In this document: piece by piece, positions 1 through 61,724 of the stretch
How positions within the stretch are numbered: the stretch's first letter is position 1
Layout of the letters: each line of letters begins with the position of its first letter
NCBI GenBank assembly: GCA_003649445.1
Contig: QMRV01000008.1
Coordinates: 1-61,724 of the forward strand
Direction: 5' to 3'
DNA: 61,724 nt
Source: Thermoprotei archaeon
GTDB lineage: Archaea; Thermoproteota; Thermoprotei; Thermofilales; B15-G2
The notes under the pieces: model-generated
The model's input: the letters and a program-made list of their open reading frames with translations, nothing else
The model's database searches: none
Told to the model about the DNA's origin: nothing
Made by a program: the position numbers and the translations under genes

Positions 1-107
1 AACAGAAAAAGGAAGCAGAGTTTGTGAGAAAGGTCAGTCTAATCGTAATAATATTCTTCTTCATAGCCATGGTTCTCTCATTAATAAGAAGCCTTTTCGG
101 AGGATAA
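1..107 (+). CDS. 3' end of a small membrane protein (truncated at left edge)
   Basis: The frame that stops with TAA at 105-107 is open to the left window edge and encodes 34 residues. They run from a charged stretch (QKKEAEFVRK) into a hydrophobic segment (VSLIVIIFFFIAMVLSLI) and end in RSLFGG. This is the pattern of a C-terminal tail anchor or single membrane helix. The start lies outside the window and I do not recognise the family. A secretory or other small tail-anchored protein would fit but cannot be shown. Confidence 0.5.
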   Translation, partial: QKKEAEFVRKVSLIVIIFFFIAMVLSLIRSLFGG

Positions 108-267
108 CGAAGCCGTCCAAAAGGCATGTGTAATTGTTTCTGCGCTATGTTTTGTATCGCAGTAAACCTAAGTCCAGCACCTAGTAATATTCGTTTAAAA
201 GGATATTCGGCCGTGGAATATAGTCTTGTGATGCAGAAACCAGTGATATTAGAATATTATTTCGGTA

Positions 268-281
268 ATACTTTTTAAAAT
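268..281 (+). promoter_or_regulatory. TATA-like box upstream of the glutaredoxin/NrdD genes
   Basis: CTTTTTAAAA at 271-280 is an archaeal TATA-like element about 45 bases before the GTG start at 322. That start also has a strong Shine-Dalgarno run (GGGGGG at 310-315). The rest of the 108-321 gap shows no gene or recognisable RNA, only a short CTGCG/CGCAG inverted repeat near 140-165. Confidence 0.4.
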
Positions 282-321
282 TGAATGATAGTTCCCTTTT
301 ATTGCTAGTGGGGGGTAATCT

Positions 322-618
322 GTGGTCATGGGAAAGCCTCTTAAAATAGAGTTCTTTAAGTCAAAGACATGTGTAGTGTGTCCTAAAGTAAGAGAGCTGT
401 TAAAGAAAATTCTGGCCGAGAAAGGCTTACGCTACGAGGAAGTAGTTATTGAACGCGATATTTCAGAGGATCCTGAAGCTTTAACAGACCTTTTAATGCT
501 TAATGCTTTGTCAGTACCTGTAGTTAAAATAAAGGATACAATATTATACGAGCAAGATGCAGTAAAAGAAGACAAGCTAAGAGAAGCTGTAGAGAAATTT
601 TTATATCAAGAAAATTAG
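322..618 (+). CDS. Glutaredoxin/thioredoxin-like protein with CVVC motif
   Basis: A 98-residue cytosolic thiol-disulfide oxidoreductase. The order beta strand, CVVC redox motif (about residues 17-20), helix, conserved cis-Pro region (LSVPVV, about residue 66) and C-terminal helix fits a minimal glutaredoxin fold. The GTG at 322 is preceded by GGGGGG; an ATG two codons later is an alternative. It lies 57 bp upstream of the anaerobic ribonucleotide reductase on the same strand. It may therefore deliver electrons to that enzyme, which is inferred from position only. No signal peptide. Confidence 0.8.
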   Translation: MVMGKPLKIEFFKSKTCVVCPKVRELLKKILAEKGLRYEEVVIERDISEDPEALTDLLMLNALSVPVVKIKDTILYEQDAVKEDKLREAVEKFLYQEN

Positions 619-675
619 AGCAATTATTAAAATAGTCTGGACACTATAATAGATAATAGTAAATGGTGGGTGTGA

Positions 676-2874
676 TTGATGAAAGCTAGAGGGGAGGTAG
701 TAGCTGGGGAAAAAGGAGAGAACGAGAATAGACTTTATGTAAGAAGATCGGATGGCGTAATGATACCATTTGATAGAGAATACATAGTTCAGAGCCTCGT
801 TAAGGAAACTAGGCTAGCCAAAATTTTGTTTGGAGTAGAGCCTATGAGTAGAGAGGAAGCTGAGTTCATAGCGCAAGAAGTTGAGAAAGAAATTAAGCGC
901 ATGAAACTCAAGTTCTTAAGCGGACCGCTTATAAGAGAATTAGTGTGTGTTAAACTTCTTGAGCACGGTTATCACATTTATCGTAACGTATACACCAGAG
1001 TAGGATGTCCTCTTTACGAAGTATATGAAATTGATAGAGGAACAGGGTTTGAGGCACGTGAAAATGCAAATCTCCAACTAAACCCAGAGACTTTTCATAA
1101 AAAGAAAGCTGACAGAATGTGTAAAGAAGCATACTTATTAATGATGCCTCCATATATGGCTGACGCTCACTTGAAGGGAGATATACATATACACGACTTA
1201 GAATATTTCTTCACAAGACCTTTCTGCCAGGATCATGATTTGAGATTCTTCTTCTACTATGGGCTCATGCCCGATGGAACAGGGACACATACAGCCGTGG
1301 CTGGCCCTGCTAAACATCCAGAAGTAGCTATTCTTCATGCAGCCAAAGTTTTAGGCAGTGCGCAGGTAAACTTCTCTGGAGGACAGGGCTTCTTTAATTT
1401 CACAGTATTTTTGGCGCCCTATCTTCAAGGCCTCAGCAAGCGTAGAATAAGGCAGCTGGCTCAAATGTTTCTCTACGAAATGATGCAGGCTTATGTCGCG
1501 CGTGGAGGGCAGCCGGTATTCAGTTCTATTCAAATAGAGGCTGGAGTACCAAAAGTTTGGAGAGAAGCACCAGTAGTTTACGCAGGAAAAATATGGAAAG
1601 GACTAACGTATGGTGATCTGGAAGAAGAAGTGAAGACATTTGCATTATCGCTATTAGAAGAGTACATTAAGGGGGACTACAAAGGAAAGATGTTTAACTT
1701 TCCCAAGCCTGAAGTAGTTCAACGCAGAGATTACTGGACAAAAAGTGAATATGAAGAAATCATGTATAAGGCGGCCGAGTTAAGCGCTAAGTTCGGGTCT
1801 ACTTATTATGACAACGTAATACCGCCTTATAGAGGAGGGGAAGATGGAGTTTCATGCTACCAGTGTTGTGCTTACTCCTTCTCAGAGGGTCCTGAAAGCG
1901 AGGGCTTCTGGGATAAAGTATACTTTGTTGACGGGGCCCATTTTGCTATGGGTGGATTACAAGTAATTACTATAAATATGCCCAGACTTGCGTATAAGGC
2001 TAAAGGTGATGATGATAAGCTTTTTGAAGAGCTGGAGCGAGTAATGGAGATCGCGAGAGATGTACTGCTGTATAAGTACGAGGTCATGAAGAGGCAGTAC
2101 GAAGCAGGGTTAATACCTTTTGCTTCACAAAAACCTAAGGGAAGCAAGTATCCACTAGTGGATCTAGATGAATTAGTGCTCACGATAGGTGTCGTGGGAG
2201 TAAATGAAATGGTTCAGTGTCATACAGGCTATCAGCTCCACGAGCACAGAGAAGCAGTGCGTTTTGCCTTGAGAACAATAATAGAAATGGAGAGAATAAA
2301 AGAGGAATTTGAAAAAGAAACAGGAAGAAAGTTTGCCATAGCCAGAACTCCTGCTGAAAGCTGTGCTCAAAGACTTGCTGTATGTGATTTAATACACTAC
2401 AGAGAGTATGCTATTAAATATGCTAAAGGAGATGTGAAAGCAGCATGCGAGAAGATCAAGTATACTAGAGACCTTCCAGTTTACTACACTAATGGAACGC
2501 ATGTAAATGTATCTGCGAAAATACCGCTTTGGGCTAGACTCGACATAGAGCAGAAATTCTTCCCAATACTCTCCGGAGGAAACATATTCCACATATGGCT
2601 TGGCGAGGCAAATCCTGATCCAGAGGCTATATTTAAGCTCAACAAAAAGATAGCTCTCAACACTTGGATAGGATACTGGAGCTACACTAAGGACTTAACA
2701 GTATGCAGGTCATGTGACTATACCATTGGGGGTCTCTTAGATAAATGTCCGCGCTGTGGGTCTGTAGCTGTAAGCTGGTACAGTAGGATAACAGGATATT
2801 ACCAAGAAGTTAGTGGATGGAATGAAGGTAAGAAGCAGGAATTAAGAGATAGATATCGCATAAGAATTAGCTGA
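676..2874 (+). CDS. nrdD: Anaerobic (class III) ribonucleoside-triphosphate reductase
   Basis: Oxygen-sensitive glycyl-radical enzyme that reduces ribonucleoside triphosphates to deoxy forms for DNA synthesis. The 732 residues begin with an ATP-cone allosteric domain (about 20-110) and continue into the ten-stranded barrel, with a Cys-rich segment (CYQCCAY) near 394. A zinc site CRSC...CPRC sits at about 677-695, followed by the glycyl-radical signature RITGYYQEVSGWNEGK near 704-719. Length and motif order match the family. The frame opens with TTG at 676; ATG at 679 after GGTGGG is equally good. No NrdG activase is in the window. The organism must make dNTPs anaerobically. Confidence 0.97.
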   Translation: MMKARGEVVAGEKGENENRLYVRRSDGVMIPFDREYIVQSLVKETRLAKILFGVEPMSREEAEFIAQEVEKEIKRMKLKFLSGPLIRELVCVKLLEHGYHIYRNVYTRVGCPLYEVYEIDRGTGFEARENANLQLNPETFHKKKADRMCKEAYLLMMPPYMADAHLKGDIHIHDLEYFFTRPFCQDHDLRFFFYYGLMPDGTGTHTAVAGPAKHPEVAILHAAKVLGSAQVNFSGGQGFFNFTVFLAPYLQGLSKRRIRQLAQMFLYEMMQAYVARGGQPVFSSIQIEAGVPKVWREAPVVYAGKIWKGLTYGDLEEEVKTFALSLLEEYIKGDYKGKMFNFPKPEVVQRRDYWTKSEYEEIMYKAAELSAKFGSTYYDNVIPPYRGGEDGVSCYQCCAYSFSEGPESEGFWDKVYFVDGAHFAMGGLQVITINMPRLAYKAKGDDDKLFEELERVMEIARDVLLYKYEVMKRQYEAGLIPFASQKPKGSKYPLVDLDELVLTIGVVGVNEMVQCHTGYQLHEHREAVRFALRTIIEMERIKEEFEKETGRKFAIARTPAESCAQRLAVCDLIHYREYAIKYAKGDVKAACEKIKYTRDLPVYYTNGTHVNVSAKIPLWARLDIEQKFFPILSGGNIFHIWLGEANPDPEAIFKLNKKIALNTWIGYWSYTKDLTVCRSCDYTIGGLLDKCPRCGSVAVSWYSRITGYYQEVSGWNEGKKQELRDRYRIRIS

Positions 2875-2876
2875 GA

Positions 2877-3665
2877 TCATTCAATAATCTTTTGGAGCTT
2901 TTCTGCTTTTTCCTTATTGATTTCTTTTAATCGATTAATTTCGCTTTCTAATATTTTCTTTAGTTTATTTTTCCATTCATCGGGGGCTTCTTTGTATATT
3001 CTCTCAGCTTTTTCCAGCTTATCTTTAAGAAGTAGTGTTAAAAAGTAGTCTTCTAGAGGAATAGTAGTTATTTTGTTCCTTTTCATTATAATAACGTATC
3101 CTACTTCATAATCTACTCCCTCTTTAGTTTCCTCTTCTTCTAGCTCTTTTAGTAAGGAAACATCTAGAACTTTGCTTCCGTATATCTCTGTTGCTTTAGC
3201 TATTTTATCTAAAGCAGCCTCTCCCAAACTGCTTATTTCTTTAACAGCTTCTTTAGTAAGCGGTAATGGATATCTTCGGGAACCTACTGTAATATATCCT
3301 GGAAGTCCTTCAACATTTGCAGTGGGTATTTTTGCATCAAGAAAAGAATCGCATACGAATATTTCTACTACTTCTTTTTCTCCTGAAGGATAGTGTATCT
3401 TAATTGCTTCGCTCCATAGTTTTGCGCTAACTTCACCCAGGACAAGTGGGCCTTCGAAGAACGGAGTATTAAATTTAGATGATAAGAATTCAGCTAAGCC
3501 TTCACTTGATCCAAGTATTTCATAATAGGTCGCTTCCAACCAACCTTTTTTAGTTTTTATTTTTATTGTTTTTCTAGTAACAATATTAATTCCAAGTTTA
3601 CGAAGTTCTTTAACTACTTTATTTTCGTCAAATTCTTTTTCCCGAATAAATCCTAGGATACCCAA
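2877..3665 (-). CDS. Conserved-looking hypothetical protein with C-terminal coiled coil
   Basis: I do not recognise this 262-residue protein. It is soluble and lacks a signal peptide. Its last 60 residues are rich in Lys and Glu with heptad spacing (KLEKAERIYKEAPDEWKNKL), indicating a helical or coiled-coil tail. The centre contains an alternating beta pattern (YEVGYVIIMKRN). The start is TTG at 3663-3665, preceded on its strand by GGGGGTG; no ATG is available nearby. It converges on nrdD with a 2-base gap, so the two stop codons nearly touch. Function unknown. Confidence 0.7.
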   Translation of the reverse strand: MGILGFIREKEFDENKVVKELRKLGINIVTRKTIKIKTKKGWLEATYYEILGSSEGLAEFLSSKFNTPFFEGPLVLGEVSAKLWSEAIKIHYPSGEKEVVEIFVCDSFLDAKIPTANVEGLPGYITVGSRRYPLPLTKEAVKEISSLGEAALDKIAKATEIYGSKVLDVSLLKELEEEETKEGVDYEVGYVIIMKRNKITTIPLEDYFLTLLLKDKLEKAERIYKEAPDEWKNKLKKILESEINRLKEINKEKAEKLQKIIE

Positions 3666-3680
3666 ATTATTGCACCCCCT

Positions 3681-3715
3681 GGTTTATATTTATATTTCAG
3701 CAAGATATTTTTATC
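3681..3715. promoter_or_regulatory. Divergent TATA-rich promoter region
   Basis: TTTATATTTATATTT (3683-3697) and GATATTTTTAT (3704-3714) lie between two divergent genes. Either orientation places a TATA box 20-50 bases before the TTG at 3665 (minus) and the GTG at 3757 (plus). The plus-strand GTG also has a strong Shine-Dalgarno (GGAGGGTGAT) just upstream. Confidence 0.45.
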
Positions 3716-3756
3716 TGCTGGTAAAAATCGATGATGAACGCGTTGGAGGGTGATCT

Positions 3757-6423
3757 GTGAGCTCAGATGGGCGGACTGAGGGTCTTAAATACCTGGGTAT
3801 ACTTTCAGATATCTTCCCGAAACTAACTATTTCTCTAAAGAAGAAAAACATTATATATTTAAAGAAAGCAAAAATACTGATGTTTCATAGTGCTACAAGG
3901 GCTTCAGCAGTTTTCCTACTATTAATTGTCTTCCTGAGTTTCCTACCTGTGTCACTGTATGAAAAGCCTGAAAATACAACTATGAAAGTAAATGTTGAAG
4001 TGTATCCGCTCAAGGACGAAGTAGTATATAAAGTGTTGAATGTACCTGAGCTGAATTTTGTTTATGTAATTACTAGAGCTGTAGGAAATTACAGGGTTCA
4101 TGTATTTAATAAAAATGGAGAAGTCAATACATCAAGGCCTTATAGGAAGCTCATAGCTTACTCATCAGTCCTCAGGTCTATAATAAGTTTAGCTTATAAT
4201 AACAGTAAAATATTGTTGCTTAATCCTCTTAATCTTTCAGTAGATAAAAGTTTAGAGAAAATATCTCCTCCATCAAGAGCATCAACAGCTATCGATATGG
4301 TGTGTAAAGGTGATAAAGTTATAGTACAGTATACAGGGGCCATAGAGGACGGTGGAGGCAGACGTGGTACAATGATTCAAGTGTTCTCACTGACTTTAGG
4401 CGAAACTCTCTGGTATACTAGGCTGAAAGTAGGTGAATATGTAGAGATATTTTCATATGAATTTTCTCCTGACGGCGAGTATATTGTGATATATGCAGCA
4501 GACACTCTTTGTACAGTTTGTCGTGAATGGAGCAACTTTATAGAAATTATAAAAGCTTCTACGGGAGAAAAAGTTACTCAGAGAGAAGAGTTTAGACTGG
4601 GTAAGAGCTGGTGTAAAGCGCTTTCGGGAGGAGTACTAATAAGTGTTGAAAACGAGCGAAATTTTAAATTTCGAGGAAAAACTCTTTTTGTTCAATATGA
4701 TGGAACTATCAAGTGGACTTTTGCTAAAGATGATCCTAAAGAAAAGTACTATGATGCAGTGGAAGTAGGCAATGTAATTATTATATCAATTATGACGAGT
4801 ACTGGTGAAGCACTAGAAGCAGTGGATTCACGTAGTGGTAGCAAGCTTTGGAGAATAGAGGCAGTAAATACTCCGGCCTACAAGCTGGCTGCTTATGGCA
4901 ATTTGATTTTAGCAGCAAATAGTGGCAAAGTAATGCTGCTGACTACTGATGGCAAAGAAATATGGGAATATGAGTTCGGCGATGGTTTCTCGGTAGCTGA
5001 CTGCTTATGGATTGATGAAAATACATTTATGGTTGCCAAAACGAGTGTTATCTATCTATTTAAGATAGAGAAGAAAGAGAAGTATACACTGAGTATTAAA
5101 GTCGCGTCTAAAAGTGGTGAGGCGATACTAGGGGCCAAGGTCTTAATATATAATGCTTCAAATTCCATGCTCATTAAAAGAATGCTGCTAGTGTCAAACA
5201 GTAGTGCAAATATAGTTTTAGTTAAAGGCGAGTATATAATTCAAGTAAAGAGAGAAGGGTATGTCGATGTAACCCAAAGAGTAGCGCTTACTAAAAATAT
5301 AACTCTGCAGATATCATTGACGAAAGCAAGCGGAGTCTATAGCGGAGTATCTAGTAAACTCAAGGAGGTGAAAATAAGAATAATAGACCTTTATGGTAAA
5401 CCCTTAGTTAATATGATAGTTAATATATTTAAAAAAGTTAATAATAATTACTACAAGTTTTATATGAGTACAAAAACAGATCAAAATGGTTTCATAGTAT
5501 GGCAGCTTGATGAGAAGGATATCGGAACTTATAGGATAGTAATTCCCGAACTTAATTGGAGTAAAGAGATAACAGTTCCTTTTCTTCCTTATTCTAATGA
5601 ACTCCAAGTAATTTTTTCAGAAAAGTATCCAGTTGTTTTCGAGGCAGTAGTTCCACAAAGGGTGCGTTTAGAAATATTCAACAAGAATGGAATAAAAGTT
5701 TGTTCGCTGACTGTAAATGAGACAGCTGTTGTAGAACTGAAGGCAGGAATATATACGATTAAAGCCTACGTTCCAGGCTATAGGCAGTTTATCAAGAAAA
5801 TAAAAGTTCCTGAGGTATCAAAAATACCCATATATCTGGAGAAAATAATTATTGATAAAAGCAAAAACATAATCGAAATAAATCGCATAATAGCTTTCCT
5901 CAAATCACACACAGTTCAACATACAGTGTTTGGAAAAAAGGTGCTGGCACCAGATTTTAAGATAAGAGACATTGAAGGAAGGCCTTTAAGCCTTAAAACA
6001 TTTAGAAACGAGATTGTAATACTAGATTTCTTTTACATAGGATGTCATGGGTGTGAAGATTTAATACCGTTGCTCAGGAATCTATCAAAGTACGACAACG
6101 TGGTAATAATATCAATAGATGTGAGGCCTAGTATTGATACAAGAGATAAGTTAATGAACTACATGGATAGATTCAATATATCTTGGCATATCGTAGTAGA
6201 TACACTAAACTTAGCCGACAGATATAGAGTTACTGCGACACCTACTGTCTTTGTTATAAAAGATGGCTATATCGTAGCATCTTTTGTAGGATATAAAGAA
6301 AATATAATTACTCAGGGACCTGGCTTATCTAAGATAGTGATAAAAGCGAAAATAACTTACTTAATAGTAGCTATTGCTGTATTACTGCTACTTTACATTA
6401 TATACGAGGAGACTAGAGAATAA
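3757..6423 (+). CDS. Membrane-anchored beta-propeller / Ig-like / thioredoxin multidomain protein
   Basis: An 888-residue cell-envelope protein. A membrane segment at about 47-66 is followed by repeated beta-rich units of PQQ/propeller type (about 80-450; WRIEAVNT, LLTTDGKEIWEYEFGDG). Two or three carboxypeptidase-regulatory/PEGA-like domains follow (about 455-700), then a TlpA-like thioredoxin domain with APDF start and CHGC redox motif near 762-766, and a C-terminal helix (TYLIVAIAVLLLLYIIY). It probably displays a thiol-redox domain outside the cell. GTG at 3757 has a good ribosome site; ATG at 3880, behind a TATA-like stretch at 3850-3862, is an alternative start that would leave a cleaner signal peptide. 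Its 3' end overlaps the opposing nuclease gene by 11 bp. Confidence 0.75.
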   Translation: MSSDGRTEGLKYLGILSDIFPKLTISLKKKNIIYLKKAKILMFHSATRASAVFLLLIVFLSFLPVSLYEKPENTTMKVNVEVYPLKDEVVYKVLNVPELNFVYVITRAVGNYRVHVFNKNGEVNTSRPYRKLIAYSSVLRSIISLAYNNSKILLLNPLNLSVDKSLEKISPPSRASTAIDMVCKGDKVIVQYTGAIEDGGGRRGTMIQVFSLTLGETLWYTRLKVGEYVEIFSYEFSPDGEYIVIYAADTLCTVCREWSNFIEIIKASTGEKVTQREEFRLGKSWCKALSGGVLISVENERNFKFRGKTLFVQYDGTIKWTFAKDDPKEKYYDAVEVGNVIIISIMTSTGEALEAVDSRSGSKLWRIEAVNTPAYKLAAYGNLILAANSGKVMLLTTDGKEIWEYEFGDGFSVADCLWIDENTFMVAKTSVIYLFKIEKKEKYTLSIKVASKSGEAILGAKVLIYNASNSMLIKRMLLVSNSSANIVLVKGEYIIQVKREGYVDVTQRVALTKNITLQISLTKASGVYSGVSSKLKEVKIRIIDLYGKPLVNMIVNIFKKVNNNYYKFYMSTKTDQNGFIVWQLDEKDIGTYRIVIPELNWSKEITVPFLPYSNELQVIFSEKYPVVFEAVVPQRVRLEIFNKNGIKVCSLTVNETAVVELKAGIYTIKAYVPGYRQFIKKIKVPEVSKIPIYLEKIIIDKSKNIIEINRIIAFLKSHTVQHTVFGKKVLAPDFKIRDIEGRPLSLKTFRNEIVILDFFYIGCHGCEDLIPLLRNLSKYDNVVIISIDVRPSIDTRDKLMNYMDRFNISWHIVVDTLNLADRYRVTATPTVFVIKDGYIVASFVGYKENIITQGPGLSKIVIKAKITYLIVAIAVLLLLYIIYEETRE

Positions 6424-7087
6424 TTTGTGGGATATTGTTTAGAAAATTTTTTAACTTATATATTGGGACTATAAAAGTATTACCAATTCTTGGAGAACCT
6501 GTATCCTTATATACAACTATTACAGGTACTATGGTAATGTTTTCTTTCCTTAAATATTTTCTTAGCATATAGCTTTTCTCCTCGTGTTTTTGAGCTGCGC
6601 TCGATAAATTGCTGTGCCTTGACCACTGTTTGCAGTCTATACTCAAAACAATATTTCCTTTTATTGCTACGATGTCTATTTCGTATCGCTTATTATTCAA
6701 TTTGAATCTATAGTTTCTTTTTATCTCGTATGAAAAATTGGAAACTATTTGCGAACAAAGATCCTCGAATTCTTTCCACGTGAGGGCTTCAACTAAGTAC
6801 TCAAGTGGACATCCATGAAGGAGACTTTTCTCTAGAAAGCCTAGCATATTTTTTATAATAATCTTTTCTTCCTTTAATTCTATTATGTTCAACTTAGCTA
6901 GTTCATCTATTAGTTTATTTAAATAACTAGTATCTATTGGCATTTCGCTTTTTTCTATAAAATCATTTATGAATATTTTATAGTTTTTTCTTTTTGAAGA
7001 ATATAGTATAAGCAGGTAAGAGGCTGCTTTAATTCCTCTAGACATGGCAGTGGCTCTGATGCGCCAGTATAAAGGATTGTATTGCAT
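6413..7087 (-). CDS. Mrr-like PD-(D/E)xK nuclease with N-terminal helical/HTH region
   Basis: A 224-residue protein whose C-terminal half has the restriction-endonuclease-like pattern: LTWKEFEDLCSQIV (helix with acidic residue), YEIDIVAIKG, then SIDCKQW, i.e. the D...DxK core (about residues 130-155), and a late strand VPVIVVY. The N-terminal 90 residues resemble a winged helix (YLNKLIDELAKLNIIELKEEKI). The family cleaves DNA in restriction or repair roles. No methyltransferase or specificity partner is adjacent; the cytosine methyltransferase at 36.3 kb is far away. Probably a solitary nuclease. Confidence 0.7.
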   Translation of the reverse strand: MQYNPLYWRIRATAMSRGIKAASYLLILYSSKRKNYKIFINDFIEKSEMPIDTSYLNKLIDELAKLNIIELKEEKIIIKNMLGFLEKSLLHGCPLEYLVEALTWKEFEDLCSQIVSNFSYEIKRNYRFKLNNKRYEIDIVAIKGNIVLSIDCKQWSRHSNLSSAAQKHEEKSYMLRKYLRKENITIVPVIVVYKDTGSPRIGNTFIVPIYKLKNFLNNIPQIIL

Positions 7088-7100
7088 AGAGTATACGAAT

Positions 7101-7109
7101 AATTTTTAA
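7101..7109 (+). promoter_or_regulatory. TATA box for a leaderless GTG start
   Basis: AATTTTTAA at 7101-7109 lies about 26 bases before the GTG at 7133. Transcription would therefore start at or next to that codon, which argues for GTG 7133 rather than TTG 7115 as the start of the epimerase gene. Confidence 0.5.
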
Positions 7110-7132
7110 GTGTATTGCGCTATAACCTTTAC

Positions 7133-8212
7133 GTGAAGATAGTTAAAGTAGAGTGGACTACATATCAAGTTAAGAATAAAGAGCCGTTTAGGATAGCCTA
7201 TGGAGTATCTCTAGGAAGCACTAATGTTTTTGTGAAAGTAGTGTTAGAAGACGGCACAATAGGATATGGAGAGGCTTGTGGATCTCGTAAAGTTACAGGA
7301 GAAACTGCACGTACGATAACTTGTTTCATGAAGGATGTGGCTAATTTACTGGTAGGCGAAGATATTTATAATCTAACGAAGATTATTGAGAAAGTATGTG
7401 GTTTTATGAAAGGAAATACTGCAGCTAAAGCCGCAATAGACCTTGCTCTACACGATGTTTGGGCCAAAGTGTATGGAGTGCCTCTCTTCAAAGCTCTAGG
7501 AGGTAAAGTTAAGAATGTTGAAACAGACTATACTATTGGTATAAAAGATATAAGTTCTATGTGTAAAGAAGCAAAAGATTTTGTTGAAAAGGGATTCACT
7601 AAATTAAAAATAAAAGTAGGTGTTACTCCTCAAGAAGATATAGAAATAGTCAAGAAAATTAGAGAAGAAGTAGGTTATGATATCGAACTTAGGGTAGACG
7701 CAAATCAAGCATGGGATCCTAAAACAGCTGTAAAAGTAATCAATGCGATTACACGCTATGAGATAGAGTTTGTAGAACAACCAGTTCCATGGTGGGATTT
7801 AAATGGATTAAAATATGTTAAAGATCATGTAGATGTAAAAATTATGGCAGACGAATCTGTCTTAACATCCAAAGATGCTTTAAAAGTAGTGAAAATGGAA
7901 GCAGTAGATCTAATTAATATAAAGTTAATGAAGTGTGGAGGACTAAGAGAAGCTATGAAAATAACTAGTATTGCTGAAGCAGCAGGTGTCAAGTGTATGG
8001 TAGGCTGTATGAATGAAACATCACTTTCAATAGCAGCCGCGGCTCACTTAGCTGCAGCTACACCGAATATAGTGTATTGTGATTTAGATTCACCTCTCAT
8101 GATAGTAAATGATCCTGCTAAACCTCCACTAAAGTACATTAAAGGAGTTATAGAGCTCCCTGAAAATAAGGGTATAGGAATTGATGTAGAAAATGTCTTC
8201 AAAAAACAGTAA
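7133..8212 (+). CDS. Dipeptide epimerase (enolase superfamily)
   Basis: Muconate-lactonizing-enzyme-type TIM barrel of about 360 residues. Visible catalytic features: KLKIKVG (KxK base on strand 2), the metal ligands DANQAW, VEQP and ADES on successive strands, NIKLMKCGG (second catalytic Lys), and a CDLD motif on the last strand. The DxD at that position is the mark of L-Ala-D/L-Glu and related dipeptide epimerases, where it binds the substrate ammonium group. The exact dipeptide is unknown; an archaeon without murein would use it for peptide catabolism. Its 3' end overlaps the kinase gene by 20 bp, so the two are probably co-transcribed. Confidence 0.85.
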   Translation: MKIVKVEWTTYQVKNKEPFRIAYGVSLGSTNVFVKVVLEDGTIGYGEACGSRKVTGETARTITCFMKDVANLLVGEDIYNLTKIIEKVCGFMKGNTAAKAAIDLALHDVWAKVYGVPLFKALGGKVKNVETDYTIGIKDISSMCKEAKDFVEKGFTKLKIKVGVTPQEDIEIVKKIREEVGYDIELRVDANQAWDPKTAVKVINAITRYEIEFVEQPVPWWDLNGLKYVKDHVDVKIMADESVLTSKDALKVVKMEAVDLINIKLMKCGGLREAMKITSIAEAAGVKCMVGCMNETSLSIAAAAHLAAATPNIVYCDLDSPLMIVNDPAKPPLKYIKGVIELPENKGIGIDVENVFKKQ

Positions 8213-8780
8213 AGTAAACAGAATAATTATTACGGGAACACCTGGAGTTGGAAAAACCTCCGTATCCAAGAAAGTTGCGTCTATTTTAAATGCAAAATAT
8301 GTCAACTTGGCAGAATTTGTTAAAAGTAATAAATTGTTTTTAGAGTATGATAATGAATTAAACAGTTACATTATAGATGAGGAAAAGACGCGAAAAACAT
8401 TAAGGAGGCTACTAAGAGAATATAGTCGTGTAGTAGTAGACACACATATACTCACCGTTTTCGACCCCAATGCAGTAGATTTAGCTATAGTTCTTAGATT
8501 GAATCCTAAAATCCTTTTAAAGAGACTAAAGGAGAGAAACTATTCCTTAAGCAAAATTAAGGTTAATATACAGGCTGAAATGCTCGGAGTATGTCTTAGC
8601 GAAGCTGTAGAAATATTCGGCTTAGATAAAGTAGCCGAAGTAGATACTACAGCGAGAAACTTGGAAGAAGTAGTGCGAGAAGTTCTTAATGCTATTGATC
8701 ATCCAAATAAATATAGGCCAGGAAAGGTAGACTGGTCCCAGTTAATATACGATGATGAATTAATGAAGTATCTAGTTTAA
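8193..8780 (+). CDS. AK6/Fap7-type adenylate kinase
   Basis: A 195-residue P-loop NTPase with GTPGVGKTS near the N-terminus and VVVDTHI in place of the usual Walker B/core of the hCINAP/Fap7 (AK6) family. A short C-terminal tail ends in KVDWSQLIYDDELMKYLV. Family members phosphorylate AMP and act late in small ribosomal subunit maturation (pairing with uS11). Translation is coupled to the upstream epimerase by a 20-bp overlap. It is distinct from the zinc-LID adenylate kinase at 54.3 kb. Confidence 0.85.
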   Translation: MSSKNSKVNRIIITGTPGVGKTSVSKKVASILNAKYVNLAEFVKSNKLFLEYDNELNSYIIDEEKTRKTLRRLLREYSRVVVDTHILTVFDPNAVDLAIVLRLNPKILLKRLKERNYSLSKIKVNIQAEMLGVCLSEAVEIFGLDKVAEVDTTARNLEEVVREVLNAIDHPNKYRPGKVDWSQLIYDDELMKYLV

Positions 8781-9178
8781 CGTTCTTCAGGCTTAGGCAT
8801 AATAAATGCAACTAGTCTTCTTTGAGCTAACATATTTAGATATGTTATTAGCGAGACTTCTGCTTCGCGGGGCCTTAGCTTGTACTTCTTGCAAAGCTCG
8901 TTAATTATGTCCTCGATTGTATGCTTTCCATCGCACAGTTCCCATACAAAGCTTCCAACTTTGTCTAAGACTATTTTTCTTTCTCTAGATGTCTTAAAGA
9001 ATTTACTGAGCCATGTTTCTTTCATTTTAATTATTAATGCTATTTCTCCACTCTCATATTTTTTCCACTCTACAAGAGGATTTCGTATAGGTTTACTTTT
9101 TAATATTACTTCTTTGCTTGGTTGCAAAGGTTTTTTCTCTTCTTTTTCTTTTTTCTTAAAGAAAGGTAGTTTAACCAT
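8777..9178 (-). CDS. PqqD-like (RRE-fold) protein
   Basis: 133 residues. After a basic, low-complexity N-terminus (KKKEKEEKKPLQ) comes a PqqD/RRE-type winged helix (about 45-125): VLDKVGSFVWELCDGKHTIEDIINELCKKYK, then a second helix and RRLVAFI. PqqD domains bind leader peptides or substrate proteins for radical-SAM and other modifying enzymes, but no such enzyme is adjacent. It sits 12 bp downstream of the Cys-rich protein gene on the same strand, suggesting a two-gene operon. ATG start preceded by a GTGATGA purine run. Confidence 0.7.
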   Translation of the reverse strand: MVKLPFFKKKEKEEKKPLQPSKEVILKSKPIRNPLVEWKKYESGEIALIIKMKETWLSKFFKTSRERKIVLDKVGSFVWELCDGKHTIEDIINELCKKYKLRPREAEVSLITYLNMLAQRRLVAFIMPKPEER

Positions 9179-9190
9179 TATCTCTCATCA

Positions 9191-9478
9191 CTAATAGTCA
9201 TTGGCAGATTTATAGTTATCTATTTGGTAACTCTTAAGACAGTTCTTGCATATGTAAATATGCTCGTCTACTTCTTCACAGCAATATTCACATACTTGTT
9301 TTTCACATTTTTCACATAGAGCGATCGCTAAGTTAGTCTTACATATGCTACATAAAGTGGAGCTGCATATTTTACATAAATTCTTTTTTCTATCAAAATC
9401 TTCTTCACAGACTAATCTGCCGCACTTAATGCACCTTAGAGTTCCCTGTTTCTCTAAACATATTTCACAGACGCTCAT
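9191..9478 (-). CDS. Cys-rich zinc-binding protein (B-box/RING-like spacing)
   Basis: About 95 residues with repeated CxxC pairs: CEICLEK, CIKCGRLVCEEDF, CKICSSTLCSICK, CEKCEKQVCEYCC, CKNC. Cysteines come every 2-12 residues along the whole length, as in tandem B-box or treble-clef zinc fingers. A protein- or RNA-binding adaptor role is likely but unproven. ATG at 9478 is preferred over TTG at 9484 because a TATA box lies at 9507-9517. It is first in an operon with the PqqD-like gene. Confidence 0.7.
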   Translation of the reverse strand: MSVCEICLEKQGTLRCIKCGRLVCEEDFDRKKNLCKICSSTLCSICKTNLAIALCEKCEKQVCEYCCEEVDEHIYICKNCLKSYQIDNYKSANDY

Positions 9479-9506
9479 ATACAAGTCTAGAAAAATGAGG
9501 AGAAGT

Positions 9507-9517
9507 AATATTTAAAT
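9507..9517 (-). promoter_or_regulatory. TATA box for the Cys-rich/PqqD-like operon
   Basis: On the minus strand AATTTAAATATTA (about 9505-9517) sits 30-38 bases before the ATG at 9478. The same interval separates it from the methionine synthase gene that starts on the other strand at 9540. Confidence 0.45.
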
Positions 9518-9539
9518 TCGCTGTTTACTTTTCTTAAGC

Positions 9540-10523
9540 ATGATTAAAACAACATATGTAGGAAGTTTTCCTTTAGACTACTCCGAAGAAAACATTGTTA
9601 GAATACTAAAGGATATTGAGCAAATACCTATAGACTATCCATGTTACCCGCAGCTGGTTGATTTTATTAAACAGTTCTTAGAACCTCTTGCCTCAGAAAA
9701 TATAGGTATAGAGTACAAAGAAGACAAGTTCTTTATGGCAGGTGAACTAAAAACCTTAGATAAACCAATTGCCACAAAAGCTTTAGAAATTACAGTAAAC
9801 TACTTTAAAGGCAAAGCAGCTGTAGAAGGAGTTAGAGCATGTGTTACAGGTCCTTTCACCTTAGCTTCGCAGATAATAGTGCCGGGCAAGAAGCGTGGAT
9901 TAGGTTTTGAGAATACTGTATTAACTAAGCCAGAAACTGTAGGAAAATTGGCAGAAATAGTAGCCAACATATGCAAATATTATGCAGAGCTAGGCGCGGC
10001 GTGGATTAATATAGATGAACCAGTGTTGTCTGTAATAGTTGGAAGAAGAAAAATATTATATGGATATACTGAAGATCAAATAGTAGAAATTCTCAATAAA
10101 GTAATAAGTAAAGTACAGAATAAAATTACAGGGATTCATGTCTGTGGAGCAATATCGCCACTTCTAAGAGATATACTCTTGAAAACAGAGTTTAAAATAC
10201 TAGATCATGAGTTTAAAGGAACTCCCTCAAATATAGATATATTCGAAAGAAGAGTTATAGAAAAATACGATAAGAAGTTGTCTTTCGGATGCGTGTCGTC
10301 TAAGGATATTAATATAGAAAAAATAGATGAAGTATTAAATCTACTCGAAAAAGCCTTCGAGAAAATAGGCTTAGAAAACATAGAGTTTATAAAGCCCGAC
10401 TGTGGGTTCAGAGGCCTTAGGACAGCTTGCGCGTCACCCGAAGAAGCCTATAAAATAGCTCTAGAGAAATTAAGAGTACTTAAGAAAGTAAGAGATCTTG
10501 CAAATAATAAGTATAGAGAATAG
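9540..10523 (+). CDS. Core methionine synthase (cobalamin-independent MetE C-domain family)
   Basis: A 327-residue single-barrel enzyme that methylates homocysteine to methionine. It opens with TTYVGSFP, has VTGPFTLAS, INIDEPVLS, the zinc ligand motif HVCG (about 201-204) and the second cysteine ligand in PDCGFRGL near the C-terminus. It matches only the catalytic half of bacterial MetE, as is usual in archaea, where the methyl donor is probably a corrinoid rather than folate. With MTA phosphorylase and adenosylhomocysteinase at 45-47 kb it closes the SAM cycle. Confidence 0.9.
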   Translation: MIKTTYVGSFPLDYSEENIVRILKDIEQIPIDYPCYPQLVDFIKQFLEPLASENIGIEYKEDKFFMAGELKTLDKPIATKALEITVNYFKGKAAVEGVRACVTGPFTLASQIIVPGKKRGLGFENTVLTKPETVGKLAEIVANICKYYAELGAAWINIDEPVLSVIVGRRKILYGYTEDQIVEILNKVISKVQNKITGIHVCGAISPLLRDILLKTEFKILDHEFKGTPSNIDIFERRVIEKYDKKLSFGCVSSKDINIEKIDEVLNLLEKAFEKIGLENIEFIKPDCGFRGLRTACASPEEAYKIALEKLRVLKKVRDLANNKYRE

Positions 10524-10574
10524 TCAGCTGGAATGCTCTTCATCATTTTCAGCGAAGGACGCGCTCATCATATT
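10521..10574 (-). ncRNA. C/D box guide sRNA
   Basis: Read on the minus strand: C box ATGATGA (10571-10565), 12-nt guide, D' CTGA (10552-10549), 2-nt spacer, C' ATGATGA (10546-10540), 12-nt guide, D CTGA (10527-10524). All four boxes are perfect and both guides are exactly 12 nt. The D' guide complement, CGAAGGACGCGC, resembles the conserved GAAGGACGUGC segment in the 5' domain of 23S rRNA (allowing one G-U pair). It lies between two convergent genes and touches both 3' ends. Confidence 0.9.
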
Positions 10575-10953
10575 AACTAGTTTTTTCATATAGTTCCTCA
10601 TATACAGCATTTATATTTTTCTTTTTGTCTTCAGAAATAGTGTCTTCTATTTTCTTTAAATACATTTTTCCTCTTTTTGAAATAACTAATATTTTTGTGA
10701 AAGGAGTAATGTAGTTTGCTGTAACGTAACCATATGCTATAAGGCCTCTATCTAGTAATTTTTTAATAGCGTTAAGAGTTTTTGGACCCATGGCGTAGGT
10801 TCCATCAATACTTATTAGGTCTATTTCGTTAGATATTGCTCCTTTCTCTTTTAGCTTTGCTAAAAACTTTTCAAAAGAAGTTTCGTCAACGCCTTTTTTA
10901 AATAGCGAGAGCACGTAGAGAAGGAGTTTCTCTGTTGTACTGAGCTTAGCCAT
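10573..10953 (-). CDS. Hypothetical winged-helix-like protein
   Basis: About 126 residues, not recognised. The N-terminal part (TTEKLLLYVLSLFKKGVDETSFEKFLAKL) and the middle (LNAIKKLLDRGLIAYGYV) have the helix-turn-helix-wing rhythm of archaeal regulators. The C-terminus is charged and helical. The ATG at 10951-10953 has a GTGAT ribosome site; a GTG three codons upstream is possible. TATA-like AAAATATATTTA lies at about 10979-10990 on this strand. The gene's stop overlaps the end of the C/D sRNA at 10521-10574. Confidence 0.6.
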   Translation of the reverse strand: MAKLSTTEKLLLYVLSLFKKGVDETSFEKFLAKLKEKGAISNEIDLISIDGTYAMGPKTLNAIKKLLDRGLIAYGYVTANYITPFTKILVISKRGKMYLKKIEDTISEDKKKNINAVYEELYEKTS

Positions 10954-11013
10954 AAAAATCACTTTGGTTTCACTCTTTCATAAATATATTTTTTACGCAT
11001 AACACTGAAAAAG

Positions 11014-11023
11014 CGTTTATATG
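11014..11023 (+). promoter_or_regulatory. TATA box for the leaderless DUF72-SWIM gene
   Basis: GTTTATATGA at 11014-11023 is about 26 bases upstream of the ATG at 11047, so the mRNA is probably leaderless. A separate minus-strand TATA (10979-10990) serves the divergent gene. Confidence 0.5.
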
Positions 11024-11046
11024 ACAATCCACATAAGTTCTGTGAA

Positions 11047-12240
11047 ATGAGTAGAGGTAGTTGGACTAAAATTAAGATAGGAACTTCTGGGTACAGTTAT
11101 GATGACTGGGTAGGTGTTCTTTACGAAAAACAAGAGAGTAGACTCAAAAAGTATTCATCTGTTTTTACTTTAGTAGAAATAGACTCTACTTTTTATTCTG
11201 AGCCTAAGCCTGAAGTAGTTAGATACTGGGTAACAGTAACTCCGATAGGATTTACTTTTACTGCTAAGATTTCTAGAGAAATTACCCATAAGCGAAAGCT
11301 AGATCCTAGACGTGGAGCTATAAAAGAGCTTACTAGGTTTATTGAACTTTTAAAACCGCTTATATCGTCAAAGAAACTCGGCTGTCTAGTAGTGCAGCTG
11401 CCTCCTTCTTTTACTTATAGTGATGTAAAGTACTTAGAGAATTTCTTAAAAGAATCGCCTAGAGAAGTTCGTTTCGCCGTAGAGTTTCGTCATCCGAGTC
11501 TACTAAGAAGCGATGTCTATAAAATTCTTGAGCGATATGATGCAGCATATGTAATAGTTGATGAACCACTTTTACCCTCAGATGTAATTGTAACAACAGA
11601 CTTTAGCTACATCAGATGGCATGGAAGAGGTAAGGCTCCCTGGTACAATTACCATTACTCGATAAATGAGCTTAAAGAGTGGGTACCTAAAGTAAATGAA
11701 GTAGCCGATAAAACTGATGTTGTGTACGGACTTTTCAACAACCATTTCTATGGGTATGCAGTTCATAATGCTCTGCAAATGATAGTGCTTTTAGGAATAG
11801 CTAATCAGTATCAAAGAGAGCTTTTGAAAAAACTGGATGAGTATTTCTTGAGAAGAGAGGCTGGAATAAGGCCTCCTATTAAGGAGAAAAAACCTGTTTT
11901 ATTATGTGCGCTCAGCGTAAAAGAACTACTCGAGTATTTAATGGATAAACATAGATATCGCAGAATGTTTGACATTAATATAGCCGACGTAAAGATCATA
12001 GAGGCTTCTAGTAAAATTGTAAAAGCAAAAGTAAAAGATTATAACGTTATAATCGATGTAGAAAATAAGGTTATTCTTCACGATTGTCCTGACTGGAGTA
12101 GAGTTCTTGTAGCTAAACAGTTCTGCAAACACGTAGGCAGACTCTTTTTAGTGCTTAAGCCAGAATTAGCAAAAAGTATTCTGTGTGATATTATAGAAAA
12201 TAAAGAGACTTGGAGTTTCAAGCCTCTTACTCAATATTAG
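11047..12240 (+). CDS. DUF72 (YecE-like) protein fused to a C-terminal SWIM-like zinc module
   Basis: 397 residues. Residues 5-245 are a DUF72 TIM-barrel: [11 protein letters not shown] at the start, [41 protein letters not shown] and SYIRWHGRG. The C-terminal 120 residues contain [25 protein letters not shown] spacing (Cys 346, Cys 360, His 362), resembling a SWIM finger with one cysteine missing from the first pair. DUF72 function is unsettled (nuclease or isomerase-like fold); SWIM domains bind nucleic acid or protein. Most DUF72 proteins lack this tail. It overlaps the PHI gene by 14 bp at the 3' end. Confidence 0.8.
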
Positions 12241-12859
12241 CGTGTAGCTTCTTTAGATCTTCTTCTTCTTTCCCGAGGCGGTTCATTAGTTCAACTATAA
12301 TTCCGTCAAGTAATGCCATTACAGTATCTTCAAATAGAGTTCCTAAAGGCGCTAGAGGCTCGTGTATACCCAGTATTTGTCTAGCAAAGTAGTCTTTCTC
12401 TTTAGCTACTTTAGTTCTACCTGGGACGAATACTACGTGGTCAGATATTTTTCCGAGTGGAGAGTCAGGATATGTTGTTATTGCGATTACTTTTGCTCCA
12501 ACGGTTTTTGCTGTCTCGGCGGCTGTAACTATGAGCTTAGTAGATCCCGAACCTGATATTGCTATAACTATGTCTCCTTCGCCTATACTGGGTGTAATAG
12601 TTTCACCTAGAACATATACGTTAAATCCTAAGTGCATAAGTCTCATCGCGAAAGCTTTTCCCACAAGCCCTGAGCGACCTGCACCAATTACTAATATTTT
12701 CTTGGATTTTTCGTAGGCTTCTGTAAGCATATCTACCATTTTCTCTATTTGAGCGTCGTCGATAAGGTCTATTGATTTCAAAATGAAAGTTGCTATTTCT
12801 CTCATCGCAGACTTAACGTAAGAGTTTAGTCTTCTCACGTAAGCTACACTCACTTTCAC
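12227..12859 (-). CDS. 6-phospho-3-hexuloisomerase (SIS domain)
   Basis: A 210-residue isomerase interconverting fructose 6-phosphate and hexulose 6-phosphate. The SIS fold is visible: [16 protein letters not shown] (phosphosugar loop), [25 protein letters not shown], and the PHI-type tail [18 protein letters not shown]. In archaea PHI with hexulose-phosphate synthase runs the ribulose monophosphate route in reverse to supply pentoses. The synthase is not in this window. GTG start at 12857-12859. The 3' end overlaps the DUF72 gene by 14 bp. Confidence 0.9.
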
Positions 12860-12957
12860 TTAAATATTTTCTTTAACTAAAAGTAAACTCGGAGCTTCAT
12901 TTTTATAATCTTTTTAGAAAAAGTAAATGTTAAATAAAATGCCCGCTATACATACCA

Positions 12958-13545
12958 GTGGAGCCGTTTATTGACGGATTTATTTTTGGAATAGCTTTTG
13001 CTCTTCTTTGTCTGCCTTCATGTGGAGTCCTTCTTTTATCTACAGTGCTCTTAACTAAAAGAATAAAAGTGAAAGAAAATATTTCGAGTATTCTTGTATT
13101 TATTTTAGGGAAGATTTTCTCAATAATAATTCTCTTTTTACTGATCTTTATTTTTGGTAAAGTTTTGCTTAAAGAAGAAATGAGCTATACCTTACGATTA
13201 TGTTCAAGTCTCGCTTTAATTATCATAGGACTTTTAATGCTGAAATCTAGATCTGAACTCAACTCAACTAAATGTTTTGCGGTAGGCTTATGTTCTTCTA
13301 TCAGAATATGTCCTCTTCACACTATAGTAATACTGAAAGCTTTTTCGCTGATATTTGACACCGATATAGTGCTGTTTACAGCGGGTTTTATCTTAGGAAA
13401 TAGTTTGCTCTTCTTCTTGACGGGTATTTTTATGGCGTTTTTGAAGAAGTTGACTTTAACTTATAGTAGGCTTGAATATTTAAGGCGTGTAGGTGCAAGC
13501 ATATTGGTGATAGAAGCTCTGCTTATAGCTGTTTACGGAATATAG
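12958..13545 (+). CDS. CcdA/DsbD-like polytopic membrane protein
   Basis: 195 residues with about six hydrophobic segments. The first helix holds LLCLPSCGV, a Pro-Cys pair at the place where CcdA-type thiol transporters carry a redox cysteine, and a second cysteine-bearing segment (GLCSSIRICPLHTI) begins the second half. This pseudo-symmetry fits CcdA/DsbD, which pass electrons from cytosolic thioredoxin to extracytoplasmic thiol proteins. The membrane thioredoxin-like protein at 3.8-6.4 kb is a conceivable client. GTG start about 25 bases after TAAATAAAA (12930-12938), so likely leaderless. Confidence 0.65.
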   Translation: MEPFIDGFIFGIAFALLCLPSCGVLLLSTVLLTKRIKVKENISSILVFILGKIFSIIILFLLIFIFGKVLLKEEMSYTLRLCSSLALIIIGLLMLKSRSELNSTKCFAVGLCSSIRICPLHTIVILKAFSLIFDTDIVLFTAGFILGNSLLFFLTGIFMAFLKKLTLTYSRLEYLRRVGASILVIEALLIAVYGI

Positions 13546-13595
13546 CCATAGAGTACATACGGCTTTATATTTATCACAATAAATATAGTATAAAT

Positions 13596-14535
13596 GTGAA
13601 AAAACTTGTAGTGGCGCTGGGGGAATGCTCTTCTTAAAAAGGGAGAAAAGGGAACGCTTGAAGAGCAGTTTGCTAATGCTAAGATCACTGCAAAAGAAAT
13701 CACGGACCTAGTTGCTCGAGGCTATAGAGTTATTGTTACTCATGGTAATGGGCCTCAAGTAGGCAATATATATCTGCAGCAGGAATTAGCATCTAGTAAA
13801 ATTCCCCCTATGAGTCTCGATACATGTGGGGCTATGAGCCAAGGACTTATAGGATTTATTTTAACACTATCGCTTTTAAATGAGTTTAATAGAAGGGGGC
13901 TCGGTTATTCTGTTGTAACGATCTTGACTCATGTTCTTATTGACACAGAGGATCCAGCTTTCAGTGAACCGACGAAGCCTATAGGACCATTTTATTCAGA
14001 AAAAGATGCTTTTAAGGTTAATAGATGAGAAAGGATGGACTATGAAGAGGGATCCGAGAGGAGGCTGGCGAAGAGTTGTTCCTTCGCCAAAGCCTATTAA
14101 AATACTGGAGGGCCCTATAATTAACTACTTAATTGATCAGGAAAAACTGTTGTTATCGCTTGTGGCGGCGGAGGAATACCTGTAGTTTTTAAAGAGGGTG
14201 AGTATAAAGGAGTGGAGGCTGTTATAGACAAAGATCTAACAGCAGCTAAGCTAGCTATCGATATTGGAGCGGATATACTGTTGATATTAACAGATGTAGA
14301 GAAAGTTGCCTTATATTTTGGGACTCTAAAACAAAAGTGGATAGATAAAATGACTATAGAGGAGGCGGAGAAGTATATTGAAGAGGACCACTTTGCTCCA
14401 GGAAGTATGTTGCCGAAAGTCCTTGCAGCAATAGAGTTTATCAAGAATGGTGGAGAAAAAGCGATTATAGCGAAGTTAGGAAAGACGATGGAAGCCCTTT
14501 CCGGGAAAACTGGGACCTGTATTCTTAGAGCTTGA
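13596..14535 (+). pseudogene. arcC: Carbamate kinase gene broken by three frameshifts
   Basis: Four consecutive reading frames spell one carbamate kinase. The first starts GTG at 13596 (KKLVVALG) and is lost in GGGGGAATG near 13620, where the conserved GGNALL motif needs two more bases. The second (LARGYRVIVTHGNGPQVG, up to FYSEKDAFK) ends at a TGA at 14026 after an apparent 1-nt insertion at about 14015-14019. The third (EKGWTMKRDPRGGWRRVVPSPKP) ends near 14145, where DQGKTVVIACGGGG needs one base. The fourth runs to 14535 (VEAVIDKDLTAAKLAIDIGAD). Protein similarity stays high in all segments, so decay is recent or the base calls are wrong. The intact enzyme makes ATP from carbamoyl phosphate. 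Confidence 0.88.
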
Positions 14536-14712
14536 TCTGATATAGTTTAAGTAATTTAAAGCCGCTTTATGTGAAGTGAAAACAGAATATATTTTGGCGT
14601 ATCTAAATGGGATTCTACGACCACAGTATCTGCACTGTATACATGTAAACGGGTAAGATACGCACATAAAGTTGCCACATGAATTGCATTTAATTACAGC
14701 ATATTTTCTCAT
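14476..14712 (-). CDS. Small zinc-ribbon protein
   Basis: 78 residues. CNSCGNF and CIQCRYCGRR form one CxxC/CxxC zinc ribbon in the first 32 residues, followed by RYAKIYSVFTSHKAALNYL, a pattern found in small archaeal DUF1922-like ribbons. The last 20 residues (antisense to the carbamate kinase 3' end, 14476-14535) look unlike a conserved domain and may be a read-on tail after loss of an earlier stop. TATA-like AAATTTATA lies about 26 bases upstream of the ATG, so leaderless expression is likely. Confidence 0.65.
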   Translation of the reverse strand: MRKYAVIKCNSCGNFMCVSYPFTCIQCRYCGRRIPFRYAKIYSVFTSHKAALNYLNYIRSSSKNTGPSFPGKGFHRLS

Positions 14713-14765
14713 CGAAATGGGAGTATTTAGGAAAAGTATAAATTTATTTTCTCAAAAATATGCAC

Positions 14766-14819
14766 AAGATGATTAGAGAGATCCGCTCTGAGAAGTGATG
14801 AGCTCCGACCTCAATGATT
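14766..14819 (+). ncRNA. C/D box guide sRNA (imperfect C and D boxes)
   Basis: C box ATGATTA (14769-14775, one mismatch), 12-nt guide, D' CTGA (14788-14791), 3-nt spacer, C' GTGATGA (14795-14801), 12-nt guide, D ATGA (14814-14817, one mismatch). The internal D'/C' pair is perfect and both guides are exactly 12 nt, matching the spacing of the other sRNAs here. It lies between two minus-strand genes and its end overlaps the stop of the 14811 gene. Confidence 0.6.
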
Positions 14820-15275
14820 CTTTTCTGACTCGATTATGTTTAGCCAACTTTTTGGTACATATCCTTTGGCTACAACTTTTGCTAGAAGTAAGTCTAGTCT
14901 TTTTATGATAATAGCTTTCCTACTATTAATTAGTTCTACTAGCTGATTAAAGTTAGTAAATAGTATATTTCTATTTGTAATGTCATTTAAGACTATATAC
15001 CTATAAATAAAGCTACTAGGGTCGTGTGATTCGTATTTGTCGCATTTAGAGAAGACTATGAGGTAAAATCCTGCTCTAGGAGGATATATTTCGGAGTTAA
15101 TAATGTATGATACTGGAATTTTTTCTTCTGGAGGACCTATTAAGTCAATGCACTCTTCGCATGCAATAGCATATTTGCTTGTATCGGAAAGGTCTAATGA
15201 AAATATTCTGTTGTCTTCTTTTATGAGGCCTATTTTCTTCCCTTTAAGCAATATGCCTCGTATTTTAATGGGCAT
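14811..15275 (-). CDS. Hypothetical protein
   Basis: About 154 residues, not recognised. The N-terminal 30 residues form a small beta module (IKIRGILLKGKKIGLIKEDNRIFSLDL). A lone CEEC pair follows, then mixed alpha/beta sequence ending in LLLAKVVAKGYVPKSWLNII. No membrane segment or signal. ATG at 15275 is preferred over TTG at 15278; TTTATACTT about 20 bases upstream could be the TATA box for a leaderless message. Confidence 0.55.
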   Translation of the reverse strand: MPIKIRGILLKGKKIGLIKEDNRIFSLDLSDTSKYAIACEECIDLIGPPEEKIPVSYIINSEIYPPRAGFYLIVFSKCDKYESHDPSSFIYRYIVLNDITNRNILFTNFNQLVELINSRKAIIIKRLDLLLAKVVAKGYVPKSWLNIIESEKNH

Positions 15276-15307
15276 CAAATATATTATAGAGGAAGTATAA
15301 ATGAAAA

Positions 15308-15367
15308 TTGTTGATGAATCCTGGCCTTACTGAGGTCAGGATGATGCTTTTGGCTACCGGCTGAAAA
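15308..15367 (+). ncRNA. C/D box guide sRNA
   Basis: C box TTGATGA (15311-15317), 12-nt guide, D' CTGA (15330-15333), C' ATGATGC (15341-15347), 13-nt guide, D CTGA (15361-15364). The D guide complement CCGGTAGCCAAA contains GGTAGCCAAA, matching the highly conserved GGUAGC(C/G)AAA segment of 23S rRNA domain IV. By the fifth-nucleotide rule the U of GGU would be methylated. Just upstream lies the start of a divergent gene. Confidence 0.85.
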
Positions 15368-15467
15368 CTTACTATTACGTAGTAAACTATACTACTATAT
15401 TTAGTTCGTATTAAGTTAAATACAATAGGTTGAAAGCAGGTGCATAATATTTAAAAGAATGTTTGCT

Positions 15468-15489
15468 CAAAAACCCTTTTTTACTTTTA
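15468..15489 (+). terminator. T-rich stretch, possible terminator
   Basis: CCCTTTTTTACTTTTAGG lies about 105 bases downstream of the C/D sRNA at 15308-15367 and before the TATA-like GCTTATAAAAAC at 15495-15506. Archaeal termination needs only T-runs, so this could end transcription from the left. The intervening 15368-15467 shows no gene. Confidence 0.25.
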
Positions 15490-15531
15490 GGTAAAGCTTA
15501 TAAAAACTGACGAAGGAGGGTAGTTAGTAAA

Positions 15532-15807
15532 ATGAATCGTGGGTTAAATATGAGTATTGCTTTAGAAAGAATGGTTATAGACATAGTAAAAGAGATTATT
15601 GACCAGAACAAAGGTAATGTCGTCTGCGTTAAAACAAGAGATGTTGCAAAGAAGCTTGAGAGACGAGGAATCAAGGCTTTTAGATCCAAAGCTGTTTACC
15701 GTATTATAGCCAAAGTTCTCATCGAGGTATTTCATGCAAAGGCTGTTAAAAGAGGGAGAATATATAAATACTTTATATATAAGAGGCCTGTTAAGGAAGT
15801 AATATAA
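15532..15807 (+). CDS. Small basic protein, possibly winged helix
   Basis: 91 residues, basic, not recognised. The order of helices (ERMVIDIVKEIIDQNKG, TRDVAKKLERRGIKAFRSKAVYRIIAKVL) then a short beta tail (KRGRIYKYFIYKR) resembles a winged-helix nucleic-acid binder. TATA GCTTATAAAAAC (15495-15506) and a purine-rich site (GGAGGG) precede the ATG; an ATG six codons further in is possible. It sits among C/D sRNA genes. Confidence 0.6.
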   Translation: MNRGLNMSIALERMVIDIVKEIIDQNKGNVVCVKTRDVAKKLERRGIKAFRSKAVYRIIAKVLIEVFHAKAVKRGRIYKYFIYKRPVKEVI

Positions 15808-15811
15808 AGTG

Positions 15812-15866
15812 ACAATGATGAAAGTCATGCCTGCGGAGCTATGAAGAGTTCTGGGGTAGCTGAGGC
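15812..15866 (+). ncRNA. C/D box guide sRNA
   Basis: C box ATGATGA (15815-15821), 12-nt guide, D' CGGA (15834-15837, one mismatch), 3-nt spacer, C' ATGAAGA (15841-15847, one mismatch), 12-nt guide, D CTGA (15860-15863). Terminal boxes are perfect and the spacing is exact. It begins five bases after the stop of the 15532 gene and could be processed from that transcript. Between it and the next gene (15867-16033) I see only AT-rich DNA. Confidence 0.75.
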
Positions 15867-16033
15867 CCTTACTCATTTTTAATTTTTTATTATAATTCTA
15901 TTAAATACTTGCTATAGGTTATGTAAAGTATATAAGTGATTGTAAGAAAAATAACCTAATTTGTGGGAGATTTAGTGTTTTTCCAGTAAATAATAATACT
16001 GAAAATTAGATTGCATAAAAATTAAATAGATTT

Positions 16034-16501
16034 TTGAAAGTAGGTAGGTATATGGAGCATCTGAGGGGAGTAGTTGATGAAATTAAAAGTCTTTACGAGG
16101 AGCTTAATAATGCTGTTTCTCAAGGCGAAGTAGATAAGGGAATAGAGATAGGACTAAAACTTTTTTCTAAATTAACTGAGATATCTAGAACGTATGTTTT
16201 ATTAAATATTCTTGATGAAAATGTTAGAGAAACAGTTGACGATATTATTAGGGACTATGAGCAGGCGCTCTGTTATCTTAAAGGAGCTAATGATGCTTTA
16301 AAGGGCTTTTCAAACGGCGAAATAGTGAAGACTCGTAAGGAAATTCTAAGAATTTTAATAGCGTATGTTCAGGGAATGATAGGGTTTGTTTTAGGTGCGT
16401 TAGCCATACTAATGGACTGCGGTAGAGTATTGGCTCCAGTAAAAAACGGTATTGAGAGGCAGTCTGGTAGAAAGAGTAATGTTTTGTTGCATATTATTTA
16501 G
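16034..16501 (+). CDS. Hypothetical all-helical protein
   Basis: 155 residues, almost wholly alpha-helical, not recognised. Long amphipathic helices (IKSLYEELNNAVSQGEVDKGIEIG; VRETVDDIIRDYEQALCYLKGANDALKGF) precede a hydrophobic helix (YVQGMIGFVLGALAILMDCG). The arrangement recalls helical-bundle families such as translin or haemerythrin-like folds, but no motif confirms either. Starts are TTG at 16034 or ATG at 16052, the latter with AGGTAGGT just upstream. Confidence 0.5.
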   Translation: MKVGRYMEHLRGVVDEIKSLYEELNNAVSQGEVDKGIEIGLKLFSKLTEISRTYVLLNILDENVRETVDDIIRDYEQALCYLKGANDALKGFSNGEIVKTRKEILRILIAYVQGMIGFVLGALAILMDCGRVLAPVKNGIERQSGRKSNVLLHII

Positions 16502-16511
16502 GCTTCAAAAG

Positions 16512-16600
16512 CGGGCCCGCCGGGATTTGAACCCGGGACCTACGGCTGCCTCCCCTTAAGTTAGGAGGCCGCCGCTCTATCCTGGCTGAGCTACGGGCCC
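16512..16600 (-). tRNA. tRNA-Arg (CCT) with a 14-nt intron
   Basis: Minus-strand cloverleaf: acceptor GGGCCCG/CGGGCCC, D stem GCTC/GAGC, T arm CCGGG-TTCAAAT-CCCGG, discriminator G, no encoded CCA. The anticodon loop is interrupted after position 37 by a 14-nt intron (16548-16561). Folding gives a bulge-helix-bulge: four pairs CTCC/GGAG flanked by 3-nt bulges TAA and GCA, with cuts at the canonical 37/38 site. Splicing yields loop CTCCTAA, anticodon CCT. It would be a substrate of the endonuclease subunits at 35.1 and 38.8 kb. Confidence 0.9.
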
Positions 16601-16648
16601 AATCTAAACATTTAGCTGGCATTTATAAACTTAGTCTCAAAATAACTA

Positions 16649-16915
16649 TTATTTACGTAGAAGATTATCAAGTTCTTCTTCGTTTAATACTCTTATTACT
16701 TTCCAGTAGCTTATTCTTCCTCTGGCTTTCTGCTCTACTAGTCCCTTGGATTTGAGGAATCGTAGTATTTGGTACAAGATAGAGTATGTTATTCTTGGAT
16801 TACTTTGAGAGATTTTTTGATAAAGAGCAGGTGTAGAAGTCTCTCCTAATTGCTGTAATGTCTTGTATACTTCTTTTGCTCTAGCTATAGTTAATGGGGA
16901 TCTGCGGCGACCCAT
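16649..16915 (-). CDS. Winged-helix DNA-binding protein
   Basis: 88 residues with a clear winged helix: AKEVYKTLQQLGETSTPALYQKI, SYSILYQILRFLKSKGLVEQKARG-type recognition helix, then the wing RISYWKVIRVL. It starts with a basic MGRRRSPL arm. This size is typical of single-domain archaeal transcription regulators of the PadR/MarR-like class. The target is unknown. It lies upstream of, but on the same strand as, tRNA-Arg, and downstream of the biotin carrier gene. Confidence 0.75.
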   Translation of the reverse strand: MGRRRSPLTIARAKEVYKTLQQLGETSTPALYQKISQSNPRITYSILYQILRFLKSKGLVEQKARGRISYWKVIRVLNEEELDNLLRK

Positions 16916-16973
16916 GGTTAAACTTAAACATACATAAAAATAAAGCTTTTAGTGTCTCTTTTGAGCAAAATAC

Positions 16974-17324
16974 TTAGGTTGGTCTCATAATTAGTATCTC
17001 TTCTCCTTTTTTAACGTATTCTCCTTCTTTTGTTTTAATTTTAAGTATAATTCCGTTGATAGGAGAGACAATAGGTATATACGTTTTCATGCTTTCTATT
17101 ACTGCCAGTATTTTTCCCTTGAATACTGTATCTTTTTCAGATATATGCAGTGATAGTATTTTTCCAGTTATTGGAGAGCGTATTGTGACATTATTATTTT
17201 TTGTAATGTCTAGTGTTTTCTCTGAGTGTACGGGGTTGTTGTTATTGTATATAATGGTTTTTACTTCAATAATAATTGTTACGCGCTCATTATTTATACT
17301 AGTACTTATAATTGTTCTTTTCAT
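16974..17324 (-). CDS. Biotin carboxyl carrier protein
   Basis: A biotinyl-domain protein. The C-terminal 75 residues show the lipoyl/biotinyl fold: SPITGKILSLHISEKDTVFKGKILAVIESMKTYIPI, where the Lys of ESMKT is the biotin site (usual EAMKM), then SPINGIILKIKTKEGEYVKKGEEILIM. I place the start at ATG 17322-17324; a TTG 12 codons upstream (17360) is possible. It follows the carboxyltransferase gene (123 bp gap), and the pair would form a carboxylase or a methylmalonyl-CoA decarboxylase. No biotin carboxylase is present here. Confidence 0.85.
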   Translation of the reverse strand: MKRTIISTSINNERVTIIIEVKTIIYNNNNPVHSEKTLDITKNNNVTIRSPITGKILSLHISEKDTVFKGKILAVIESMKTYIPIVSPINGIILKIKTKEGEYVKKGEEILIMRPT

Positions 17325-17447
17325 AGCTATAATGTGTAGAAAATTTTTGTTATTTGCCAATATTCTATATTTTTCACTACGTATACTATTATCTTTATTT
17401 TTATATTTTTGTTGCGTTTAGTATATTTATTGTTAGATATTATTGTT

Positions 17448-18986
17448 TTAGGTCGGTGGAATGCCATGTTTCTTAGGGATCTTGACATAGGGTCTTTTTG
17501 TAAGTAGGGTCTCTAGACACTTTATTAAGTATGGTCTTGTTGCATGAGGTTCGATTATGTCATCTATATATCCTCTTGAAGCGGCTACAAGTGGTGTTGT
17601 TATTTTAGCTCTGTACTCTTGTGTAAATTTCGCTACAAGTTCTTGTGGATTTTCTGCTTTTTGAAGCTCTTTCTTGTATATGATCTCTACAGCTGCTTCG
17701 GGACCCATGACTGCTATTTCTGCAGTAGGCCATGCAACAACTATATCTGCTCTCAAGTGCTTACTAGACATTGCTATGTAGGCTCCGCCATAGGCTTTCC
17801 TTACGATTACAGTTATTTTCGGTACTGTGGCTACCGAGTAAGCATAGATTATTTTTGCTCCGTGTCGAATTACTCCTCCGTGTTCTTGGTCTATTCCAGG
17901 TAAAAATCCGGGTGTGTCTACAAATGTAATTATGGGTATATTGAATGCGTCGCAGAATAGTATGAATCTAGATATTTTGTCAGCGGAGTTTATGTCTAAG
18001 CATCCAGCGTAGAACATTGGTTGATTAGCTACTATACCTACGGTTCTTCCATTTAATCTAGCGAAACCTACTATTGCATTACGAGCATAGTTTCCTTGGA
18101 TTTCGAAGAATGAATCTCTGTCTACTACTCTATTTATGATTTCGTACATATCGTATGGTTCTTTGGGATCTAGAGGAACAATACTATCTAGTTCGAGGTC
18201 TTCTCGATGAGGATTGTCGTCAGTGGGTTCTATTGGAGGATCTTCCATGTTGTTTGAGGGTAAGTAGCTTAGCAGAGTCTTTATCATCGCTATTGCTTCT
18301 TCGTCGTCTTCTGCAAGCAAATGTGCTACACCGCTAATAGATGTGTGGACTTCTGCTCCTCCGAGTTCTTCGAAAGTTACATCTTCTCCTGTAGCAGCTT
18401 TCACTACTCGAGGACCCGTAATGAACATGAAGCTCTTCTTGGTCATAATAATGAAGTCAGCTAGAGCTGGAGAGTAAACAGCACCTCCGGCGCAGGGACC
18501 CATTATTGCTACTATCTGAGGAATTACTCCTGAAGCTAAAACATTTCTATAGAAGATTTCTCCATAGCCCTTAAGCGAGTCTACACCTTCCTGTATTCTC
18601 GCGCCACCAGAGTCGTTTAAACCTATAACTGGGATACCGAGCTCAAGTGCAAGGTCATAAAGTTGTGCTATTTTAGCTGCATGCATTTCTCCAACGCTTC
18701 CTCCCATTACTGTGAAGTCTTGAGCATAGACTGCCACTTTTCTACCATTTATTTCTCCTAAACCTACTACAACACCGTCTCCTGGTACTCTTTTTTCGGC
18801 CATACCAAACTCAGTGCAACGTGATAAAACCAATGTGGATAATTCTACAAAAGAATCTTCGTCGAGTAATAATTCAAGGCGCTCACGAGCTGTTAATTTA
18901 CCCTTAGCGTGCTGTTTTTCAATAGCTTGAGGGCCTCCCCCTAGTTTAGCTTTTTCTTTGAATTCTTTTATCAGACTCCACGACAT
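17448..18986 (-). CDS. Acyl-CoA carboxyltransferase (methylmalonyl-CoA decarboxylase alpha / PccB type)
   Basis: 512 residues, full length for the family. Transfers carboxyl between biotin and propionyl/acetyl-CoA, or decarboxylates methylmalonyl-CoA. Visible: MSWSLIKEFKEK start, KGKLTARERLELLLDEDSF, QDFTVMGGSVGEMH, the acyl-CoA oxyanion loop GGARIQEGVDSLKGYG, MGPCAGGAVYSPAL, and in the second half FVDTPGFLPGIDQEHGG and GGAYIAMSSKHL. It is followed by the biotin carrier. Without carboxylase or membrane beta subunit nearby, PCC versus sodium-pump decarboxylase cannot be decided. Confidence 0.92.
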   Translation of the reverse strand: MSWSLIKEFKEKAKLGGGPQAIEKQHAKGKLTARERLELLLDEDSFVELSTLVLSRCTEFGMAEKRVPGDGVVVGLGEINGRKVAVYAQDFTVMGGSVGEMHAAKIAQLYDLALELGIPVIGLNDSGGARIQEGVDSLKGYGEIFYRNVLASGVIPQIVAIMGPCAGGAVYSPALADFIIMTKKSFMFITGPRVVKAATGEDVTFEELGGAEVHTSISGVAHLLAEDDEEAIAMIKTLLSYLPSNNMEDPPIEPTDDNPHREDLELDSIVPLDPKEPYDMYEIINRVVDRDSFFEIQGNYARNAIVGFARLNGRTVGIVANQPMFYAGCLDINSADKISRFILFCDAFNIPIITFVDTPGFLPGIDQEHGGVIRHGAKIIYAYSVATVPKITVIVRKAYGGAYIAMSSKHLRADIVVAWPTAEIAVMGPEAAVEIIYKKELQKAENPQELVAKFTQEYRAKITTPLVAASRGYIDDIIEPHATRPYLIKCLETLLTKRPYVKIPKKHGIPPT

Positions 18987-19015
18987 TAAGGCACCTAAAA
19001 TAAAGAAGGAACTAC

Positions 19016-19726
19016 TTATTTTAACTTAGCTTTACACCACCTACATTCTCTTGAAGCTATTGGTATTTCTCTACTACAATAAACGCATATCTTTAGTCCG
19101 TGGTATAGGTACTCTCTACTAGTCTTGATAGTAGTTTTTGACAATAAAAGCCAGGATAGGAAGGATCCTGTCGAAAAAAGTATTTTAGGGCTAAAGGGTT
19201 CGCTTACATAAAGTGATGCATAAGTAAACATTATGAGTATTAGTAAAGCTAAAATAACATCAGGAACTATTCTCACAAAGTATTTGCTAAAGTCTCTATG
19301 AAATCGCTTTGCGCCCTCATATATAGCGTCAAAGCCGCTGTAGCCAGCTATTACATTAGATGCTAGTCCTAGAAAGTAGAGTGGTGATAAAATAATAGTA
19401 AAAAGTGCTATAGATCCTGTAAAGCCTATGATTAGATAATCTAAGAATTTTGGAGCTATTCTTGCTACGCAGCGCTTAATTGAGGTCTTCAAGTATAGTT
19501 CTTCTTCCTTAACGTACTCTACTATTATAGCCATTAAAATAGAAGAAAATAGTAGTTCTATGAATAATATTATAAACATAAGGATTAATGCATTATGTAG
19601 TGTATCTGTATGTATCCATAAGTTATAGCTAATAATATAGTTTATTAATGCTATGAAAGTCACTAGGAGCAGTATTTGCATGCTAATATTTCTTCGATAC
19701 TCAGTATTTATTTTTTGTGAGAACAA
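19016..19726 (-). CDS. Polytopic membrane protein with C-terminal zinc ribbon
   Basis: 236 residues. Five or so hydrophobic helices (IQLLLVTFIALINYIISY-like start, ALILMFIILFIELLFSSILMAII, YLIIGFTGSIALFTIILSPLYFLGL, VILALLILIMFTYASLYV) are followed by a cytosolic CVYCSREIP...CRWCKAKLK ribbon at the extreme C-terminus. The family is unknown to me; such membrane-plus-ribbon proteins occur widely in archaea. The start is TTG at 19724-19726; an in-frame ATG is 15 codons further in. Confidence 0.65.
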   Translation of the reverse strand: MFSQKINTEYRRNISMQILLLVTFIALINYIISYNLWIHTDTLHNALILMFIILFIELLFSSILMAIIVEYVKEEELYLKTSIKRCVARIAPKFLDYLIIGFTGSIALFTIILSPLYFLGLASNVIAGYSGFDAIYEGAKRFHRDFSKYFVRIVPDVILALLILIMFTYASLYVSEPFSPKILFSTGSFLSWLLLSKTTIKTSREYLYHGLKICVYCSREIPIASRECRWCKAKLK

Positions 19727-19858
19727 GAGCTACAGTAGTGTAGGTAAATTTTTTGTTAAATATAATTGTTTTAAATAATATGTATCAATAGGTTGTGAAA
19801 ATATATGTTCTTAGAAAATAAACTATACGTTATAAAAGTATATGGAAGATATAGGCGG

Positions 19859-19870
19859 TATATATTTAAA
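19859..19870 (+). promoter_or_regulatory. TATA box for the TIP49 gene
   Basis: TATATATTTAAA at 19859-19870 is a textbook archaeal TATA box. It lies about 25-30 bases before the ATG at 19894, so the message is probably leaderless. Confidence 0.65.
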
Positions 19871-19893
19871 GATGACTCTCTTCGAAATGTTTG

Positions 19894-21234
19894 ATGGAAG
19901 TCAGAAAGTACAGGCGCTTTGAAAGAGTGGGGGCTCACAGCCATATTAAAGGACTAGGACTAGATGAAAAAGGTAAAGCAAAGCCCGTAGCAGACGGATT
20001 AGTAGGTCAAATAACAGCGAGAGAAGCTGCTGGAATAATAGTTAAAATGATTAAAAGTGGAAAAATGGCGGGAAGAGCTGTTCTACTAGCAGGGCCTCCT
20101 GGGACAGGAAAAACAGCAATTGCTGTGGCTATAGCAAAAGAACTAGGCGAGGACACTCCTTTTGTAGCAATAAGTGGTGCTGAGATTTATTCAAGCGAAA
20201 TTAAGAAAACAGAAGTTCTCATGCAGGCTATGAGAAAAGCTATAGGAGTTCGTATACATGAATACAGGAAGATATATGAAGGTCTTGTAACAGACCTTGA
20301 AATAAAGACCGATAGACACCCGTACAATCCTTACGCGCAAATACCTGTAAGTGCAAGAATTCGTCTTAAAACAAAAGAAGAGGAGAAGACTTTCGATGTA
20401 GATCAAGACATAACATATGAGCTTTTAAGCAAAGGAGTTAGAGTAGGTGATGTAATATGGATAGATGCTGAAACAGGAAGAGTGACTGTAGTCGGTAGAG
20501 GAGAAAGTGGAGCCAAGTACGACATATCGACATTCAGGAAAGTTCCTCTACCTGAAGGAAAGATACTTAAGGAAAAAGAGTTTGTACACACTGTTACTTT
20601 ACATGACTTAGATGTACTAAATGCTCGTCGAACAAGCATAATTTCGTTAATATTCGGTGGAGCGGAAGAAAAAGAAATACCCCCAGATGTTAGAGCACAA
20701 GTAGACGAGCAGGTCAAAAAGCTAGTAGATGAAGGAAGAGCAGAAATTTTGCCAGGAGTACTCTTCATAGACGACGTTCACATGTTAGACATAGAGGCCT
20801 TTAGTTTCTTATCCCGTGCTCTCGAAAGTGAGCTTGCGCCAATAATAATACTAGCTAGTAACAGAGGATTTACACGGATACGTGGAACAGATATTGTCGC
20901 GCCTCATGGAATACCACTAGATTTGCTAGACAGGCTACTGATTATAGAGACTAGAGCCTATTCTTCAGAAGAAATAAAAGAAATTATTAAAATAAGAGCT
21001 CAAGAAGAAGGAGTAAAGTTAACAGAAGAAGCTCTCGAGATATTGACGAAAATAGGTGCTGAAAGAAGCCTTAGATATGCTGTTCAGCTATTAACACCAG
21101 CCAGTATCGCAGCGAAGCAAGAGGAAAGAGACGTTGTTGAAAAAGTAGACGTTGAAAGAGTGCAACAGTTATTTAGTGATGTGAAAGAATCTGCAAAGTA
21201 CTTGAAAGAATACGAAGAGAAGTTCTTGAAGTAG
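19894..21234 (+). CDS. TIP49/RuvB-like AAA+ ATPase
   Basis: 446 residues homologous to eukaryotic RuvBL1/RuvBL2 (pontin/reptin). It begins with the family's FERVGAHSHIKGLGLDE, has Walker A GPPGTGKTA near 72-80, the RuvBL-specific OB-fold insertion (about 120-240), Walker B FIDDVHMLD, sensor 1 ILASNRG, and the arginine/sensor-2 region SLRYAVQLL. In eukaryotes these hexamers serve chromatin remodelling and snoRNP assembly. The second role is notable because this genome has many C/D guide RNAs, although archaeal RuvBL function is not established. Single gene with its own promoter. Confidence 0.93.
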   Translation: MEVRKYRRFERVGAHSHIKGLGLDEKGKAKPVADGLVGQITAREAAGIIVKMIKSGKMAGRAVLLAGPPGTGKTAIAVAIAKELGEDTPFVAISGAEIYSSEIKKTEVLMQAMRKAIGVRIHEYRKIYEGLVTDLEIKTDRHPYNPYAQIPVSARIRLKTKEEEKTFDVDQDITYELLSKGVRVGDVIWIDAETGRVTVVGRGESGAKYDISTFRKVPLPEGKILKEKEFVHTVTLHDLDVLNARRTSIISLIFGGAEEKEIPPDVRAQVDEQVKKLVDEGRAEILPGVLFIDDVHMLDIEAFSFLSRALESELAPIIILASNRGFTRIRGTDIVAPHGIPLDLLDRLLIIETRAYSSEEIKEIIKIRAQEEGVKLTEEALEILTKIGAERSLRYAVQLLTPASIAAKQEERDVVEKVDVERVQQLFSDVKESAKYLKEYEEKFLK

Positions 21235-21663
21235 CTATTTCTTATGAGCATTTTTTCTTATTTTTAATATAACTACTATTAATATAGAAATAATTGATAA
21301 TTGTCCCCAGTCTAAGTACATTACTTTTCTGTAAATATAGAATATTGGGTAAAATGATGCGTTAAATAAGATTCCTATAGTGGCTAAAAGGCTATAATGT
21401 GAAATTGTGAAAAGAAGCGAGGAGAAAAATACCATTAGGAAGGTGCGGTTGCTTTCAGCTGAATAAATCATTACTGAGAAAAGCCAGTACAAGAACGATA
21501 ACACAGCGAGTCTCCAGAGAGGATACCAAGGATAGCGTTTGAGATATCCTAAGTAGTAAGGATATGTTGATAGGTATTGCTCTAAAGGAATTGCTTGAGA
21601 GAAAAGTATTATTGCTATAGTTATTAGGAGTGCTAATAAAAGATCGTAGTAAGTTTTCTTCAT
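21235..21663 (-). CDS. Hypothetical membrane protein
   Basis: 142 residues with four predicted membrane helices (LLLALLITIAIILFSQAI, LAVLSFLYWLFSVMIY, FLMVFFSSLLFTISHYSLL, LSIISILIVVILKI). No catalytic motif is visible. It starts one base after the S2P protease stop on the same strand and so shares its operon. Its stop abuts that of the TIP49 gene on the other strand with no gap. Unknown function. Confidence 0.6.
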   Translation of the reverse strand: MKKTYYDLLLALLITIAIILFSQAIPLEQYLSTYPYYLGYLKRYPWYPLWRLAVLSFLYWLFSVMIYSAESNRTFLMVFFSSLLFTISHYSLLATIGILFNASFYPIFYIYRKVMYLDWGQLSIISILIVVILKIRKNAHKK

Positions 21664-21664
21664 A

Positions 21665-22789
21665 TTATCTCACCATAGAAAATGCAATATTAGCTCCTAA
21701 AAGTACGAAAAAGTATGCCGAGATAGCGATTTGCATTATTTTCTTTAATTTATCTTCTTTAGCTATTTTCTCGATTAATGCTTCAACTATTCTTTCTCCA
21801 TCAAACATTATTATTGGTAACATGTTTAGAGTAGCTACGCTGAAGTTTATTACGTATATCCATTCAGCAAATAATATAAGATTTTCCGGAAGTGGTCTTA
21901 AATAGTTTTGAGATATTTCAATGCCTATGAATGCTTTTCCTCCTCTATTTCCTAAAACTAGCTCGGCAAAAACTACTTTATTATTTCTTAGAACCTTAAT
22001 GGTTATTTTTTCTCCTGGTTTATATTGAGAAAGAACCCTAGATAAATCTGATATAGTGTTTATTGTGTGGTTATCGATGCTTAAGATAATATCTCCTGGA
22101 AGAAGGTGTTCTTCAGCAGGGTATCCCTTAATAGTATTTACAACTAGAACTCCTCTAGGCGACTGATACCACATTGCTGTGAGAAGAAAGATCCACGTTA
22201 TAATAACTACTAAAAAGTTTGCAAAAGACCCTGCAGAAAGTATTCTGAGTTTTTTCCTTGTGCTAAGTAGCTTAAGTTTATTCTCATCTAATTCAACGAA
22301 ACCTGCTAATAAAAATAATATTACAGCGAAACCCGAAGAAACTATGGGGATATCTTCACTGGCAGCGGCAATTCCGTGAGCTAGCTCATGGACAATAAAA
22401 GCTATTATAATGGCTATTATTAAGTAGGGTATCATGTTCCATCCTATAGTTACTCCAGGTATTATTAGGATCATTTCCTGGGCTTTGGCAGGCTTATATA
22501 TGAATGAATAAAGATTCACGTGTAGAAAATATATTATAAATACCATTAAAAAGAAGCCAATTAATATTGATATATCAAAAAATATATGCCAGTATTTTGA
22601 GTATCTGCGACCTATTTTATATATTATTTCATTAAATTTTGATGTTCTGAAGAAAAGTCCTAGAGGGTATACTTCAATACCTTTTTTGCGTAGTTTTTCG
22701 AGGTGCCGAAGAGATAAAATATAGACAATAAGCCAGAAACATGCTACTGAAAGTATTATGGGCAGTATGTTGCTGGAGAGGGCTAGCAC
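21665..22789 (-). CDS. Site-2-protease-type membrane metalloprotease with PDZ domain
   Basis: 374-residue intramembrane zinc protease. HELAH (His134, Glu135, His138) lies in the second conserved helix and LNMLPIIMFDGER carries the third zinc ligand (NxxPxxxxDG). A PDZ domain (GVLVVNTIKGYPAEEHLLPGDIIL, about 220-290) sits between them. About six membrane segments. S2P enzymes cleave membrane-bound regulators; the substrate here is unknown. Downstream gene is a small membrane protein 1 bp away. Confidence 0.9.
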   Translation of the reverse strand: MLALSSNILPIILSVACFWLIVYILSLRHLEKLRKKGIEVYPLGLFFRTSKFNEIIYKIGRRYSKYWHIFFDISILIGFFLMVFIIYFLHVNLYSFIYKPAKAQEMILIIPGVTIGWNMIPYLIIAIIIAFIVHELAHGIAAASEDIPIVSSGFAVILFLLAGFVELDENKLKLLSTRKKLRILSAGSFANFLVVIITWIFLLTAMWYQSPRGVLVVNTIKGYPAEEHLLPGDIILSIDNHTINTISDLSRVLSQYKPGEKITIKVLRNNKVVFAELVLGNRGGKAFIGIEISQNYLRPLPENLILFAEWIYVINFSVATLNMLPIIMFDGERIVEALIEKIAKEDKLKKIMQIAISAYFFVLLGANIAFSMVR

Positions 22790-22884
22790 AGTAAGCTAAT
22801 TCGATAGAATGCTTAAAAATTTATCTTGAGACAAGATTCTCCGTATCCGCGAAAAGCTTATTTATTTCTAAAGGAAGTTAAAAC

Positions 22885-22957
22885 GGGCCCGTAGTCTAGG
22901 GGTTAGGATGCCGCCCTTACGAGGCGGTGGTCCCGGGTTCGAATCCCGGCGGGCCCA
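22885..22957 (+). tRNA. tRNA-Val (TAC)
   Basis: Cloverleaf: acceptor GGGCCCG/CGGGCCC, anticodon stem CCGCC/GGCGG with loop CTTACGA (anticodon TAC), T arm CCGGG-TTCGAAT-CCCGG, discriminator A. No intron and no encoded CCA. The integrase gene begins 52 bases downstream in the same direction, so this tRNA is the obvious attachment site candidate. Confidence 0.92.
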
Positions 22958-23008
22958 TTTTTCCCGAAAAGAGAATTCTTCTAATGATGTTTTCTGAGTG
23001 TTGCCAAA

Positions 23009-24346
23009 ATGAAGAGTACTCTGGCAACTACTCTTATATACAGGAGAGAAGCTACTATAGTAATGGTAGGAAAAGCTTCTTCCTGGAGAGACCGTGTTGC
23101 CTACTCTGGCATCACTGAAGAAGACAGGAGGAGGATACTGAACTATGTTCTTGAAGTCAAAAAAGTCAAGTACAAGGACCTAGGCTTTGACAGAACCTTT
23201 GTTTATAGGCTCAGGAAAGGAGAGAGGAGGATAACTGATAGAGTTTTGAGGAGGCTCTTAGACTTTTTGACAAAGGAAGAGCTCACCAGGCTGCTTGGAG
23301 TAGAGAAGAAGCTTGAAGCCTTAGGCATTATGAGGAACGGAGTACTAGACTACGGCCTAGTAATAGATATTCTAGAAGCTGCTAAAAGAGACAATTATTT
23401 GAAGAATCTTATTGCGAAATGGTTTTACGAGAACCTAGCACATGAAATACCTCATGTAGTTAAAGTCACAGAGGAGCACGTAAAGAAATTTGAGAAAAGG
23501 CTCTCCGCAAAATCGAAGAAAACCAGAGAAGATAGACTCAGATATCTGCTTAAAGCACTAGAGGACCTTGAGTGGGAGCTAGCACCAGATAAACTTGAAG
23601 AATACATATACGAGCTCCAGGCAGAGTCACCGCACAAAGCAGCACACATAGCCAAAGCCCTAAAACTCTTCATTAAGACAGTTCTAAAAGACAAAGCTCT
23701 CTACTACAGCTTCAAAGTACCCAGGCCTGGAGAAAAACTCGTAGCAGAGCCACTCACACTAGAAGAAGTAGTAAAAGTAGCCAAGAAAATAAAGCACCCT
23801 GGAGCACAAGCCTACTTCATTCTACTAGCCGAGACAGGTCTACGGCCTGGAGAAGTCCTCTCACTAACCCTCTCCTCACTAGACCTAAATAATAGAAAAA
23901 TAAGGATAGGAAAAATATCTGAGACAAAAAGAAGCTACATCACCTTCTTGCACAAAAACACTGCTAACTATCTTAAAGAACGATATCTGCCTTTCAGAGA
24001 AGAATTTGTAGAAAAATACAGACCTATCCTAGCTAGACTAAACATAGATATTAAAGCCTGGGAAGCCAAGCTATTTCCCTTCAAAGACTACGAGCTAAGA
24101 AAAGAAATCTACACAGCTATGAAGAAAGCACTAAACCGGCAATTCAGACTATATGATTTGAGAGCATTTTTCGCAGCCTACATGTCTACCAGAGGAGTCT
24201 CCCCGCTAATCATAAACATACTACAAGGAAGACTGCCTCCCCGTGAATTCAAAATACTCCAATTCCACTACCTTCCTTTTACAGAAAAAGACCTGAGAAA
24301 AATCTATGAGAAAAACGCACCATGCATAACAAAACAGATACTTTAG
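23009..24346 (+). CDS. Archaeal tyrosine recombinase (integrase)
   Basis: 445-residue site-specific recombinase. The catalytic domain shows ETGLRPGEVL (Arg279), RLYDLRAFF (Arg385, with Tyr382 where most family members have His) and LQFHYLPF (His420, candidate nucleophile Tyr421). The N-terminal 120 residues carry an HTH-like core (VYRLRKGERRITDRVLRRLL). It looks intact, not split as in SSV-type integration. It lies just 3' of tRNA-Val and before gene debris, so it marks a degraded integrated element. Base composition is somewhat less AT-rich than its neighbours. Confidence 0.88.
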   Translation: MKSTLATTLIYRREATIVMVGKASSWRDRVAYSGITEEDRRRILNYVLEVKKVKYKDLGFDRTFVYRLRKGERRITDRVLRRLLDFLTKEELTRLLGVEKKLEALGIMRNGVLDYGLVIDILEAAKRDNYLKNLIAKWFYENLAHEIPHVVKVTEEHVKKFEKRLSAKSKKTREDRLRYLLKALEDLEWELAPDKLEEYIYELQAESPHKAAHIAKALKLFIKTVLKDKALYYSFKVPRPGEKLVAEPLTLEEVVKVAKKIKHPGAQAYFILLAETGLRPGEVLSLTLSSLDLNNRKIRIGKISETKRSYITFLHKNTANYLKERYLPFREEFVEKYRPILARLNIDIKAWEAKLFPFKDYELRKEIYTAMKKALNRQFRLYDLRAFFAAYMSTRGVSPLIINILQGRLPPREFKILQFHYLPFTEKDLRKIYEKNAPCITKQIL

Positions 24347-24369
24347 TTCATAAAGGTTTTTCCTATAAA

Positions 24370-24552
24370 TCAGGGCTCTGTCTCAAAAACTCTAGGTGGT
24401 GTACAAAGTTCTTTCTTTATTTGCTCAATAATTTGTATTGCTTCTTTCGCTATCTTCTTCTCACTTTCTGTTAAAACTTCTAATTTTACTTCCTTTATAT
24501 TAGATATTGTGTTTTCAGCATACGTAAGTAGTCTTTCTAAGCTTTTTGAAGC
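24370..24552 (-). pseudogene. Remnant of a gene beside the integrase (no start codon)
   Basis: A 60-codon minus-strand frame reads like protein (LERLLTYAENTISNIKEVK..., ending PPRVFETEP) but is closed upstream by TAA at 24553-24555 and has no start codon. It is probably the 3' end of a gene truncated during loss of the integrated element. In the rest of the gap (24553-24694) I see only AT-rich DNA and a 12-codon ORF (24583-24621, MSIKDLAKEYFP) that may be the 5' stub of another lost gene. Confidence 0.45.
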
Positions 24553-24694
24553 TTATTGAATTATGCTGTAAGTGTATAGATATGTATGAGTATTAAAGAC
24601 TTAGCTAAAGAATATTTTCCTTAAATTAGAATATATAAGTTAGTCTTTTAAAATATTTTGTTTTGATATAAGAGATATTAATTATAACTTATTG

Positions 24695-25213
24695 TTATTT
24701 AGTTATTTCTTTTATTTTTGTCTTAATTTTGTTTATCATATTTGAAAGAATATTTATTATTTCTTCATTATTATCCTCAAAAAGTATGGCTCCGCATTCA
24801 GGGCATGAGAAGTCTAGATCATATGCTTCCTCTATGGTAAATCGTCTTAGACACTGTACGCAGACATAGAAACTGTTGTTTTGTTCATACTCCATTTTTC
24901 TTTCGAGAACTTTAATTACAGCCTTGATTCTCCGCGTAAGAACGTTTATTATATTTTCGTCCTTGAGTCTCCAGTAGTACGTATACCAGCCTATGTTTTC
25001 ATCACGCTCTCGCCTGTATGTTAAGATGTCAGCTTCATGCAGTTTAATTAAAATTTTTCGGACTTCACTTGGATTATCTATTTTTAATTTGGCAGATATC
25101 TCTTCATCTGTGGCTTCGCCTTTATCTATAATTATTGAGAGTACCTTTGCTGCCAGTGGACCACTTAAGTCGCTTGCATATTCTAGTAGCAGCTTACGCT
25201 TAAGTGGTGTTAT
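24695..25213 (-). CDS. tfe: Transcription factor E, alpha subunit (TFE)
   Basis: About 172 residues. The winged helix ([26 protein letters not shown]..., [16 protein letters not shown]) is followed by the TFE zinc ribbon (CVQCLRRF...CPECGAIL) and an acidic/helical tail. TFE stabilises the open promoter complex. No ATG, GTG or TTG exists between the in-frame stop just upstream and the conserved domain. ATA at 25211-25213 overlaps the preceding gene's TAA as ATAA, and ACG at 25217-25219 follows GAGGTGATG at good spacing. One base fewer in the A run at 25217-25224 would give a normal ATG. Third gene of MBF1-aTrm56-TFE. Confidence 0.9.
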
Positions 25214-25758
25214 GTACGTTTTTCATCACCTCGAACTACCTTTTTACCTCTTTTCTGCGGTATTATCTTTAGTTTTGCTGACTTATATTCTTTCAGCAGA
25301 CATTTTCCTTCGAAGAATTTGTATAAAAACACGGCCAGTGCTGCTACTTCGCTATGAGGTTGATTTCCTATAGCAACATTGTAGTCTGCAATCTCGTAAA
25401 ACTCGGGAGGTACTTTTTGCGAACCTACTATTACTAGAATGTCCTTGTTTTCTTGTTTTATTCGATCTATAACGTCGCTAGATTCTATATTCTCGCCATA
25501 CATTGTTAAATGCACTATTATCCCTCCTCGATCTTTCCACTCTTTTACAACTTTTCTCCAGGGAGTGCCCATTTCTATGAAAAAGTCTCCTCCCCACAAT
25601 TCAATTACTTTCTTTATACTTTTTTCTATTTTTTCATCGACAACATCGGAAAGGATTATTCCATCCGCACCGAAAGCTCTAGCAACAAGGGCTACATGTG
25701 TGCTAATACGCTTATCTCTTTGAGGTCTATGTCCATATCTTAATACAACTACTTTCAT
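25210..25758 (-). CDS. tRNA (cytidine(56)-2'-O)-methyltransferase
   Basis: 182-residue SPOUT enzyme aTrm56, which methylates C56 in the T loop of archaeal tRNAs. Diagnostic N-terminus [17 protein letters not shown], middle [17 protein letters not shown], knot region [36 protein letters not shown]. Its ATG overlaps the MBF1 stop (TAATG), and its own TAA overlaps the probable TFE start, so the three genes are translationally coupled. Confidence 0.95.
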
Positions 25759-26264
25759 TATCGTGTCTTTTCTTTAGGCTTTTTAATTTCAACAATATCT
25801 CCTAGGGTTAATTCATATGTATGATGTGGAGTCTCATATGTATATAGTTCTTCTTCGGTTGTTTCCTCTATGACTAAGTTTATTTTAAGTACTCTCTCAA
25901 GTTTTCTTGCAAGGTCTATTGAGGGTATAAGTCTTCCGTCTTCTATCTTTTTAATGACAGATTCTTTTTCGCCCACCATTCTAGCCAGTACTTCTCTTGT
26001 TAAGCCGAGCATTTCTCTAGCTTCTCTTATTAATTGGGCGTAATCATCGACTACGGTATACCTTAGTTCTCTAGGAGGGCGGACAGTAGGTGTGAATATT
26101 CTCTGTTTTATTGGAAGAGATCTGGGAGTACTTTTTCTTAATGGTTGTGCATCTTTATACTTGTTTGCACAAGACTTACAAACTATTACTTTAACATGAT
26201 CTATAGTAAGTGAATAAGGTACACCTTTTATTTCTCTGCCACAGAGTTCGCAAGTTGTTGTCAC
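25758..26264 (-). CDS. Multiprotein bridging factor 1 (archaeal MBF1)
   Basis: 168 residues. N-terminal zinc ribbon [10 protein letters not shown]...CKSCANKY, flexible basic linker ([15 protein letters not shown]), then a Cro/C1 helix-turn-helix ([38 protein letters not shown]). The C-terminal tail ends PKEKTR. Archaeal MBF1 associates with ribosomes and influences translation rather than bridging TBP. It heads an operon with aTrm56 and TFE. TATA-like TTTAAATTTA lies upstream near 26300-26312. Confidence 0.93.
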
Positions 26265-26343
26265 AAAATAATATGTACTTGAGCAGATTTTTACTTTTTG
26301 GCTACTTTAAATTTATTAAGCTCGTTTAGTTAGGTGCATAGAG

Positions 26344-26853
26344 ATGAAAGAAAAAGCTAGTATTGAAGATCTGGTTAGAATAGAAAGAATCATAAACTAT
26401 CAATATGGTCATAATCTTGGAACAAAATTGTTAGAGATAGGTAGCGGAGATATTTATTTAGTGAAATCTGCTACAGGAAGACTACGTTATATGTATTTTA
26501 GAGATTATCTAATAGCTGTTTTTCGTGCGTCAGATTTCTCTGTACTGTTTACCATTAGGGGTGCGCAGGTCTTAAAGGAGCTTGTGGCTTTTCCTCACTT
26601 AAGGGTCGTTGTTGAAAATAAAGTATCTAAGTTTATTGCTGAAGGAAGAAACGTGTTCGCAAAACATGTAATAATAGTTGATCTTGATTTAAGAGCAGGT
26701 GATGAAGTAATAGTAGTTAATCAAAGGGACGACCTATTGGCTGTAGGGAAACTAGTCTTGAGTCCTTTCGAAATATTTTCATTTAGAAGAGGTATTGCTG
26801 TTAAAGTACGCAGAGGAGTTGGAGTAGATGAGGTCTCTGAGGACAGTAGGTAG
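26344..26853 (+). CDS. PUA-domain protein
   Basis: 169 residues. The C-terminal half has the PUA RNA-binding signature: FIAEGRNVFAKHVIIVDLDLRAGDEVIVVNQRDDLLAVGKLVLSPFEI. The N-terminal 75 residues form a mixed domain (YQYGHNLGTKLLEIGSGDIYLVKSATGRLRY) as in archaeal pre-PUA proteins linked to tRNA or rRNA modification. The enzyme activity, if any, is not visible. Its last 75 bp overlap the 3' end of GlyRS on the other strand. Confidence 0.8.
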   Translation: MKEKASIEDLVRIERIINYQYGHNLGTKLLEIGSGDIYLVKSATGRLRYMYFRDYLIAVFRASDFSVLFTIRGAQVLKELVAFPHLRVVVENKVSKFIAEGRNVFAKHVIIVDLDLRAGDEVIVVNQRDDLLAVGKLVLSPFEIFSFRRGIAVKVRRGVGVDEVSEDSR

Positions 26854-28497
26854 CTCTCCTATTTTTACTCTGATTTGCTTGCGTGTATCTCTATCTCTTA
26901 TGGTGACAGTATTGTCTTGAAGTGTTTGCGAATCTATTGTTATTGCATAAGGAACACCTATTTCATCGTATTTTACATAGCGCTTACCTATGCTGCCTTC
27001 TTCATCGTACATTACGGTGAATTTTTCTTTGACAAGCATATTGTAGACTTTGCGCGCAACTTCAGGTAAATTATCTTTTTTGACTAGTGGGAGAACTACG
27101 ACATTTATTGGAGCTATATCTTTGGGTAGTGCTAAAATTATTCTTCCTTTTTCCTCTTTGTAAGCGTATTCTAAGGTAGCGTAAAGAAGGCGTTCTGCTC
27201 CGAAAGACGGTTCACTTACATGAGGTATGAATCTCTCGTAGTATTTTTTCTCTTCAATTATTTGAACATCTTTCTTCTCTATTTTTACGCCGTCTATTTC
27301 TATAAATCCTCTTTCTGACAGCTCCTTTTCTATTTCGTTAGGATCTTTTAACAGTAATTGATGAACTATCCGCGGTGGAATAGATTTATTAACTACATTT
27401 ATTTTCTTTACAATTATTGGCTCTGGTAATTTTCTGTAGGCTCTTAAATCTTCATTACTATATTTCATATGCTGTTTTAAATCGTAGTCTGTTCTATAAG
27501 AATGACCCGAGACTTCTGTCCATCCCCATCTTTCTAGGTATACAAGTTGGTCGAATGTTTGCACAGAATAATGAGCTTTTTCTGCAGGACCCTTTTCGAC
27601 GAAAAGTTGCTTTTCGAAGGGAATTCCAAGAGCTTTTAAGAAATCTACACTAAGCGCCATAAAGTATGCGAGCCACTCATTTGAGATAAGGTTTTTTCGA
27701 ACAGCTTCTCCTACAAGGAGAGTCACTACTTTTTCCTCGAGAGGTTTTTCTTCTTCGCTATATGGGACTATTCTTATCTCTTTGTCGCGTATATTTTCTA
27801 AGAGAGGACATCGAGGGTTCTTAGGATCGAAGAAGAGCTCTATCTCCATTATTGTAAATTCTCTTAATCTTATTGGTCCTTGGCGGGGTGATATCTCATT
27901 TCGCATTACATGTCCTATTTGTGCTATTCCTAGAGGCAGCTTTCTCCCTTTTAGTTCGTATATTCTCTTAAATGTCAAGAACATTCCTTGGGCAGCTTCA
28001 GGCCTAGCATAACCTACATTGTGGCTGTAGGGACCTATTGTTGTTTTGAATAGTAAGTTAAATTTGCTTACATGTGATAATTCTCCTCCACACTCAGGGC
28101 ATCTAATGTTGTTTACAGCTATTATTTTTGATAACTCTTCTTCATTCATACCTTCCGCATTAATGCCTAATTTTTCTTCAACTAAGTGATCTGCTCTAAA
28201 TTTTCTTCCACATGCTTTGCATTGGGTTATATAGTCTGTAAAGTGCTCTACGTGGCCAGAGGCTATGAATACTTTTTCTGGTGCTATGATAGGGGTCGTT
28301 ATTTCGACAATAAAGTCTTGGTGTGGGATAATGAAAAATTCTCTCCATTTTCTCATTATATTCTGTAGTAGAAGAGTTCCTAGTGGTCCTAAATCTATAA
28401 AACCTCCTACTCCACCGTAAATTTCGTAGGACTGCCAGAAAAATCCTCGTCTTTTTGCTAGCTCTACAAGTTTTTCGTATTTATCTACTTTTGTCAT
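26779..28497 (-). CDS. glyS: Glycyl-tRNA synthetase (archaeal/eukaryotic type)
   Basis: 572-residue class II dimeric synthetase. Visible: LVELAKRRGFFWQSYEIYGG, class II motif 2 region RPEAAQGMFLTFKR and MRNEISPRQGPIRLREFTIMEIE, motif 3 EPSFGAERLLYATLEYAY, and the anticodon-binding domain (DIAPINVVVLPLV..., RYVKYDEIGVPYAI, RDRDTRKQIRV). The zinc-binding pairs CKACGRKF and CPECGGEL lie in the N-terminal third. The C-terminal 20 residues (after ELPTVLRDLI) extend antisense into the PUA gene. ATG start with TATA TTTATAAAT about 30 bases upstream. Confidence 0.97.
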   Translation of the reverse strand: MTKVDKYEKLVELAKRRGFFWQSYEIYGGVGGFIDLGPLGTLLLQNIMRKWREFFIIPHQDFIVEITTPIIAPEKVFIASGHVEHFTDYITQCKACGRKFRADHLVEEKLGINAEGMNEEELSKIIAVNNIRCPECGGELSHVSKFNLLFKTTIGPYSHNVGYARPEAAQGMFLTFKRIYELKGRKLPLGIAQIGHVMRNEISPRQGPIRLREFTIMEIELFFDPKNPRCPLLENIRDKEIRIVPYSEEEKPLEEKVVTLLVGEAVRKNLISNEWLAYFMALSVDFLKALGIPFEKQLFVEKGPAEKAHYSVQTFDQLVYLERWGWTEVSGHSYRTDYDLKQHMKYSNEDLRAYRKLPEPIIVKKINVVNKSIPPRIVHQLLLKDPNEIEKELSERGFIEIDGVKIEKKDVQIIEEKKYYERFIPHVSEPSFGAERLLYATLEYAYKEEKGRIILALPKDIAPINVVVLPLVKKDNLPEVARKVYNMLVKEKFTVMYDEEGSIGKRYVKYDEIGVPYAITIDSQTLQDNTVTIRDRDTRKQIRVKIGELPTVLRDLIYSNSSAYFNSNTSSK

Positions 28498-28710
28498 TTT
28501 AACCGGGTGATAAAGTATCTACAATTTATAAATACTTTTACTTAATCTCTTTGATGAAAACAGCGTGTCGGCCGAGCTATTGTGAAAAGCTATATGTCCC
28601 ACACCGAATATTTCCAACTAAATTATATTTTTGTGTATACTTTTCGACGACTACAGTTGAAGTATCGTTGTCTAATAAATATTTAAGCGAATTGTTTTCA
28701 GTGATATTCT

Positions 28711-29604
28711 GTGAGTACATTAGATCTTTACTTAAAAGAACCGCAGATAACTTTTTTCGATAAAAAGGGAAGAATAGAGACATCAGAGTACGCGGTTATA
28801 GGCTGTCCATATGATTCAACGACTTCAAGAAGACCTGGAACTAGATTTGCTCCTTTAGCTATAAGATTAGCTTCCTATGAAATAGAATCCTTTAGCCTAA
28901 GGGCGCTTAAAGATTTCGAAGATGTAGAGCTGGTAGATTTAGGTGATATAGTTCCTCTCTACGGTAATGTGGAGAAGTACTTGGCAAGAATTGAGGCAGT
29001 TATAAAAGATTTAAAGAAATACAATTCACGTTTAAAGGCCGTGATTATTGGAGGAGAGCATACAATATCTTTAGCTGGAGTTAAAGCTTGCGGAGACATA
29101 GGTGTAGTAGTTTTCGATGCTCATATGGATCTTAGAGACGAATATCCTTTAGGAGACAAGGTATCTCATGCTACTGTCAGTAGAAGAATAAGTGAAGTAG
29201 TAGGAGAATCTAACGTGCTTTTATTAGGGGTTCGTGCATTTTGTAAAGATGAGTATCAATATGCTAAAGACAATAAAATAAAGTTTATTACTTCACTGCA
29301 AATAATTAGAGATAAAAACAATGTAATTAAAAAAATAAGTGATTATGTATCTGTATATGATAGTATCTACCTGTCGATAGACATCGACGTCCTAGATCCT
29401 GCTTTTGCGCCTGGCGTAACTACACCCGAGCCTGAAGGTATTTCAGCTACGGATCTGCTTGATGTAATTTACCAAATTTCAGAAACAGGGGTCAAGCTTA
29501 ACGCAGTAGATTTAGTTGAAGTGGCACCTCCTTACGATCATTCAGAAGTAACTTCTTCGCTAGCAGCGAAAGTATTAATGGAAACTATGCTTGCTTTTCG
29601 CTAA
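28711..29604 (+). CDS. speB: Agmatinase / ureohydrolase family enzyme
   Basis: 297 residues. Mn-binding motifs of the arginase superfamily are present: GGEHT (His), [13 protein letters not shown] (Asp-x-His-x-Asp) and [15 protein letters not shown] (Asp-x-Asp), plus TPEPEGIS. Agmatinase is the usual archaeal member, making putrescine and urea for polyamine synthesis. No arginine decarboxylase is nearby, so the specificity is inferred. GTG start about 25 bases after AAATATTTAAG (28677-28687), hence leaderless. Overlaps RpoP by 4 bp tail to tail. Confidence 0.88.
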
Positions 29605-29792
29605 GTCTCCTCTATTGGTTCTAAGGCAGAGGCTGGGGCTCTTATTTTTTTAACTATTGGCGGCCTTACTTTGATTATAATTTTATAGCCGCAATAAGGA
29701 CAGTGAACGCCTGGCAAAATGCTCATTTCTTCTTGATCAAAAGTTTTTCCGCATTTCATGCATTTGTACTTTTTCCATGCTAGTTCAGACAC
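29601..29792 (-). CDS. rpoP: RNA polymerase subunit P (Rpb12-like)
   Basis: 63-residue zinc-ribbon subunit. [10 protein letters not shown] and [11 protein letters not shown] are the CxxC pairs, followed by the invariant KVRPP, which is the Rpo12/RpoP signature. A short extra C-terminal tail ([18 protein letters not shown]) extends beyond the core. It packs between Rpo2 and Rpo3 in the polymerase. Expected length. Confidence 0.95.
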
Positions 29793-29901
29793 AAGTGTTA
29801 TGACACGAAGTTATATAAAAAGTTTATTAAGGCTATATATAGGTTAAAGAGTAAAACTTATTACCCGAGAAGTATAATATGGTAATGGCTCTGGGAAGAA
29901 A

Positions 29902-30210
29902 ATGAGCGAGATATGCCCTATATGTGGATTACCCAAAGACCTCTGCGTATGTGAAGCGATATCAAAAGAAGAGCAGCAAATAAGAATACGCCTAGAGCGT
30001 AGAAAAGGCAGAAGAGAAGTAACCATAATTGAAGGCATAGATGAAAAAGATTTTGACTTGTTTTCGCTTGCTGCGCAACTAAAGTCTAGGCTTGCCTGTG
30101 GAGGAACAGCAAAGAAAGGCAGAATAGAGCTACAAGGAGATCATCGAGAAAAAGTGAAAAACATATTAGTTGAAATGGGATTTCCTGTAGAAAATATTAT
30201 AGTCGAATAG
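29902..30210 (+). CDS. Translation initiation factor aIF1 (SUI1 family)
   Basis: 102 residues. A short zinc-like head ([13 protein letters not shown]) precedes the SUI1 domain: [46 protein letters not shown]. It monitors start-codon selection on the small ribosomal subunit. ATG at 29902; TATA-like CTATATATAG at 29830-29840. Confidence 0.95.
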
Positions 30211-30216
30211 AATTTA

Positions 30217-30741
30217 CTACTGTTTTTGAATTTCAAAAATTTTTCTAAGTCTTTTCTCGCCTCCTATTTCTTTAATAATATTTTTTACAGGATCTGGAAC
30301 AAGGCTTTCCCATAAAGGATTGCCTTCAGCTAATAATCTTCTTATGAATGTTCCTTGAAGCTTTTCTCTATTGAAAAAGGGAATGCTGTATACAGGTATA
30401 CCTTCTTCTTCAAAAAGTAGTCTAGTTAGAGGATCATTTGAGTATACTCGAGAAAAAGGAGGAGCGCAGTACTGAACTACTTTAACCCAAAATGCATGCT
30501 TTGAGTCTGTATCAGGTATGGGTACAAGAATGCACCTATCGCAGAGATTTTCTGATTTTAGTGTTAACCATATCATGAGCATTCGTTCACCTAAAGTGAA
30601 AGGATTTTTTATACTATGGGAGTACTGACAACTGCCTATGCCTATTACTAGTTCTTTCTCTTTTTCTAGTATCCATTTAATTGCCATTAAGTGACCCTTA
30701 TGAAACGGCTGAAATCTGCCTATATAAAGTGCTCGAGACAC
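30217..30741 (-). CDS. nadM: Nicotinamide-nucleotide adenylyltransferase
   Basis: 174-residue archaeal NMNAT that makes NAD from NMN and ATP. Nucleotidyltransferase motifs YIGRFQPFHKGH near the start and IRRLLAEGNPLWESLVP near the end, with IGIGSCQYSHS between, are typical. GTG start at 30739-30741; the ATG overlapping it is in another frame. Downstream of aIF1 on the opposite strand (6 bp between stops). Confidence 0.95.
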   Translation of the reverse strand: MSRALYIGRFQPFHKGHLMAIKWILEKEKELVIGIGSCQYSHSIKNPFTLGERMLMIWLTLKSENLCDRCILVPIPDTDSKHAFWVKVVQYCAPPFSRVYSNDPLTRLLFEEEGIPVYSIPFFNREKLQGTFIRRLLAEGNPLWESLVPDPVKNIIKEIGGEKRLRKIFEIQKQ

Positions 30742-30800
30742 ATTTTTGAATACATGTTAAGCCTAAATAAATTGTCTGCGAAATACTTTGAGTCCTTGTG

Positions 30801-31586
30801 TTATATTAACATAATTTTGAAGCAGTTAAATACCATATATAATATTTTCAAGAAAAGAAAATATAATGTAACAAATAATACTGAACATAAAAGAGCAGCT
30901 TTTTCATCGATCTTACTTAAAAATAAATATAAAATGAAAGGATATATTGAAAATAAAAATGAATTTTCTGAAATAACATATTTTGAATGAAAAAGAACAT
31001 AGGGAAATATTGTAATCATAGAGCTAGTAAGTGAAAGTAAAATTGAAAGTATTCTAGATCTATAAAAGAATACATGAGTTTTTATGCTGAGGAAACTGAC
31101 ATTTTCTCTTAATTGTGTAGCAATATCTATTAGTTCATTTACAAATAATAAACACGATTTAAAACTCTTTTTATAAATTTTTATTAGTATTCTTAGTGAA
31201 ATATCCACTAATTTTGACAGTGAAAAAATGTATTTATAATGTGAATTTGAAGTATGCAAACACATACTTTTTATTAATTTAATTATTATAGTGTATATTT
31301 CTTGTTCAGATTTTTTAGCTGAAATAAAAGAGAACATTGCTCTTTCTAAATTTATTTTTGATTCCATCTTACTTTTTACATAATACAATAGTGTTATGAA
31401 GGTTTCTAACTCATTTAACTCTAAATCTATTAAATATTTTAGCGACAAAGTTTTTTTAATGATATAGAATAGCACTATGAAGTCAACAATTAAACAATAC
31501 TCAATATTATATACAATAAATAGTAATAAATTAATATACAGTAGGAGGTAAGTTAATATAATACAGATAATATTATTATTTTTCAT
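30801..31586 (-). CDS. Membrane protein, probable second half of a split type IV pilus platform
   Basis: 261 residues, AT-rich coding. Two N-terminal helices (IICIILTYLLLYINLLLFIVY, CLIVDFIVLFYIIKK), a cytosolic helical domain (about 55-175: LNELETFITLLYYVKSKMESKINLERAMFSFI), and four C-terminal helices. A GspF/TadC-type platform domain has this plan. The N-terminus ETFITLL...INLERAM matches the helical-bundle style of TadC. It overlaps the upstream gene by 4 bp (ATGA). Last gene of the TFB-ATPase operon. Assignment rests on context more than on motifs. Confidence 0.55.
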   Translation of the reverse strand: MKNNNIICIILTYLLLYINLLLFIVYNIEYCLIVDFIVLFYIIKKTLSLKYLIDLELNELETFITLLYYVKSKMESKINLERAMFSFISAKKSEQEIYTIIIKLIKSMCLHTSNSHYKYIFSLSKLVDISLRILIKIYKKSFKSCLLFVNELIDIATQLRENVSFLSIKTHVFFYRSRILSILLSLTSSMITIFPYVLFHSKYVISENSFLFSIYPFILYLFLSKIDEKAALLCSVLFVTLYFLFLKILYMVFNCFKIMLI

Positions 31587-32074
31587 AGTATTCTCTTGCT
31601 TAATACTACTATTATAAGCATTATTGTTAATCCTATAAATGTTAAATAAATAATTTTAGTGAAAAATGGTATGTTAAATATAATCGCTGGTAGTATCAAG
31701 GGAATGTAAAATAGAAACGATACTGCTAAAAGCATTGTTAGAGTATCTTCATATTTTTCGAGAAGTGTTTTGAGTACTCTGTTTACAAATAGAAGAAGTG
31801 TATCTTCATCAGCATTTTCTGCAAAGTACTTGTTAAAGGTTTTTCTCAGTATATTATTGTACTTACGTACCCTAATAAAAGAATTAAGTATTTTTAACAA
31901 CGAGACATTATTTACATCTTTTATACTAATATTTACATTATAGTATTCACTTAATAAATGTATAAAGAATATTAATGATACTTTTTTATCTCGATAAATA
32001 TTTCTAATGACATTGTATATAAGTAATAAAATATTTATTTCGAGAAAATCATAAATTAAAGGCATACTTCTCAC
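31583..32074 (-). CDS. Membrane protein, probable first half of a split type IV pilus platform
   Basis: 163 residues. A cytosolic helical domain (FFIHLLSEYYNVNISIKDVNNVSLLKILNSFI..., NADEDTLLLFVNRVLKTLLEKYEDTLTML) is followed by two membrane helices (LAVSFLFYIPLILPAIIF, IIYLTFIGLTIMLIIVVL). This resembles one GspF/TadC half. It overlaps the ATPase gene by 26 bp upstream and the next membrane gene by 4 bp. Start GTG at 32074 or ATG at 32065. A single fused platform is usual, so two separate halves would be unusual. Confidence 0.5.
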   Translation of the reverse strand: MRSMPLIYDFLEINILLLIYNVIRNIYRDKKVSLIFFIHLLSEYYNVNISIKDVNNVSLLKILNSFIRVRKYNNILRKTFNKYFAENADEDTLLLFVNRVLKTLLEKYEDTLTMLLAVSFLFYIPLILPAIIFNIPFFTKIIYLTFIGLTIMLIIVVLSKRIL

Positions 32075-33782
32075 TTTTAGCTTTCCTTATAAAGGGTGTT
32101 GGATAAATAAGTAGGTTATTAGAAAGATTTCTATCATATATCTTTATAAAGCGAAAGGAATTATTCGTGTCTAATGGTTCGTAAACTTTATCAACATATC
32201 TTATTACTTTGTTTTTATAATATGATTTTTTAGTAAAAATTATAATATCTATTAAGAATAACATATTATGACTTATATTGTAGTTATTTACAATTCTATT
32301 TAAAAGTTTCTTAAGTGAATCTGAATGGCATGTAAATGCACATTTGAGGCCTGCTGAAAGAGCCAAAAATAGTGCTTTAAACTGGTCTTTGGATTGAATT
32401 TCTCCTAAAATTATGTAATCGGGATTTCTGTGAAGAAGTTTAGTTACCTCTATCTCTTTGCCTTTGTACTTTGGGCTATCTATAGGGTATACTTTATATC
32501 GTGCTTGATGAGCTTTGCCAGTGATATCTCTTATACTTTCGACTACATCTTCAATGTATAGTTTACGATAAAACGAGGGAATTTCTCTATCTAGTGCATT
32601 TAAAAGCGTAGTTTTCCCTGTGCCAGGTTCTCCTACAATCATCAGGTTAGGGCGATATTTCATGCAAAGTCTAAGATAATTTACAAGAGTATGTGGTAGC
32701 ATATTTATTTGTGCAAGTTTTTCTAATGAACATAAATAGATATTATGTTTTCTTATATTCAATATTATATCGTCAACTGCTAGAGGACTTATATCTACAC
32801 TAACTCTTACAGCGAAAAATTTTGTTATGAGTTCTGTTTTTAGTGAGGGATTTGTTTCATCTATGATATCTCCAGTTTCTATTTTAAGTCTAGTGATTAT
32901 ATTATCTATATCATCTTTGTTCAATTTAATATTTGTTAGGCACCTGCCATATTTTATATGGTCTAGGTAGATGTGAGAATTCACTCCGTCGAGATATATC
33001 TCCTGTATGTTTCTATCTAATAGAAATGCCATGAGTTTATGTAAGCCCAATATTTTATGACATAAGTATTTGCTTGTGTTTGTAATAAAATTCTTATAAT
33101 TAATATTAAAGTCTATAAAATCTAGTAAGAGCTTGTCTACGCAAATTTTACTTAGACATAAAATTAATTTATTTAGATTGTATGATAAAATATTCGCAGA
33201 TATTATTTCGCTAAATTTTGCATATAAATAATTTAGAAGAAGGATGCTGATATTGTTAACTATAATACTAGGTTTAACAATATAGTAACTTTCTTTTTCT
33301 CCTAAAATAATGTTAATTGTGTACGGTGGGATATCATAAACAGTTACTTCCTTATGCCTAAGTGCTATATCTCTGTTTGGTGGTGAAAAGTACTCTGTTA
33401 AAGATAGAGGTTGAGTTTTTATACTTTTATATGTCTTTAATATTCTATAAATTTTTGTCAATATTTTGTAGACTTCTTTACTTGATTTTTTAAGCTGCTT
33501 TTTATATGAATCTATAATATTAAGTGATGTTTCTAAATCATTTCTTGCCAAAAATCCGGGAAATGGAAAGACTGAAAAAACTTCTGATAAGTCTTGTAGT
33601 ACATCGTAGTCAATGTTTGAGTGTAGTTTTTCACTGTTTGAAATAATACTGTTTCTTAGCTTTCTTATTAAATTTGATAGTAGTATTATGTTTTGATCCG
33701 TCACTTCGTTCGATAGGCTTTCAGATAGTGATAGTATGTATGCACTTATGTATATATTATTTGGCATCGGCATTCTTTGCAA
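32049..33782 (-). CDS. Type IV pilus / VirB11-family secretion ATPase
   Basis: 577 residues. The C-terminal motor has Walker A GEPGTGKTT (384-392), Asp box LYIEDVVES (408-416), Walker B DYIILGEI (455-462) and His box CHSDS (His486). Before it lie the N2 domain (VYDIPPYTINIILGE; HKLMAFLLDRNIQEIYLDG) and a poorly conserved 140-residue N-terminus. Such ATPases drive archaeal pili, archaella or secretion. It is flanked by a TFB paralogue upstream (26-bp overlap) and two membrane proteins downstream (26-bp and 4-bp overlaps). No pilin or prepilin peptidase is in view. Starts: TTG 33782, ATG 33773 or 33767. Confidence 0.85.
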   Translation of the reverse strand: MQRMPMPNNIYISAYILSLSESLSNEVTDQNIILLSNLIRKLRNSIISNSEKLHSNIDYDVLQDLSEVFSVFPFPGFLARNDLETSLNIIDSYKKQLKKSSKEVYKILTKIYRILKTYKSIKTQPLSLTEYFSPPNRDIALRHKEVTVYDIPPYTINIILGEKESYYIVKPSIIVNNISILLLNYLYAKFSEIISANILSYNLNKLILCLSKICVDKLLLDFIDFNINYKNFITNTSKYLCHKILGLHKLMAFLLDRNIQEIYLDGVNSHIYLDHIKYGRCLTNIKLNKDDIDNIITRLKIETGDIIDETNPSLKTELITKFFAVRVSVDISPLAVDDIILNIRKHNIYLCSLEKLAQINMLPHTLVNYLRLCMKYRPNLMIVGEPGTGKTTLLNALDREIPSFYRKLYIEDVVESIRDITGKAHQARYKVYPIDSPKYKGKEIEVTKLLHRNPDYIILGEIQSKDQFKALFLALSAGLKCAFTCHSDSLKKLLNRIVNNYNISHNMLFLIDIIIFTKKSYYKNKVIRYVDKVYEPLDTNNSFRFIKIYDRNLSNNLLIYPTPFIRKAKSEKYAFNL

Positions 33783-34653
33783 TGCTTATAATTGTTGGTA
33801 AACGTTTTCTTATACTACTTTCATTTACATCTAAAATATCTGCTATAGCTTTAATGCTAACCTTTTCTCCTCTATTGATTACCTTTGAGACAGAATAGTA
33901 GACTATTGTGGCAGCTAATACCCGTGGACTTTTTCCTTGTATTATGCGTGAGTCAAGATGCTTGAGTATTAAATTACATTCTCTTAGACATAGTCTTCTT
34001 TCCTTTACTGAAAGATTTAGAGTATTCATTACCTTATTCAGAAAACGCATAGTGTATTCCTTTACTCCGGGTCTACTGTAAACGATTCCCTTTTTGGAAA
34101 GCATTTGCATGATTTCCCATATGTTGCTTAGCGATGTTCTATGGCCTCTTTCAGCGTATGCTTTTACTATTTTATTTATATTGTACCCATATTTCTTAGC
34201 GGCATATATCAGGCAGGCAGCTGCTATTCGATGATAGAAAGGTCTTCTTCTGTTTAATGTTGGCACTATGTGCTGACATGCAAATATGTAGAGTTTTTTA
34301 GCTTCATTTACAACATAGTTTGGTAAACCTAATTTAAATGCAATAAAGTTAAGTTCTTTAAATACTCTTAAATGCGTGGATCTATTGCCATATTTAATGT
34401 GAATATGGTACTCTCTAAGTTTTCTATAGAAGATATTCGCCGGTCTTTTAAGAAAATCTCTCATAGGACGTGGAATGAAAGACCCATCTTCAGCATCAGT
34501 TGTTAACACTTTTTTTGAAATAGTGTCGTCGGCTACAGTTAATGGAGTGTCCCAGTATCTATATCCGTGTACTGTTCCACACTGACTGCACACTATTTCT
34601 CCTTCGGGAGTCTCCACTAATGGTCCTTGACATTTAGTGCACCTATTATACAT
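33757..34653 (-). CDS. Second transcription factor B (divergent TFB paralogue)
   Basis: About 298 residues. Zinc ribbon CTKCQGPLVETPEGEIVCSQCG (6-27), B-linker with DGSFIPRPM, then two cyclin folds (about 95-185 and 195-298), ending in a helix-turn-helix (VSIKAIADILDVNESSIRKRLP). It is clearly a TFB but much more divergent than the one at 60.0 kb. It overlaps the pilus ATPase gene by 26 bp and so is expressed with it. TATA-like GAATATAAAG lies about 25 bases before the ATG at 34653 (GTG 34659 also possible). A dedicated initiation factor for the pilus-like operon is a reasonable inference. Confidence 0.85.
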   Translation of the reverse strand: MYNRCTKCQGPLVETPEGEIVCSQCGTVHGYRYWDTPLTVADDTISKKVLTTDAEDGSFIPRPMRDFLKRPANIFYRKLREYHIHIKYGNRSTHLRVFKELNFIAFKLGLPNYVVNEAKKLYIFACQHIVPTLNRRRPFYHRIAAACLIYAAKKYGYNINKIVKAYAERGHRTSLSNIWEIMQMLSKKGIVYSRPGVKEYTMRFLNKVMNTLNLSVKERRLCLRECNLILKHLDSRIIQGKSPRVLAATIVYYSVSKVINRGEKVSIKAIADILDVNESSIRKRLPTIISIAKNADAK

Positions 34654-34772
34654 CAACACTAATAGCAGTTTTTCCCTTTATATTCATTGTAGGAAAATTT
34701 TTACCATAAGAAAGCAGAAAAAAGTTTCAGTCTACTCTCAAGTAAATTTTATCGAAGTGATAAAGGAATATG

Positions 34773-35068
34773 TGCTTATGGAATGCCGTAGAATAGAGAA
34801 TATTATTTTTTCTAAAATTGCTATGAAAATACTTATAGCATTATATCTTTCTAAAAAGCCTATGACGAAGTATCAGTTAATGAAAAAAGTTAATGTTAAT
34901 TACAAGATATTAGTTGACAGACTTAATAAGCTGATAGAAATAGGTCTTATCGAAGTACATTATTATAAACCGCTACGCTATAGTTTATCTAAAAGGATTT
35001 TCATCAATAAGGAGTATGAGCCTATATTGAAATATATTGAGGCTATGTCTAATATCATAAGGCTTTAA
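34773..35068 (+). CDS. Winged-helix regulator (ArsR/MarR-like)
   Basis: About 98 residues. KIAMKILIALYLSKKPMTKYQLMKKVNVNYKILVDRLNKLIEIGLIEVHYYKPLRYSLSKR is a winged helix with the usual helix-turn-helix and wing. The frame opens as far back as 34637, but that part overlaps the divergent TFB gene. GTG 34773 or ATG 34779 is therefore preferred. Divergent from the TFB2/pilus operon, it is a candidate regulator of it. Its 3' end overlaps the endonuclease subunit by 14 bp. Confidence 0.65.
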
Positions 35069-35582
35069 TAGCTTCGTAGTATGAGATATTCCCATCCTTA
35101 TCTACTATTGCTAATATTGGTATTCGCTTATTTTTTAAAGCTTTTTCGATGATATCTACTAGTTCCGTTATAGATATTGACTTACCTTCAGATAAAATAA
35201 AAACAGAATACTTTATTTCACCTTCTTTTCCTCTTGAGAACAGGATAGTAGGTGGTGTAGCTTCATGGACTATTCGAGGGATGTATCCTCTTTTTCTAAG
35301 ATCTCTATAGACTATGTATAAATCCCATATTTCTGGATTGCTACTCCAGCAGAAAATAAAGACATCTTCTTTATTGAGTATTTTGTCCTTAATTTTAACA
35401 ATATACTTACCGCTCTCTAGCAGGTAGAGTATCTCGGCTAAATGAAGTAAGTATTCATCGCCATAACTTATTCCGATTCCGCGGTCTTTTAAAACAGAAA
35501 TTTTTTCTCTATTGACCAGTGCAAAGTAATCTTCCTTAGGCTCTACTATAAGTTCGATAATCGACTGTTTTTCTTGCTTCAT
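35055..35582 (-). CDS. tRNA-splicing endonuclease, non-catalytic (structural) subunit
   Basis: 175 residues. The EndA-like fold is recognisable (LAEILYLLESGKYIVKI; IWDLYIVYRDLRKRGYIPRIVHEATPPTILFS; IPILAIVDKDGNISYYEAIK), but the catalytic Tyr-His-Lys triad is absent. This fits the structural subunit of the crenarchaeal (alpha-beta)2 endonuclease, which broadens specificity to non-canonical introns. Only 48 bp separate its start from the two-intron tRNA. The catalytic partner is at 38.8 kb. Confidence 0.88.
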   Translation of the reverse strand: MKQEKQSIIELIVEPKEDYFALVNREKISVLKDRGIGISYGDEYLLHLAEILYLLESGKYIVKIKDKILNKEDVFIFCWSSNPEIWDLYIVYRDLRKRGYIPRIVHEATPPTILFSRGKEGEIKYSVFILSEGKSISITELVDIIEKALKNKRIPILAIVDKDGNISYYEAIKAL

Positions 35583-35630
35583 ACTCGTCTCAATATTCTG
35601 ACTAGAGCAAATATATAAGTGAAAATTAGG

Positions 35631-35742
35631 TGGGGCCGGTGGGATTTGAACCCACGTCCTTCCGGTATCTTCCCGGAAGGATCTGGAGCCGGACTCTGGC
35701 CGGTGGAGGCCCGGTCGCCATACCTGGCTAGGCTACGGCCCC
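35631..35742 (-). tRNA. tRNA-Trp (CCA) with two probable introns
   Basis: Minus strand. Acceptor GGGGCCG/CGGCCCC, D arm GCC...GGC, T arm GTGGG-TTCAAAT-CCCAC, discriminator A. Removing 22 nt (about 35694-35715, between positions 26 and 27) and 16 nt (35667-35682, at 37/38) leaves anticodon arm TCCGG-CTCCAGA-CCGGA. This is a perfect stem with the Trp loop CTCCAGA, and the mature RNA is 74 nt. The exact first-intron edges can slide because CCGG is repeated. An alternative long variable arm (CCTTCCGG/CCGGAAGG) cannot be paired with a sound anticodon stem. Confidence 0.72.
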
Positions 35743-35818
35743 AGCTACTACTTCTATTCAGTCAAAAATAAACTTTTCTTCGTTAAGTGGAGGCATGTAC
35801 TTGCGTAAAAACAGAAAA

Positions 35819-35827
35819 CTTATATAA
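35819..35827 (+). promoter_or_regulatory. TATA box for tRNA-Asn
   Basis: CTTATATAA at 35819-35827 is about 25 bases upstream of the tRNA-Asn 5' end at 35849, as expected for an archaeal RNA polymerase start at the mature end. Confidence 0.6.
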
Positions 35828-35848
35828 TCTCATGGAAGAAGAAATCAT

Positions 35849-35925
35849 GCCGGCGTAGCTTAGCCTGGTAGAGCACCCGGCTGTTAACCGGGTGGCCGTG
35901 GGTTCAAATCCCACCGCCGGCGCCA
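35849..35925 (+). tRNA. tRNA-Asn (GTT), CCA encoded
   Basis: Acceptor GCCGGCG/CGCCGGC, anticodon arm CCCGG-CTGTTAA-CCGGG (anticodon GTT), T arm GTGGG-TTCAAAT-CCCAC, discriminator G, followed by genomic CCA (35923-35925). No intron. Confidence 0.93.
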
Positions 35926-36264
35926 CTAAGAGCTTGCTTAACCTCCCATTTTCTCCTTAGATCTCTGTTGTTATAGCTCATTATTCTTCAGATTATCGAT
36001 ATTATTTAAACTAAAGCCTTAGACTGTGACCTTTTTTGTATTGTTTTGAATCTTTTTTGTTTTATTCTTGTTTTGCGCTGATTGATGTGGTGCTCTATAA
36101 AGTGATGAGAGTACTACTCTGGACTCTACAGGGCTTTTTCATGTAGATGAGAGGCTGTGTCGTTGGACTCAACAGTTGTTCATGATCTCGTAACTTTGTC
36201 CGAGGACTAATGGAGAGCTAGAGCCCATAAACTTAATATTCTTGAGTACGGATTCTACACGCAA
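35926..36264. other. Gene-free gap with T-rich stretch and methyltransferase promoter
   Basis: This 339-bp gap holds no convincing gene. T-runs (TTTTTTG at 36032-36038 and 36052-36059) could terminate transcription of tRNA-Asn. A GTGATGA at 36102 and GTAGATGA at 36143 look like C boxes, but no CTGA D box is correctly placed. AAACTTAAT near 36227-36235 is the probable TATA box for the methyltransferase ATG at 36265. Confidence 0.4.
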
Positions 36265-37227
36265 ATGTATACTGTAGTCGATCTCTTTTGTGGAGCAGGA
36301 GGATTTTCTAGGGGCTTTCACCTTGAAGGGTTTGAAGTAGTGTTGGGTATAGACAACTCTCCTCAAGCCTCTAAAACTTTTTCAAAAAATTTCAAGAAAG
36401 CTATAGTTATTTGCTCTGATATAAAAGAAGTGTCAGGGCTAGATATTTTAAGGGAACTTGGATATAGGCCCGATGTAGTTATTGGAGGACCACCTTGTGA
36501 AGCATTTACTCGGACAAATCCTCTTAGAATGCCTAATCCTATTGACCGGCTATACTTAGACTCAGTAGGACAGTTAACCCTGCATTTCATAAGAATAGTG
36601 GGAGAACTAAAACCTAAGGTATTCGTTATGGAAAATGTTCCGAGTATTATTGAAGGAGAATTAAAACAAGCTTTACGTGAAGAGTTCGCGAAAGCAGGGT
36701 ATAAGAAAATATACTTTAACATACTCAGAGCAGAAGACTACGGAAATCCTTCAATCAGGAGAAGAATATTTATATCGAATATCAAGCTGTCTCCTCCTAA
36801 ATTAAGGAAGAAAACTACGGTGGCTGAAGCTATAGGAGACTTACCTGAACCCGGAGTATCGTCGGATATACCTAATCACGAGTATACTCCTTTTTCTCCG
36901 AGAAAATTAAGAAAAATATCTAGATTAAAGTGGGGTCAAGCACTTATAATCTACAAGGGTGCTGAAGGTCGATACTACAAAAACTATATAAGGTTACATC
37001 CAAATAAGCTTGCACCGACAGTAATGGGGTCTTCTCGCTTTGTTCACCCCTATAGCGATAGGCTACTTACTGTTCGCGAACAAGCCAGACTCATGGGGTT
37101 CCCCGATTATCATGTCTTTTACGGTGGAAGAGATTCTCAGTACAATCAAGTAGGAGAAGCAGTTCCAGTACCGCTAGCTAAGGCTATAGCGAGAGAAGTA
37201 TATAAGGTACTCGAAAACCTACTATAG
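36265..37227 (+). CDS. DNA cytosine-5 methyltransferase, apparently solitary
   Basis: 320 residues with the m5C motif order: I VVDLFCGAGGFSRGF; IV VIGGPPCEAF (catalytic Cys near 86); VI VMENVPS; VIII NPSIRRRIFIS; a short target-recognition region (about 195-260); IX and X LTVREQARLMGFP and YNQVGEAVPVPLA. PPCE replaces the more usual PPCQ. The enzyme methylates DNA for restriction or another epigenetic use. No cognate nuclease is adjacent. The next gene starts 7 bp downstream. Confidence 0.92.
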   Translation: MYTVVDLFCGAGGFSRGFHLEGFEVVLGIDNSPQASKTFSKNFKKAIVICSDIKEVSGLDILRELGYRPDVVIGGPPCEAFTRTNPLRMPNPIDRLYLDSVGQLTLHFIRIVGELKPKVFVMENVPSIIEGELKQALREEFAKAGYKKIYFNILRAEDYGNPSIRRRIFISNIKLSPPKLRKKTTVAEAIGDLPEPGVSSDIPNHEYTPFSPRKLRKISRLKWGQALIIYKGAEGRYYKNYIRLHPNKLAPTVMGSSRFVHPYSDRLLTVREQARLMGFPDYHVFYGGRDSQYNQVGEAVPVPLAKAIAREVYKVLENLL

Positions 37228-37234
37228 TGCAGTC

Positions 37235-37723
37235 ATGGTGAAAAATATGAGAATGCCTATTGTCGGAATACATGGAATATTTTCTGTTCAGAGATTAGTA
37301 GACTTCGTGAAAACTGCTATAGCGCTGGGGTGCTCCACAATAGTGGTATCTAAAGCAGTGGGTGCAGCTGCACAAAACGGTGTTCCCGAAGCTCAGAAAG
37401 TAGTATTTAAGAGTGGAAGAAATATGCTTGTAGTCGCAGACTTAGTAGATATTAAAGAACTACTTGACCCTGATAAACTCATTTTAATAACAACTGAAAA
37501 AAGAGAAGATATACCAGAAGTAGCTTTCGAAGAAATAGTCAACATACTAAGAGAAAATAAGAATATTATCTTGGTGTATCCAGGCTCAGATACAGGATTT
37601 ACTAGAGGTGAATTAGAGCTAGGTGAAGCATACAGAATACCGCTGGTGGAGGGAGCACAATTAAGTCCAGTAGCGGCTCTTGCTATAAGTATTTTCGAGA
37701 TAAAAAGATTACAACAATGTTAA
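37235..37723 (+). CDS. COG4080/DUF2122-type protein (SPOUT-like or annotated RecB-like)
   Basis: 162 residues. MRMPIVGIHGIFSVQRLVDFVKTAIALGCSTIVVSKAVGAAA at the start and ILVYPGSDTGFTRGELELGEAYRIPLVEGAQLSPVAALA at the end match a small archaeal family, variously labelled SpoU-like methylase or RecB-family nuclease. The C-terminal PLVEGAQLSPVAALAI resembles a trefoil-knot end. No catalytic residue can be named. Follows the DNA methyltransferase by 7 bp. Confidence 0.7.
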   Translation: MVKNMRMPIVGIHGIFSVQRLVDFVKTAIALGCSTIVVSKAVGAAAQNGVPEAQKVVFKSGRNMLVVADLVDIKELLDPDKLILITTEKREDIPEVAFEEIVNILRENKNIILVYPGSDTGFTRGELELGEAYRIPLVEGAQLSPVAALAISIFEIKRLQQC

Positions 37724-38394
37724 ATCAAACTAGACACTAGTATTCTGAGGTCATCAGTTGTATAGAATATGGTGTCTGAAAGTTCTTCTAGCATGTCGAC
37801 AATATCTTTAACGATTATTGCTGCTCTGCTATCGAGATTACTCTCAACTATCATGAATAAAAGTTCTCTATATTTTTTGTCGAGTTTTCTTTCCATATCC
37901 TCTATTTTCTCACAGTAGTTAAGAGTGTGGCTAGGTTCTGTATTAACGTTGACAAATGCCTTGTATAGGCTCTGTGACATTTCCTCAAGTATTTCTGTAA
38001 ATGATTTCATGTTTTCTCTGATAACTCTCGGGGGCTCCCATTCGCGTATTCTCATTTGTTCGAATCTGTAAGCAACACCCATAATTTTATCTGCGACACT
38101 TGAGATTTTTGAGGCAAGTCTTATCCATTCGTCTTTATAGGATAATGAAACAGCGACTCTGGAGATATACGAGAATATTTCTTTCTTTAATTCTTCTATA
38201 TCATTTTTCTCTCTTCTGAGTTTATTTATAACTTCTTCCTCGGACTCGGTTTTGTTGAGCAGTAGTTCGAGTTCTCTGAACATAGAAATTACTTTATGGG
38301 CGGCCTCTGAAAGTAGATCCACTAATTTCTGTTGTGCTAGCGATGAAGGTATAGCTGATATTTCCAAATCTTTTCGGCTCATGACCATTCTCAC
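37720..38394 (-). CDS. DUF47 / PhoU-like helical protein
   Basis: 224 residues, all helical, with the DUF47/PhoU pattern of long helices carrying acidic metal-binding residues (LVDLLSEAAHKVISMFRELELLL; IRLASKISSVADKIMGVAYRFEQM; NYCEKIEDMERKLDKKYRELLF; IIVKDIVDMLEELSDTI). Family members often pair with inorganic phosphate transporters (PiT), which are not present here. GTG, or either of two ATG codons, may start it. 4-bp tail overlap with the preceding gene. Confidence 0.85.
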   Translation of the reverse strand: MRMVMSRKDLEISAIPSSLAQQKLVDLLSEAAHKVISMFRELELLLNKTESEEEVINKLRREKNDIEELKKEIFSYISRVAVSLSYKDEWIRLASKISSVADKIMGVAYRFEQMRIREWEPPRVIRENMKSFTEILEEMSQSLYKAFVNVNTEPSHTLNYCEKIEDMERKLDKKYRELLFMIVESNLDSRAAIIVKDIVDMLEELSDTIFYTTDDLRILVSSLI

Positions 38395-38452
38395 ACCACT
38401 ATTAAACAGCCTTGAAGAGCTCGTGAATGAAACTAGTAGTCACTTATATAGT

Positions 38453-38728
38453 TCACTGTCTAGCCTTAAGAGGAGCTCGGCAAGTAGCTATCGAGTTATC
38501 AGCTATACCATACTCCCTTAATTCATCCTCATTGCACCATACTTCATTCTCTGGAACGTCTTCGGATACTAGAACTCTAAAATATAGTCTTTTCTTACCT
38601 GCAATAACCACTTCTAATGAATCTTTTATGCCGAGAAATTCCGCAGCCTTAGAATTCATCTTAGCTAAGCCTCTTGAGACATTATCTTTTCTTCTCAATC
38701 TAAGCCTTTTTTCTCTTCGTTCCGACAC
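38453..38728 (-). CDS. Small basic protein, possible double-psi beta-barrel
   Basis: 91 residues. A basic head (SERREKRLRLRRKD) precedes NVSRGLAKMNSKAAEFLGIKDSLEVVIAGKKRLYFRV. That pattern resembles the N-terminal double-psi barrel of CDC48/VAT proteins (GRGIARVDPE...LGL.PGD). The remainder (PENEVWCNEDELREYGIADNSIATC) completes the barrel. Function unknown. GTG start; shares a divergent promoter with the catalytic endonuclease gene. Confidence 0.6.
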   Translation of the reverse strand: MSERREKRLRLRRKDNVSRGLAKMNSKAAEFLGIKDSLEVVIAGKKRLYFRVLVSEDVPENEVWCNEDELREYGIADNSIATCRAPLKARQ

Positions 38729-38745
38729 ATCTAGATAATGACCGG

Positions 38746-38757
38746 ATATATTTAAGC
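38746..38757. promoter_or_regulatory. Shared TATA element of a divergent gene pair
   Basis: ATATATTTAAGC at 38746-38757 lies 18-29 bases from both the GTG at 38728 (minus) and the ATG at 38775 (plus). One near-palindromic TATA element may serve both directions. Confidence 0.5.
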
Positions 38758-38774
38758 TTAAACTCTAACTGTTG

Positions 38775-39377
38775 ATGGTAAAAAATATACTTGTGATACT
38801 TAGTAAAAGTTGTATAGGTATGGAGCATAAAGCTTACTTAATTGGACGTAAAGTAGTAGTATTTGACTATGAGTTAGGAAGACAGCTTTACAAAGAAGGA
38901 TTTTATGGAAAATTTACATATGTGCCAAAAGTCAAGGATTTAGCTCAGTGCGATGAAATCGAAAGTCCTCTTGAATTATCTTTAGTTGAAGCTCTCTACT
39001 TAATGAAAAGAGGTAGAATTAAGATAGTCACGAGAGAAGGCAAAGAAATAAGCATAAATGAGTTCATAGAGTTAGCACGCAAATATATTGACCTCTTCGA
39101 CGAATTATATTCGGTGTACGAAGACCTTCGAAGTAGAGGATATATTGTAAAATCAGGCATGAAATTTGGAGCAACATACGCTGTGTACAAGTATGGTCCC
39201 GGCATTGACCACGCTCCCTTTTTAGTACAGGTTTCAACAAAAAATACGAAAATGGATCCCATAGAGATTGTTCGAGCAGGAAGATTGTCGCACTCAGTAA
39301 GAAAGAAATTTGTAATTGCAGTAAGAGATGTTACGTCAGGTAAAATAAAATATTACGCTTTTAAGTGGTTCGGATGA
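38775..39377 (+). CDS. endA: tRNA-splicing endonuclease, catalytic subunit
   Basis: 200 residues. The C-terminal nuclease domain carries the triad: ATYAVYKYGPGIDHAPFLVQV (Tyr near 138, His146) and RLSHSVRKKFVIA (Lys near 177). The N-terminal domain has KVVVFDYELGRQLYKEGFYGK and LSLVEALYLMKRGRI. It cuts bulge-helix-bulge motifs in pre-tRNA; with the structural subunit at 35.1 kb it forms the heterotetramer. Its TGA overlaps the next gene's start (ATGA). Confidence 0.93.
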   Translation: MVKNILVILSKSCIGMEHKAYLIGRKVVVFDYELGRQLYKEGFYGKFTYVPKVKDLAQCDEIESPLELSLVEALYLMKRGRIKIVTREGKEISINEFIELARKYIDLFDELYSVYEDLRSRGYIVKSGMKFGATYAVYKYGPGIDHAPFLVQVSTKNTKMDPIEIVRAGRLSHSVRKKFVIAVRDVTSGKIKYYAFKWFG

Positions 39378-41383
39378 CCAAGAAATTATTAATAATAATC
39401 ATTATTTTATCACTAACATTACCTATTCAAGTAAGTAAAGTTAAAGGAGAACAAAACACTTATACTCTTCAAGTAATAATAAACGACTATTTTAACGAAA
39501 GCCTAGCAGGATATCCTCTTGATGTGGTTCTAAAAAGCAATATAACAGAAATAAAGTTGCAAAAGGTCACTACTGGGCAAGTAATATTTAATAATTTATC
39601 TGAAGGAATCTATATACTTACAGTATATTCTAGAGCTCCTATAAGCAACAAGGTAGTATACAATGGTACGATAACAATTACTGGTAATTTAACAACATAC
39701 ATTAAATGTAAAGTGATGAGAGTGAAGATAGTAGTAAAGACTATTGATAATGTAGTCTTATCGAGCTATGCATTAGAAATAAATAATCATATATATGGTA
39801 ATGATAATATAATATTACCTATAAATGAAACATATAAAATAAAAGTTTATTATAATAATAAAGAAATACCACTACTAATGGACACAATAAAGGTTACACC
39901 TAACAATAAAATTTACTACTTAACATGTAATGCTAGACTAAAAACAGTATTCAAGTTTAATTACTACGATGGGTCTTCAATACCGGAATCTACTTTAGAA
40001 ACTATTTCGGTAACTATTTTATATGATGGAGAAGAACTTCCTTTAATCTACAATAGTTCTAGCGGTAAATTCTACTTAAATAATTTAATTATTCTCGGTA
40101 AATATGACATTAAAATATTCTATAGGGGAGAGTATTTAGGTACTTTTAGTGTCGAGGTATCTTCCGCAGATTTAATTACTTTAAATATTCCTCTATTAAA
40201 GGAAGTCGAAATAAAGATAAGTGATAGTCAGGGAAAAGGTATTCCTTATGCCCATATTAAAATAGAATGGGCGAATAAAGTAATATGGGAAGGAGTAACT
40301 GATTCTTTAGGAAAAATTACTTTCAATAACATACCTAAAGGCAAGGAGTTGAAAGTAACTATTAAGGTAGGCGACAGAGAATATATTTTCTGGAAATCAT
40401 TCAATACTTTTCAAGAAAAGATTTTTATAAATCTATTTTCGCTTAAGCTGACTTTCACAACACCTGAAAAAACAAAAATACCTCCCGGCTCAAAAGTCGT
40501 AATAAAATACAATGGAAAAACACTCTTCTGCTACGAATATACCTCAGGTTACTTAGTTCTAGATTATTTACCTCCTGGAGTATATGAAGTAGCAGTCTAC
40601 TGGAGAAATACTCTAGTTGCATACGATAAAATAACCTTAAATACTAATATAGAGAAAAATATAGTATGTAAAATATATAATTTAACAATTATTGTAAAAA
40701 ACATCCCAGATAAATATCTTAATAGAATAAAAATAAAAATAAGTGAAGATAATGATGTATATCAAGAAATAGTGCCTTCACAGAGAGTAGTGTTCTTGCC
40801 TTGGCTTCCTTATGGAAAGTATAATATCAGTATAGTTTACTTAGGAAACTTTTCTAAGGTTCCTCTTATAAATGAAAGTATTTTACTCCAGTCTACTCAA
40901 GTAGTTTCCTTTATCTTACCAGTTTCATCTTTAGCTATAAGTGCGGTCAACTATTGGGGAGAAAAATTAAGTAAAGTAAATGTAGTTGTTTTAGTTACCT
41001 ACAATGGATCACTAGTAGATAAGTACAATTTAACATCAGTTTTTCTTCCAATCTACTTAGATATTGTGCCGAGAGTAAAAGGTGTTGCATTAAACATTAC
41101 AGTAATGTATAAGAGATTCAAAAAGAGTACATTGGTTGATACAGTAAGCATTAAATCTGATGAAATAACTATGAGAATGAATGAAGTGTTTGTAGAAATC
41201 CTGGGATATCCTTTGACTTTAATTGAAACCGTTTTCTTAATAATTGGTGTGTTAGTCCTCATTGCTGGAATATGCTGGTTTATTTATAACTACTACTATT
41301 TGGGCGAATATGAAGAAGTAGAACTGATTGAAGAAGAGGAGGAATCTTACGAGGAGGAAGAGGAAAGTGAGTATGAATATTAA
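39374..41383 (+). CDS. Large secreted Ig-like repeat protein with C-terminal anchor
   Basis: 669 residues from ATG 39374. A signal peptide (KKLLIIIIILSLTLPIQVSKVKG) is followed by about six to eight beta-rich repeats of the carboxypeptidase-regulatory or Ig type, each with a phrase such as FNNLSEGIYILTVY, LNNLIILGKYDIKIFY, LDYLPPGVYEVAVYW or LPWLPYGKYNISIVY. The end is a membrane helix (TVFLIIGVLVLIAGICWFIYNYYY) and a very acidic cytosolic tail (EEEEESYEEEEESEYEY). It is a surface or S-layer-associated protein, not a known enzyme. Translation is coupled to endA by ATGA. Confidence 0.8.
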   Translation: MTKKLLIIIIILSLTLPIQVSKVKGEQNTYTLQVIINDYFNESLAGYPLDVVLKSNITEIKLQKVTTGQVIFNNLSEGIYILTVYSRAPISNKVVYNGTITITGNLTTYIKCKVMRVKIVVKTIDNVVLSSYALEINNHIYGNDNIILPINETYKIKVYYNNKEIPLLMDTIKVTPNNKIYYLTCNARLKTVFKFNYYDGSSIPESTLETISVTILYDGEELPLIYNSSSGKFYLNNLIILGKYDIKIFYRGEYLGTFSVEVSSADLITLNIPLLKEVEIKISDSQGKGIPYAHIKIEWANKVIWEGVTDSLGKITFNNIPKGKELKVTIKVGDREYIFWKSFNTFQEKIFINLFSLKLTFTTPEKTKIPPGSKVVIKYNGKTLFCYEYTSGYLVLDYLPPGVYEVAVYWRNTLVAYDKITLNTNIEKNIVCKIYNLTIIVKNIPDKYLNRIKIKISEDNDVYQEIVPSQRVVFLPWLPYGKYNISIVYLGNFSKVPLINESILLQSTQVVSFILPVSSLAISAVNYWGEKLSKVNVVVLVTYNGSLVDKYNLTSVFLPIYLDIVPRVKGVALNITVMYKRFKKSTLVDTVSIKSDEITMRMNEVFVEILGYPLTLIETVFLIIGVLVLIAGICWFIYNYYYLGEYEEVELIEEEEESYEEEEESEYEY

Positions 41384-42146
41384 AGTCATCGATGTTCACT
41401 GCCACTTAACTCATTGTGCATTTAAGGAAGATCTAGATAGAGTTATTTATCGTGCTCAATTAGCAGGAATAGAGTGCTTAATTACATCTACATTGAGATT
41501 AAGTGAAATAAAGTGCGCATTAGAAATAAAGTCAACGTATTCGAACAAAGTTTATCTTTCTATAGGATGCAGTCCTACTCTATTTGACTTTAAGGAAATT
41601 GAAAATATAAGAAAATTTATTGAAAAAAATGTGAATGAGATTGTCGGAATAGGTGAAGTTGGATTAGATTATAGTGTAGTTAAAGACAATATCTTAAGAA
41701 GTGTTCAAGTGGAGAACTTTTCTTCGTGGATAACTTTAGCTCAGAAATTAAACTTACCTATAATAGTTCACGTCCGGAAAGCCGAGAAAATTATCCTCCA
41801 GCTAATTAAAGAATATAATAATGTAGAAGTTCCTGTCATACTCCACGCGTATAGCGGACCCCTAACATTAGCGAGGGAGTTTATGAAACTTAAAAACGTT
41901 TACTTTTCAATACCTCCTTCCGTGTGCAAATCTACTTTGAAACAGAAATTAGTTGAAATTCTTCCACTAGAAAAAATTTTGCTTGAATCAGATGCTCCTT
42001 ATCTGCATCCGTTTTCGTTCGAAAGAAATGAACCGTCGTTCATTATGCATTCATTAGTAAAAATCGCTAAGATAAAAAATGTGTCTATAGAGGAAGTAGC
42101 TTCAATTTCATATAAAACCTCTAAGAAGATATTCGGGCTAGAGTAA
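41373..42146 (+). CDS. TatD-like metal-dependent hydrolase
   Basis: About 257 residues from ATG 41373. TIM-barrel metal ligands: IDVHCHLTH at the start, GIGEVGLDY, PIIVHVRKAE, VILHAYSGP, and LLESDAPYLHP near the end. TatD enzymes are 3'-5' DNases or related phosphoesterases. ATG 41373 with a purine-rich site (GGAGGAAGAGG) is preferred over the upstream frame opening; it overlaps the surface-protein gene by 11 bp. Confidence 0.88.
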   Translation: MNIKVIDVHCHLTHCAFKEDLDRVIYRAQLAGIECLITSTLRLSEIKCALEIKSTYSNKVYLSIGCSPTLFDFKEIENIRKFIEKNVNEIVGIGEVGLDYSVVKDNILRSVQVENFSSWITLAQKLNLPIIVHVRKAEKIILQLIKEYNNVEVPVILHAYSGPLTLAREFMKLKNVYFSIPPSVCKSTLKQKLVEILPLEKILLESDAPYLHPFSFERNEPSFIMHSLVKIAKIKNVSIEEVASISYKTSKKIFGLE

Positions 42147-42176
42147 AATTATTTCTATGCAGTTTCGTGAATAATA

Positions 42177-43172
42177 GTGACTAAAATGACGATAGAAGCT
42201 ATTGCTCCGGGTAAAGTTATAATAGCTGGTGAACATTTTGTAGTAGAAAATGAGCCTGGAATAGCTGCAGCCATTTCTCTCTATGCTAAAGTAAAGTTAG
42301 AGCCGAGGTCTGAAAAAGAGGTTATTGAATTGTATTCAGTGAATTATAATGTTTTAAATAAAATAAAAATAAGTGAAATAAATAAGGAGCGTATCGAATG
42401 CGATGCAATTTTTTATCCCTTCTTTCGAGTAATGCAAATAGTACTCGAGGAGTACGGTAAGTTGCCTTCATGTAAAATCGAAATATCTTCTCAGATACCT
42501 CCTAAAGCAGGATTAGGTTCCTCAGCTGCGACAGCGGTAGCTTTTTCCGCCGCGCTACTTAAAGCGATAGGAGCTGAAGTAGACTTAGATGAAGTATCTG
42601 AACTGGCCTATGAAGCAGAGAAAATTTCTCATGGCAAGCCAAGTGGAATAGACAATACTGTTTCTACGTACGGGGGAGTAATAGTATTTAAAAAAAGTGA
42701 AGGTTTTGTGAAATTGGATGAAGTGAAATACGATGAATTTAAACTAGTTTTAGCAGATACGGGCAGCCGTGAATCTACAAAAAAACTTGTAGAAAAAGTA
42801 AGGAGGCTGAAAAATGAATACGACGAAGTCTTTATGCCCTTTTATCATGCAGCAGGGCACCTCACAATAGAGCTCGCTAAAAAGCTGTCAGAAGGCGACT
42901 TAGTCGCTGTTGGAGAACTGATGAATGTTGCTCACGGTATGTTGTACTCGCTTGGATTATCGACGGAAACTGTAGAAAAACTAGTTTTTACTGCAAGAAA
43001 AGCAGGGGCTCTAGGAGCTAAAATTACTGGTGCAGGTGGAGGAGGCATGATAATTGCGCTTACTACTCCTGAATTGGCTGAAAAGGTAAGCAGTAAGTTA
43101 CTTAATGCTGGCGCGGCTTGGGTAAAAATAGTTAATGTCATAGAAGAGGGTGTTGCCGTAGATGAAATTTAG
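42177..43172 (+). CDS. mvk: Mevalonate kinase
   Basis: 331-residue GHMP kinase that phosphorylates mevalonate for isoprenoid lipid synthesis. APGKVIIAGEHFVVENEP at the N-terminus, the ATP loop PKAGLGSSAATAVAF, HGKPSGIDNTVSTYGG (catalytic Asp region) and GAKITGAGGGGMI near the end. GTG 42177, with ATG 42186 possible. Its stop overlaps the next gene by 11 bp. Confidence 0.95.
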   Translation: MTKMTIEAIAPGKVIIAGEHFVVENEPGIAAAISLYAKVKLEPRSEKEVIELYSVNYNVLNKIKISEINKERIECDAIFYPFFRVMQIVLEEYGKLPSCKIEISSQIPPKAGLGSSAATAVAFSAALLKAIGAEVDLDEVSELAYEAEKISHGKPSGIDNTVSTYGGVIVFKKSEGFVKLDEVKYDEFKLVLADTGSRESTKKLVEKVRRLKNEYDEVFMPFYHAAGHLTIELAKKLSEGDLVAVGELMNVAHGMLYSLGLSTETVEKLVFTARKAGALGAKITGAGGGGMIIALTTPELAEKVSSKLLNAGAAWVKIVNVIEEGVAVDEI

Positions 43173-44532
43173 AAAGTTTCCCCTACTAATGCTGTTAACA
43201 ATAGTGTTATCTAGCTTATTAATTATCGTAAACTCCGTTAGTTTACCCGAGAACAATAACGAGATTTTAAAAGCAAAACTAGTACTGTGTAGCAGATATA
43301 CCATGAGTAGAGGCGAGGTAGTACCTCTAGATACACGCGAAGACTTTATAATTTCTGAAAGAGATTTCATAGCGATAATAGTATTTTATAATATTTCTGA
43401 GAAAATAGCAATAAATGTAAAATGTTTTGCTCCGACTAATAAAAAAATCTTTGAAATATCTTTCACAGTAAATCCTTTAGTAAACTTCTCTGTAAATAGA
43501 GTACCTAAATTCTATATAGTTATGACTGTTCCTTTGAGCGAAGGAGAATACATAGATGTTTTTTGTAAAGCGTTTGCTTTCATGCCAATAATTAAAAGTC
43601 AGCCATTTCGCTTAGATACAATCTATAAAATAGGACTGTGGCGAATCGATATTAGTGCTAATGGTAAGCTACTTATATCAAGAAATTTCACTGTAAGAAA
43701 GCCTCTAGTTAAGATAATTACAACTGATATAAACAATAATATATTAAATAATACACTAATAACAATATTGGGATTATCGAGTGGTTTTCAGAAAACGTTT
43801 AAAGGTCCAATAGCTACACTAGAAGTTATGCCTGCAAGCTATATAGCAATAGTTAAGTATATGGGCATAATTGTTGCTAATAAAACAATAGATGTTACAA
43901 CCGATACAATAATAAGAATACCATGTCAAGTATTTGATGTAAAAATAAAGGTTTTAGATGATGAAGGGGGATGTCCTGTATCTAATGCTGTGGTCTCGAT
44001 AACTATTTTAAATAGAGTGATATCTAATACTACATCTTCAAATGGCATTACAGTGTTAAGTAAAATACCATTGGGAAAACATATAATAAAAATATACTTA
44101 AATAAAAGTGTTATATATAGCGATATTATCGAAGTTAGCAAATGGTCTTATGAGTTTAAGCTGTTAACAAAGACTGCTGTTGTTCAGCTGTCAATTAAGG
44201 GGACTAGTGGGCAACCTTTAAGAGGAGCTAAAATATACTGTTTGAATTTATCTAAAGTATTTTTATCTGACGAAAATGGAACTGTTGTATTTGGTCCAGT
44301 TCCTTACGGCAGATATATCTTTAAAATAGTTTACAAGGATATAAAGAGGCTAATAGCGATTAATGTTCCACCGAAATATCATAAAATAGTACTTGATGTG
44401 TTTGTTGAAGTTAACGGAATAACATTCTCTAAAGAAATGTTTTATGCGCTTCTTCTAGGATCTCTAAGCGTAATTGCAATGGTTATTTCAGTAGTTTTTG
44501 TTAAAAGAACATTTTTTAAGCAACAGAAGTAG
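43162..44532 (+). CDS. Secreted Ig-like/PEGA repeat protein with C-terminal membrane anchor
   Basis: 456 residues. Signal peptide FPLLMLLTIVLSSLLIIVNSVS, a beta-rich body with several carboxypeptidase-regulatory repeats (GCPVSNAVVSITILN, GITVLSKIPLGKHIIKIYL, GTVVFGPVPYGRYIFKIVY), and a terminal helix (FYALLLGSLSVIAMVISVVFV) with a short basic tail. It resembles the 39.4-kb surface protein in plan. Its start overlaps mevalonate kinase by 11 bp, so it follows that gene in an operon. Function unknown. Confidence 0.75.
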   Translation: MKFRKFPLLMLLTIVLSSLLIIVNSVSLPENNNEILKAKLVLCSRYTMSRGEVVPLDTREDFIISERDFIAIIVFYNISEKIAINVKCFAPTNKKIFEISFTVNPLVNFSVNRVPKFYIVMTVPLSEGEYIDVFCKAFAFMPIIKSQPFRLDTIYKIGLWRIDISANGKLLISRNFTVRKPLVKIITTDINNNILNNTLITILGLSSGFQKTFKGPIATLEVMPASYIAIVKYMGIIVANKTIDVTTDTIIRIPCQVFDVKIKVLDDEGGCPVSNAVVSITILNRVISNTTSSNGITVLSKIPLGKHIIKIYLNKSVIYSDIIEVSKWSYEFKLLTKTAVVQLSIKGTSGQPLRGAKIYCLNLSKVFLSDENGTVVFGPVPYGRYIFKIVYKDIKRLIAINVPPKYHKIVLDVFVEVNGITFSKEMFYALLLGSLSVIAMVISVVFVKRTFFKQQK

Positions 44533-44537
44533 GGTAG

Positions 44538-44993
44538 CTAGGATACTCTAGTATATCGAGACCACAGGTGTATGTAGAACTTGGCGACTTCCCTTATATT
44601 CTTAGCTTTATTTACTCCGAGACATAGGCTGTCTACATATACATAAAGTATTTCATCGCCGTATTCGAATTCTGCTTCACTTGCTCTGCCATAAGTAGGT
44701 GTTTTGCTTACGTAAAATGGGTAAAGTCTACATACAGTTGGTCTATCATAATATATTTTGCAATACGCTATGGGGCCTATGTACGTTAAGAAGGGGCATT
44801 TACCATCAATACGCGGCATTAAATAGTATTTGTTATCTATTTTTATAATCGGGGCACTGTATTTTAGTGAAAGCATTAAGGCTTCACTATAAGATACTGA
44901 AACTAGGTATTCTCTGCAGCATCGTCCGCATCTTACACATTTCCAGCCAGATACTTTTCTCCAAGGGACATAATTGTGTCCTTTATGTTCCAC
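44538..44993 (-). CDS. YkgJ-family Cys-cluster protein
   Basis: 151 residues. WKCVRCGRCCREY, GKCPFLTYIGPIAYCKIYYDRPTVCRLYPF are the YkgJ signature cysteines, thought to bind zinc or an iron-sulfur cluster. Role unknown. Single gene on this strand between the surface protein and the C/D sRNA at 45045. Confidence 0.85.
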   Translation of the reverse strand: MEHKGHNYVPWRKVSGWKCVRCGRCCREYLVSVSYSEALMLSLKYSAPIIKIDNKYYLMPRIDGKCPFLTYIGPIAYCKIYYDRPTVCRLYPFYVSKTPTYGRASEAEFEYGDEILYVYVDSLCLGVNKAKNIREVAKFYIHLWSRYTRVS

Positions 44994-45044
44994 TGCGTGA
45001 GAGATATTAAAAACCGATTTATATGTCTTACAACTAACTTTGAT

Positions 45045-45098
45045 TAAGTGATGAAGGTCTCCTCTCAGATAGATGAAGAAAAGGAGGTGAACTGATTT
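45045..45098 (+). ncRNA. C/D box guide sRNA; D guide complementary to the anti-Shine-Dalgarno
   Basis: C box GTGATGA (45048-45054), 11-nt guide, D' CAGA (45066-45069, one mismatch), C' ATGAAGA (45073-45079), 12-nt guide AAAGGAGGTGAA, D CTGA (45092-45095). The guide complements UCACCUCCU, the universal 3' end of 16S rRNA. The same stretch looks like a Shine-Dalgarno, but no ORF follows it. It lies between two minus-strand genes, in an otherwise empty gap. Confidence 0.8.
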
Positions 45099-45121
45099 AA
45101 TTAATTAGAGTTTTTAAAGTG

Positions 45122-45937
45122 TTAAAGAAATGCCGTCTCGAGGACCTTTTCGCAATTGCAGTGTCTTTCTTCAGGAACCTTGGGTAAGACCTCGTAGAGT
45201 AGTTTCTTAGCGTTTTCTATGTTCTTTTTCATTACTTCAACTACCATTTTAGCATCTACTACGTGACCAAACCATATGTCGTAGTCAGTTACTAGTGCTA
45301 TTGTAGCATAGCACATTCCTAATTCTCTAGCTAGGTTTATTTCAGGTACTAGTGTCATTCCGATGATATCGCATTTGAATACTTCTTTCCATATCCATGA
45401 TTCAGCCTTAGTGGAGAACCTGGGGCCCTCAATGCATATGTACGTGCCCTTTGGATGTATTTTAATACCTAGTTTTTCTCCTTCAGACTTTATTAGTTCT
45501 CTGAGCTCGGGGCAGAAGGGTTCAAGTCCTATCTGAATGTGAGCTACTCTTGGACCATCGTAAAATGAGTATACTCTGGTTTTAGTCATATCGACAAATT
45601 GGTCAGGTAGAACGAAGTCTCCAGGCTCATAGTCTTTTCTTAAACTTCCGCATGCAGAAACCGCTATTATTCTTTTTACACCTAGGGAGTGAAGTGCCCA
45701 TACGTTAGCTCTGTAGTTTATTTTATGTGGAGGGATCTTGTGCCCCCTTCCATGTCTAGGGAGAAACGCTATCCATCTGTCCTTAATTCTTCCCAAGACA
45801 ATATTGTCTGAAGGAGGTCCGTATGGGGTATGCACTTTAATTTCTTTTGTTTCCTCGAAGAATTCAGGGTCATAAAGCCCTGATCCACCTATAACTCCTA
45901 TAAACGGTTTTTCTGAGGCCGACACAGTATCCACCAC
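45122..45937 (-). CDS. mtnP: S-methyl-5'-thioadenosine phosphorylase
   Basis: 271-residue purine nucleoside phosphorylase that salvages MTA from polyamine synthesis. Motifs: [87 protein letters not shown] and [16 protein letters not shown]. Divergent from adenosylhomocysteinase across a 76-bp gap, so both SAM-product recycling genes share a promoter region. Confidence 0.96.
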
Positions 45938-46013
45938 TACATATTTCCGAGCGGGTGTTTTAAATATTTAGGAACCTATTTATCGAAGAACTATTTCTTT
46001 AAAGTGATAAGCT

Positions 46014-47330
46014 ATGGAGAAGTATTTAGTAAAAGACATTGGATTATGGAAAAAAGGAGAGGAACTTATATACTGGGCAGAAAGACACATGCCTGTTTTA
46101 ATGAAAATTAGAGAGCGCTTTGCTAAGGAAAAGCCTTTAAAGGGATTGAAGATAAGTGCATCCTTGCATGTTACAAAAGAAACAGCTGTTTTAGTGAGAA
46201 CTCTTGTAGCAGGAGGCGCCGAAGTGTATCTAGCTCCATGTAATCCTTTATCTACTCAAGACGAAGTTGCTGCTGCACTAGCTAATGAAGGAATACATGT
46301 TTATGCGTGGAGAGGAATGAACTTTGAAGAATACTATAGCGCAATAGGTAAAGTTATGGGAATTAAACCTAATATAACTATGGATGATGGAGCAGACTTA
46401 GTTACAACAATTCACAAAATTTACTGGAATACTAAGGATAAAGATGCTGAAATAGCCTTTAAGGCAAGCGGGAATGTGGACGCAAAGTCTCTTGTAAAGA
46501 AAATTAAAGGAGGTACAGAGGAGACTACAACTGGAGTAAATAGGCTTAAAGCCATGGAAAGAGAAGGAGTTTTACTCTATCCAATAATAGCGGTTAACGA
46601 ATCTTACACGAAGTATCTTTTCGATAATAGATACGGTACAGGACAAAGCACTCTTGACGGCATAATAAGGGCGACTAATGTCCTTATAGCTGGGAAAACA
46701 GTAGTTGTCTGCGGCTACGGCTGGTGTGGAAGAGGTATAGCGAGAAGAGCTAGAGGACTCGGAGCCCACGTGGTAGTCACTGAAGTAGATCCAATTAAGG
46801 CTCTAGAAGCTGTTTTCGACGGTTTTACAGTAATGCCTCTCGAGAAAGCAGCTGAAATAGGCGACATATTCATTACAGCTACAGGCAATATCAACGTGAT
46901 TAGAGGCGAACACATTATCAAAATGAAAGACGGAGCTATTCTAGCTAACGCAGGCCACTTTAATGTCGAGATCTCTCTCAAAGACCTAGAAGAGCTCTCT
47001 GTGAGGAGAAGAAGAATAAGAAACTATATTGAAGAATATGAGCTCAAGAACGGAAGAAAAGTCTACTTGCTCTGTGAGGGGCGATTAGTTAATCTAGTAG
47101 CTGCCGAGGGGCACCCAAGCGAAGTCATGGATATGAGTTTCTCTAATCAAGCTCTGGCAGTCGAGTATATAGTAAAAAATGAAGGCAAGCTCGAACCGAG
47201 AGTATATAAGATACCAGATGAGTTAGACGTTAAGGTAGCTGAACTAAAACTAGAATCCATGGGTATAGAAATAGACAAGCTGACAGAAGAACAAGAAAGA
47301 TATTTAAGTTCCTGGAAAGCTGGAACCTAA
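46014..47330 (+). CDS. ahcY: Adenosylhomocysteinase
   Basis: 438 residues. Hydrolyses S-adenosylhomocysteine to adenosine and homocysteine. [17 protein letters not shown] (substrate domain), [21 protein letters not shown], the NAD-binding [26 protein letters not shown] and NAGHFNVEI are all present. Length matches archaeal enzymes. Homocysteine would feed the core methionine synthase at 9.5 kb. Confidence 0.97.
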
Positions 47331-47352
47331 TTACTGTCAGTAATATATAGAA

Positions 47353-47362
47353 AAATTTAAAT
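47353..47362 (+). promoter_or_regulatory. TATA box for metG
   Basis: AAATTTAAAT (about 47353-47362) lies about 25 bases before the expected start site. The GTG at 47397 also has GAGGGGAG at 47383-47390 as ribosome site. Confidence 0.5.
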
Positions 47363-47396
47363 GCAAAATAATGACCTTTCTTGAGGGGAGAAGAAC

Positions 47397-49076
47397 GTGG
47401 GGAAGTGGCTCATATGTGCGGCGTGGCCTTATATTAATGCAGTCCCCCACCTAGGTACACTGATAGGTAGCGTATTATCAGCTGATGTAGTTGCAAGATT
47501 TTTGCGGTTAAAAGGAGAGGATGTTGTCTTTGTTAGCGGATCAGATGAACATGGAACACCTATAGAAGTTGAGGCAATAAAACAGAATATTAGCCCAAAG
47601 GAGCTCACCGATAAATATCACGAATTAGTTAAAAAACTATTCAACCAGTGGAACATTTCATTCGATAACTACACTAGAACAGAAAACCCTATTCATATAG
47701 ATTTTGTTAGAAAATTCTACTTAAATCTCTACAAGCGAGGATACATATATGAGCAAGAAATAGAGATGCCCTATTGTCCTAAATGCAACATGTTTCTACC
47801 AGATAGATTTATTGAAGGTGAGTGTCCTTACTGTCACTACGAAAAAGCACGTGGAGACCAATGTGACAAGTGTGGTAGACTATTAGAGCCCATTAAGCTA
47901 ATTAATCCTCGATGTAATATCTGCGGAGAGCGGCCAGTAATAAAAAAAACTAAGCACTGGTTCTTCGACTTACCTAAATTAACGGACAAGATTCGAGACT
48001 ATATAGAAAAAAATACCAATTTACCTCCAAATGCCCGCAACATGAGTTTATCAATGCTTAAGGAGGGACTAAAGCCCAGAGCTATAACCCGTGATAATAA
48101 ATGGGGCATACCAGCACCTTTCCCCGGGGCTGAGGGGAAAACAATATACGTATGGATGGAGGCAGTACTAGGCTATATTACAGCTACAATAGAGTACTTT
48201 ACTAAAAAAGGCGAGCCAGAAAAATGGAAAGAATTCTGGTTTGACAGCAACACTAAAAGCGTATACTTCATAGGGAAAGATAATATACCCTTCCACACAA
48301 TAATCTTCCCCGCATTGCTCATTGCATCAGGCAAAAACTATGTTTTACCTTGGACAGTTTCATCAACAGAGTACCTACTCTTCAAAGGCGAGAAGTTTTC
48401 AAAAAGCAGAAGAATAGGAATATGGATAGACGAAGCACTAAAACTGTTTCCTGTAGACTACTGGAGATTCTCACTTCTTATAAATAGGCCAGAGAACAAA
48501 GATTTCAACTTTACATGGGAGATATTCAGAGATAATATCAATTCACTATTAAATGACACTATAGGAAACTTTGTTCACAGAACTCTTACTTTCATCTACA
48601 AGAACTTTGATGCAAAAATACCTCAGCCCAAAGAACTTTCGGACGAGGATATAAAAACTATCGAAGAAGCTAAAGCTCTCGTAAAGAAAGTAGAAAGTCT
48701 GTTAAGTGAATTTAAGATAAGAGATGCCTTAATGACGGCAATTTCGCTAGCGTCTCTCGGAAATAGATACTTGAACGACAAAGCTCCGTGGGAGCTTATA
48801 AAGAAAGATAAAGAAAAAGCAGCAGCAGTAATGTATGTAGCAGCCTACATAGTGAAAGCTCTTGCCATAGTACTCTACCCGTTTATTCCATCAAGTGCAC
48901 AGAAAATATGGAATCTGCTAGGCTTTAAAGGTAATATTAGTAGCTGGGACGAAGCCTATGTTCTTCTCCCGAAGGCCCAGCAGATAATGAAACCTGAGCC
49001 TTTATTTAAGAAAGTATCTTCGAAGGATCTTGATGAAGCACTGAAGAAGCTAGAGGAACTTAGATCTACTGCCTAA
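47397..49076 (+). CDS. metG: Methionyl-tRNA synthetase
   Basis: 559-residue class I synthetase. N-terminal AAWPYINAVPHLGTLIGS contains the HIGH equivalent (PHLG), the zinc knuckles CPKC, CPYC, CDKC and CNIC lie at about 126-178, and KFSKSRRIG is the KMSKS loop. The helical anticodon domain follows. It lacks the C-terminal tRNA-binding EMAP domain, which archaea often encode separately. GTG start. Overlaps the methylthiotransferase by 11 bp tail to tail. Confidence 0.97.
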   Translation: MGKWLICAAWPYINAVPHLGTLIGSVLSADVVARFLRLKGEDVVFVSGSDEHGTPIEVEAIKQNISPKELTDKYHELVKKLFNQWNISFDNYTRTENPIHIDFVRKFYLNLYKRGYIYEQEIEMPYCPKCNMFLPDRFIEGECPYCHYEKARGDQCDKCGRLLEPIKLINPRCNICGERPVIKKTKHWFFDLPKLTDKIRDYIEKNTNLPPNARNMSLSMLKEGLKPRAITRDNKWGIPAPFPGAEGKTIYVWMEAVLGYITATIEYFTKKGEPEKWKEFWFDSNTKSVYFIGKDNIPFHTIIFPALLIASGKNYVLPWTVSSTEYLLFKGEKFSKSRRIGIWIDEALKLFPVDYWRFSLLINRPENKDFNFTWEIFRDNINSLLNDTIGNFVHRTLTFIYKNFDAKIPQPKELSDEDIKTIEEAKALVKKVESLLSEFKIRDALMTAISLASLGNRYLNDKAPWELIKKDKEKAAAVMYVAAYIVKALAIVLYPFIPSSAQKIWNLLGFKGNISSWDEAYVLLPKAQQIMKPEPLFKKVSSKDLDEALKKLEELRSTA

Positions 49077-50340
49077 GTTCACCGACTAAGTAAAATGGAT
49101 TAACGTATTTTACTTTAACTAGAACTCTATCTCCTACCTTTATTTTAGAATTGCCTTTAAATACAACAGGTTTAAATGTGATAGTTCTTCCAGAGAAGTA
49201 GTCTTTTTTATGGTGCTTGGTTACGAGTACCTGTACTTCTTCTCCTAAGTAGTTCAGGTTTTTCTCTAAAGTGATTTTATTAACTAATTTAACCAACCTG
49301 CGGCTTCTAGCTTTTTTAATAGGTTCTGGTACTTGCTTCATGGCGGGCGCTAAAGTAAACGGTCTTATAGTATATCTAGCTACATGTACTTTATCTGGTT
49401 TAAGTCTATTTAGGAGTCGACATGTGTTTTTAAAAGCTGTTTCATCTTCTCCCGGAAAGCCTACTATTATATCTGTAGCAAATGTTATTTTCTCAAAGGA
49501 ATTTAAGAATTTATATATTAGCTTGCAGTATTGTTCAACAGTATATTTTCTTCTCATTAACTTGAGTACATTGTCGTCACCAGATTGGACTGGTACATGA
49601 ATATATTTATATACATGATTATCTTTCATAACAGTAATTAATTCATCTAAAATTCTCATAGCTGTTGATGGTTCCATCATACTTATTTTAAGCCAATAAT
49701 CGCCTTTAACATTATTTAATATCATTTTAATTAATTTAGGAAGTGAATAGCCAATGTCTAGACCGTATGCAGCGGCGTCCTGTGCTGTTAAATGAATGTC
49801 TTTGCAGCCTTTTTCAACAGCCTTTTTCACAGCAGCTACTACTTTTTCTGGAGGACAGCTAGTAACTCTGCCCCGAGTATAAGGCATTATGCAGTAAGCG
49901 CAGGAACCAGTGCATCCTACTTCTATGGGAACAAAATATGTTATGTCGTGTGGTTCAGGGAGAATAGAGAAGTTTCTGACAAATCCTCTAAGTAAAAGTT
50001 CTCTTGAGGCGGACTCTACGACTTCGCCTATTTTTTCAACAGCACTAGGTTCTACGAGCGATGCTGAAGGGCATATTTCTGAAATAGTAGCAGGTCTCGC
50101 TTTGGCTAAACAGCCCGCTACTACTATTTTAGCTTTAGGTGCTTTTTCTGAAAGTTCTTTTAATCTCCTAAGTATTTTTCTTTCTGTGTCCTCTCGTACT
50201 GCGCAGGTATTTACTATAATTACATCGGCTTTTCTCCAGTCGTCTATAAAAATAGCTCCTAGTCTCGACAAAATAGTCTTAATTACTTCAGTATCTGCTT
50301 TGTTTAACCAGCAGCCATAAGTTTCTATGTAAACTTTCAT
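49066..50340 (-). CDS. tRNA t6A37 methylthiotransferase (MtaB/CDKAL1 type)
   Basis: 424-residue radical-SAM enzyme. The UPF0004 domain has YIETYGCWLNKAD, VIVNTCAVRE and VVAGCLAKARP (three cluster cysteines). The radical-SAM core has GCTGSCAYCIMPYTRG (CxxxCxxC), LTAQDAAAYG, and FATDIIVGFPGEDE. A C-terminal TRAM domain closes it. It makes ms2t6A at position 37 of ANN-decoding tRNAs. Confidence 0.94.
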   Translation of the reverse strand: MKVYIETYGCWLNKADTEVIKTILSRLGAIFIDDWRKADVIIVNTCAVREDTERKILRRLKELSEKAPKAKIVVAGCLAKARPATISEICPSASLVEPSAVEKIGEVVESASRELLLRGFVRNFSILPEPHDITYFVPIEVGCTGSCAYCIMPYTRGRVTSCPPEKVVAAVKKAVEKGCKDIHLTAQDAAAYGLDIGYSLPKLIKMILNNVKGDYWLKISMMEPSTAMRILDELITVMKDNHVYKYIHVPVQSGDDNVLKLMRRKYTVEQYCKLIYKFLNSFEKITFATDIIVGFPGEDETAFKNTCRLLNRLKPDKVHVARYTIRPFTLAPAMKQVPEPIKKARSRRLVKLVNKITLEKNLNYLGEEVQVLVTKHHKKDYFSGRTITFKPVVFKGNSKIKVGDRVLVKVKYVNPFYLVGELRQ

Positions 50341-50407
50341 AGTCTAAGCAGGTATAGAGTTAGCAAGAAAATATATATTTAGTTCTGCTAGATGCCTAGT
50401 GATAGTT

Positions 50408-52042
50408 ATGAGAACATCAACATATAAACTACTATCTATGCTACTTATTGTAGCATTAACACTAATGCTGAATATAGGTCAAGGCAAAGCTGTTATAAAA
50501 ATATCTAAGAACATCTACTTAAAGGGAGGATATACAGTTATAGAGGATACAATAGTTTTTTCAGAGAGCTATACTGGAAGCCTTACTTTTAAGTATCCTA
50601 AAGGGTGGGTGAAGCACATAAATTACACCAAAGTAGTGGTAGTAGATGGAGAGTACGCCAACGTAGTGAGTGTTAGCGAAGACTATGTAAAGTTAGAAGT
50701 AAGAGACTGTAAACAAATAAAATTTTACACAGTATTCTCTGGAATCTACGTATTTAGAAACCGATATGCTTTGACTTTCATCCCCTTAGCGTTAGCACCT
50801 TTAGAGCTGCCAGCCGAGGTAAGCGTTACTTTACATTATCCCACGACAAACATCGAATCAGCACCTTATGGATTCAATGTTTCTGGGTCTCAGGCTACAG
50901 CTTATTACGGTACAGTAAGCGAAGGAACAAATATTCTTCTAAACACTAGCTTTTCATACACTGATGTAACATGGATTATATGTTATAATTTGCACAGAAC
51001 AATTGAGCTTGCAGACTATTCTAAGGCAGTAATAAAGGATACGTATGTCCTAACGAACATAGGGCCTCGAAGTGAGAGTAAGATAGAGTTTAAGCTACCC
51101 AAGTCTGCGAAAGTAGTGAAAGTAGCGGGTGTACTAGGAGAGTATTTCAGAGGCGCTAACCAGGGTAGTTTTACCACTAGAAATACATCTGATTTCCTCA
51201 TATTAGAAGTAAGATTCAGGCATTCTACTAGAGGAGGAGAAAAAATAATATTGACGATAGTCTACGAAGTGCCGCTAATAAAGGAAAATGACAAGTATGT
51301 AGTCAAAGGAGCATTTTCTTCAAACGGAGTCTACGTCATAAAGAGTACAGTAATAGTGAAGGTAGAAGGCAGCCTAAATACAATTGAGCCTGAACCCTCA
51401 TATAAATCTGCAGGCGAAGCTAAGTACTTCAACAAAATAGTGCCTATAGCTGAATTAATGAATGAAAATCTCGATATTGCTCTAAAGTTTTCTATAAATA
51501 TGCTAAAAATATACTTACCGTTCATAATATTAGCAGTGTTTATAGTAGTATTATCAGCTATAGGAGTGGCTTATGTAAAACTAATGGGAGTCAAAAAACC
51601 GATTAAAAGGCCTCTATTTGATCAAAGATCTTCAATACTGTCCGATGTAAAAGAAGATGTAGAGAAACTGTACAATGTTGTAGAAAGAGTAGAAAGCCTC
51701 TCGAGAGCTGTGCGTGACAAGAAGATAAGTAGAAGAGCATTCCAGCTACAGAAAAGAAATATCGAAAAGGATATCGATAGTCTATCAGAAGAAATTAAGA
51801 ATAAAGTAAAAAGTCTGAGTGAGCTAGACTCAAGATTTTCGACACCCGCTACTAGACTCTATGAAAGAGTAAATGAAATGCTTAAACTCTGCAAAGATAC
51901 TCTATCGCTAATAGATAGCTATACTACGAAGCGAATAAAACTAAAAGAACTAACAAGTACAGTCGAGATCAACGTTAGCAAAATGAAACGAGTTCTTTCG
52001 ACAATAGAGGAAATAGTGTTAGACATGGAAGATATGCTTTAA
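50408..52042 (+). CDS. Secreted/membrane protein with beta-rich ectodomain and cytosolic coiled coil
   Basis: 544 residues from ATG 50408. Signal peptide (LLSMLLIVALTLMLNIGQGKA), beta-rich ectodomain (about 25-360), a membrane helix (LPFIILAVFIVVLSAIGVAYV) near 375-395, then a 150-residue cytosolic coiled coil (EDVEKLYNVVERVESLSRAV; SSEEIKNKVKSLSEL-like heptads). This is a single-pass receptor-like plan. No enzymatic motif. TATA-like AAATATATATTTAG at about 50370-50382. Confidence 0.75.
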   Translation: MRTSTYKLLSMLLIVALTLMLNIGQGKAVIKISKNIYLKGGYTVIEDTIVFSESYTGSLTFKYPKGWVKHINYTKVVVVDGEYANVVSVSEDYVKLEVRDCKQIKFYTVFSGIYVFRNRYALTFIPLALAPLELPAEVSVTLHYPTTNIESAPYGFNVSGSQATAYYGTVSEGTNILLNTSFSYTDVTWIICYNLHRTIELADYSKAVIKDTYVLTNIGPRSESKIEFKLPKSAKVVKVAGVLGEYFRGANQGSFTTRNTSDFLILEVRFRHSTRGGEKIILTIVYEVPLIKENDKYVVKGAFSSNGVYVIKSTVIVKVEGSLNTIEPEPSYKSAGEAKYFNKIVPIAELMNENLDIALKFSINMLKIYLPFIILAVFIVVLSAIGVAYVKLMGVKKPIKRPLFDQRSSILSDVKEDVEKLYNVVERVESLSRAVRDKKISRRAFQLQKRNIEKDIDSLSEEIKNKVKSLSELDSRFSTPATRLYERVNEMLKLCKDTLSLIDSYTTKRIKLKELTSTVEINVSKMKRVLSTIEEIVLDMEDML

Positions 52043-52106
52043 CTATCTCGATAATAAGTTTAGTTGAATAGTTTTATAAGCCTCCTCGTTTACTAGTAAT
52101 GAGACT

Positions 52107-52289
52107 ATGCCAAAGCCTATAGTAGACGAGGAAAAGTGTACAGGTTGCGGTACATGCGTTTCAGTATGTCCAGTAGGCGTCTATGAAATCTCTGAAGGAA
52201 AAGCAAAAGTAGTAAATCCTGATGCATGCATCGGTTGCAGAGCCTGCGAGGCCCAGTGTCCTGCTGGCGCAATTAAAATAGAGGAATAA
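52107..52289 (+). CDS. Ferredoxin with two [4Fe-4S] clusters
   Basis: 60 residues. CTGCGTCVSVCPVGV and CIGCRACEAQCPAGAI each give the CxxCxxCxxxCP pattern. A small low-potential electron carrier of an anaerobe. ATG at 52107; TATA-like TTTTATAA near 52071-52078. The UDP-sugar dehydrogenase gene follows 4 bases after its stop, perhaps in one transcript. Confidence 0.95.
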   Translation: MPKPIVDEEKCTGCGTCVSVCPVGVYEISEGKAKVVNPDACIGCRACEAQCPAGAIKIEE

Positions 52290-52293
52290 GGTC

Positions 52294-53688
52294 ATGGGTA
52301 AGATAGGAATAATTTTTCTTAACCCTTCTTCTATTAAGCACGAACTTAAGGAAGGTAAAATAGTATTCTCTATTTACGGATTAGGATACGTCGGCCTGAC
52401 TTTAGCTGCTGTATGGCTACGCGCCGGAGCAAAGGTAATAGGCGTTGATATAGACCTTGAAAAACTCGAGAAAATAAATAAATTGAAGTATAATTTTTCC
52501 GAAAAAGAAATAGAAGATGCTGTTAAAACAGGTTTTTCTGAAGGGAGATTCTCTATAACAAATAATGGTATTGAGGCATCAAAAGAAAGTGATGTTAAAA
52601 TTATAACTGTGCCTATTTATTTAGAAAACGGTAAACCTGTTTTAAAGGCTATTGAAAGCGTAGCTTGTACTATTGCTAAGGGGTTATGCAGAGGCGATTT
52701 AGTAATTGTGGAGTCTTCAGTTCCTCCTGGAACAACTTTTTATGTCAAACAGCTTCTTGAGAAGTATTCAGGTTTAAGTGCCGAGAAAGACTTCGGGCTG
52801 GGATATAGTCCTGAGAGAATATATGTTGGAAGAGGAGTTAAAGACATTGAAGAAAGATATCCCAAAATAGTTAGTGGTGTAGGTGAAAGAAGCGTTAAGG
52901 TAATAAAGGCTCTTTATGAGGCAGTATGTAGAAAAGGTGTAATAGTAGCTAGTAGTCCAGTAGTAGCAGAAGTAGAAAAACTCTTCGAAGGAATATATCG
53001 TGACGTAAATATAGCTCTAGCGAACGAGCTTGCTAGACTATGCCGTAAACTCGAGATTGATTACCGAGAAGTTAGGGCTCTTTCAAATAGTCAGCCCTAC
53101 TGTCATTTACATTTGCCAGGAACAGGTGTAGGAGGAGCATGTATTCCAGTATATCCGCTATTTATTCTAAGTACTGCTAAAAAATACGGCGAAGAATTAA
53201 TCCTAGTTAAATTAGCGAGAAAAATTAACTCTGAGCAACCATATAAAATAGTGGAGCTGTGTATAGAAGCCTGCAAAGAAATAGGTGTATTGAAGCCAAA
53301 AATATGTGTGCTTGGATTAGCTTTTAGAGGAGATGTTGATGATACGAGACTTTCTCCAACATACTTTCTCATTGAGTCTCTTTTGTCGAAATTAGAGGGC
53401 TGTACAATAGTGGTTCACGATCCCTTTGTAATAAAAGATAAATTTATTGAAAGTAGGGGGCTCGAGCTGACGTCTGAGCTTAATTATGCTTTAAGTGGTG
53501 CTGATATAATTATACTGGCAACAGATCATAGTCTCTATAAAAAATTGACGTTAAAGGATATTAAAAATATTTCAGGAAAAGAAAAGGTTGCCGTTATTGA
53601 CGCCCATAATGTATTTCTTGATTGGCGTAATCCTCCTAAAGGAGTGATATATGTAGGTAGTGGGAGACCATGGGTGAAAAATCTCTAA
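52294..53688 (+). CDS. UDP-sugar 6-dehydrogenase (WecC/UDP-ManNAc type)
   Basis: 464 residues. NAD-binding [67 protein letters not shown], the catalytic Cys in [13 protein letters not shown] (about 288) and C-terminal [19 protein letters not shown]. It oxidises a UDP-hexosamine to the uronic acid. Overlaps the acetyltransferase by 19 bp, and together they suggest a cell-surface or N-glycan acetamido-uronate sugar. Ferredoxin lies upstream. Confidence 0.9.
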
Positions 53689-54287
53689 AAAAGGTATTTA
53701 TTCATCCTACAGCTGTAGTTGAGGAGGGAGCAGAGATAGGCGAAGGTACTAGAATATGGCACTTTGTACATGTTAGAAGTGGAGCAAAAATAGGGAAAAA
53801 TTGCAATATCGGAAAGGACTGCTACATAGATGTTGGAGCAGTTATAGGAAATAATGTGAAAATACAGAATGGGGTATCAATATATAGAGGAGTAATTCTA
53901 GAAGATGATGTCTTCGTAGGACCTTATGCAGTGTTTACAAACGATCTCTATCCTCGGTCTTTTGTAAAGGACTGGAAGTTAGTTAAAACTTTAGTGAAAA
54001 AAGGTGCTAGCATAGGAGCTAACGCGACTATAGTATGTGGTGTGGTTATAGGCGAGTACGCTATGGTCGGTGCGGGATCAGTTGTAACAAAAGATATTCC
54101 TCCTCATGGTCTTGTATACGGGAACCCAGCTCGGCTTAGAGGATTTGTATGCTTCTGCGGAAGACCTCTAAGAAATATTATTTCTATAAATGATAAAGAA
54201 GTAGTTTATTTATGTGAATACTGTAAAAAAGAAGTACATATTAAAAGAGAACACTATGATAGGATGCTTAAAGAAAGAAACCTATGA
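53670..54287 (+). CDS. Left-handed beta-helix acetyltransferase with C-terminal zinc finger
   Basis: 205 residues. Hexapeptide repeats ([75 protein letters not shown]) form the left-handed beta helix, as in WlbB-type N-acetyltransferases. A C-terminal segment adds CFCGRP...CEYCKKEV, a possible zinc-binding pair. Coupled to the dehydrogenase by a 19-bp overlap; acts in sugar nucleotide modification. Confidence 0.88.
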
Positions 54288-54311
54288 AAGCAGTTTTTAG
54301 ACAAATGTATT

Positions 54312-54327
54312 AAAATTTAAATTTAAG
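54312..54327 (+). promoter_or_regulatory. TATA box upstream of adk
   Basis: AAAATTTAAATTTAAG at 54312-54327 lies 15-30 bases before the GTG at 54342 and about 30 before the ATG at 54351, the spacing expected for a leaderless or short-leader archaeal message. Confidence 0.5.
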
Positions 54328-54341
54328 TGTGACTATGTGGC

Positions 54342-54995
54342 GTGAGTACTATGAGAATAGTATTGCTCGGGCCTCCAGGTATAGGTAAGGGATCTTATGC
54401 AAAAGAATTGTCTAAACGGCTAGGTATACCACATATTTCTACAGGAGACATTTTCAGGGAAGAAATAAAGAAAGAAACCGAGCTTGGTAAGAAGGTTAAG
54501 GAATATGTAGAAAAAGGAGAGCTGGTTCCCGACGAAATAGTAATAGAGGTAGTTAGAAATAGGCTTTCTCAGCCTGATTGCCAAAAAGGGTTTATCTTAG
54601 ATGGTTTTCCGAGAACACTGAATCAAGCAAAAGCTTTAGATGAAATTACAAAGATAGACATAGTGTTTAATTTTGAAGCACCAATTGAAGTTATAATAGA
54701 TAGAGTTAGCGGAAGAAGAATTTGTAAAAAATGTGGAGCTATTTATCACATAAAGTATAATCCTCCCAAAAAAGATGGTATTTGCGACATTTGTGAAGGC
54801 GAGCTTTATCAAAGAGAGGACGACAAGCCGGAAATAGTTAAGCACAGACTTGAAGTATATAATAAGCAATTTAAGCCGATCGTAGAATATTATAAAGAAA
54901 AAGGAATTTTAGTTACAGTCAACGCAGCTAGAAAAATAAATAAAGTAGTTGACGAGTGTATTGCAATACTGAAGAGAAAGCTAAATATTGACTAG
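54342..54995 (+). CDS. adk: Adenylate kinase with zinc-binding LID (bacterial/long type)
   Basis: About 214-217 residues. GPPGIGKGSYAKEL P-loop, TGDIFREEI, GFILDGFPRTLNQA, and a long LID carrying CKKCGAIYH...CDICEGELYQREDD with four cysteines for zinc. Many archaea use a short AdkA-type enzyme without LID zinc; this is the bacterial/eukaryal family. Starts are GTG 54342 or ATG 54351 after a TATA at 54312-54327. Overlaps the amidohydrolase by 15 bp. Confidence 0.93.
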   Translation: MSTMRIVLLGPPGIGKGSYAKELSKRLGIPHISTGDIFREEIKKETELGKKVKEYVEKGELVPDEIVIEVVRNRLSQPDCQKGFILDGFPRTLNQAKALDEITKIDIVFNFEAPIEVIIDRVSGRRICKKCGAIYHIKYNPPKKDGICDICEGELYQREDDKPEIVKHRLEVYNKQFKPIVEYYKEKGILVTVNAARKINKVVDECIAILKRKLNID

Positions 54996-55835
54996 CTTTA
55001 ATGCGTTTTCATATAGTATATTTTTCAATGCTATTTTGCTCAAATTAAGTTCTTTTAGTGCGTTTAAATGCTTGCCATTTACTCCGAATTGTGAAGCATC
55101 TGTATCTATACATGGAAAGTCTGTACCAAAAAGTACTTTATTAGAGAATTTTTCTAGAAAGTCTTTTGCATAACTAGTATCGCGAGTAATAGCGTTAAGA
55201 CCTGATTTAGCAGAAAGGTCTGCGTATATGTTATCGTATTTAGAGAGTAGTTTCTCTACGTATCCTCCGGGCTTTATCTTTCCTGCAGGATAGTCTACGT
55301 CCTGTGGAACTTCTGCTGAAATGTGTTTCCACCATCCTGGTCCGTGAAGTATAAAAATTGTATGAGGACATTTCTCTAATACTTCGACTAGCTTATAAAT
55401 ATCAGGGTTGAATTTATTGTTCATATGAATTAATACGGGCATTTCAAAATCACCCGCTTTTTCATATAGTTTTACTGAACGAGGGTCGTTTACTGGAAGA
55501 TTTACCTTAAATTCTCCTAATCCTTTACATCCTTTTCTATGGTATTTTTCAAGAATACTTGTAGCACTAGGTACTCGAGGGTCTATTGCACAGAAGGGAA
55601 TTAGTCTATGAGGATATTTTTTACATAGTCTAAGCACAGTTTCTGTAGAAACAATGTTGCTATCAGGTTCTACTTTGCCAGGAAGTGGCAGTAACCATAC
55701 TGCTGCTATTTGTTTTTCAGTCATGTAGTCGAGTAAGTCATTTAACGTGACTTTGATAAATCCTTTTACTAAAGGAGACCATGCTTTTATGCTGCCTATG
55801 TGTGTATGGATATCTATTATCCTGTCTTCTGCCAT
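54981..55835 (-). CDS. Amidohydrolase-related TIM-barrel hydrolase
   Basis: About 284 residues from ATG 55835. IIDIHTHIGS (HxH metal site), CAIDPRVPS, GEFKVNLPVN, PVLIHMNNKF, FILHGPGWW, ADLSAKSGLN and VLFGTDFPCIDTD (final Asp) follow the amidohydrolase-2 order. It may act on a carboxylate or lactone, but the substrate cannot be read. The frame extends 11 codons upstream; ATG 55835 begins right at the conserved domain. Confidence 0.85.
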   Translation of the reverse strand: MAEDRIIDIHTHIGSIKAWSPLVKGFIKVTLNDLLDYMTEKQIAAVWLLPLPGKVEPDSNIVSTETVLRLCKKYPHRLIPFCAIDPRVPSATSILEKYHRKGCKGLGEFKVNLPVNDPRSVKLYEKAGDFEMPVLIHMNNKFNPDIYKLVEVLEKCPHTIFILHGPGWWKHISAEVPQDVDYPAGKIKPGGYVEKLLSKYDNIYADLSAKSGLNAITRDTSYAKDFLEKFSNKVLFGTDFPCIDTDASQFGVNGKHLNALKELNLSKIALKNILYENALKLVNI

Positions 55836-55889
55836 ATTTACACTAATACTCAGTAAAGAAGAACTCAAATATAATATTAGTGTATGTAG

Positions 55890-56747
55890 CTATATTTTCG
55901 ATGCTTTGAAGAAGTATATGGGTCCTGCTTTTTGAATGGAAACTTTATGAAAGCCTTCTCGTTCAATGATCCAGCGAATTTTTGTTTTATTAGGAGGAGT
56001 TATTCCTCCAAAGAGTTTGAGTATAGGTTCTATTAAATTGGGATAATCGTTTTTTTCTCTTAAGGGGTAGCTTCCGTAAAGAGTTCCTCCAAATTCTAGC
56101 AAGCTATAGGCTTTTGACACTAGGGACTCAATGTCGTAAAGCCATGTTATCGGCGATGTTAGTAATATGGCAAAGATAGGTTCACTTACATATCTTCCTG
56201 CTCTCAGAGGATCTCCATGAATGAATACAACGTTATTTACTTTTTCTAGCTCCATGTAGTCTTTAGCGATTTCAACGTTCTTTTCATCCGCTTCTATGCC
56301 AATAACTTTTCTTCCAGTAACTTTTGCTACTTCTAATGATCCTCTTCCGGTACCGCTATTTAACTCTAGAATTGAGCCTATTTCAGGAATCTTTATTTTT
56401 CTTCCAATTTCCCGCATTGTTTCGCTGTATACAGGGCTTTCTAAGAGGAATTCTATAAGCATGCGTACACAGCCCATATTTTCTCTGGAAAAGTCCTCCA
56501 CGATTGACAGTATATCCTCTATTATTAGCTGAATAGCTTTCTGGAATAGACTCTCCCATGCATTTGATATAAAAGGCACAAAGGGTTGCTTCGGTAAAAC
56601 GTAATCTAATGCTTTCAGTATTGAATCCTTATTTTCGAATTTAATGTCTAGGTTTTCTAAAGTCTCTTTAAGCTTAGGTAGTAGCGAAGCAGCTATTGTA
56701 GCTAAGTTCTCGTATTCTCTAACTAAACTACCTGCGATTATCGTCAT
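55890..56747 (-). CDS. Class I SAM-dependent methyltransferase with helical N-terminus
   Basis: 285 residues. ILELNSGTGRGSLEVAKVTG (motif I, GxGxG replaced by NSGTGRG), VIGIEADEKNVEIAKDYM, VVFIHGDPLRA and ILLTSPITWLYD mark the Rossmann fold (about 120-240). The N-terminal 115 residues are helical, and the C-terminus (EGFHKVSIQKAGPIYFFKASK) is typical. Substrate unknown. Starts overlapping the upstream gene by 4 bp (ATGA), so it works with that unknown protein. Confidence 0.8.
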   Translation of the reverse strand: MTIIAGSLVREYENLATIAASLLPKLKETLENLDIKFENKDSILKALDYVLPKQPFVPFISNAWESLFQKAIQLIIEDILSIVEDFSRENMGCVRMLIEFLLESPVYSETMREIGRKIKIPEIGSILELNSGTGRGSLEVAKVTGRKVIGIEADEKNVEIAKDYMELEKVNNVVFIHGDPLRAGRYVSEPIFAILLTSPITWLYDIESLVSKAYSLLEFGGTLYGSYPLREKNDYPNLIEPILKLFGGITPPNKTKIRWIIEREGFHKVSIQKAGPIYFFKASKI

Positions 56748-57529
56748 GTTATCTCCTCAAAGTGTATAACTTCTCTTTTTTCTAATGCCAGTAAAAATTC
56801 TATAGATTCTTTAAGTGCAAAGGGATCTTTAAGCCGTAGAATTTCATATAAAGGCTTTCCTTGAAGGTCTTCTATTTCCTTAATATTAGACCAGGGGTAA
56901 TTTTTCTCTAGAAGTGGTCTTACTAGCTCGTAGTATTTTCTAGCTCTCTCATCAACTTTGTACGTGATTTTCATGGATGAAAGCACCAGTGTAAGTAAAT
57001 TTTCCATTTTTTCTGAGGGCTCTGTTTCGCAGAATGAATCTATAAGCTGTAAAGCTTTATATAAAGTTTCTATTTTTATTTTATCTCTAGATTTATCTAT
57101 GCTTCTTAGAAACATGTTAAACCATTTATATATTTGGCTTGGAAGTTTAGAAAATGCTATTTCGAGGTCAACTTTATTTAAAACTCCTTTCATCATAATA
57201 TTTGGTCTTTCTTTATATCCTTCTATCACTAGATCCTTATCTTTTAGAATTAGCTTAAATGCTTTTATATTCTTGAAAGAGGTCATATACTTAAAAGGAA
57301 TAGTAAAAGATTTTCCAGTTTCGAGGGGGGCTATTAAGCTGTAAACTCTAGATCCTCTCTCATGTCCTTGAGCATCGATGTATATTACAAGTGCGTGGTC
57401 TCTGTGTATATCTACTACGCCAGTCATTCCTATGGGACTATTTTTAGCAGAGATCAGTATGCTTTCATCTATTTCTATTGGAACCCGAGTTTTGCAGGCG
57501 GGACAGTACACGTGGATAACTCTTTTCAC
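56744..57529 (-). CDS. Hypothetical protein with N-terminal Cys pair, partner of a methyltransferase
   Basis: About 261 residues from GTG 57529, chosen because GAGGGGGATC lies 3-6 bases upstream; the frame opens further at 57565. It begins VKRVIHVYCPACKTRVPIEI (one CxxC), followed by a compact beta domain (HDHALVIYID-like) and a helical C-terminal half. I do not recognise it. It overlaps the methyltransferase by 4 bp. Possibly a substrate- or RNA-recognising partner, by context only. Confidence 0.6.
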   Translation of the reverse strand: MKRVIHVYCPACKTRVPIEIDESILISAKNSPIGMTGVVDIHRDHALVIYIDAQGHERGSRVYSLIAPLETGKSFTIPFKYMTSFKNIKAFKLILKDKDLVIEGYKERPNIMMKGVLNKVDLEIAFSKLPSQIYKWFNMFLRSIDKSRDKIKIETLYKALQLIDSFCETEPSEKMENLLTLVLSSMKITYKVDERARKYYELVRPLLEKNYPWSNIKEIEDLQGKPLYEILRLKDPFALKESIEFLLALEKREVIHFEEIT

Positions 57530-57605
57530 ATAGATCCCCCTCATTAGTACTATATCATAGAGCAAATATAAAGTATTTCAGCGCACTACAGACCATTGGA
57601 TTGGT

Positions 57606-57660
57606 GTCTCAGATGGTTGATCCTTCATCAACAGTCAGGCTGGAGAGTATTCATCATAGA
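57606..57660 (-). ncRNA. C/D box guide sRNA targeting the 5' end of 16S rRNA
   Basis: Minus strand: C ATGATGA (57657-57651), 12-nt guide, D' CTGA (57638-57635), C' TTGATGA (57631-57625), 12-nt guide, D CTGA (57612-57609). All boxes fit. The D guide complement GGTTGATCCT (57615-57624) is identical to the conserved start of archaeal 16S rRNA (TTCCGGTTGATCCTGCC). The fifth nucleotide upstream of D points to the first U of GGUUGAUCC as the methylation site. Confidence 0.93.
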
Positions 57661-57682
57661 CATAGTGTTTATGGTGAAAAAA

Positions 57683-57690
57683 CTTAAATA
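57683..57690 (+). promoter_or_regulatory. TATA box for tRNA-Gln
   Basis: CTTAAATA at 57683-57690 lies about 26 bases before the tRNA 5' end at 57713. Confidence 0.55.
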
Positions 57691-57712
57691 GCTTCTCATT
57701 ATAATTCATCTC

Positions 57713-57789
57713 AGCCCGGTGGTGTAGCGGTCAAGCATGGGGGGCTCTGGACCCCCAGATCCCGGGTTCGAATCCCGGCCGGGCTACCA
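57713..57789 (+). tRNA. tRNA-Gln (CTG), CCA encoded
   Basis: Acceptor AGCCCGG/CCGGGCT, anticodon arm GGGGG-CTCTGGA-CCCCC (anticodon CTG), T arm CCGGG-TTCGAAT-CCCGG, discriminator A, genomic CCA at 57787-57789. No intron. Upstream lies a minus-strand C/D sRNA. Confidence 0.92.
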
Positions 57790-57818
57790 ATTAAGCACAC
57801 TTTTATTAACTAGTATTT

Positions 57819-59381
57819 TTGACAGAAGATGTGTCTGGCGAAGTACATGCAGGAGATTTCCTAATGGTGGGTTTTAGTGGAACTTATTTAACGCGCAATT
57901 TAAGGGAGTTCTTCGAGGAAATTAAGCCTAAAGGAGTAATTTTATTTAAAAGAAATATTGAAAATGAAAACCAACTTAAGAGGCTTATAAGTGATCTAAG
58001 AGAGATACTTGGCGAGCCAATAATCGCCATAGATGAAGAGGGTGGAGATGTATCTCGTATAGACTTTATAGTACCTACGCCGAGTCATATGGGATTAGCT
58101 GCCACAAGAGATCCTTCTTCCGCCTACAGAATAGCGCGAATAATAGGGAGGGAACTTAAGAGACTTGGTATAAATAGTGATTTGGCTCCAGTTCTAGATG
58201 TAAACATTAATCCAGACAACCCTATTATTGGAAATCGGTCTTTCGGAGAAGATCCCGATGAAGTAGCACTTTATGGTGAAAACTATATTAAAGGGCTTCT
58301 TGAGAGCGGTGTTATTGCTACAGCAAAACATTTTCCCGGCCATGGCGATACCTCAACAGATTCACACTATGATCTACCTATTATACCGCATAATTACGAA
58401 AGACTAGTTAAGGTTGAAATAAAGCCTTTTCAGAGAGCAATTCGATGTGGCTGTCCAATGATAATGGTGGGGCATCTGTATGTACCAGCACTAGATCCTG
58501 AGAAAATACCTGCTTCTTTATCTTCGAGAGTAATTAATGGCTTCTTGAGAGAGACTTTAGGGTTTGAAGGAGTAGTTATCACAGATGACTTAGAAATGAA
58601 AGCTGTTTCATCGCAATTTGAGGTCAGAAAAGCAGCGGTCAAGGCATTAAGTAGTGGTGCAGATATTGTTTTAATTTGTCATACACGTGAATATCAAGAG
58701 GAAGCATATGAAGCTATAGAGGAAGCTCTCAAAGACCCTAGTTTTAGGAAAGAAGCTCTGTTAAAGAAAGAGAGAATAGAGAAAAATCTTGGAGTATTTC
58801 TCAAGACTAGTGTTAAAGAGAAGGATTTAGATAGAGAACATTATTTCGAAGAAGCTTTAAAAATAGCTAAAAGTGCAGTAACTGTTGTTAAGTGGAATAA
58901 CTTGCCTAAAGAAGATTTTAAGAAATGTATTGTCTTTTACCCAAATAAAATAAAAGAAAGAGTAAGTTACTTCGTATACAAATTGAGCGAGAAGAAAAAG
59001 GATCTCGAAATAATAGCTGTTCCATACTGTGGGTCTAAAGCAGAGAAATACTTTGAATTAACAAAAATTATTGAACAGAAAAAAACTATATGTATAGTGT
59101 TTACATGGAAGGCAGATAGAGATCCTTGTCAAAAAGAATTCGTCGAGAAGATAGTAAAGTGTGAGAACACAATAATTGTATCGACGAGTACTCCCTATGA
59201 CATCAGAAGTTTCCTTGAAGCTGAGAGGTATATAGCGCTGTATGCAGCCTCTCCGATTATGATGGATGCATTAATAGACCTTATTACTAGTAGCGAGAAA
59301 ACTAGAGGAAAACTGCCTGTAACAATACCTAACGTGGCTCAGAAAGGACAGGGACTTGAAGTAGTTATCAAGATACTCTAA
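57819..59381 (+). CDS. GH3-family glycosidase (NagZ-like), cytoplasmic
   Basis: 520 residues. GH3 barrel signatures: GVILFKRNIENE, IAIDEEGGDVSRID, NSDLAPVLDVNIN, FGEDPDEVALYG, the NagZ-type ATAKHFPGHGDTSTDSH loop (catalytic His/Asp dyad) and VVITDDLEMKAV with the nucleophile Asp near 256. A C-terminal domain of about 170 residues follows. No signal peptide, so it acts inside the cell. As archaea lack murein, the substrate is more likely a chitin-, glycan- or nucleotide-sugar derivative. TTG 57819 or GTG 57831 may start it; TTTTATTAA near 57800 is the likely TATA. Confidence 0.88.
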   Translation: MTEDVSGEVHAGDFLMVGFSGTYLTRNLREFFEEIKPKGVILFKRNIENENQLKRLISDLREILGEPIIAIDEEGGDVSRIDFIVPTPSHMGLAATRDPSSAYRIARIIGRELKRLGINSDLAPVLDVNINPDNPIIGNRSFGEDPDEVALYGENYIKGLLESGVIATAKHFPGHGDTSTDSHYDLPIIPHNYERLVKVEIKPFQRAIRCGCPMIMVGHLYVPALDPEKIPASLSSRVINGFLRETLGFEGVVITDDLEMKAVSSQFEVRKAAVKALSSGADIVLICHTREYQEEAYEAIEEALKDPSFRKEALLKKERIEKNLGVFLKTSVKEKDLDREHYFEEALKIAKSAVTVVKWNNLPKEDFKKCIVFYPNKIKERVSYFVYKLSEKKKDLEIIAVPYCGSKAEKYFELTKIIEQKKTICIVFTWKADRDPCQKEFVEKIVKCENTIIVSTSTPYDIRSFLEAERYIALYAASPIMMDALIDLITSSEKTRGKLPVTIPNVAQKGQGLEVVIKIL

Positions 59382-59392
59382 CCAGTAAAATT

Positions 59393-59452
59393 AAGTCAGT
59401 GGTACTCCCTTTCTTCATCCGTAGTAGTCTGAAGGCGCATTTTCATCATATC
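59393..59452 (-). ncRNA. C/D box guide sRNA
   Basis: Minus strand: C ATGATGA (59449-59443), 11-nt guide, D' CAGA (59431-59428, one mismatch), C' GATGAAG (59419-59413, off by one), 13-nt guide, D CTGA (59399-59396). It lies antisense in the gap between the GH3 gene and the HIT gene. I find no obvious rRNA match for either guide. Confidence 0.75.
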
Positions 59453-59514
59453 TAGCTTTCGAGACGACACCTTTCCGAGATAGATATAAAGGGATTAAAT
59501 AATTATTTTCTCCT

Positions 59515-60015
59515 ATGAAAAACCTATGGGCTCCCTGGAGAGTAAAGTATGTGAGATATAAGGCCATAGAAAAACAAAAAGGATGTTTTCTATGTGAAAT
59601 ACCTAAAGAGAATAAAGACAAAGAAAACTTTATTGTTTATAGAAGTAAACACGTCTATATTGTATTGAATATTTTTCCTTATAACAATGGCCATGTATTA
59701 GTTGCACCATATAGGCACGTAAAGTACTTAAATGAACTTAATCAAGAGGAGATGCTTGATTTAATGCAGACAGTCAACTTAGTAACTGATGCTTTACTTA
59801 GAGCATATAGACCAGACGGCTTTAATATAGGAATAAATATTGGCAGAGCTGCCGGAGCAGGAGAAGAACACTTACATGTTCACGTGGTTCCTCGATGGAA
59901 TGGAGATACGAACTTTATGGCAGTACTAGCAGAAACTAAAGTTATACCAGAGGGGCTTTATGAGACTTACAAGAATTTGAAGAAGGCTATAGAAGAGATT
60001 TTATCTCATCGGTAA
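59515..60015 (+). CDS. HIT-family nucleotide hydrolase
   Basis: 166 residues. CFLCEIP gives one CxxC zinc site, [22 protein letters not shown] and [19 protein letters not shown] supply the histidine triad (HxHxH). The archaeal HIT proteins cleave dinucleoside polyphosphates or AMP-NH2-type substrates. ATG at 59515; overlaps TFB1 by 15 bp tail to tail. Confidence 0.92.
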
Positions 60016-60939
60016 CTTGATGTTGAGTTTCTTTGCTAGTTCTTTGTATCTATTTCTTACAGTTACTTCTGTCACTTGGGCTGCTTGAGCGACTTCTTTC
60101 TGTGTTCTAACTTCTCCTGAAAGAAGTGACGCTACATATATTGCGGCGGCTGCTAGACCAGCAGGATCCTTTCCTGCTGTAATACCGAGTTTCTTGGCTT
60201 CTTTGAGTATTTCTATTGCTTTTCTAATAGTAGTTGCGCTAAGCTTTAATGTTTCACCTATTTTTGGAGCAAAGTCGACTGGGTCAGGTAAAGGAACTCT
60301 AATTGTGGCTTCGCGAAGTAGTAGTCTATAGCATCTAGCGACATCTTTTCGTCCAGCTCTAGTATATTTCGCTATCTCATCCAGTGTTCTGGGCATTTTG
60401 AGTTGTCGACAAGCAGCGTAAATAGATGCGGCCATTACAGACTCTATTGATCGGCCTCTAACGAGACCTGACTCAAGTGCTCGACGATATATTTCAAGTG
60501 CCTGTTCCTTTATTGTCTTAGGTAGCCCTAGCTGAGCCGCTAGCCTCTCTAGTTCCTGAGCTGCTTGCTGAAGATTCCTCTCTATTGAGGACTGACTTCT
60601 TGCTCTAATTTGCCATTTTCTAAGGCGTAGTATCTCTATTTTGCGCTTGAGGTTTAGTTCTCTACCCGATGCATCTCGTGCTCTCCAGTCGATGACGGTT
60701 ACTAAGCTGTCTGGAGTTACTCTTGACATCGGAGCACCAACTCTGCTTCTTCTTTCTCTCTCTTCTGGAGTAAATGCTCTCCATTCAGGTCCTCTGTCAA
60801 TAGACCTGTCTGTAATTACGAGTCCACAGACTGCGCAGATTAGCTCGCCTCGTGTGTAGTCCAATATTAGCTTGTCGCTACCGCACGCTGGGCACTTCTT
60901 TACATATTCCCCCGTTTCAATAACTTCCTCCCTACTCAT
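60001..60939 (-). CDS. tfb: Transcription initiation factor B (main TFB)
   Basis: 312 residues. Zinc ribbon [24 protein letters not shown] (16-41), B-finger with [22 protein letters not shown], and two cyclin folds (about 115-205 and 210-305; [28 protein letters not shown]) ending in a HTH ([24 protein letters not shown]). Recruits RNA polymerase to TBP-bound promoters. Highly canonical, in contrast to the divergent paralogue at 33.8 kb. ATG with CGGTAAGGGTGAT-type ribosome site just upstream. Confidence 0.97.
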
Positions 60940-61149
60940 ACAATCACCCTTACCGAATGCTTAAATAAGGGCGTTTCACCAATATATAAACTTACCGGTT
61001 TATTAATTTTTTCTGTATCTATAGGAGAAGCTAAATTAATAGTAGACTAAATAGTACAAACTAGTATTGATATTGTATTTCGAAAATATTTACTATATCT
61101 AGAGAAAATGTAACATAAGTAAAGAAGTAGCGACAATATTAATTAAGAG
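60940..61149. other. AT-rich intergenic DNA
   Basis: Between the TFB start and the sRNA at 61151 I see the TFB promoter (TATATAAACTTACC near 60980-60992 read on the minus strand) and otherwise AT-rich sequence without ORF, repeat or RNA signature. Confidence 0.5.
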
Positions 61150-61150
61150 A

Positions 61151-61204
61151 AAATCAGCAAGGGAGCATCTATCATCAATCAATCTTCACCTCCATCATCA
61201 TCTA
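61151..61204 (-). ncRNA. C/D box guide sRNA; D' guide complementary to the anti-Shine-Dalgarno
   Basis: Minus strand: C ATGATGA (61201-61195), 12-nt guide, D' TTGA (61182-61179), C' TTGATGA (61178-61172) with no spacer, 14-nt guide, D CTGA (61157-61154). The D' guide TGGAGGTGAAGA complements UCACCUCC of the 16S rRNA 3' end, one nucleotide out of register with the sRNA at 45045. Confidence 0.85.
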
Positions 61205-61224
61205 TTCCTCTAGAAACACAAGAC

Positions 61225-61237
61225 TAAAATATATATT
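61225..61237 (+). promoter_or_regulatory. TATA box for the overlapping sRNA/mRNA at the right edge
   Basis: TAAAATATATATT at 61225-61237 is about 25-30 bases before GTGATGA at 61262, the start of the C/D motif. A transcript beginning there would carry the C box at its 5' end and then the ATG at 61292. Confidence 0.55.
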
Positions 61238-61258
61238 GCTGCCTAAGTACTATCTCTG

Positions 61259-61311
61259 TAAGTGATGACCACAGGGATATGCTGAAAAATGATGAATAGT
61301 CATGCTGAGAT
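61259..61311 (+). ncRNA. C/D box motif overlapping the start of the next coding sequence
   Basis: C GTGATGA (61262-61268), 13-nt guide, D' CTGA (61282-61285), 3-nt spacer, C' ATGATGA (61289-61295), 9-nt guide, D CTGA (61305-61308). All four boxes are perfect, though the second guide is short. The C' box contains the ATG (61292-61294) that starts the partial gene to the right. The same transcript may serve as guide RNA and messenger leader. Confidence 0.75.
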
Positions 61312-61724
61312 AACTTTTAGACCAAAGAGGCTTTTGAATGAAAGGGATTTCGCAGAGTACTTAAGTCTTGTAAGACAAATCGCAGACTTTGATTCAGAAA
61401 ATAAACGCTGGGTATATAATCCTATCAAAACAGTACTAACTATAAATTCTTTTGAAGAATTGTTAAAACTACTAGGAAAATTAATAAAATACGTCAAACT
61501 ATCTCAAACTGATGTATATATCATAAAAAAATCTTATCTAGAACTTAAGGAGACGGCGGACGTGTTAATAAATATAGATAAAAGAGGAGTGACGCTGATA
61601 TTCAATAAGTCTTTAAGTAATGATGTTTTAACTAAAATAGATAATTATATAATTAAAATTACCGATAAAGAATTCAAATTAGTAAGCCCTATTTATATAA
61701 ATAAAGTTATAAATATATTAAAGG
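61292..61724 (+). CDS. N-terminal part of a protein cut by the right edge (possibly an SF2/XPB-like helicase)
   Basis: The frame is open from ATG 61292 to the window end (144 residues). ITFRPKRLLNERDFAEYLSLVRQIADFDSENKRWVYNP resembles the N-terminal region of large archaeal SF2 repair helicases of the XPB/Bax1 type, where an F-R-P start and a W-x-x strand precede the helicase core. No helicase motif is within view, so the family is a guess. Codons are AT-rich like the pilus operon. No ribosome site is obvious; the start lies inside the C/D motif. Confidence 0.55.
   Translation, partial: MNSHAEITFRPKRLLNERDFAEYLSLVRQIADFDSENKRWVYNPIKTVLTINSFEELLKLLGKLIKYVKLSQTDVYIIKKSYLELKETADVLINIDKRGVTLIFNKSLSNDVLTKIDNYIIKITDKEFKLVSPIYINKVINILK

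Follow-up and report, generated by a model that had tools for sequence, protein, structure and literature searches.

Organization of the operon

The locus lies within a window of 61.7 kb, the whole stretch of DNA analyzed here. An intact four-gene operon, encoded entirely on the reverse strand according to the open reading frame listing, comprises a TFB paralogue, a VirB11/T2SSE ATPase, and two membrane proteins (163 and 261 amino acids). Consecutive reading frames overlap by 26, 26, and 4 bp, which confirms the overlapping arrangement reported in the preliminary description. The features of the locus are:

33757..34653, reverse strand: divergent TFB paralogue with a zinc ribbon, two cyclin-type repeats, and a shortened linker, of the kind linked to type IV pilus (T4P) loci; assigned from TFIIB repeats and homologue start
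32049..33782 (start at 33782 or 33773), reverse strand: VirB11/T2SSE-type pilus-assembly ATPase; assigned from T2SSE match and motifs
31583..32074, reverse strand: membrane protein of 163 aa that probably forms the first (N-terminal) part of a TadC/GspF-type platform; assigned from profile comparisons
30801..31586, reverse strand: 261-aa membrane protein, putative second platform part, in which residues ~55-176 resemble the cytoplasmic bundle of GspF/PilC; assigned from profile-profile comparison
34675..34683, reverse strand: candidate operon promoter, a TATA-like element 30 nt ahead of the TFB start; consensus match only
34778..35068, forward strand: divergent winged-helix gene, TrmB/HTH_45-like with weak Lrs14 similarity, candidate regulator and possible member of the locus; has a counterpart in genome G015

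The TFB reading frame (33757-34659) extends to a GTG at 34659, with an inner ATG at 34653 at which the homologue P0002 starts. For the ATPase, a 97% identical homologue (P0004) begins at the codon equivalent to 33773; this start would cut the first overlap to 17 bp, and the second would also be shorter if the gene for the 163-aa protein began later, at 32065. The TFB and motor genes are probably co-transcribed.

Base composition just upstream of the TATA-like element was compared between pilus promoters (n = 30) and control promoters of the same loci (n = 87). A is rarer at the pilus promoters (p = 6e-5), and the comparison for G gave p = 0.007. A different BRE at pilus promoters would produce this pattern, but the result was set aside, since wrongly called TATA elements would yield it too.

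The winged-helix gene, put forward as a possible repressor in the preliminary description, has a counterpart at the same place (L175:4127-4417) in G015, the closest genome compared. At 18 other loci, the only match is a weak one at L002, about 4 kb from its ATPase. Two contigs of G015 end at the locus edges, one bearing the C-terminus of the 261-aa protein and the other the winged-helix gene, so this genome offered no means of refuting the TFB-ATPase link.

Component proteins

The window TFB carries a CxxC...CxxC ribbon, and a profile search matched TFIIB repeats over two TFIIB stretches (E = 3.5e-10). The predicted operon thereby contains a TFIIB homologue, as TFB-linked archaeal T4P loci do. 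In the TFB tree, the linked TFBs fall outside a 100%-supported clade of 23 sampled general TFBs; these were mostly taken from best-scoring rows, and divergent unlinked TFBs are under-sampled. On the same side as the linked TFBs is a Lokiarchaeota TFB encoded 8 kb from a related ATPase, so the TFB-ATPase pairing could predate the phylum.

The ATPase matches T2SSE (1.6e-14) and retains intact catalytic motifs (GEPGTGKTT, ILGEIQ, TCHS). In a quick tree search from which bacterial Tad ATPases were left out, it groups with other TFB-linked ATPases, with SH-aLRT values of 80-86 at inner nodes and a long branch. It matches the TadA-like NCBIfam model TIGR03819 (8.7e-20). An archaellum was set aside on the FlaI equivalog score of 86 bits (cut-off 550). 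A contig scan with the ATPase was flooded by bacterial Tad ATPases; the sole viral-contig match is distant (26% identity).

Neither membrane protein reading frame alone gave a Pfam match above cut-off. The 163-aa protein is ranked first by the HMMER profile of the first platform family (E = 0.0036). The 261-aa protein is not among the matches listed for a HMMER search with the second family's profile, but profile-profile comparison did link it to that family; the latter method gave no match of this protein to fused platforms (1.0%). These similarities bear out the suggestion that the pair are halves of a TadC/GspF-type platform, with fair confidence for the 261-aa protein and weaker confidence for the 163-aa protein. 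TadC-like platform proteins thus accompany the TFIIB homologue here, again as in TFB-linked archaeal T4P loci.

Linkage of TFB and ATPase genes across genomes

Conserved TFB-ATPase neighborhoods were sought in related genomes, as the preliminary description had proposed, and the pairing recurs in many relatives. A TFB is encoded within 7 kb of 55 of the 64 ATPases that share the window's side of the ATPase tree, versus none of 34 other pilus ATPases; linkage rises to 55/57 once loci that lack a TFB and are cut short upstream are excluded. The arrangement exceeds chance, and the TFB belongs with the pilus ATPase as originally supposed. A family ATPase at that level occurs in 59 of the 398 sampled genomes. 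Distances among the ATPases correlate with those among the TFBs, both in 54 pairs (Mantel r = 0.90) and in 34 thinned pairs (r = 0.66), and none of 2000 permutations reached such values; joint descent alone could explain this agreement. At the Pyrobaculum-type loci (L134-L140 and L162), profiles detect only the TFB and ATPase, followed by one reading frame of 178-190 aa.

Pilins and CedD-like ATPases

The preliminary description held that no pilin is encoded locally, and a signal-peptide pattern and an Flp profile agree, with no convincing pilin in the window. The pattern produced a single doubtful match (22179-22379), and no match to the profile passed the inclusion threshold (best E 0.025, at 3-107). 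An Flp pilin was likewise not found in G015. Fuller loci add an Flp-like pilin, pilin-like proteins, and a CedD-like ATPase. Relatives whose ATPases branch on the window's side of the tree encode in-locus Flp-like pilins with a glutamate at +5, together with pilin-like proteins with an N-terminal transmembrane segment. Flp homologues are encoded elsewhere in genomes G022, G024, and G042, the loci of which show none, and in G021, where the locus is cut by a contig end. Weak Flp matches occur in G072 (3.0e-6) and G080 (2.5e-5), the genomes of L139 and L134.

Among the matches listed, 34 of 59 ATPase places have a CedD-model match no more than 5 kb downstream and in the same orientation. The remaining 25 have none nearby, which counts against the explanation favored below. 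The window has no local CedD, and the CedD-like gene of G015 is unlinked to the operon locus. For all three proteins tested (L120, 3.5e-71; L195, 4.3e-61; G015, 8.5e-52), the best NCBIfam match is the DNA-import ATPase CedD, with scores below the equivalog cut-off of 600 bits. PADLOC assigned these CedD-like ATPases to mad8- and HerA-type models; those matches were rejected, as CedD scores far better. PADLOC also gave a type IV DinG match for a G015 helicase (2.6e-35).

Chromosomal setting and TFB3

Genes for TGT, Lsm, an AdK-like protein, or the thermosome are found near 54 of 64 loci. The window locus stands outside this TGT/Lsm - AdK/thermosome setting. Fifteen loci were fetched around CedD matches above the equivalog cut-off (Sulfolobales-type CedD). 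In 14 of them, a short TFB3-like TFB (166-204 aa) is found near the thermosome and CedD genes, directly adjoining the thermosome gene in 13; TGT and/or Lsm lie within the stretch in 12. None has a T4P ATPase in the stretch. Gene order also differs: several genes separate Lsm from the TFB in most, and CedD lies beyond the thermosome gene. Published locus tags place tfb3 (SiRe_1717) and cedD (SiRe_1715) two apart. Profiles of linked and of general TFBs give the 14 TFB3-like proteins similar scores, so it is the neighborhood that ties them to the window TFB. Three CedD loci in the same setting (L333, L335, L336) have no pilus genes; L335 is without any TFB match, and L333 and L336 show only weak, short TFB-like reading frames (1.5e-4 and 3.8e-5).

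Proposed function

The linkage, order, and co-inheritance of the genes and the family of most of the parts are matters of observation. On sequence grounds, we propose with a probability of about 60% that the operon is a reduced copy of a TFB-T4P locus and that its TFB, in the manner of TFB3, serves as a dedicated activator for a DNA-exchange pilus. This type of locus would be old and widely but patchily retained in Thermoproteota, with a dedicated TFB joined to a T4P assembly machine. Fuller copies would also carry pilin genes (Flp-like and others) and one for a DNA-translocating ATPase of CedD-like type, and the window copy would be a reduced core situated outside the usual setting. The TFB would be made together with the motor and would act as an activator or initiation factor for pilus and DNA-exchange genes, among them the pilin and cedD-like genes that this lineage would carry at other places. 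With the TFB and motor genes probably on one transcript, an initial round of transcription would act on the regulon in a feed-forward manner. The analogy is with Sulfolobales, where TFB3 switches on ups and ced in response to DNA damage; TFB3 is reported to be active only in combination with TFB1. The preliminary idea of the TFB as a dedicated switch is therefore plausible as predicted regulation, and is strengthened by the TFB3-like gene in the matching Sulfolobales-type neighborhood.

Other readings account for parts of these data. Of these, the least improbable, though still unlikely, is that the machine builds an adhesion or surface pilus and that the TFB is kept by chromosomal position and co-transcription, without a special regulatory role. 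The ATPase places with no nearby CedD-model match among those listed would fit such a pilus, as would the three CedD loci in the same setting that lack pilus genes and in which the TFB is absent or weak. However, the linked TFBs separate in the tree from those general TFBs that were sampled, and the window pair is retained despite its locus lying outside the usual setting. We consider it somewhat less probable again that the machine no longer makes pili, with the TFB, ATPase, and membrane proteins serving a transcription-related or other intracellular process. Such a role was proposed for subclade 4D in section 14 of PMC4858521; it would suit the missing pilin in the window and G015 and the minimal Pyrobaculum-type loci, but the relatives that retain in-locus pilins, the Flp homologues elsewhere in several genomes, and the weak Flp matches in G072 and G080 argue against it. 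A plain secretion system was also considered and set aside: T2SSE ATPases and GspF-type platforms are common to protein secretion systems, yet Flp-like pilins and the CedD-like ATPase recur in fuller loci, making this reading highly improbable.

We also raise, tentatively and at slightly less than even odds, an evolutionary extension of the proposed DNA-exchange function: that the TFB-T4P-CedD locus is an ancestral Thermoproteota DNA-exchange island and TFB3 its TFB, which remained with CedD after loss of the local pilus genes. If so, TFB3 would have a full-length orthologue in the window TFB, which would serve DNA exchange as a dedicated switch comparable to a sigma factor. Archaea often have several TFBs, and to our knowledge a regulon is known for few of them; here, a set of TFBs is tied to one machine in many genomes of one phylum. 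If the TFB3 neighborhood reflects descent, it would explain how a general initiation factor became an activator of DNA-damage-induced pili and DNA import. The pilin-less Pyrobaculum TFIIB operons that were a puzzle in 2016 would be reduced forms of the locus, and a DNA-exchange system would be predicted in further lineages. We know of no previous test of such lineages for DNA exchange.

Comparison with known systems

The Tad/Flp pilus machinery includes TadA, TadB, TadC, and Flp. The window operon resembles it in its TadA-like ATPase and two platform proteins, and relatives add a short pilin with glutamate at +5; it differs in that the ATPase scores far below the TadA equivalog cut-off (71 versus 373 bits).

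The kind of system found here has been known since 2016, and thus the suggestion of an undescribed system does not stand. In PMC4858521, Makarova, Koonin and Albers described TFIIB homologues (arCOG01981) in archaeal T4P loci, including a pilin-less operon of TFIIB, ATPase, and membrane-protein genes in Pyrobaculum and Thermoproteus (subclade 4D). According to that text, subclade 4D has a single-cyclin TFIIB (arCOG05559) and an ATPase with a Cys-rich N-terminal domain and no C-terminal domain, and a transcription-related or other intracellular role was suggested for it. Like these loci as described there, the window has a single predicted operon that encodes a TFIIB homologue, an ATPase of VirB11 type, and TadC-like membrane proteins. 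A pilin is typical of TFB-linked archaeal T4P loci; its absence is a feature that the window shares with subclade 4D. However, the window TFB has two cyclin-type repeats where Pyrobaculum-type TFBs (157-175 aa) have one, and so falls outside a strict definition of 4D. The window ATPase is 577 aa long versus 342-347 aa in Pyrobaculum-type loci, and the window platform differs in being formed of two proteins. The sections of PMC4858521 consulted mention neither a link to CedD nor the TGT-Lsm/AdK-thermosome setting, and our literature search turned up no account of such a link or of the TFB3 synteny.

The third comparison is with the TFB3-Ups-Ced system of Sulfolobales, in which ups and ced are regulated by TFB3 according to PMC9905601 and PMC6934391. 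Sulfolobales-type loci differ in having no T4P ATPase in the stretch, CedD beyond the thermosome gene, and a shorter TFB. Both systems nevertheless combine a TFB paralogue with a T4P assembly machine, a CedD-like ATPase occurs in the fuller loci and, below the equivalog cut-off and unlinked, in G015, and the TFB3-like and CedD genes of Sulfolobales share their TGT, Lsm, and thermosome neighborhood with the TFB-T4P-CedD locus of other genomes.

The operon and the closest genome

As described in preliminary form, the locus was said to be a four-gene overlapping operon. This was borne out by the ORF listing, in which four minus-strand ORFs overlap by 26, 26 and 4 bp:

33757-34653, minus strand, divergent TFB
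32049-33782, minus strand, VirB11/T2SSE ATPase
31583-32074, minus strand, membrane protein of 163 aa
30801-31586, minus strand, membrane protein of 261 aa

A protein 97% identical to the window ATPase (P0004) starts at a position equal to 33773; with that start, the first overlap would be 17 bp. The ATPase motifs GEPGTGKTT, ILGEIQ and TCHS are all intact, and the zinc-ribbon cysteines are present in the TFB. Near relatives of this TFB are scarce, with only P0002 (85%) and P0003 (65%) found besides itself. The longest contig is 169,611 for both P0003 and P0006, a homologue of the ATPase (56%), so the two probably lie together.

Of 81 genomes in the class, G015 shows the top GlyRS identity to the window (78%). 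Two of its contigs, C62 and C134, correspond to the two flanks of the operon and break off at the operon edges, one ending with a C-terminal fragment (70 aa) of the 261-aa protein and the other with the winged-helix gene. The operon is therefore probably present in G015 but unassembled. The CedD-like gene and helicase of G015 are elsewhere, on C23.

A C5-cytosine DNA methylase gene occupies 36265-37227, with no adjoining restriction enzyme noticed; a similar gene is found at the matching place in G015. Two tRNA-intron endonuclease-like genes, at 35055-35582 (diverged) and 38772-39377, are separated by about 3 kb.

Linkage of TFB and pilus ATPase

T2SSE ATPases with their surroundings were gathered from relatives (97 loci: L001-L003, a further 15, 39 selected from a similarity list, and 40 from 77 places listed) and combined with the window to give 98; L167, also fetched, holds no ATPase. 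Similarity to the window ATPase guided the choice of loci, except for 14 rows that match it only distantly. These are the Pyrobaculum-type loci (L134-L140, L162; ATPase 342-347 aa, TFB 157-175 aa), labelled from the description in PMC4858521 and picked partly by short ATPase length with TFIIB there already known from the literature, and the Vulcanisaeta-type loci (L141-L144, L222, L223; TFB 274-277 aa), whose ATPases rank with that of G005 (locus L051, Vulcanisaeta). All ORFs in the fetched stretches were scanned with TFB and ATPase profiles. At E <=2.7e-38, the window's ATPase family occurs in 59 of the 398 genomes sampled from the phylum; it is widespread, not universal.

A quick IQ-TREE analysis (440 columns, 98 rows) placed 64 ATPases on the window's side. 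The other 34, none with a nearby TFB, served as controls, 33 of them on one branch (SH-aLRT 100). Support is 80 to 86 at the nodes holding the window ATPase, and its branch is long. The proposed check for conserved TFB-ATPase neighbourhoods in related genomes came out positive: a TFB lies within 7 kb of 55/64 ATPases on the window's side versus 0/34 controls, and within 6 kb (midpoint distance) of 54/64. When only loci with a TFB found or with 4.5 kb or more of upstream sequence are counted, the pairing holds in 55/57; among controls with 4.5 kb upstream it holds in 0/21. When the 14 Pyrobaculum- and Vulcanisaeta-type rows are removed, 41/50 remain linked (41/43 testable). The true exceptions within 7 kb are L218 and L002; seven more loci stop at a contig edge.

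In a tree of 79 TFBs, the 23 general TFBs form one clade (support 100), although 20 of these were the best-scoring rows of a profile list and other divergent unlinked paralogues were hardly sampled. The window's other TFB (60001-60939) falls within this clade, and all 54 linked TFBs fall outside. So do two TFBs that had counted as unlinked under the distance rule: that of L187, whose ATPase is 5.4 kb away measured edge to edge, and that of L002 (8.2 kb). In L002, a Lokiarchaeota locus, the TFB (L002:19383-20432) and a related T4P ATPase (L002:9020-11206) are some 8 kb apart, and this TFB groups with pilus-linked TFBs; the pairing may therefore be older than Thermoproteota.

Distances between ATPases and between TFBs are correlated (r 0.90 for 54 pairs; 0.66 when thinned to 34), a value reached by 0/2000 permutations. 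What the correlation shows is joint inheritance rather than interaction. The zinc ribbon pattern is kept in 46/54 linked TFBs, with two of the eight misses beginning at contig ends. When nine linked TFBs are aligned with two general ones, the linked proteins lack the conserved ribbon-to-first-repeat stretch of general TFBs and keep the C-terminal recognition helix.

Gene content of the fuller loci

Neighbour-gene profiles and gene maps revealed a fullest order of TFB, divergent pilin-like cluster, coiled-coil protein, ATPase, membrane proteins 1 and 2, short pilin and large ATPase. Proteins of the divergent cluster have one N-terminal TM helix. In most loci the short pilin spans 62-99 aa. It has a class III-type start, in which a G/A/S cleavage site is followed by Glu at +5, and two glutamates are invariant among eight aligned sequences. 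It is encoded downstream of the ATPase in 32/64 loci versus 0/34 controls. A Flp-like short pilin is encoded elsewhere in G021, G022, G024 and G042, matches are weak in G072 and G080, and a search of G015 found none. The stretches L126:7430-7520 and L127:8060-8180, which separate the pilin operon from the divergent ATPase operon, contain a near-palindrome in which two TATA-like elements face each other, each behind a G run; control promoters are A-rich.

The large ATPase has DUF87/HerA domains, and in several loci its N-terminus is predicted to carry one or two TM helices. CedD was the best NCBIfam match of all three proteins run (L120, 3.5e-71; L195, 4.3e-61; G015, 8.5e-52), each scoring under the 600-bit equivalog cut-off; L120 matched HerA at 1.5e-16 and CedB at 2.5e-12. 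Using a profile built here (>100 bits), it was found downstream on the same strand in 24/64 loci versus 0/34 controls, or 22/57 versus 0/29 with 4.5 kb downstream. Among the matches listed for the NCBI CedD model, 34/59 ATPase places have one no more than 5 kb away on the same strand, in every case downstream, and 25/59 have none nearby, some owing to contig ends. The CedD of S. islandicus is described in PMC11868833 as a TM-anchored, UV-induced VirB4/HerA-type ATPase required for DNA import.

An XPD/Rad3-like helicase follows the large ATPase in L184, and the pair also occurs in G015. HerA/CedD-like ATPases with an adjoining helicase of this type were seen at L255:549-3514 (G015), L257:5286-8342 and L258:5341-7454. 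The pair is away from the TFB locus in G015, G055 and G080, and comes after Flp in L184; L185 and L188 have ORFs similar in size and position to the helicase. At the CedD-like gene's place, L129:6037-7553, L128:5909-7368 and L130:6106-7637 each hold two ORFs (130-135 and 356-378 aa), which the CedD-like profile did not recognise, the 377-aa one having no Pfam match. These are possibly decayed or strongly diverged CedD.

Chromosomal setting

Four flank genes were profiled: TGT, Lsm and thermosome (identified by Pfam), and an AdK-like kinase (labelled from its P-loop). At least one lies within 9 kb in 54/64 loci (TGT 37, Lsm 38, AdK-like 36, thermosome 35) versus 2/34 controls, both with the kinase alone; the stretches covered for the controls as a group were a little shorter. 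The fullest order is TGT, Lsm, the locus from TFB through pilins, ATPase, membrane proteins and Flp to CedD-like, then AdK-like and thermosome. Profile searches for these genes within 9 kb of the window operon found none, and the operon has therefore probably moved. An AdK-like kinase of the usual flank type lies about 22 kb off (8193-8780), without other flank genes.

Comparison with known systems

The suggestion of an undescribed system was not supported on comparison with PMC4858521. According to that paper, TFIIB homologues occur in many T4P loci and are the commonest of the unstudied regulators, and Pyrobaculum and Thermoproteus have a subclade 4D operon that lacks pilins and carries a TFIIB of its own. 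The window locus is a reduced form of this already known locus type. The word "helicase" is absent from the main text of the paper, where HerA appears only as a name for the ATPase superfamily. No account of TFB3 synteny or of the link to CedD was found in the mostly open-access literature searched. The interest lies in the family context: in many Thermoproteota genomes, a set of TFBs is tied to one pilus machine, which is often accompanied by a CedD-like DNA motor. The most likely reading (probability about 0.6) is that the TFB switches on this pilus/DNA-motor system.

CedD matches above the equivalog cut-off occur in 19/398 genomes, S. acidocaldarius being the one control above it. In 15 loci fetched around such matches (L317-L331), a short TFB (166-204 aa) is present in 14 and absent from L330; it directly adjoins the thermosome gene in 13/15 and is five ORFs away in L319. 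TGT and/or Lsm lie within the fetched stretch in 12/15. A profile search of these stretches for a T4P ATPase found none. Among five weaker-CedD loci (L332-L336), L333, L335 and L336 have TGT, Lsm, CedD and thermosome without pilus genes, with weak, short TFB-like ORFs past the thermosome gene in L333 and L336. Locus tags in two papers agree independently with this neighbourhood: Tfb3 is SiRe_1717 (PMC10470591) and CedD is SiRe_1715 (PMC11868833). TFB3 is reported to regulate ups and ced genes in PMC6934391 and PMC9905601, the latter citing Feng et al. 2018.

The Sulfolobales-type order differs from that of the TFB-T4P loci in that several genes mostly separate Lsm from TFB, and CedD lies beyond the thermosome gene. 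The likeness between TFB3-like and linked TFBs is one of neighbourhood, as sequence comparison decided neither for nor against descent. It is this neighbourhood that the TFB-pilus locus shares with TFB3 and CedD of Sulfolobales-type genomes.
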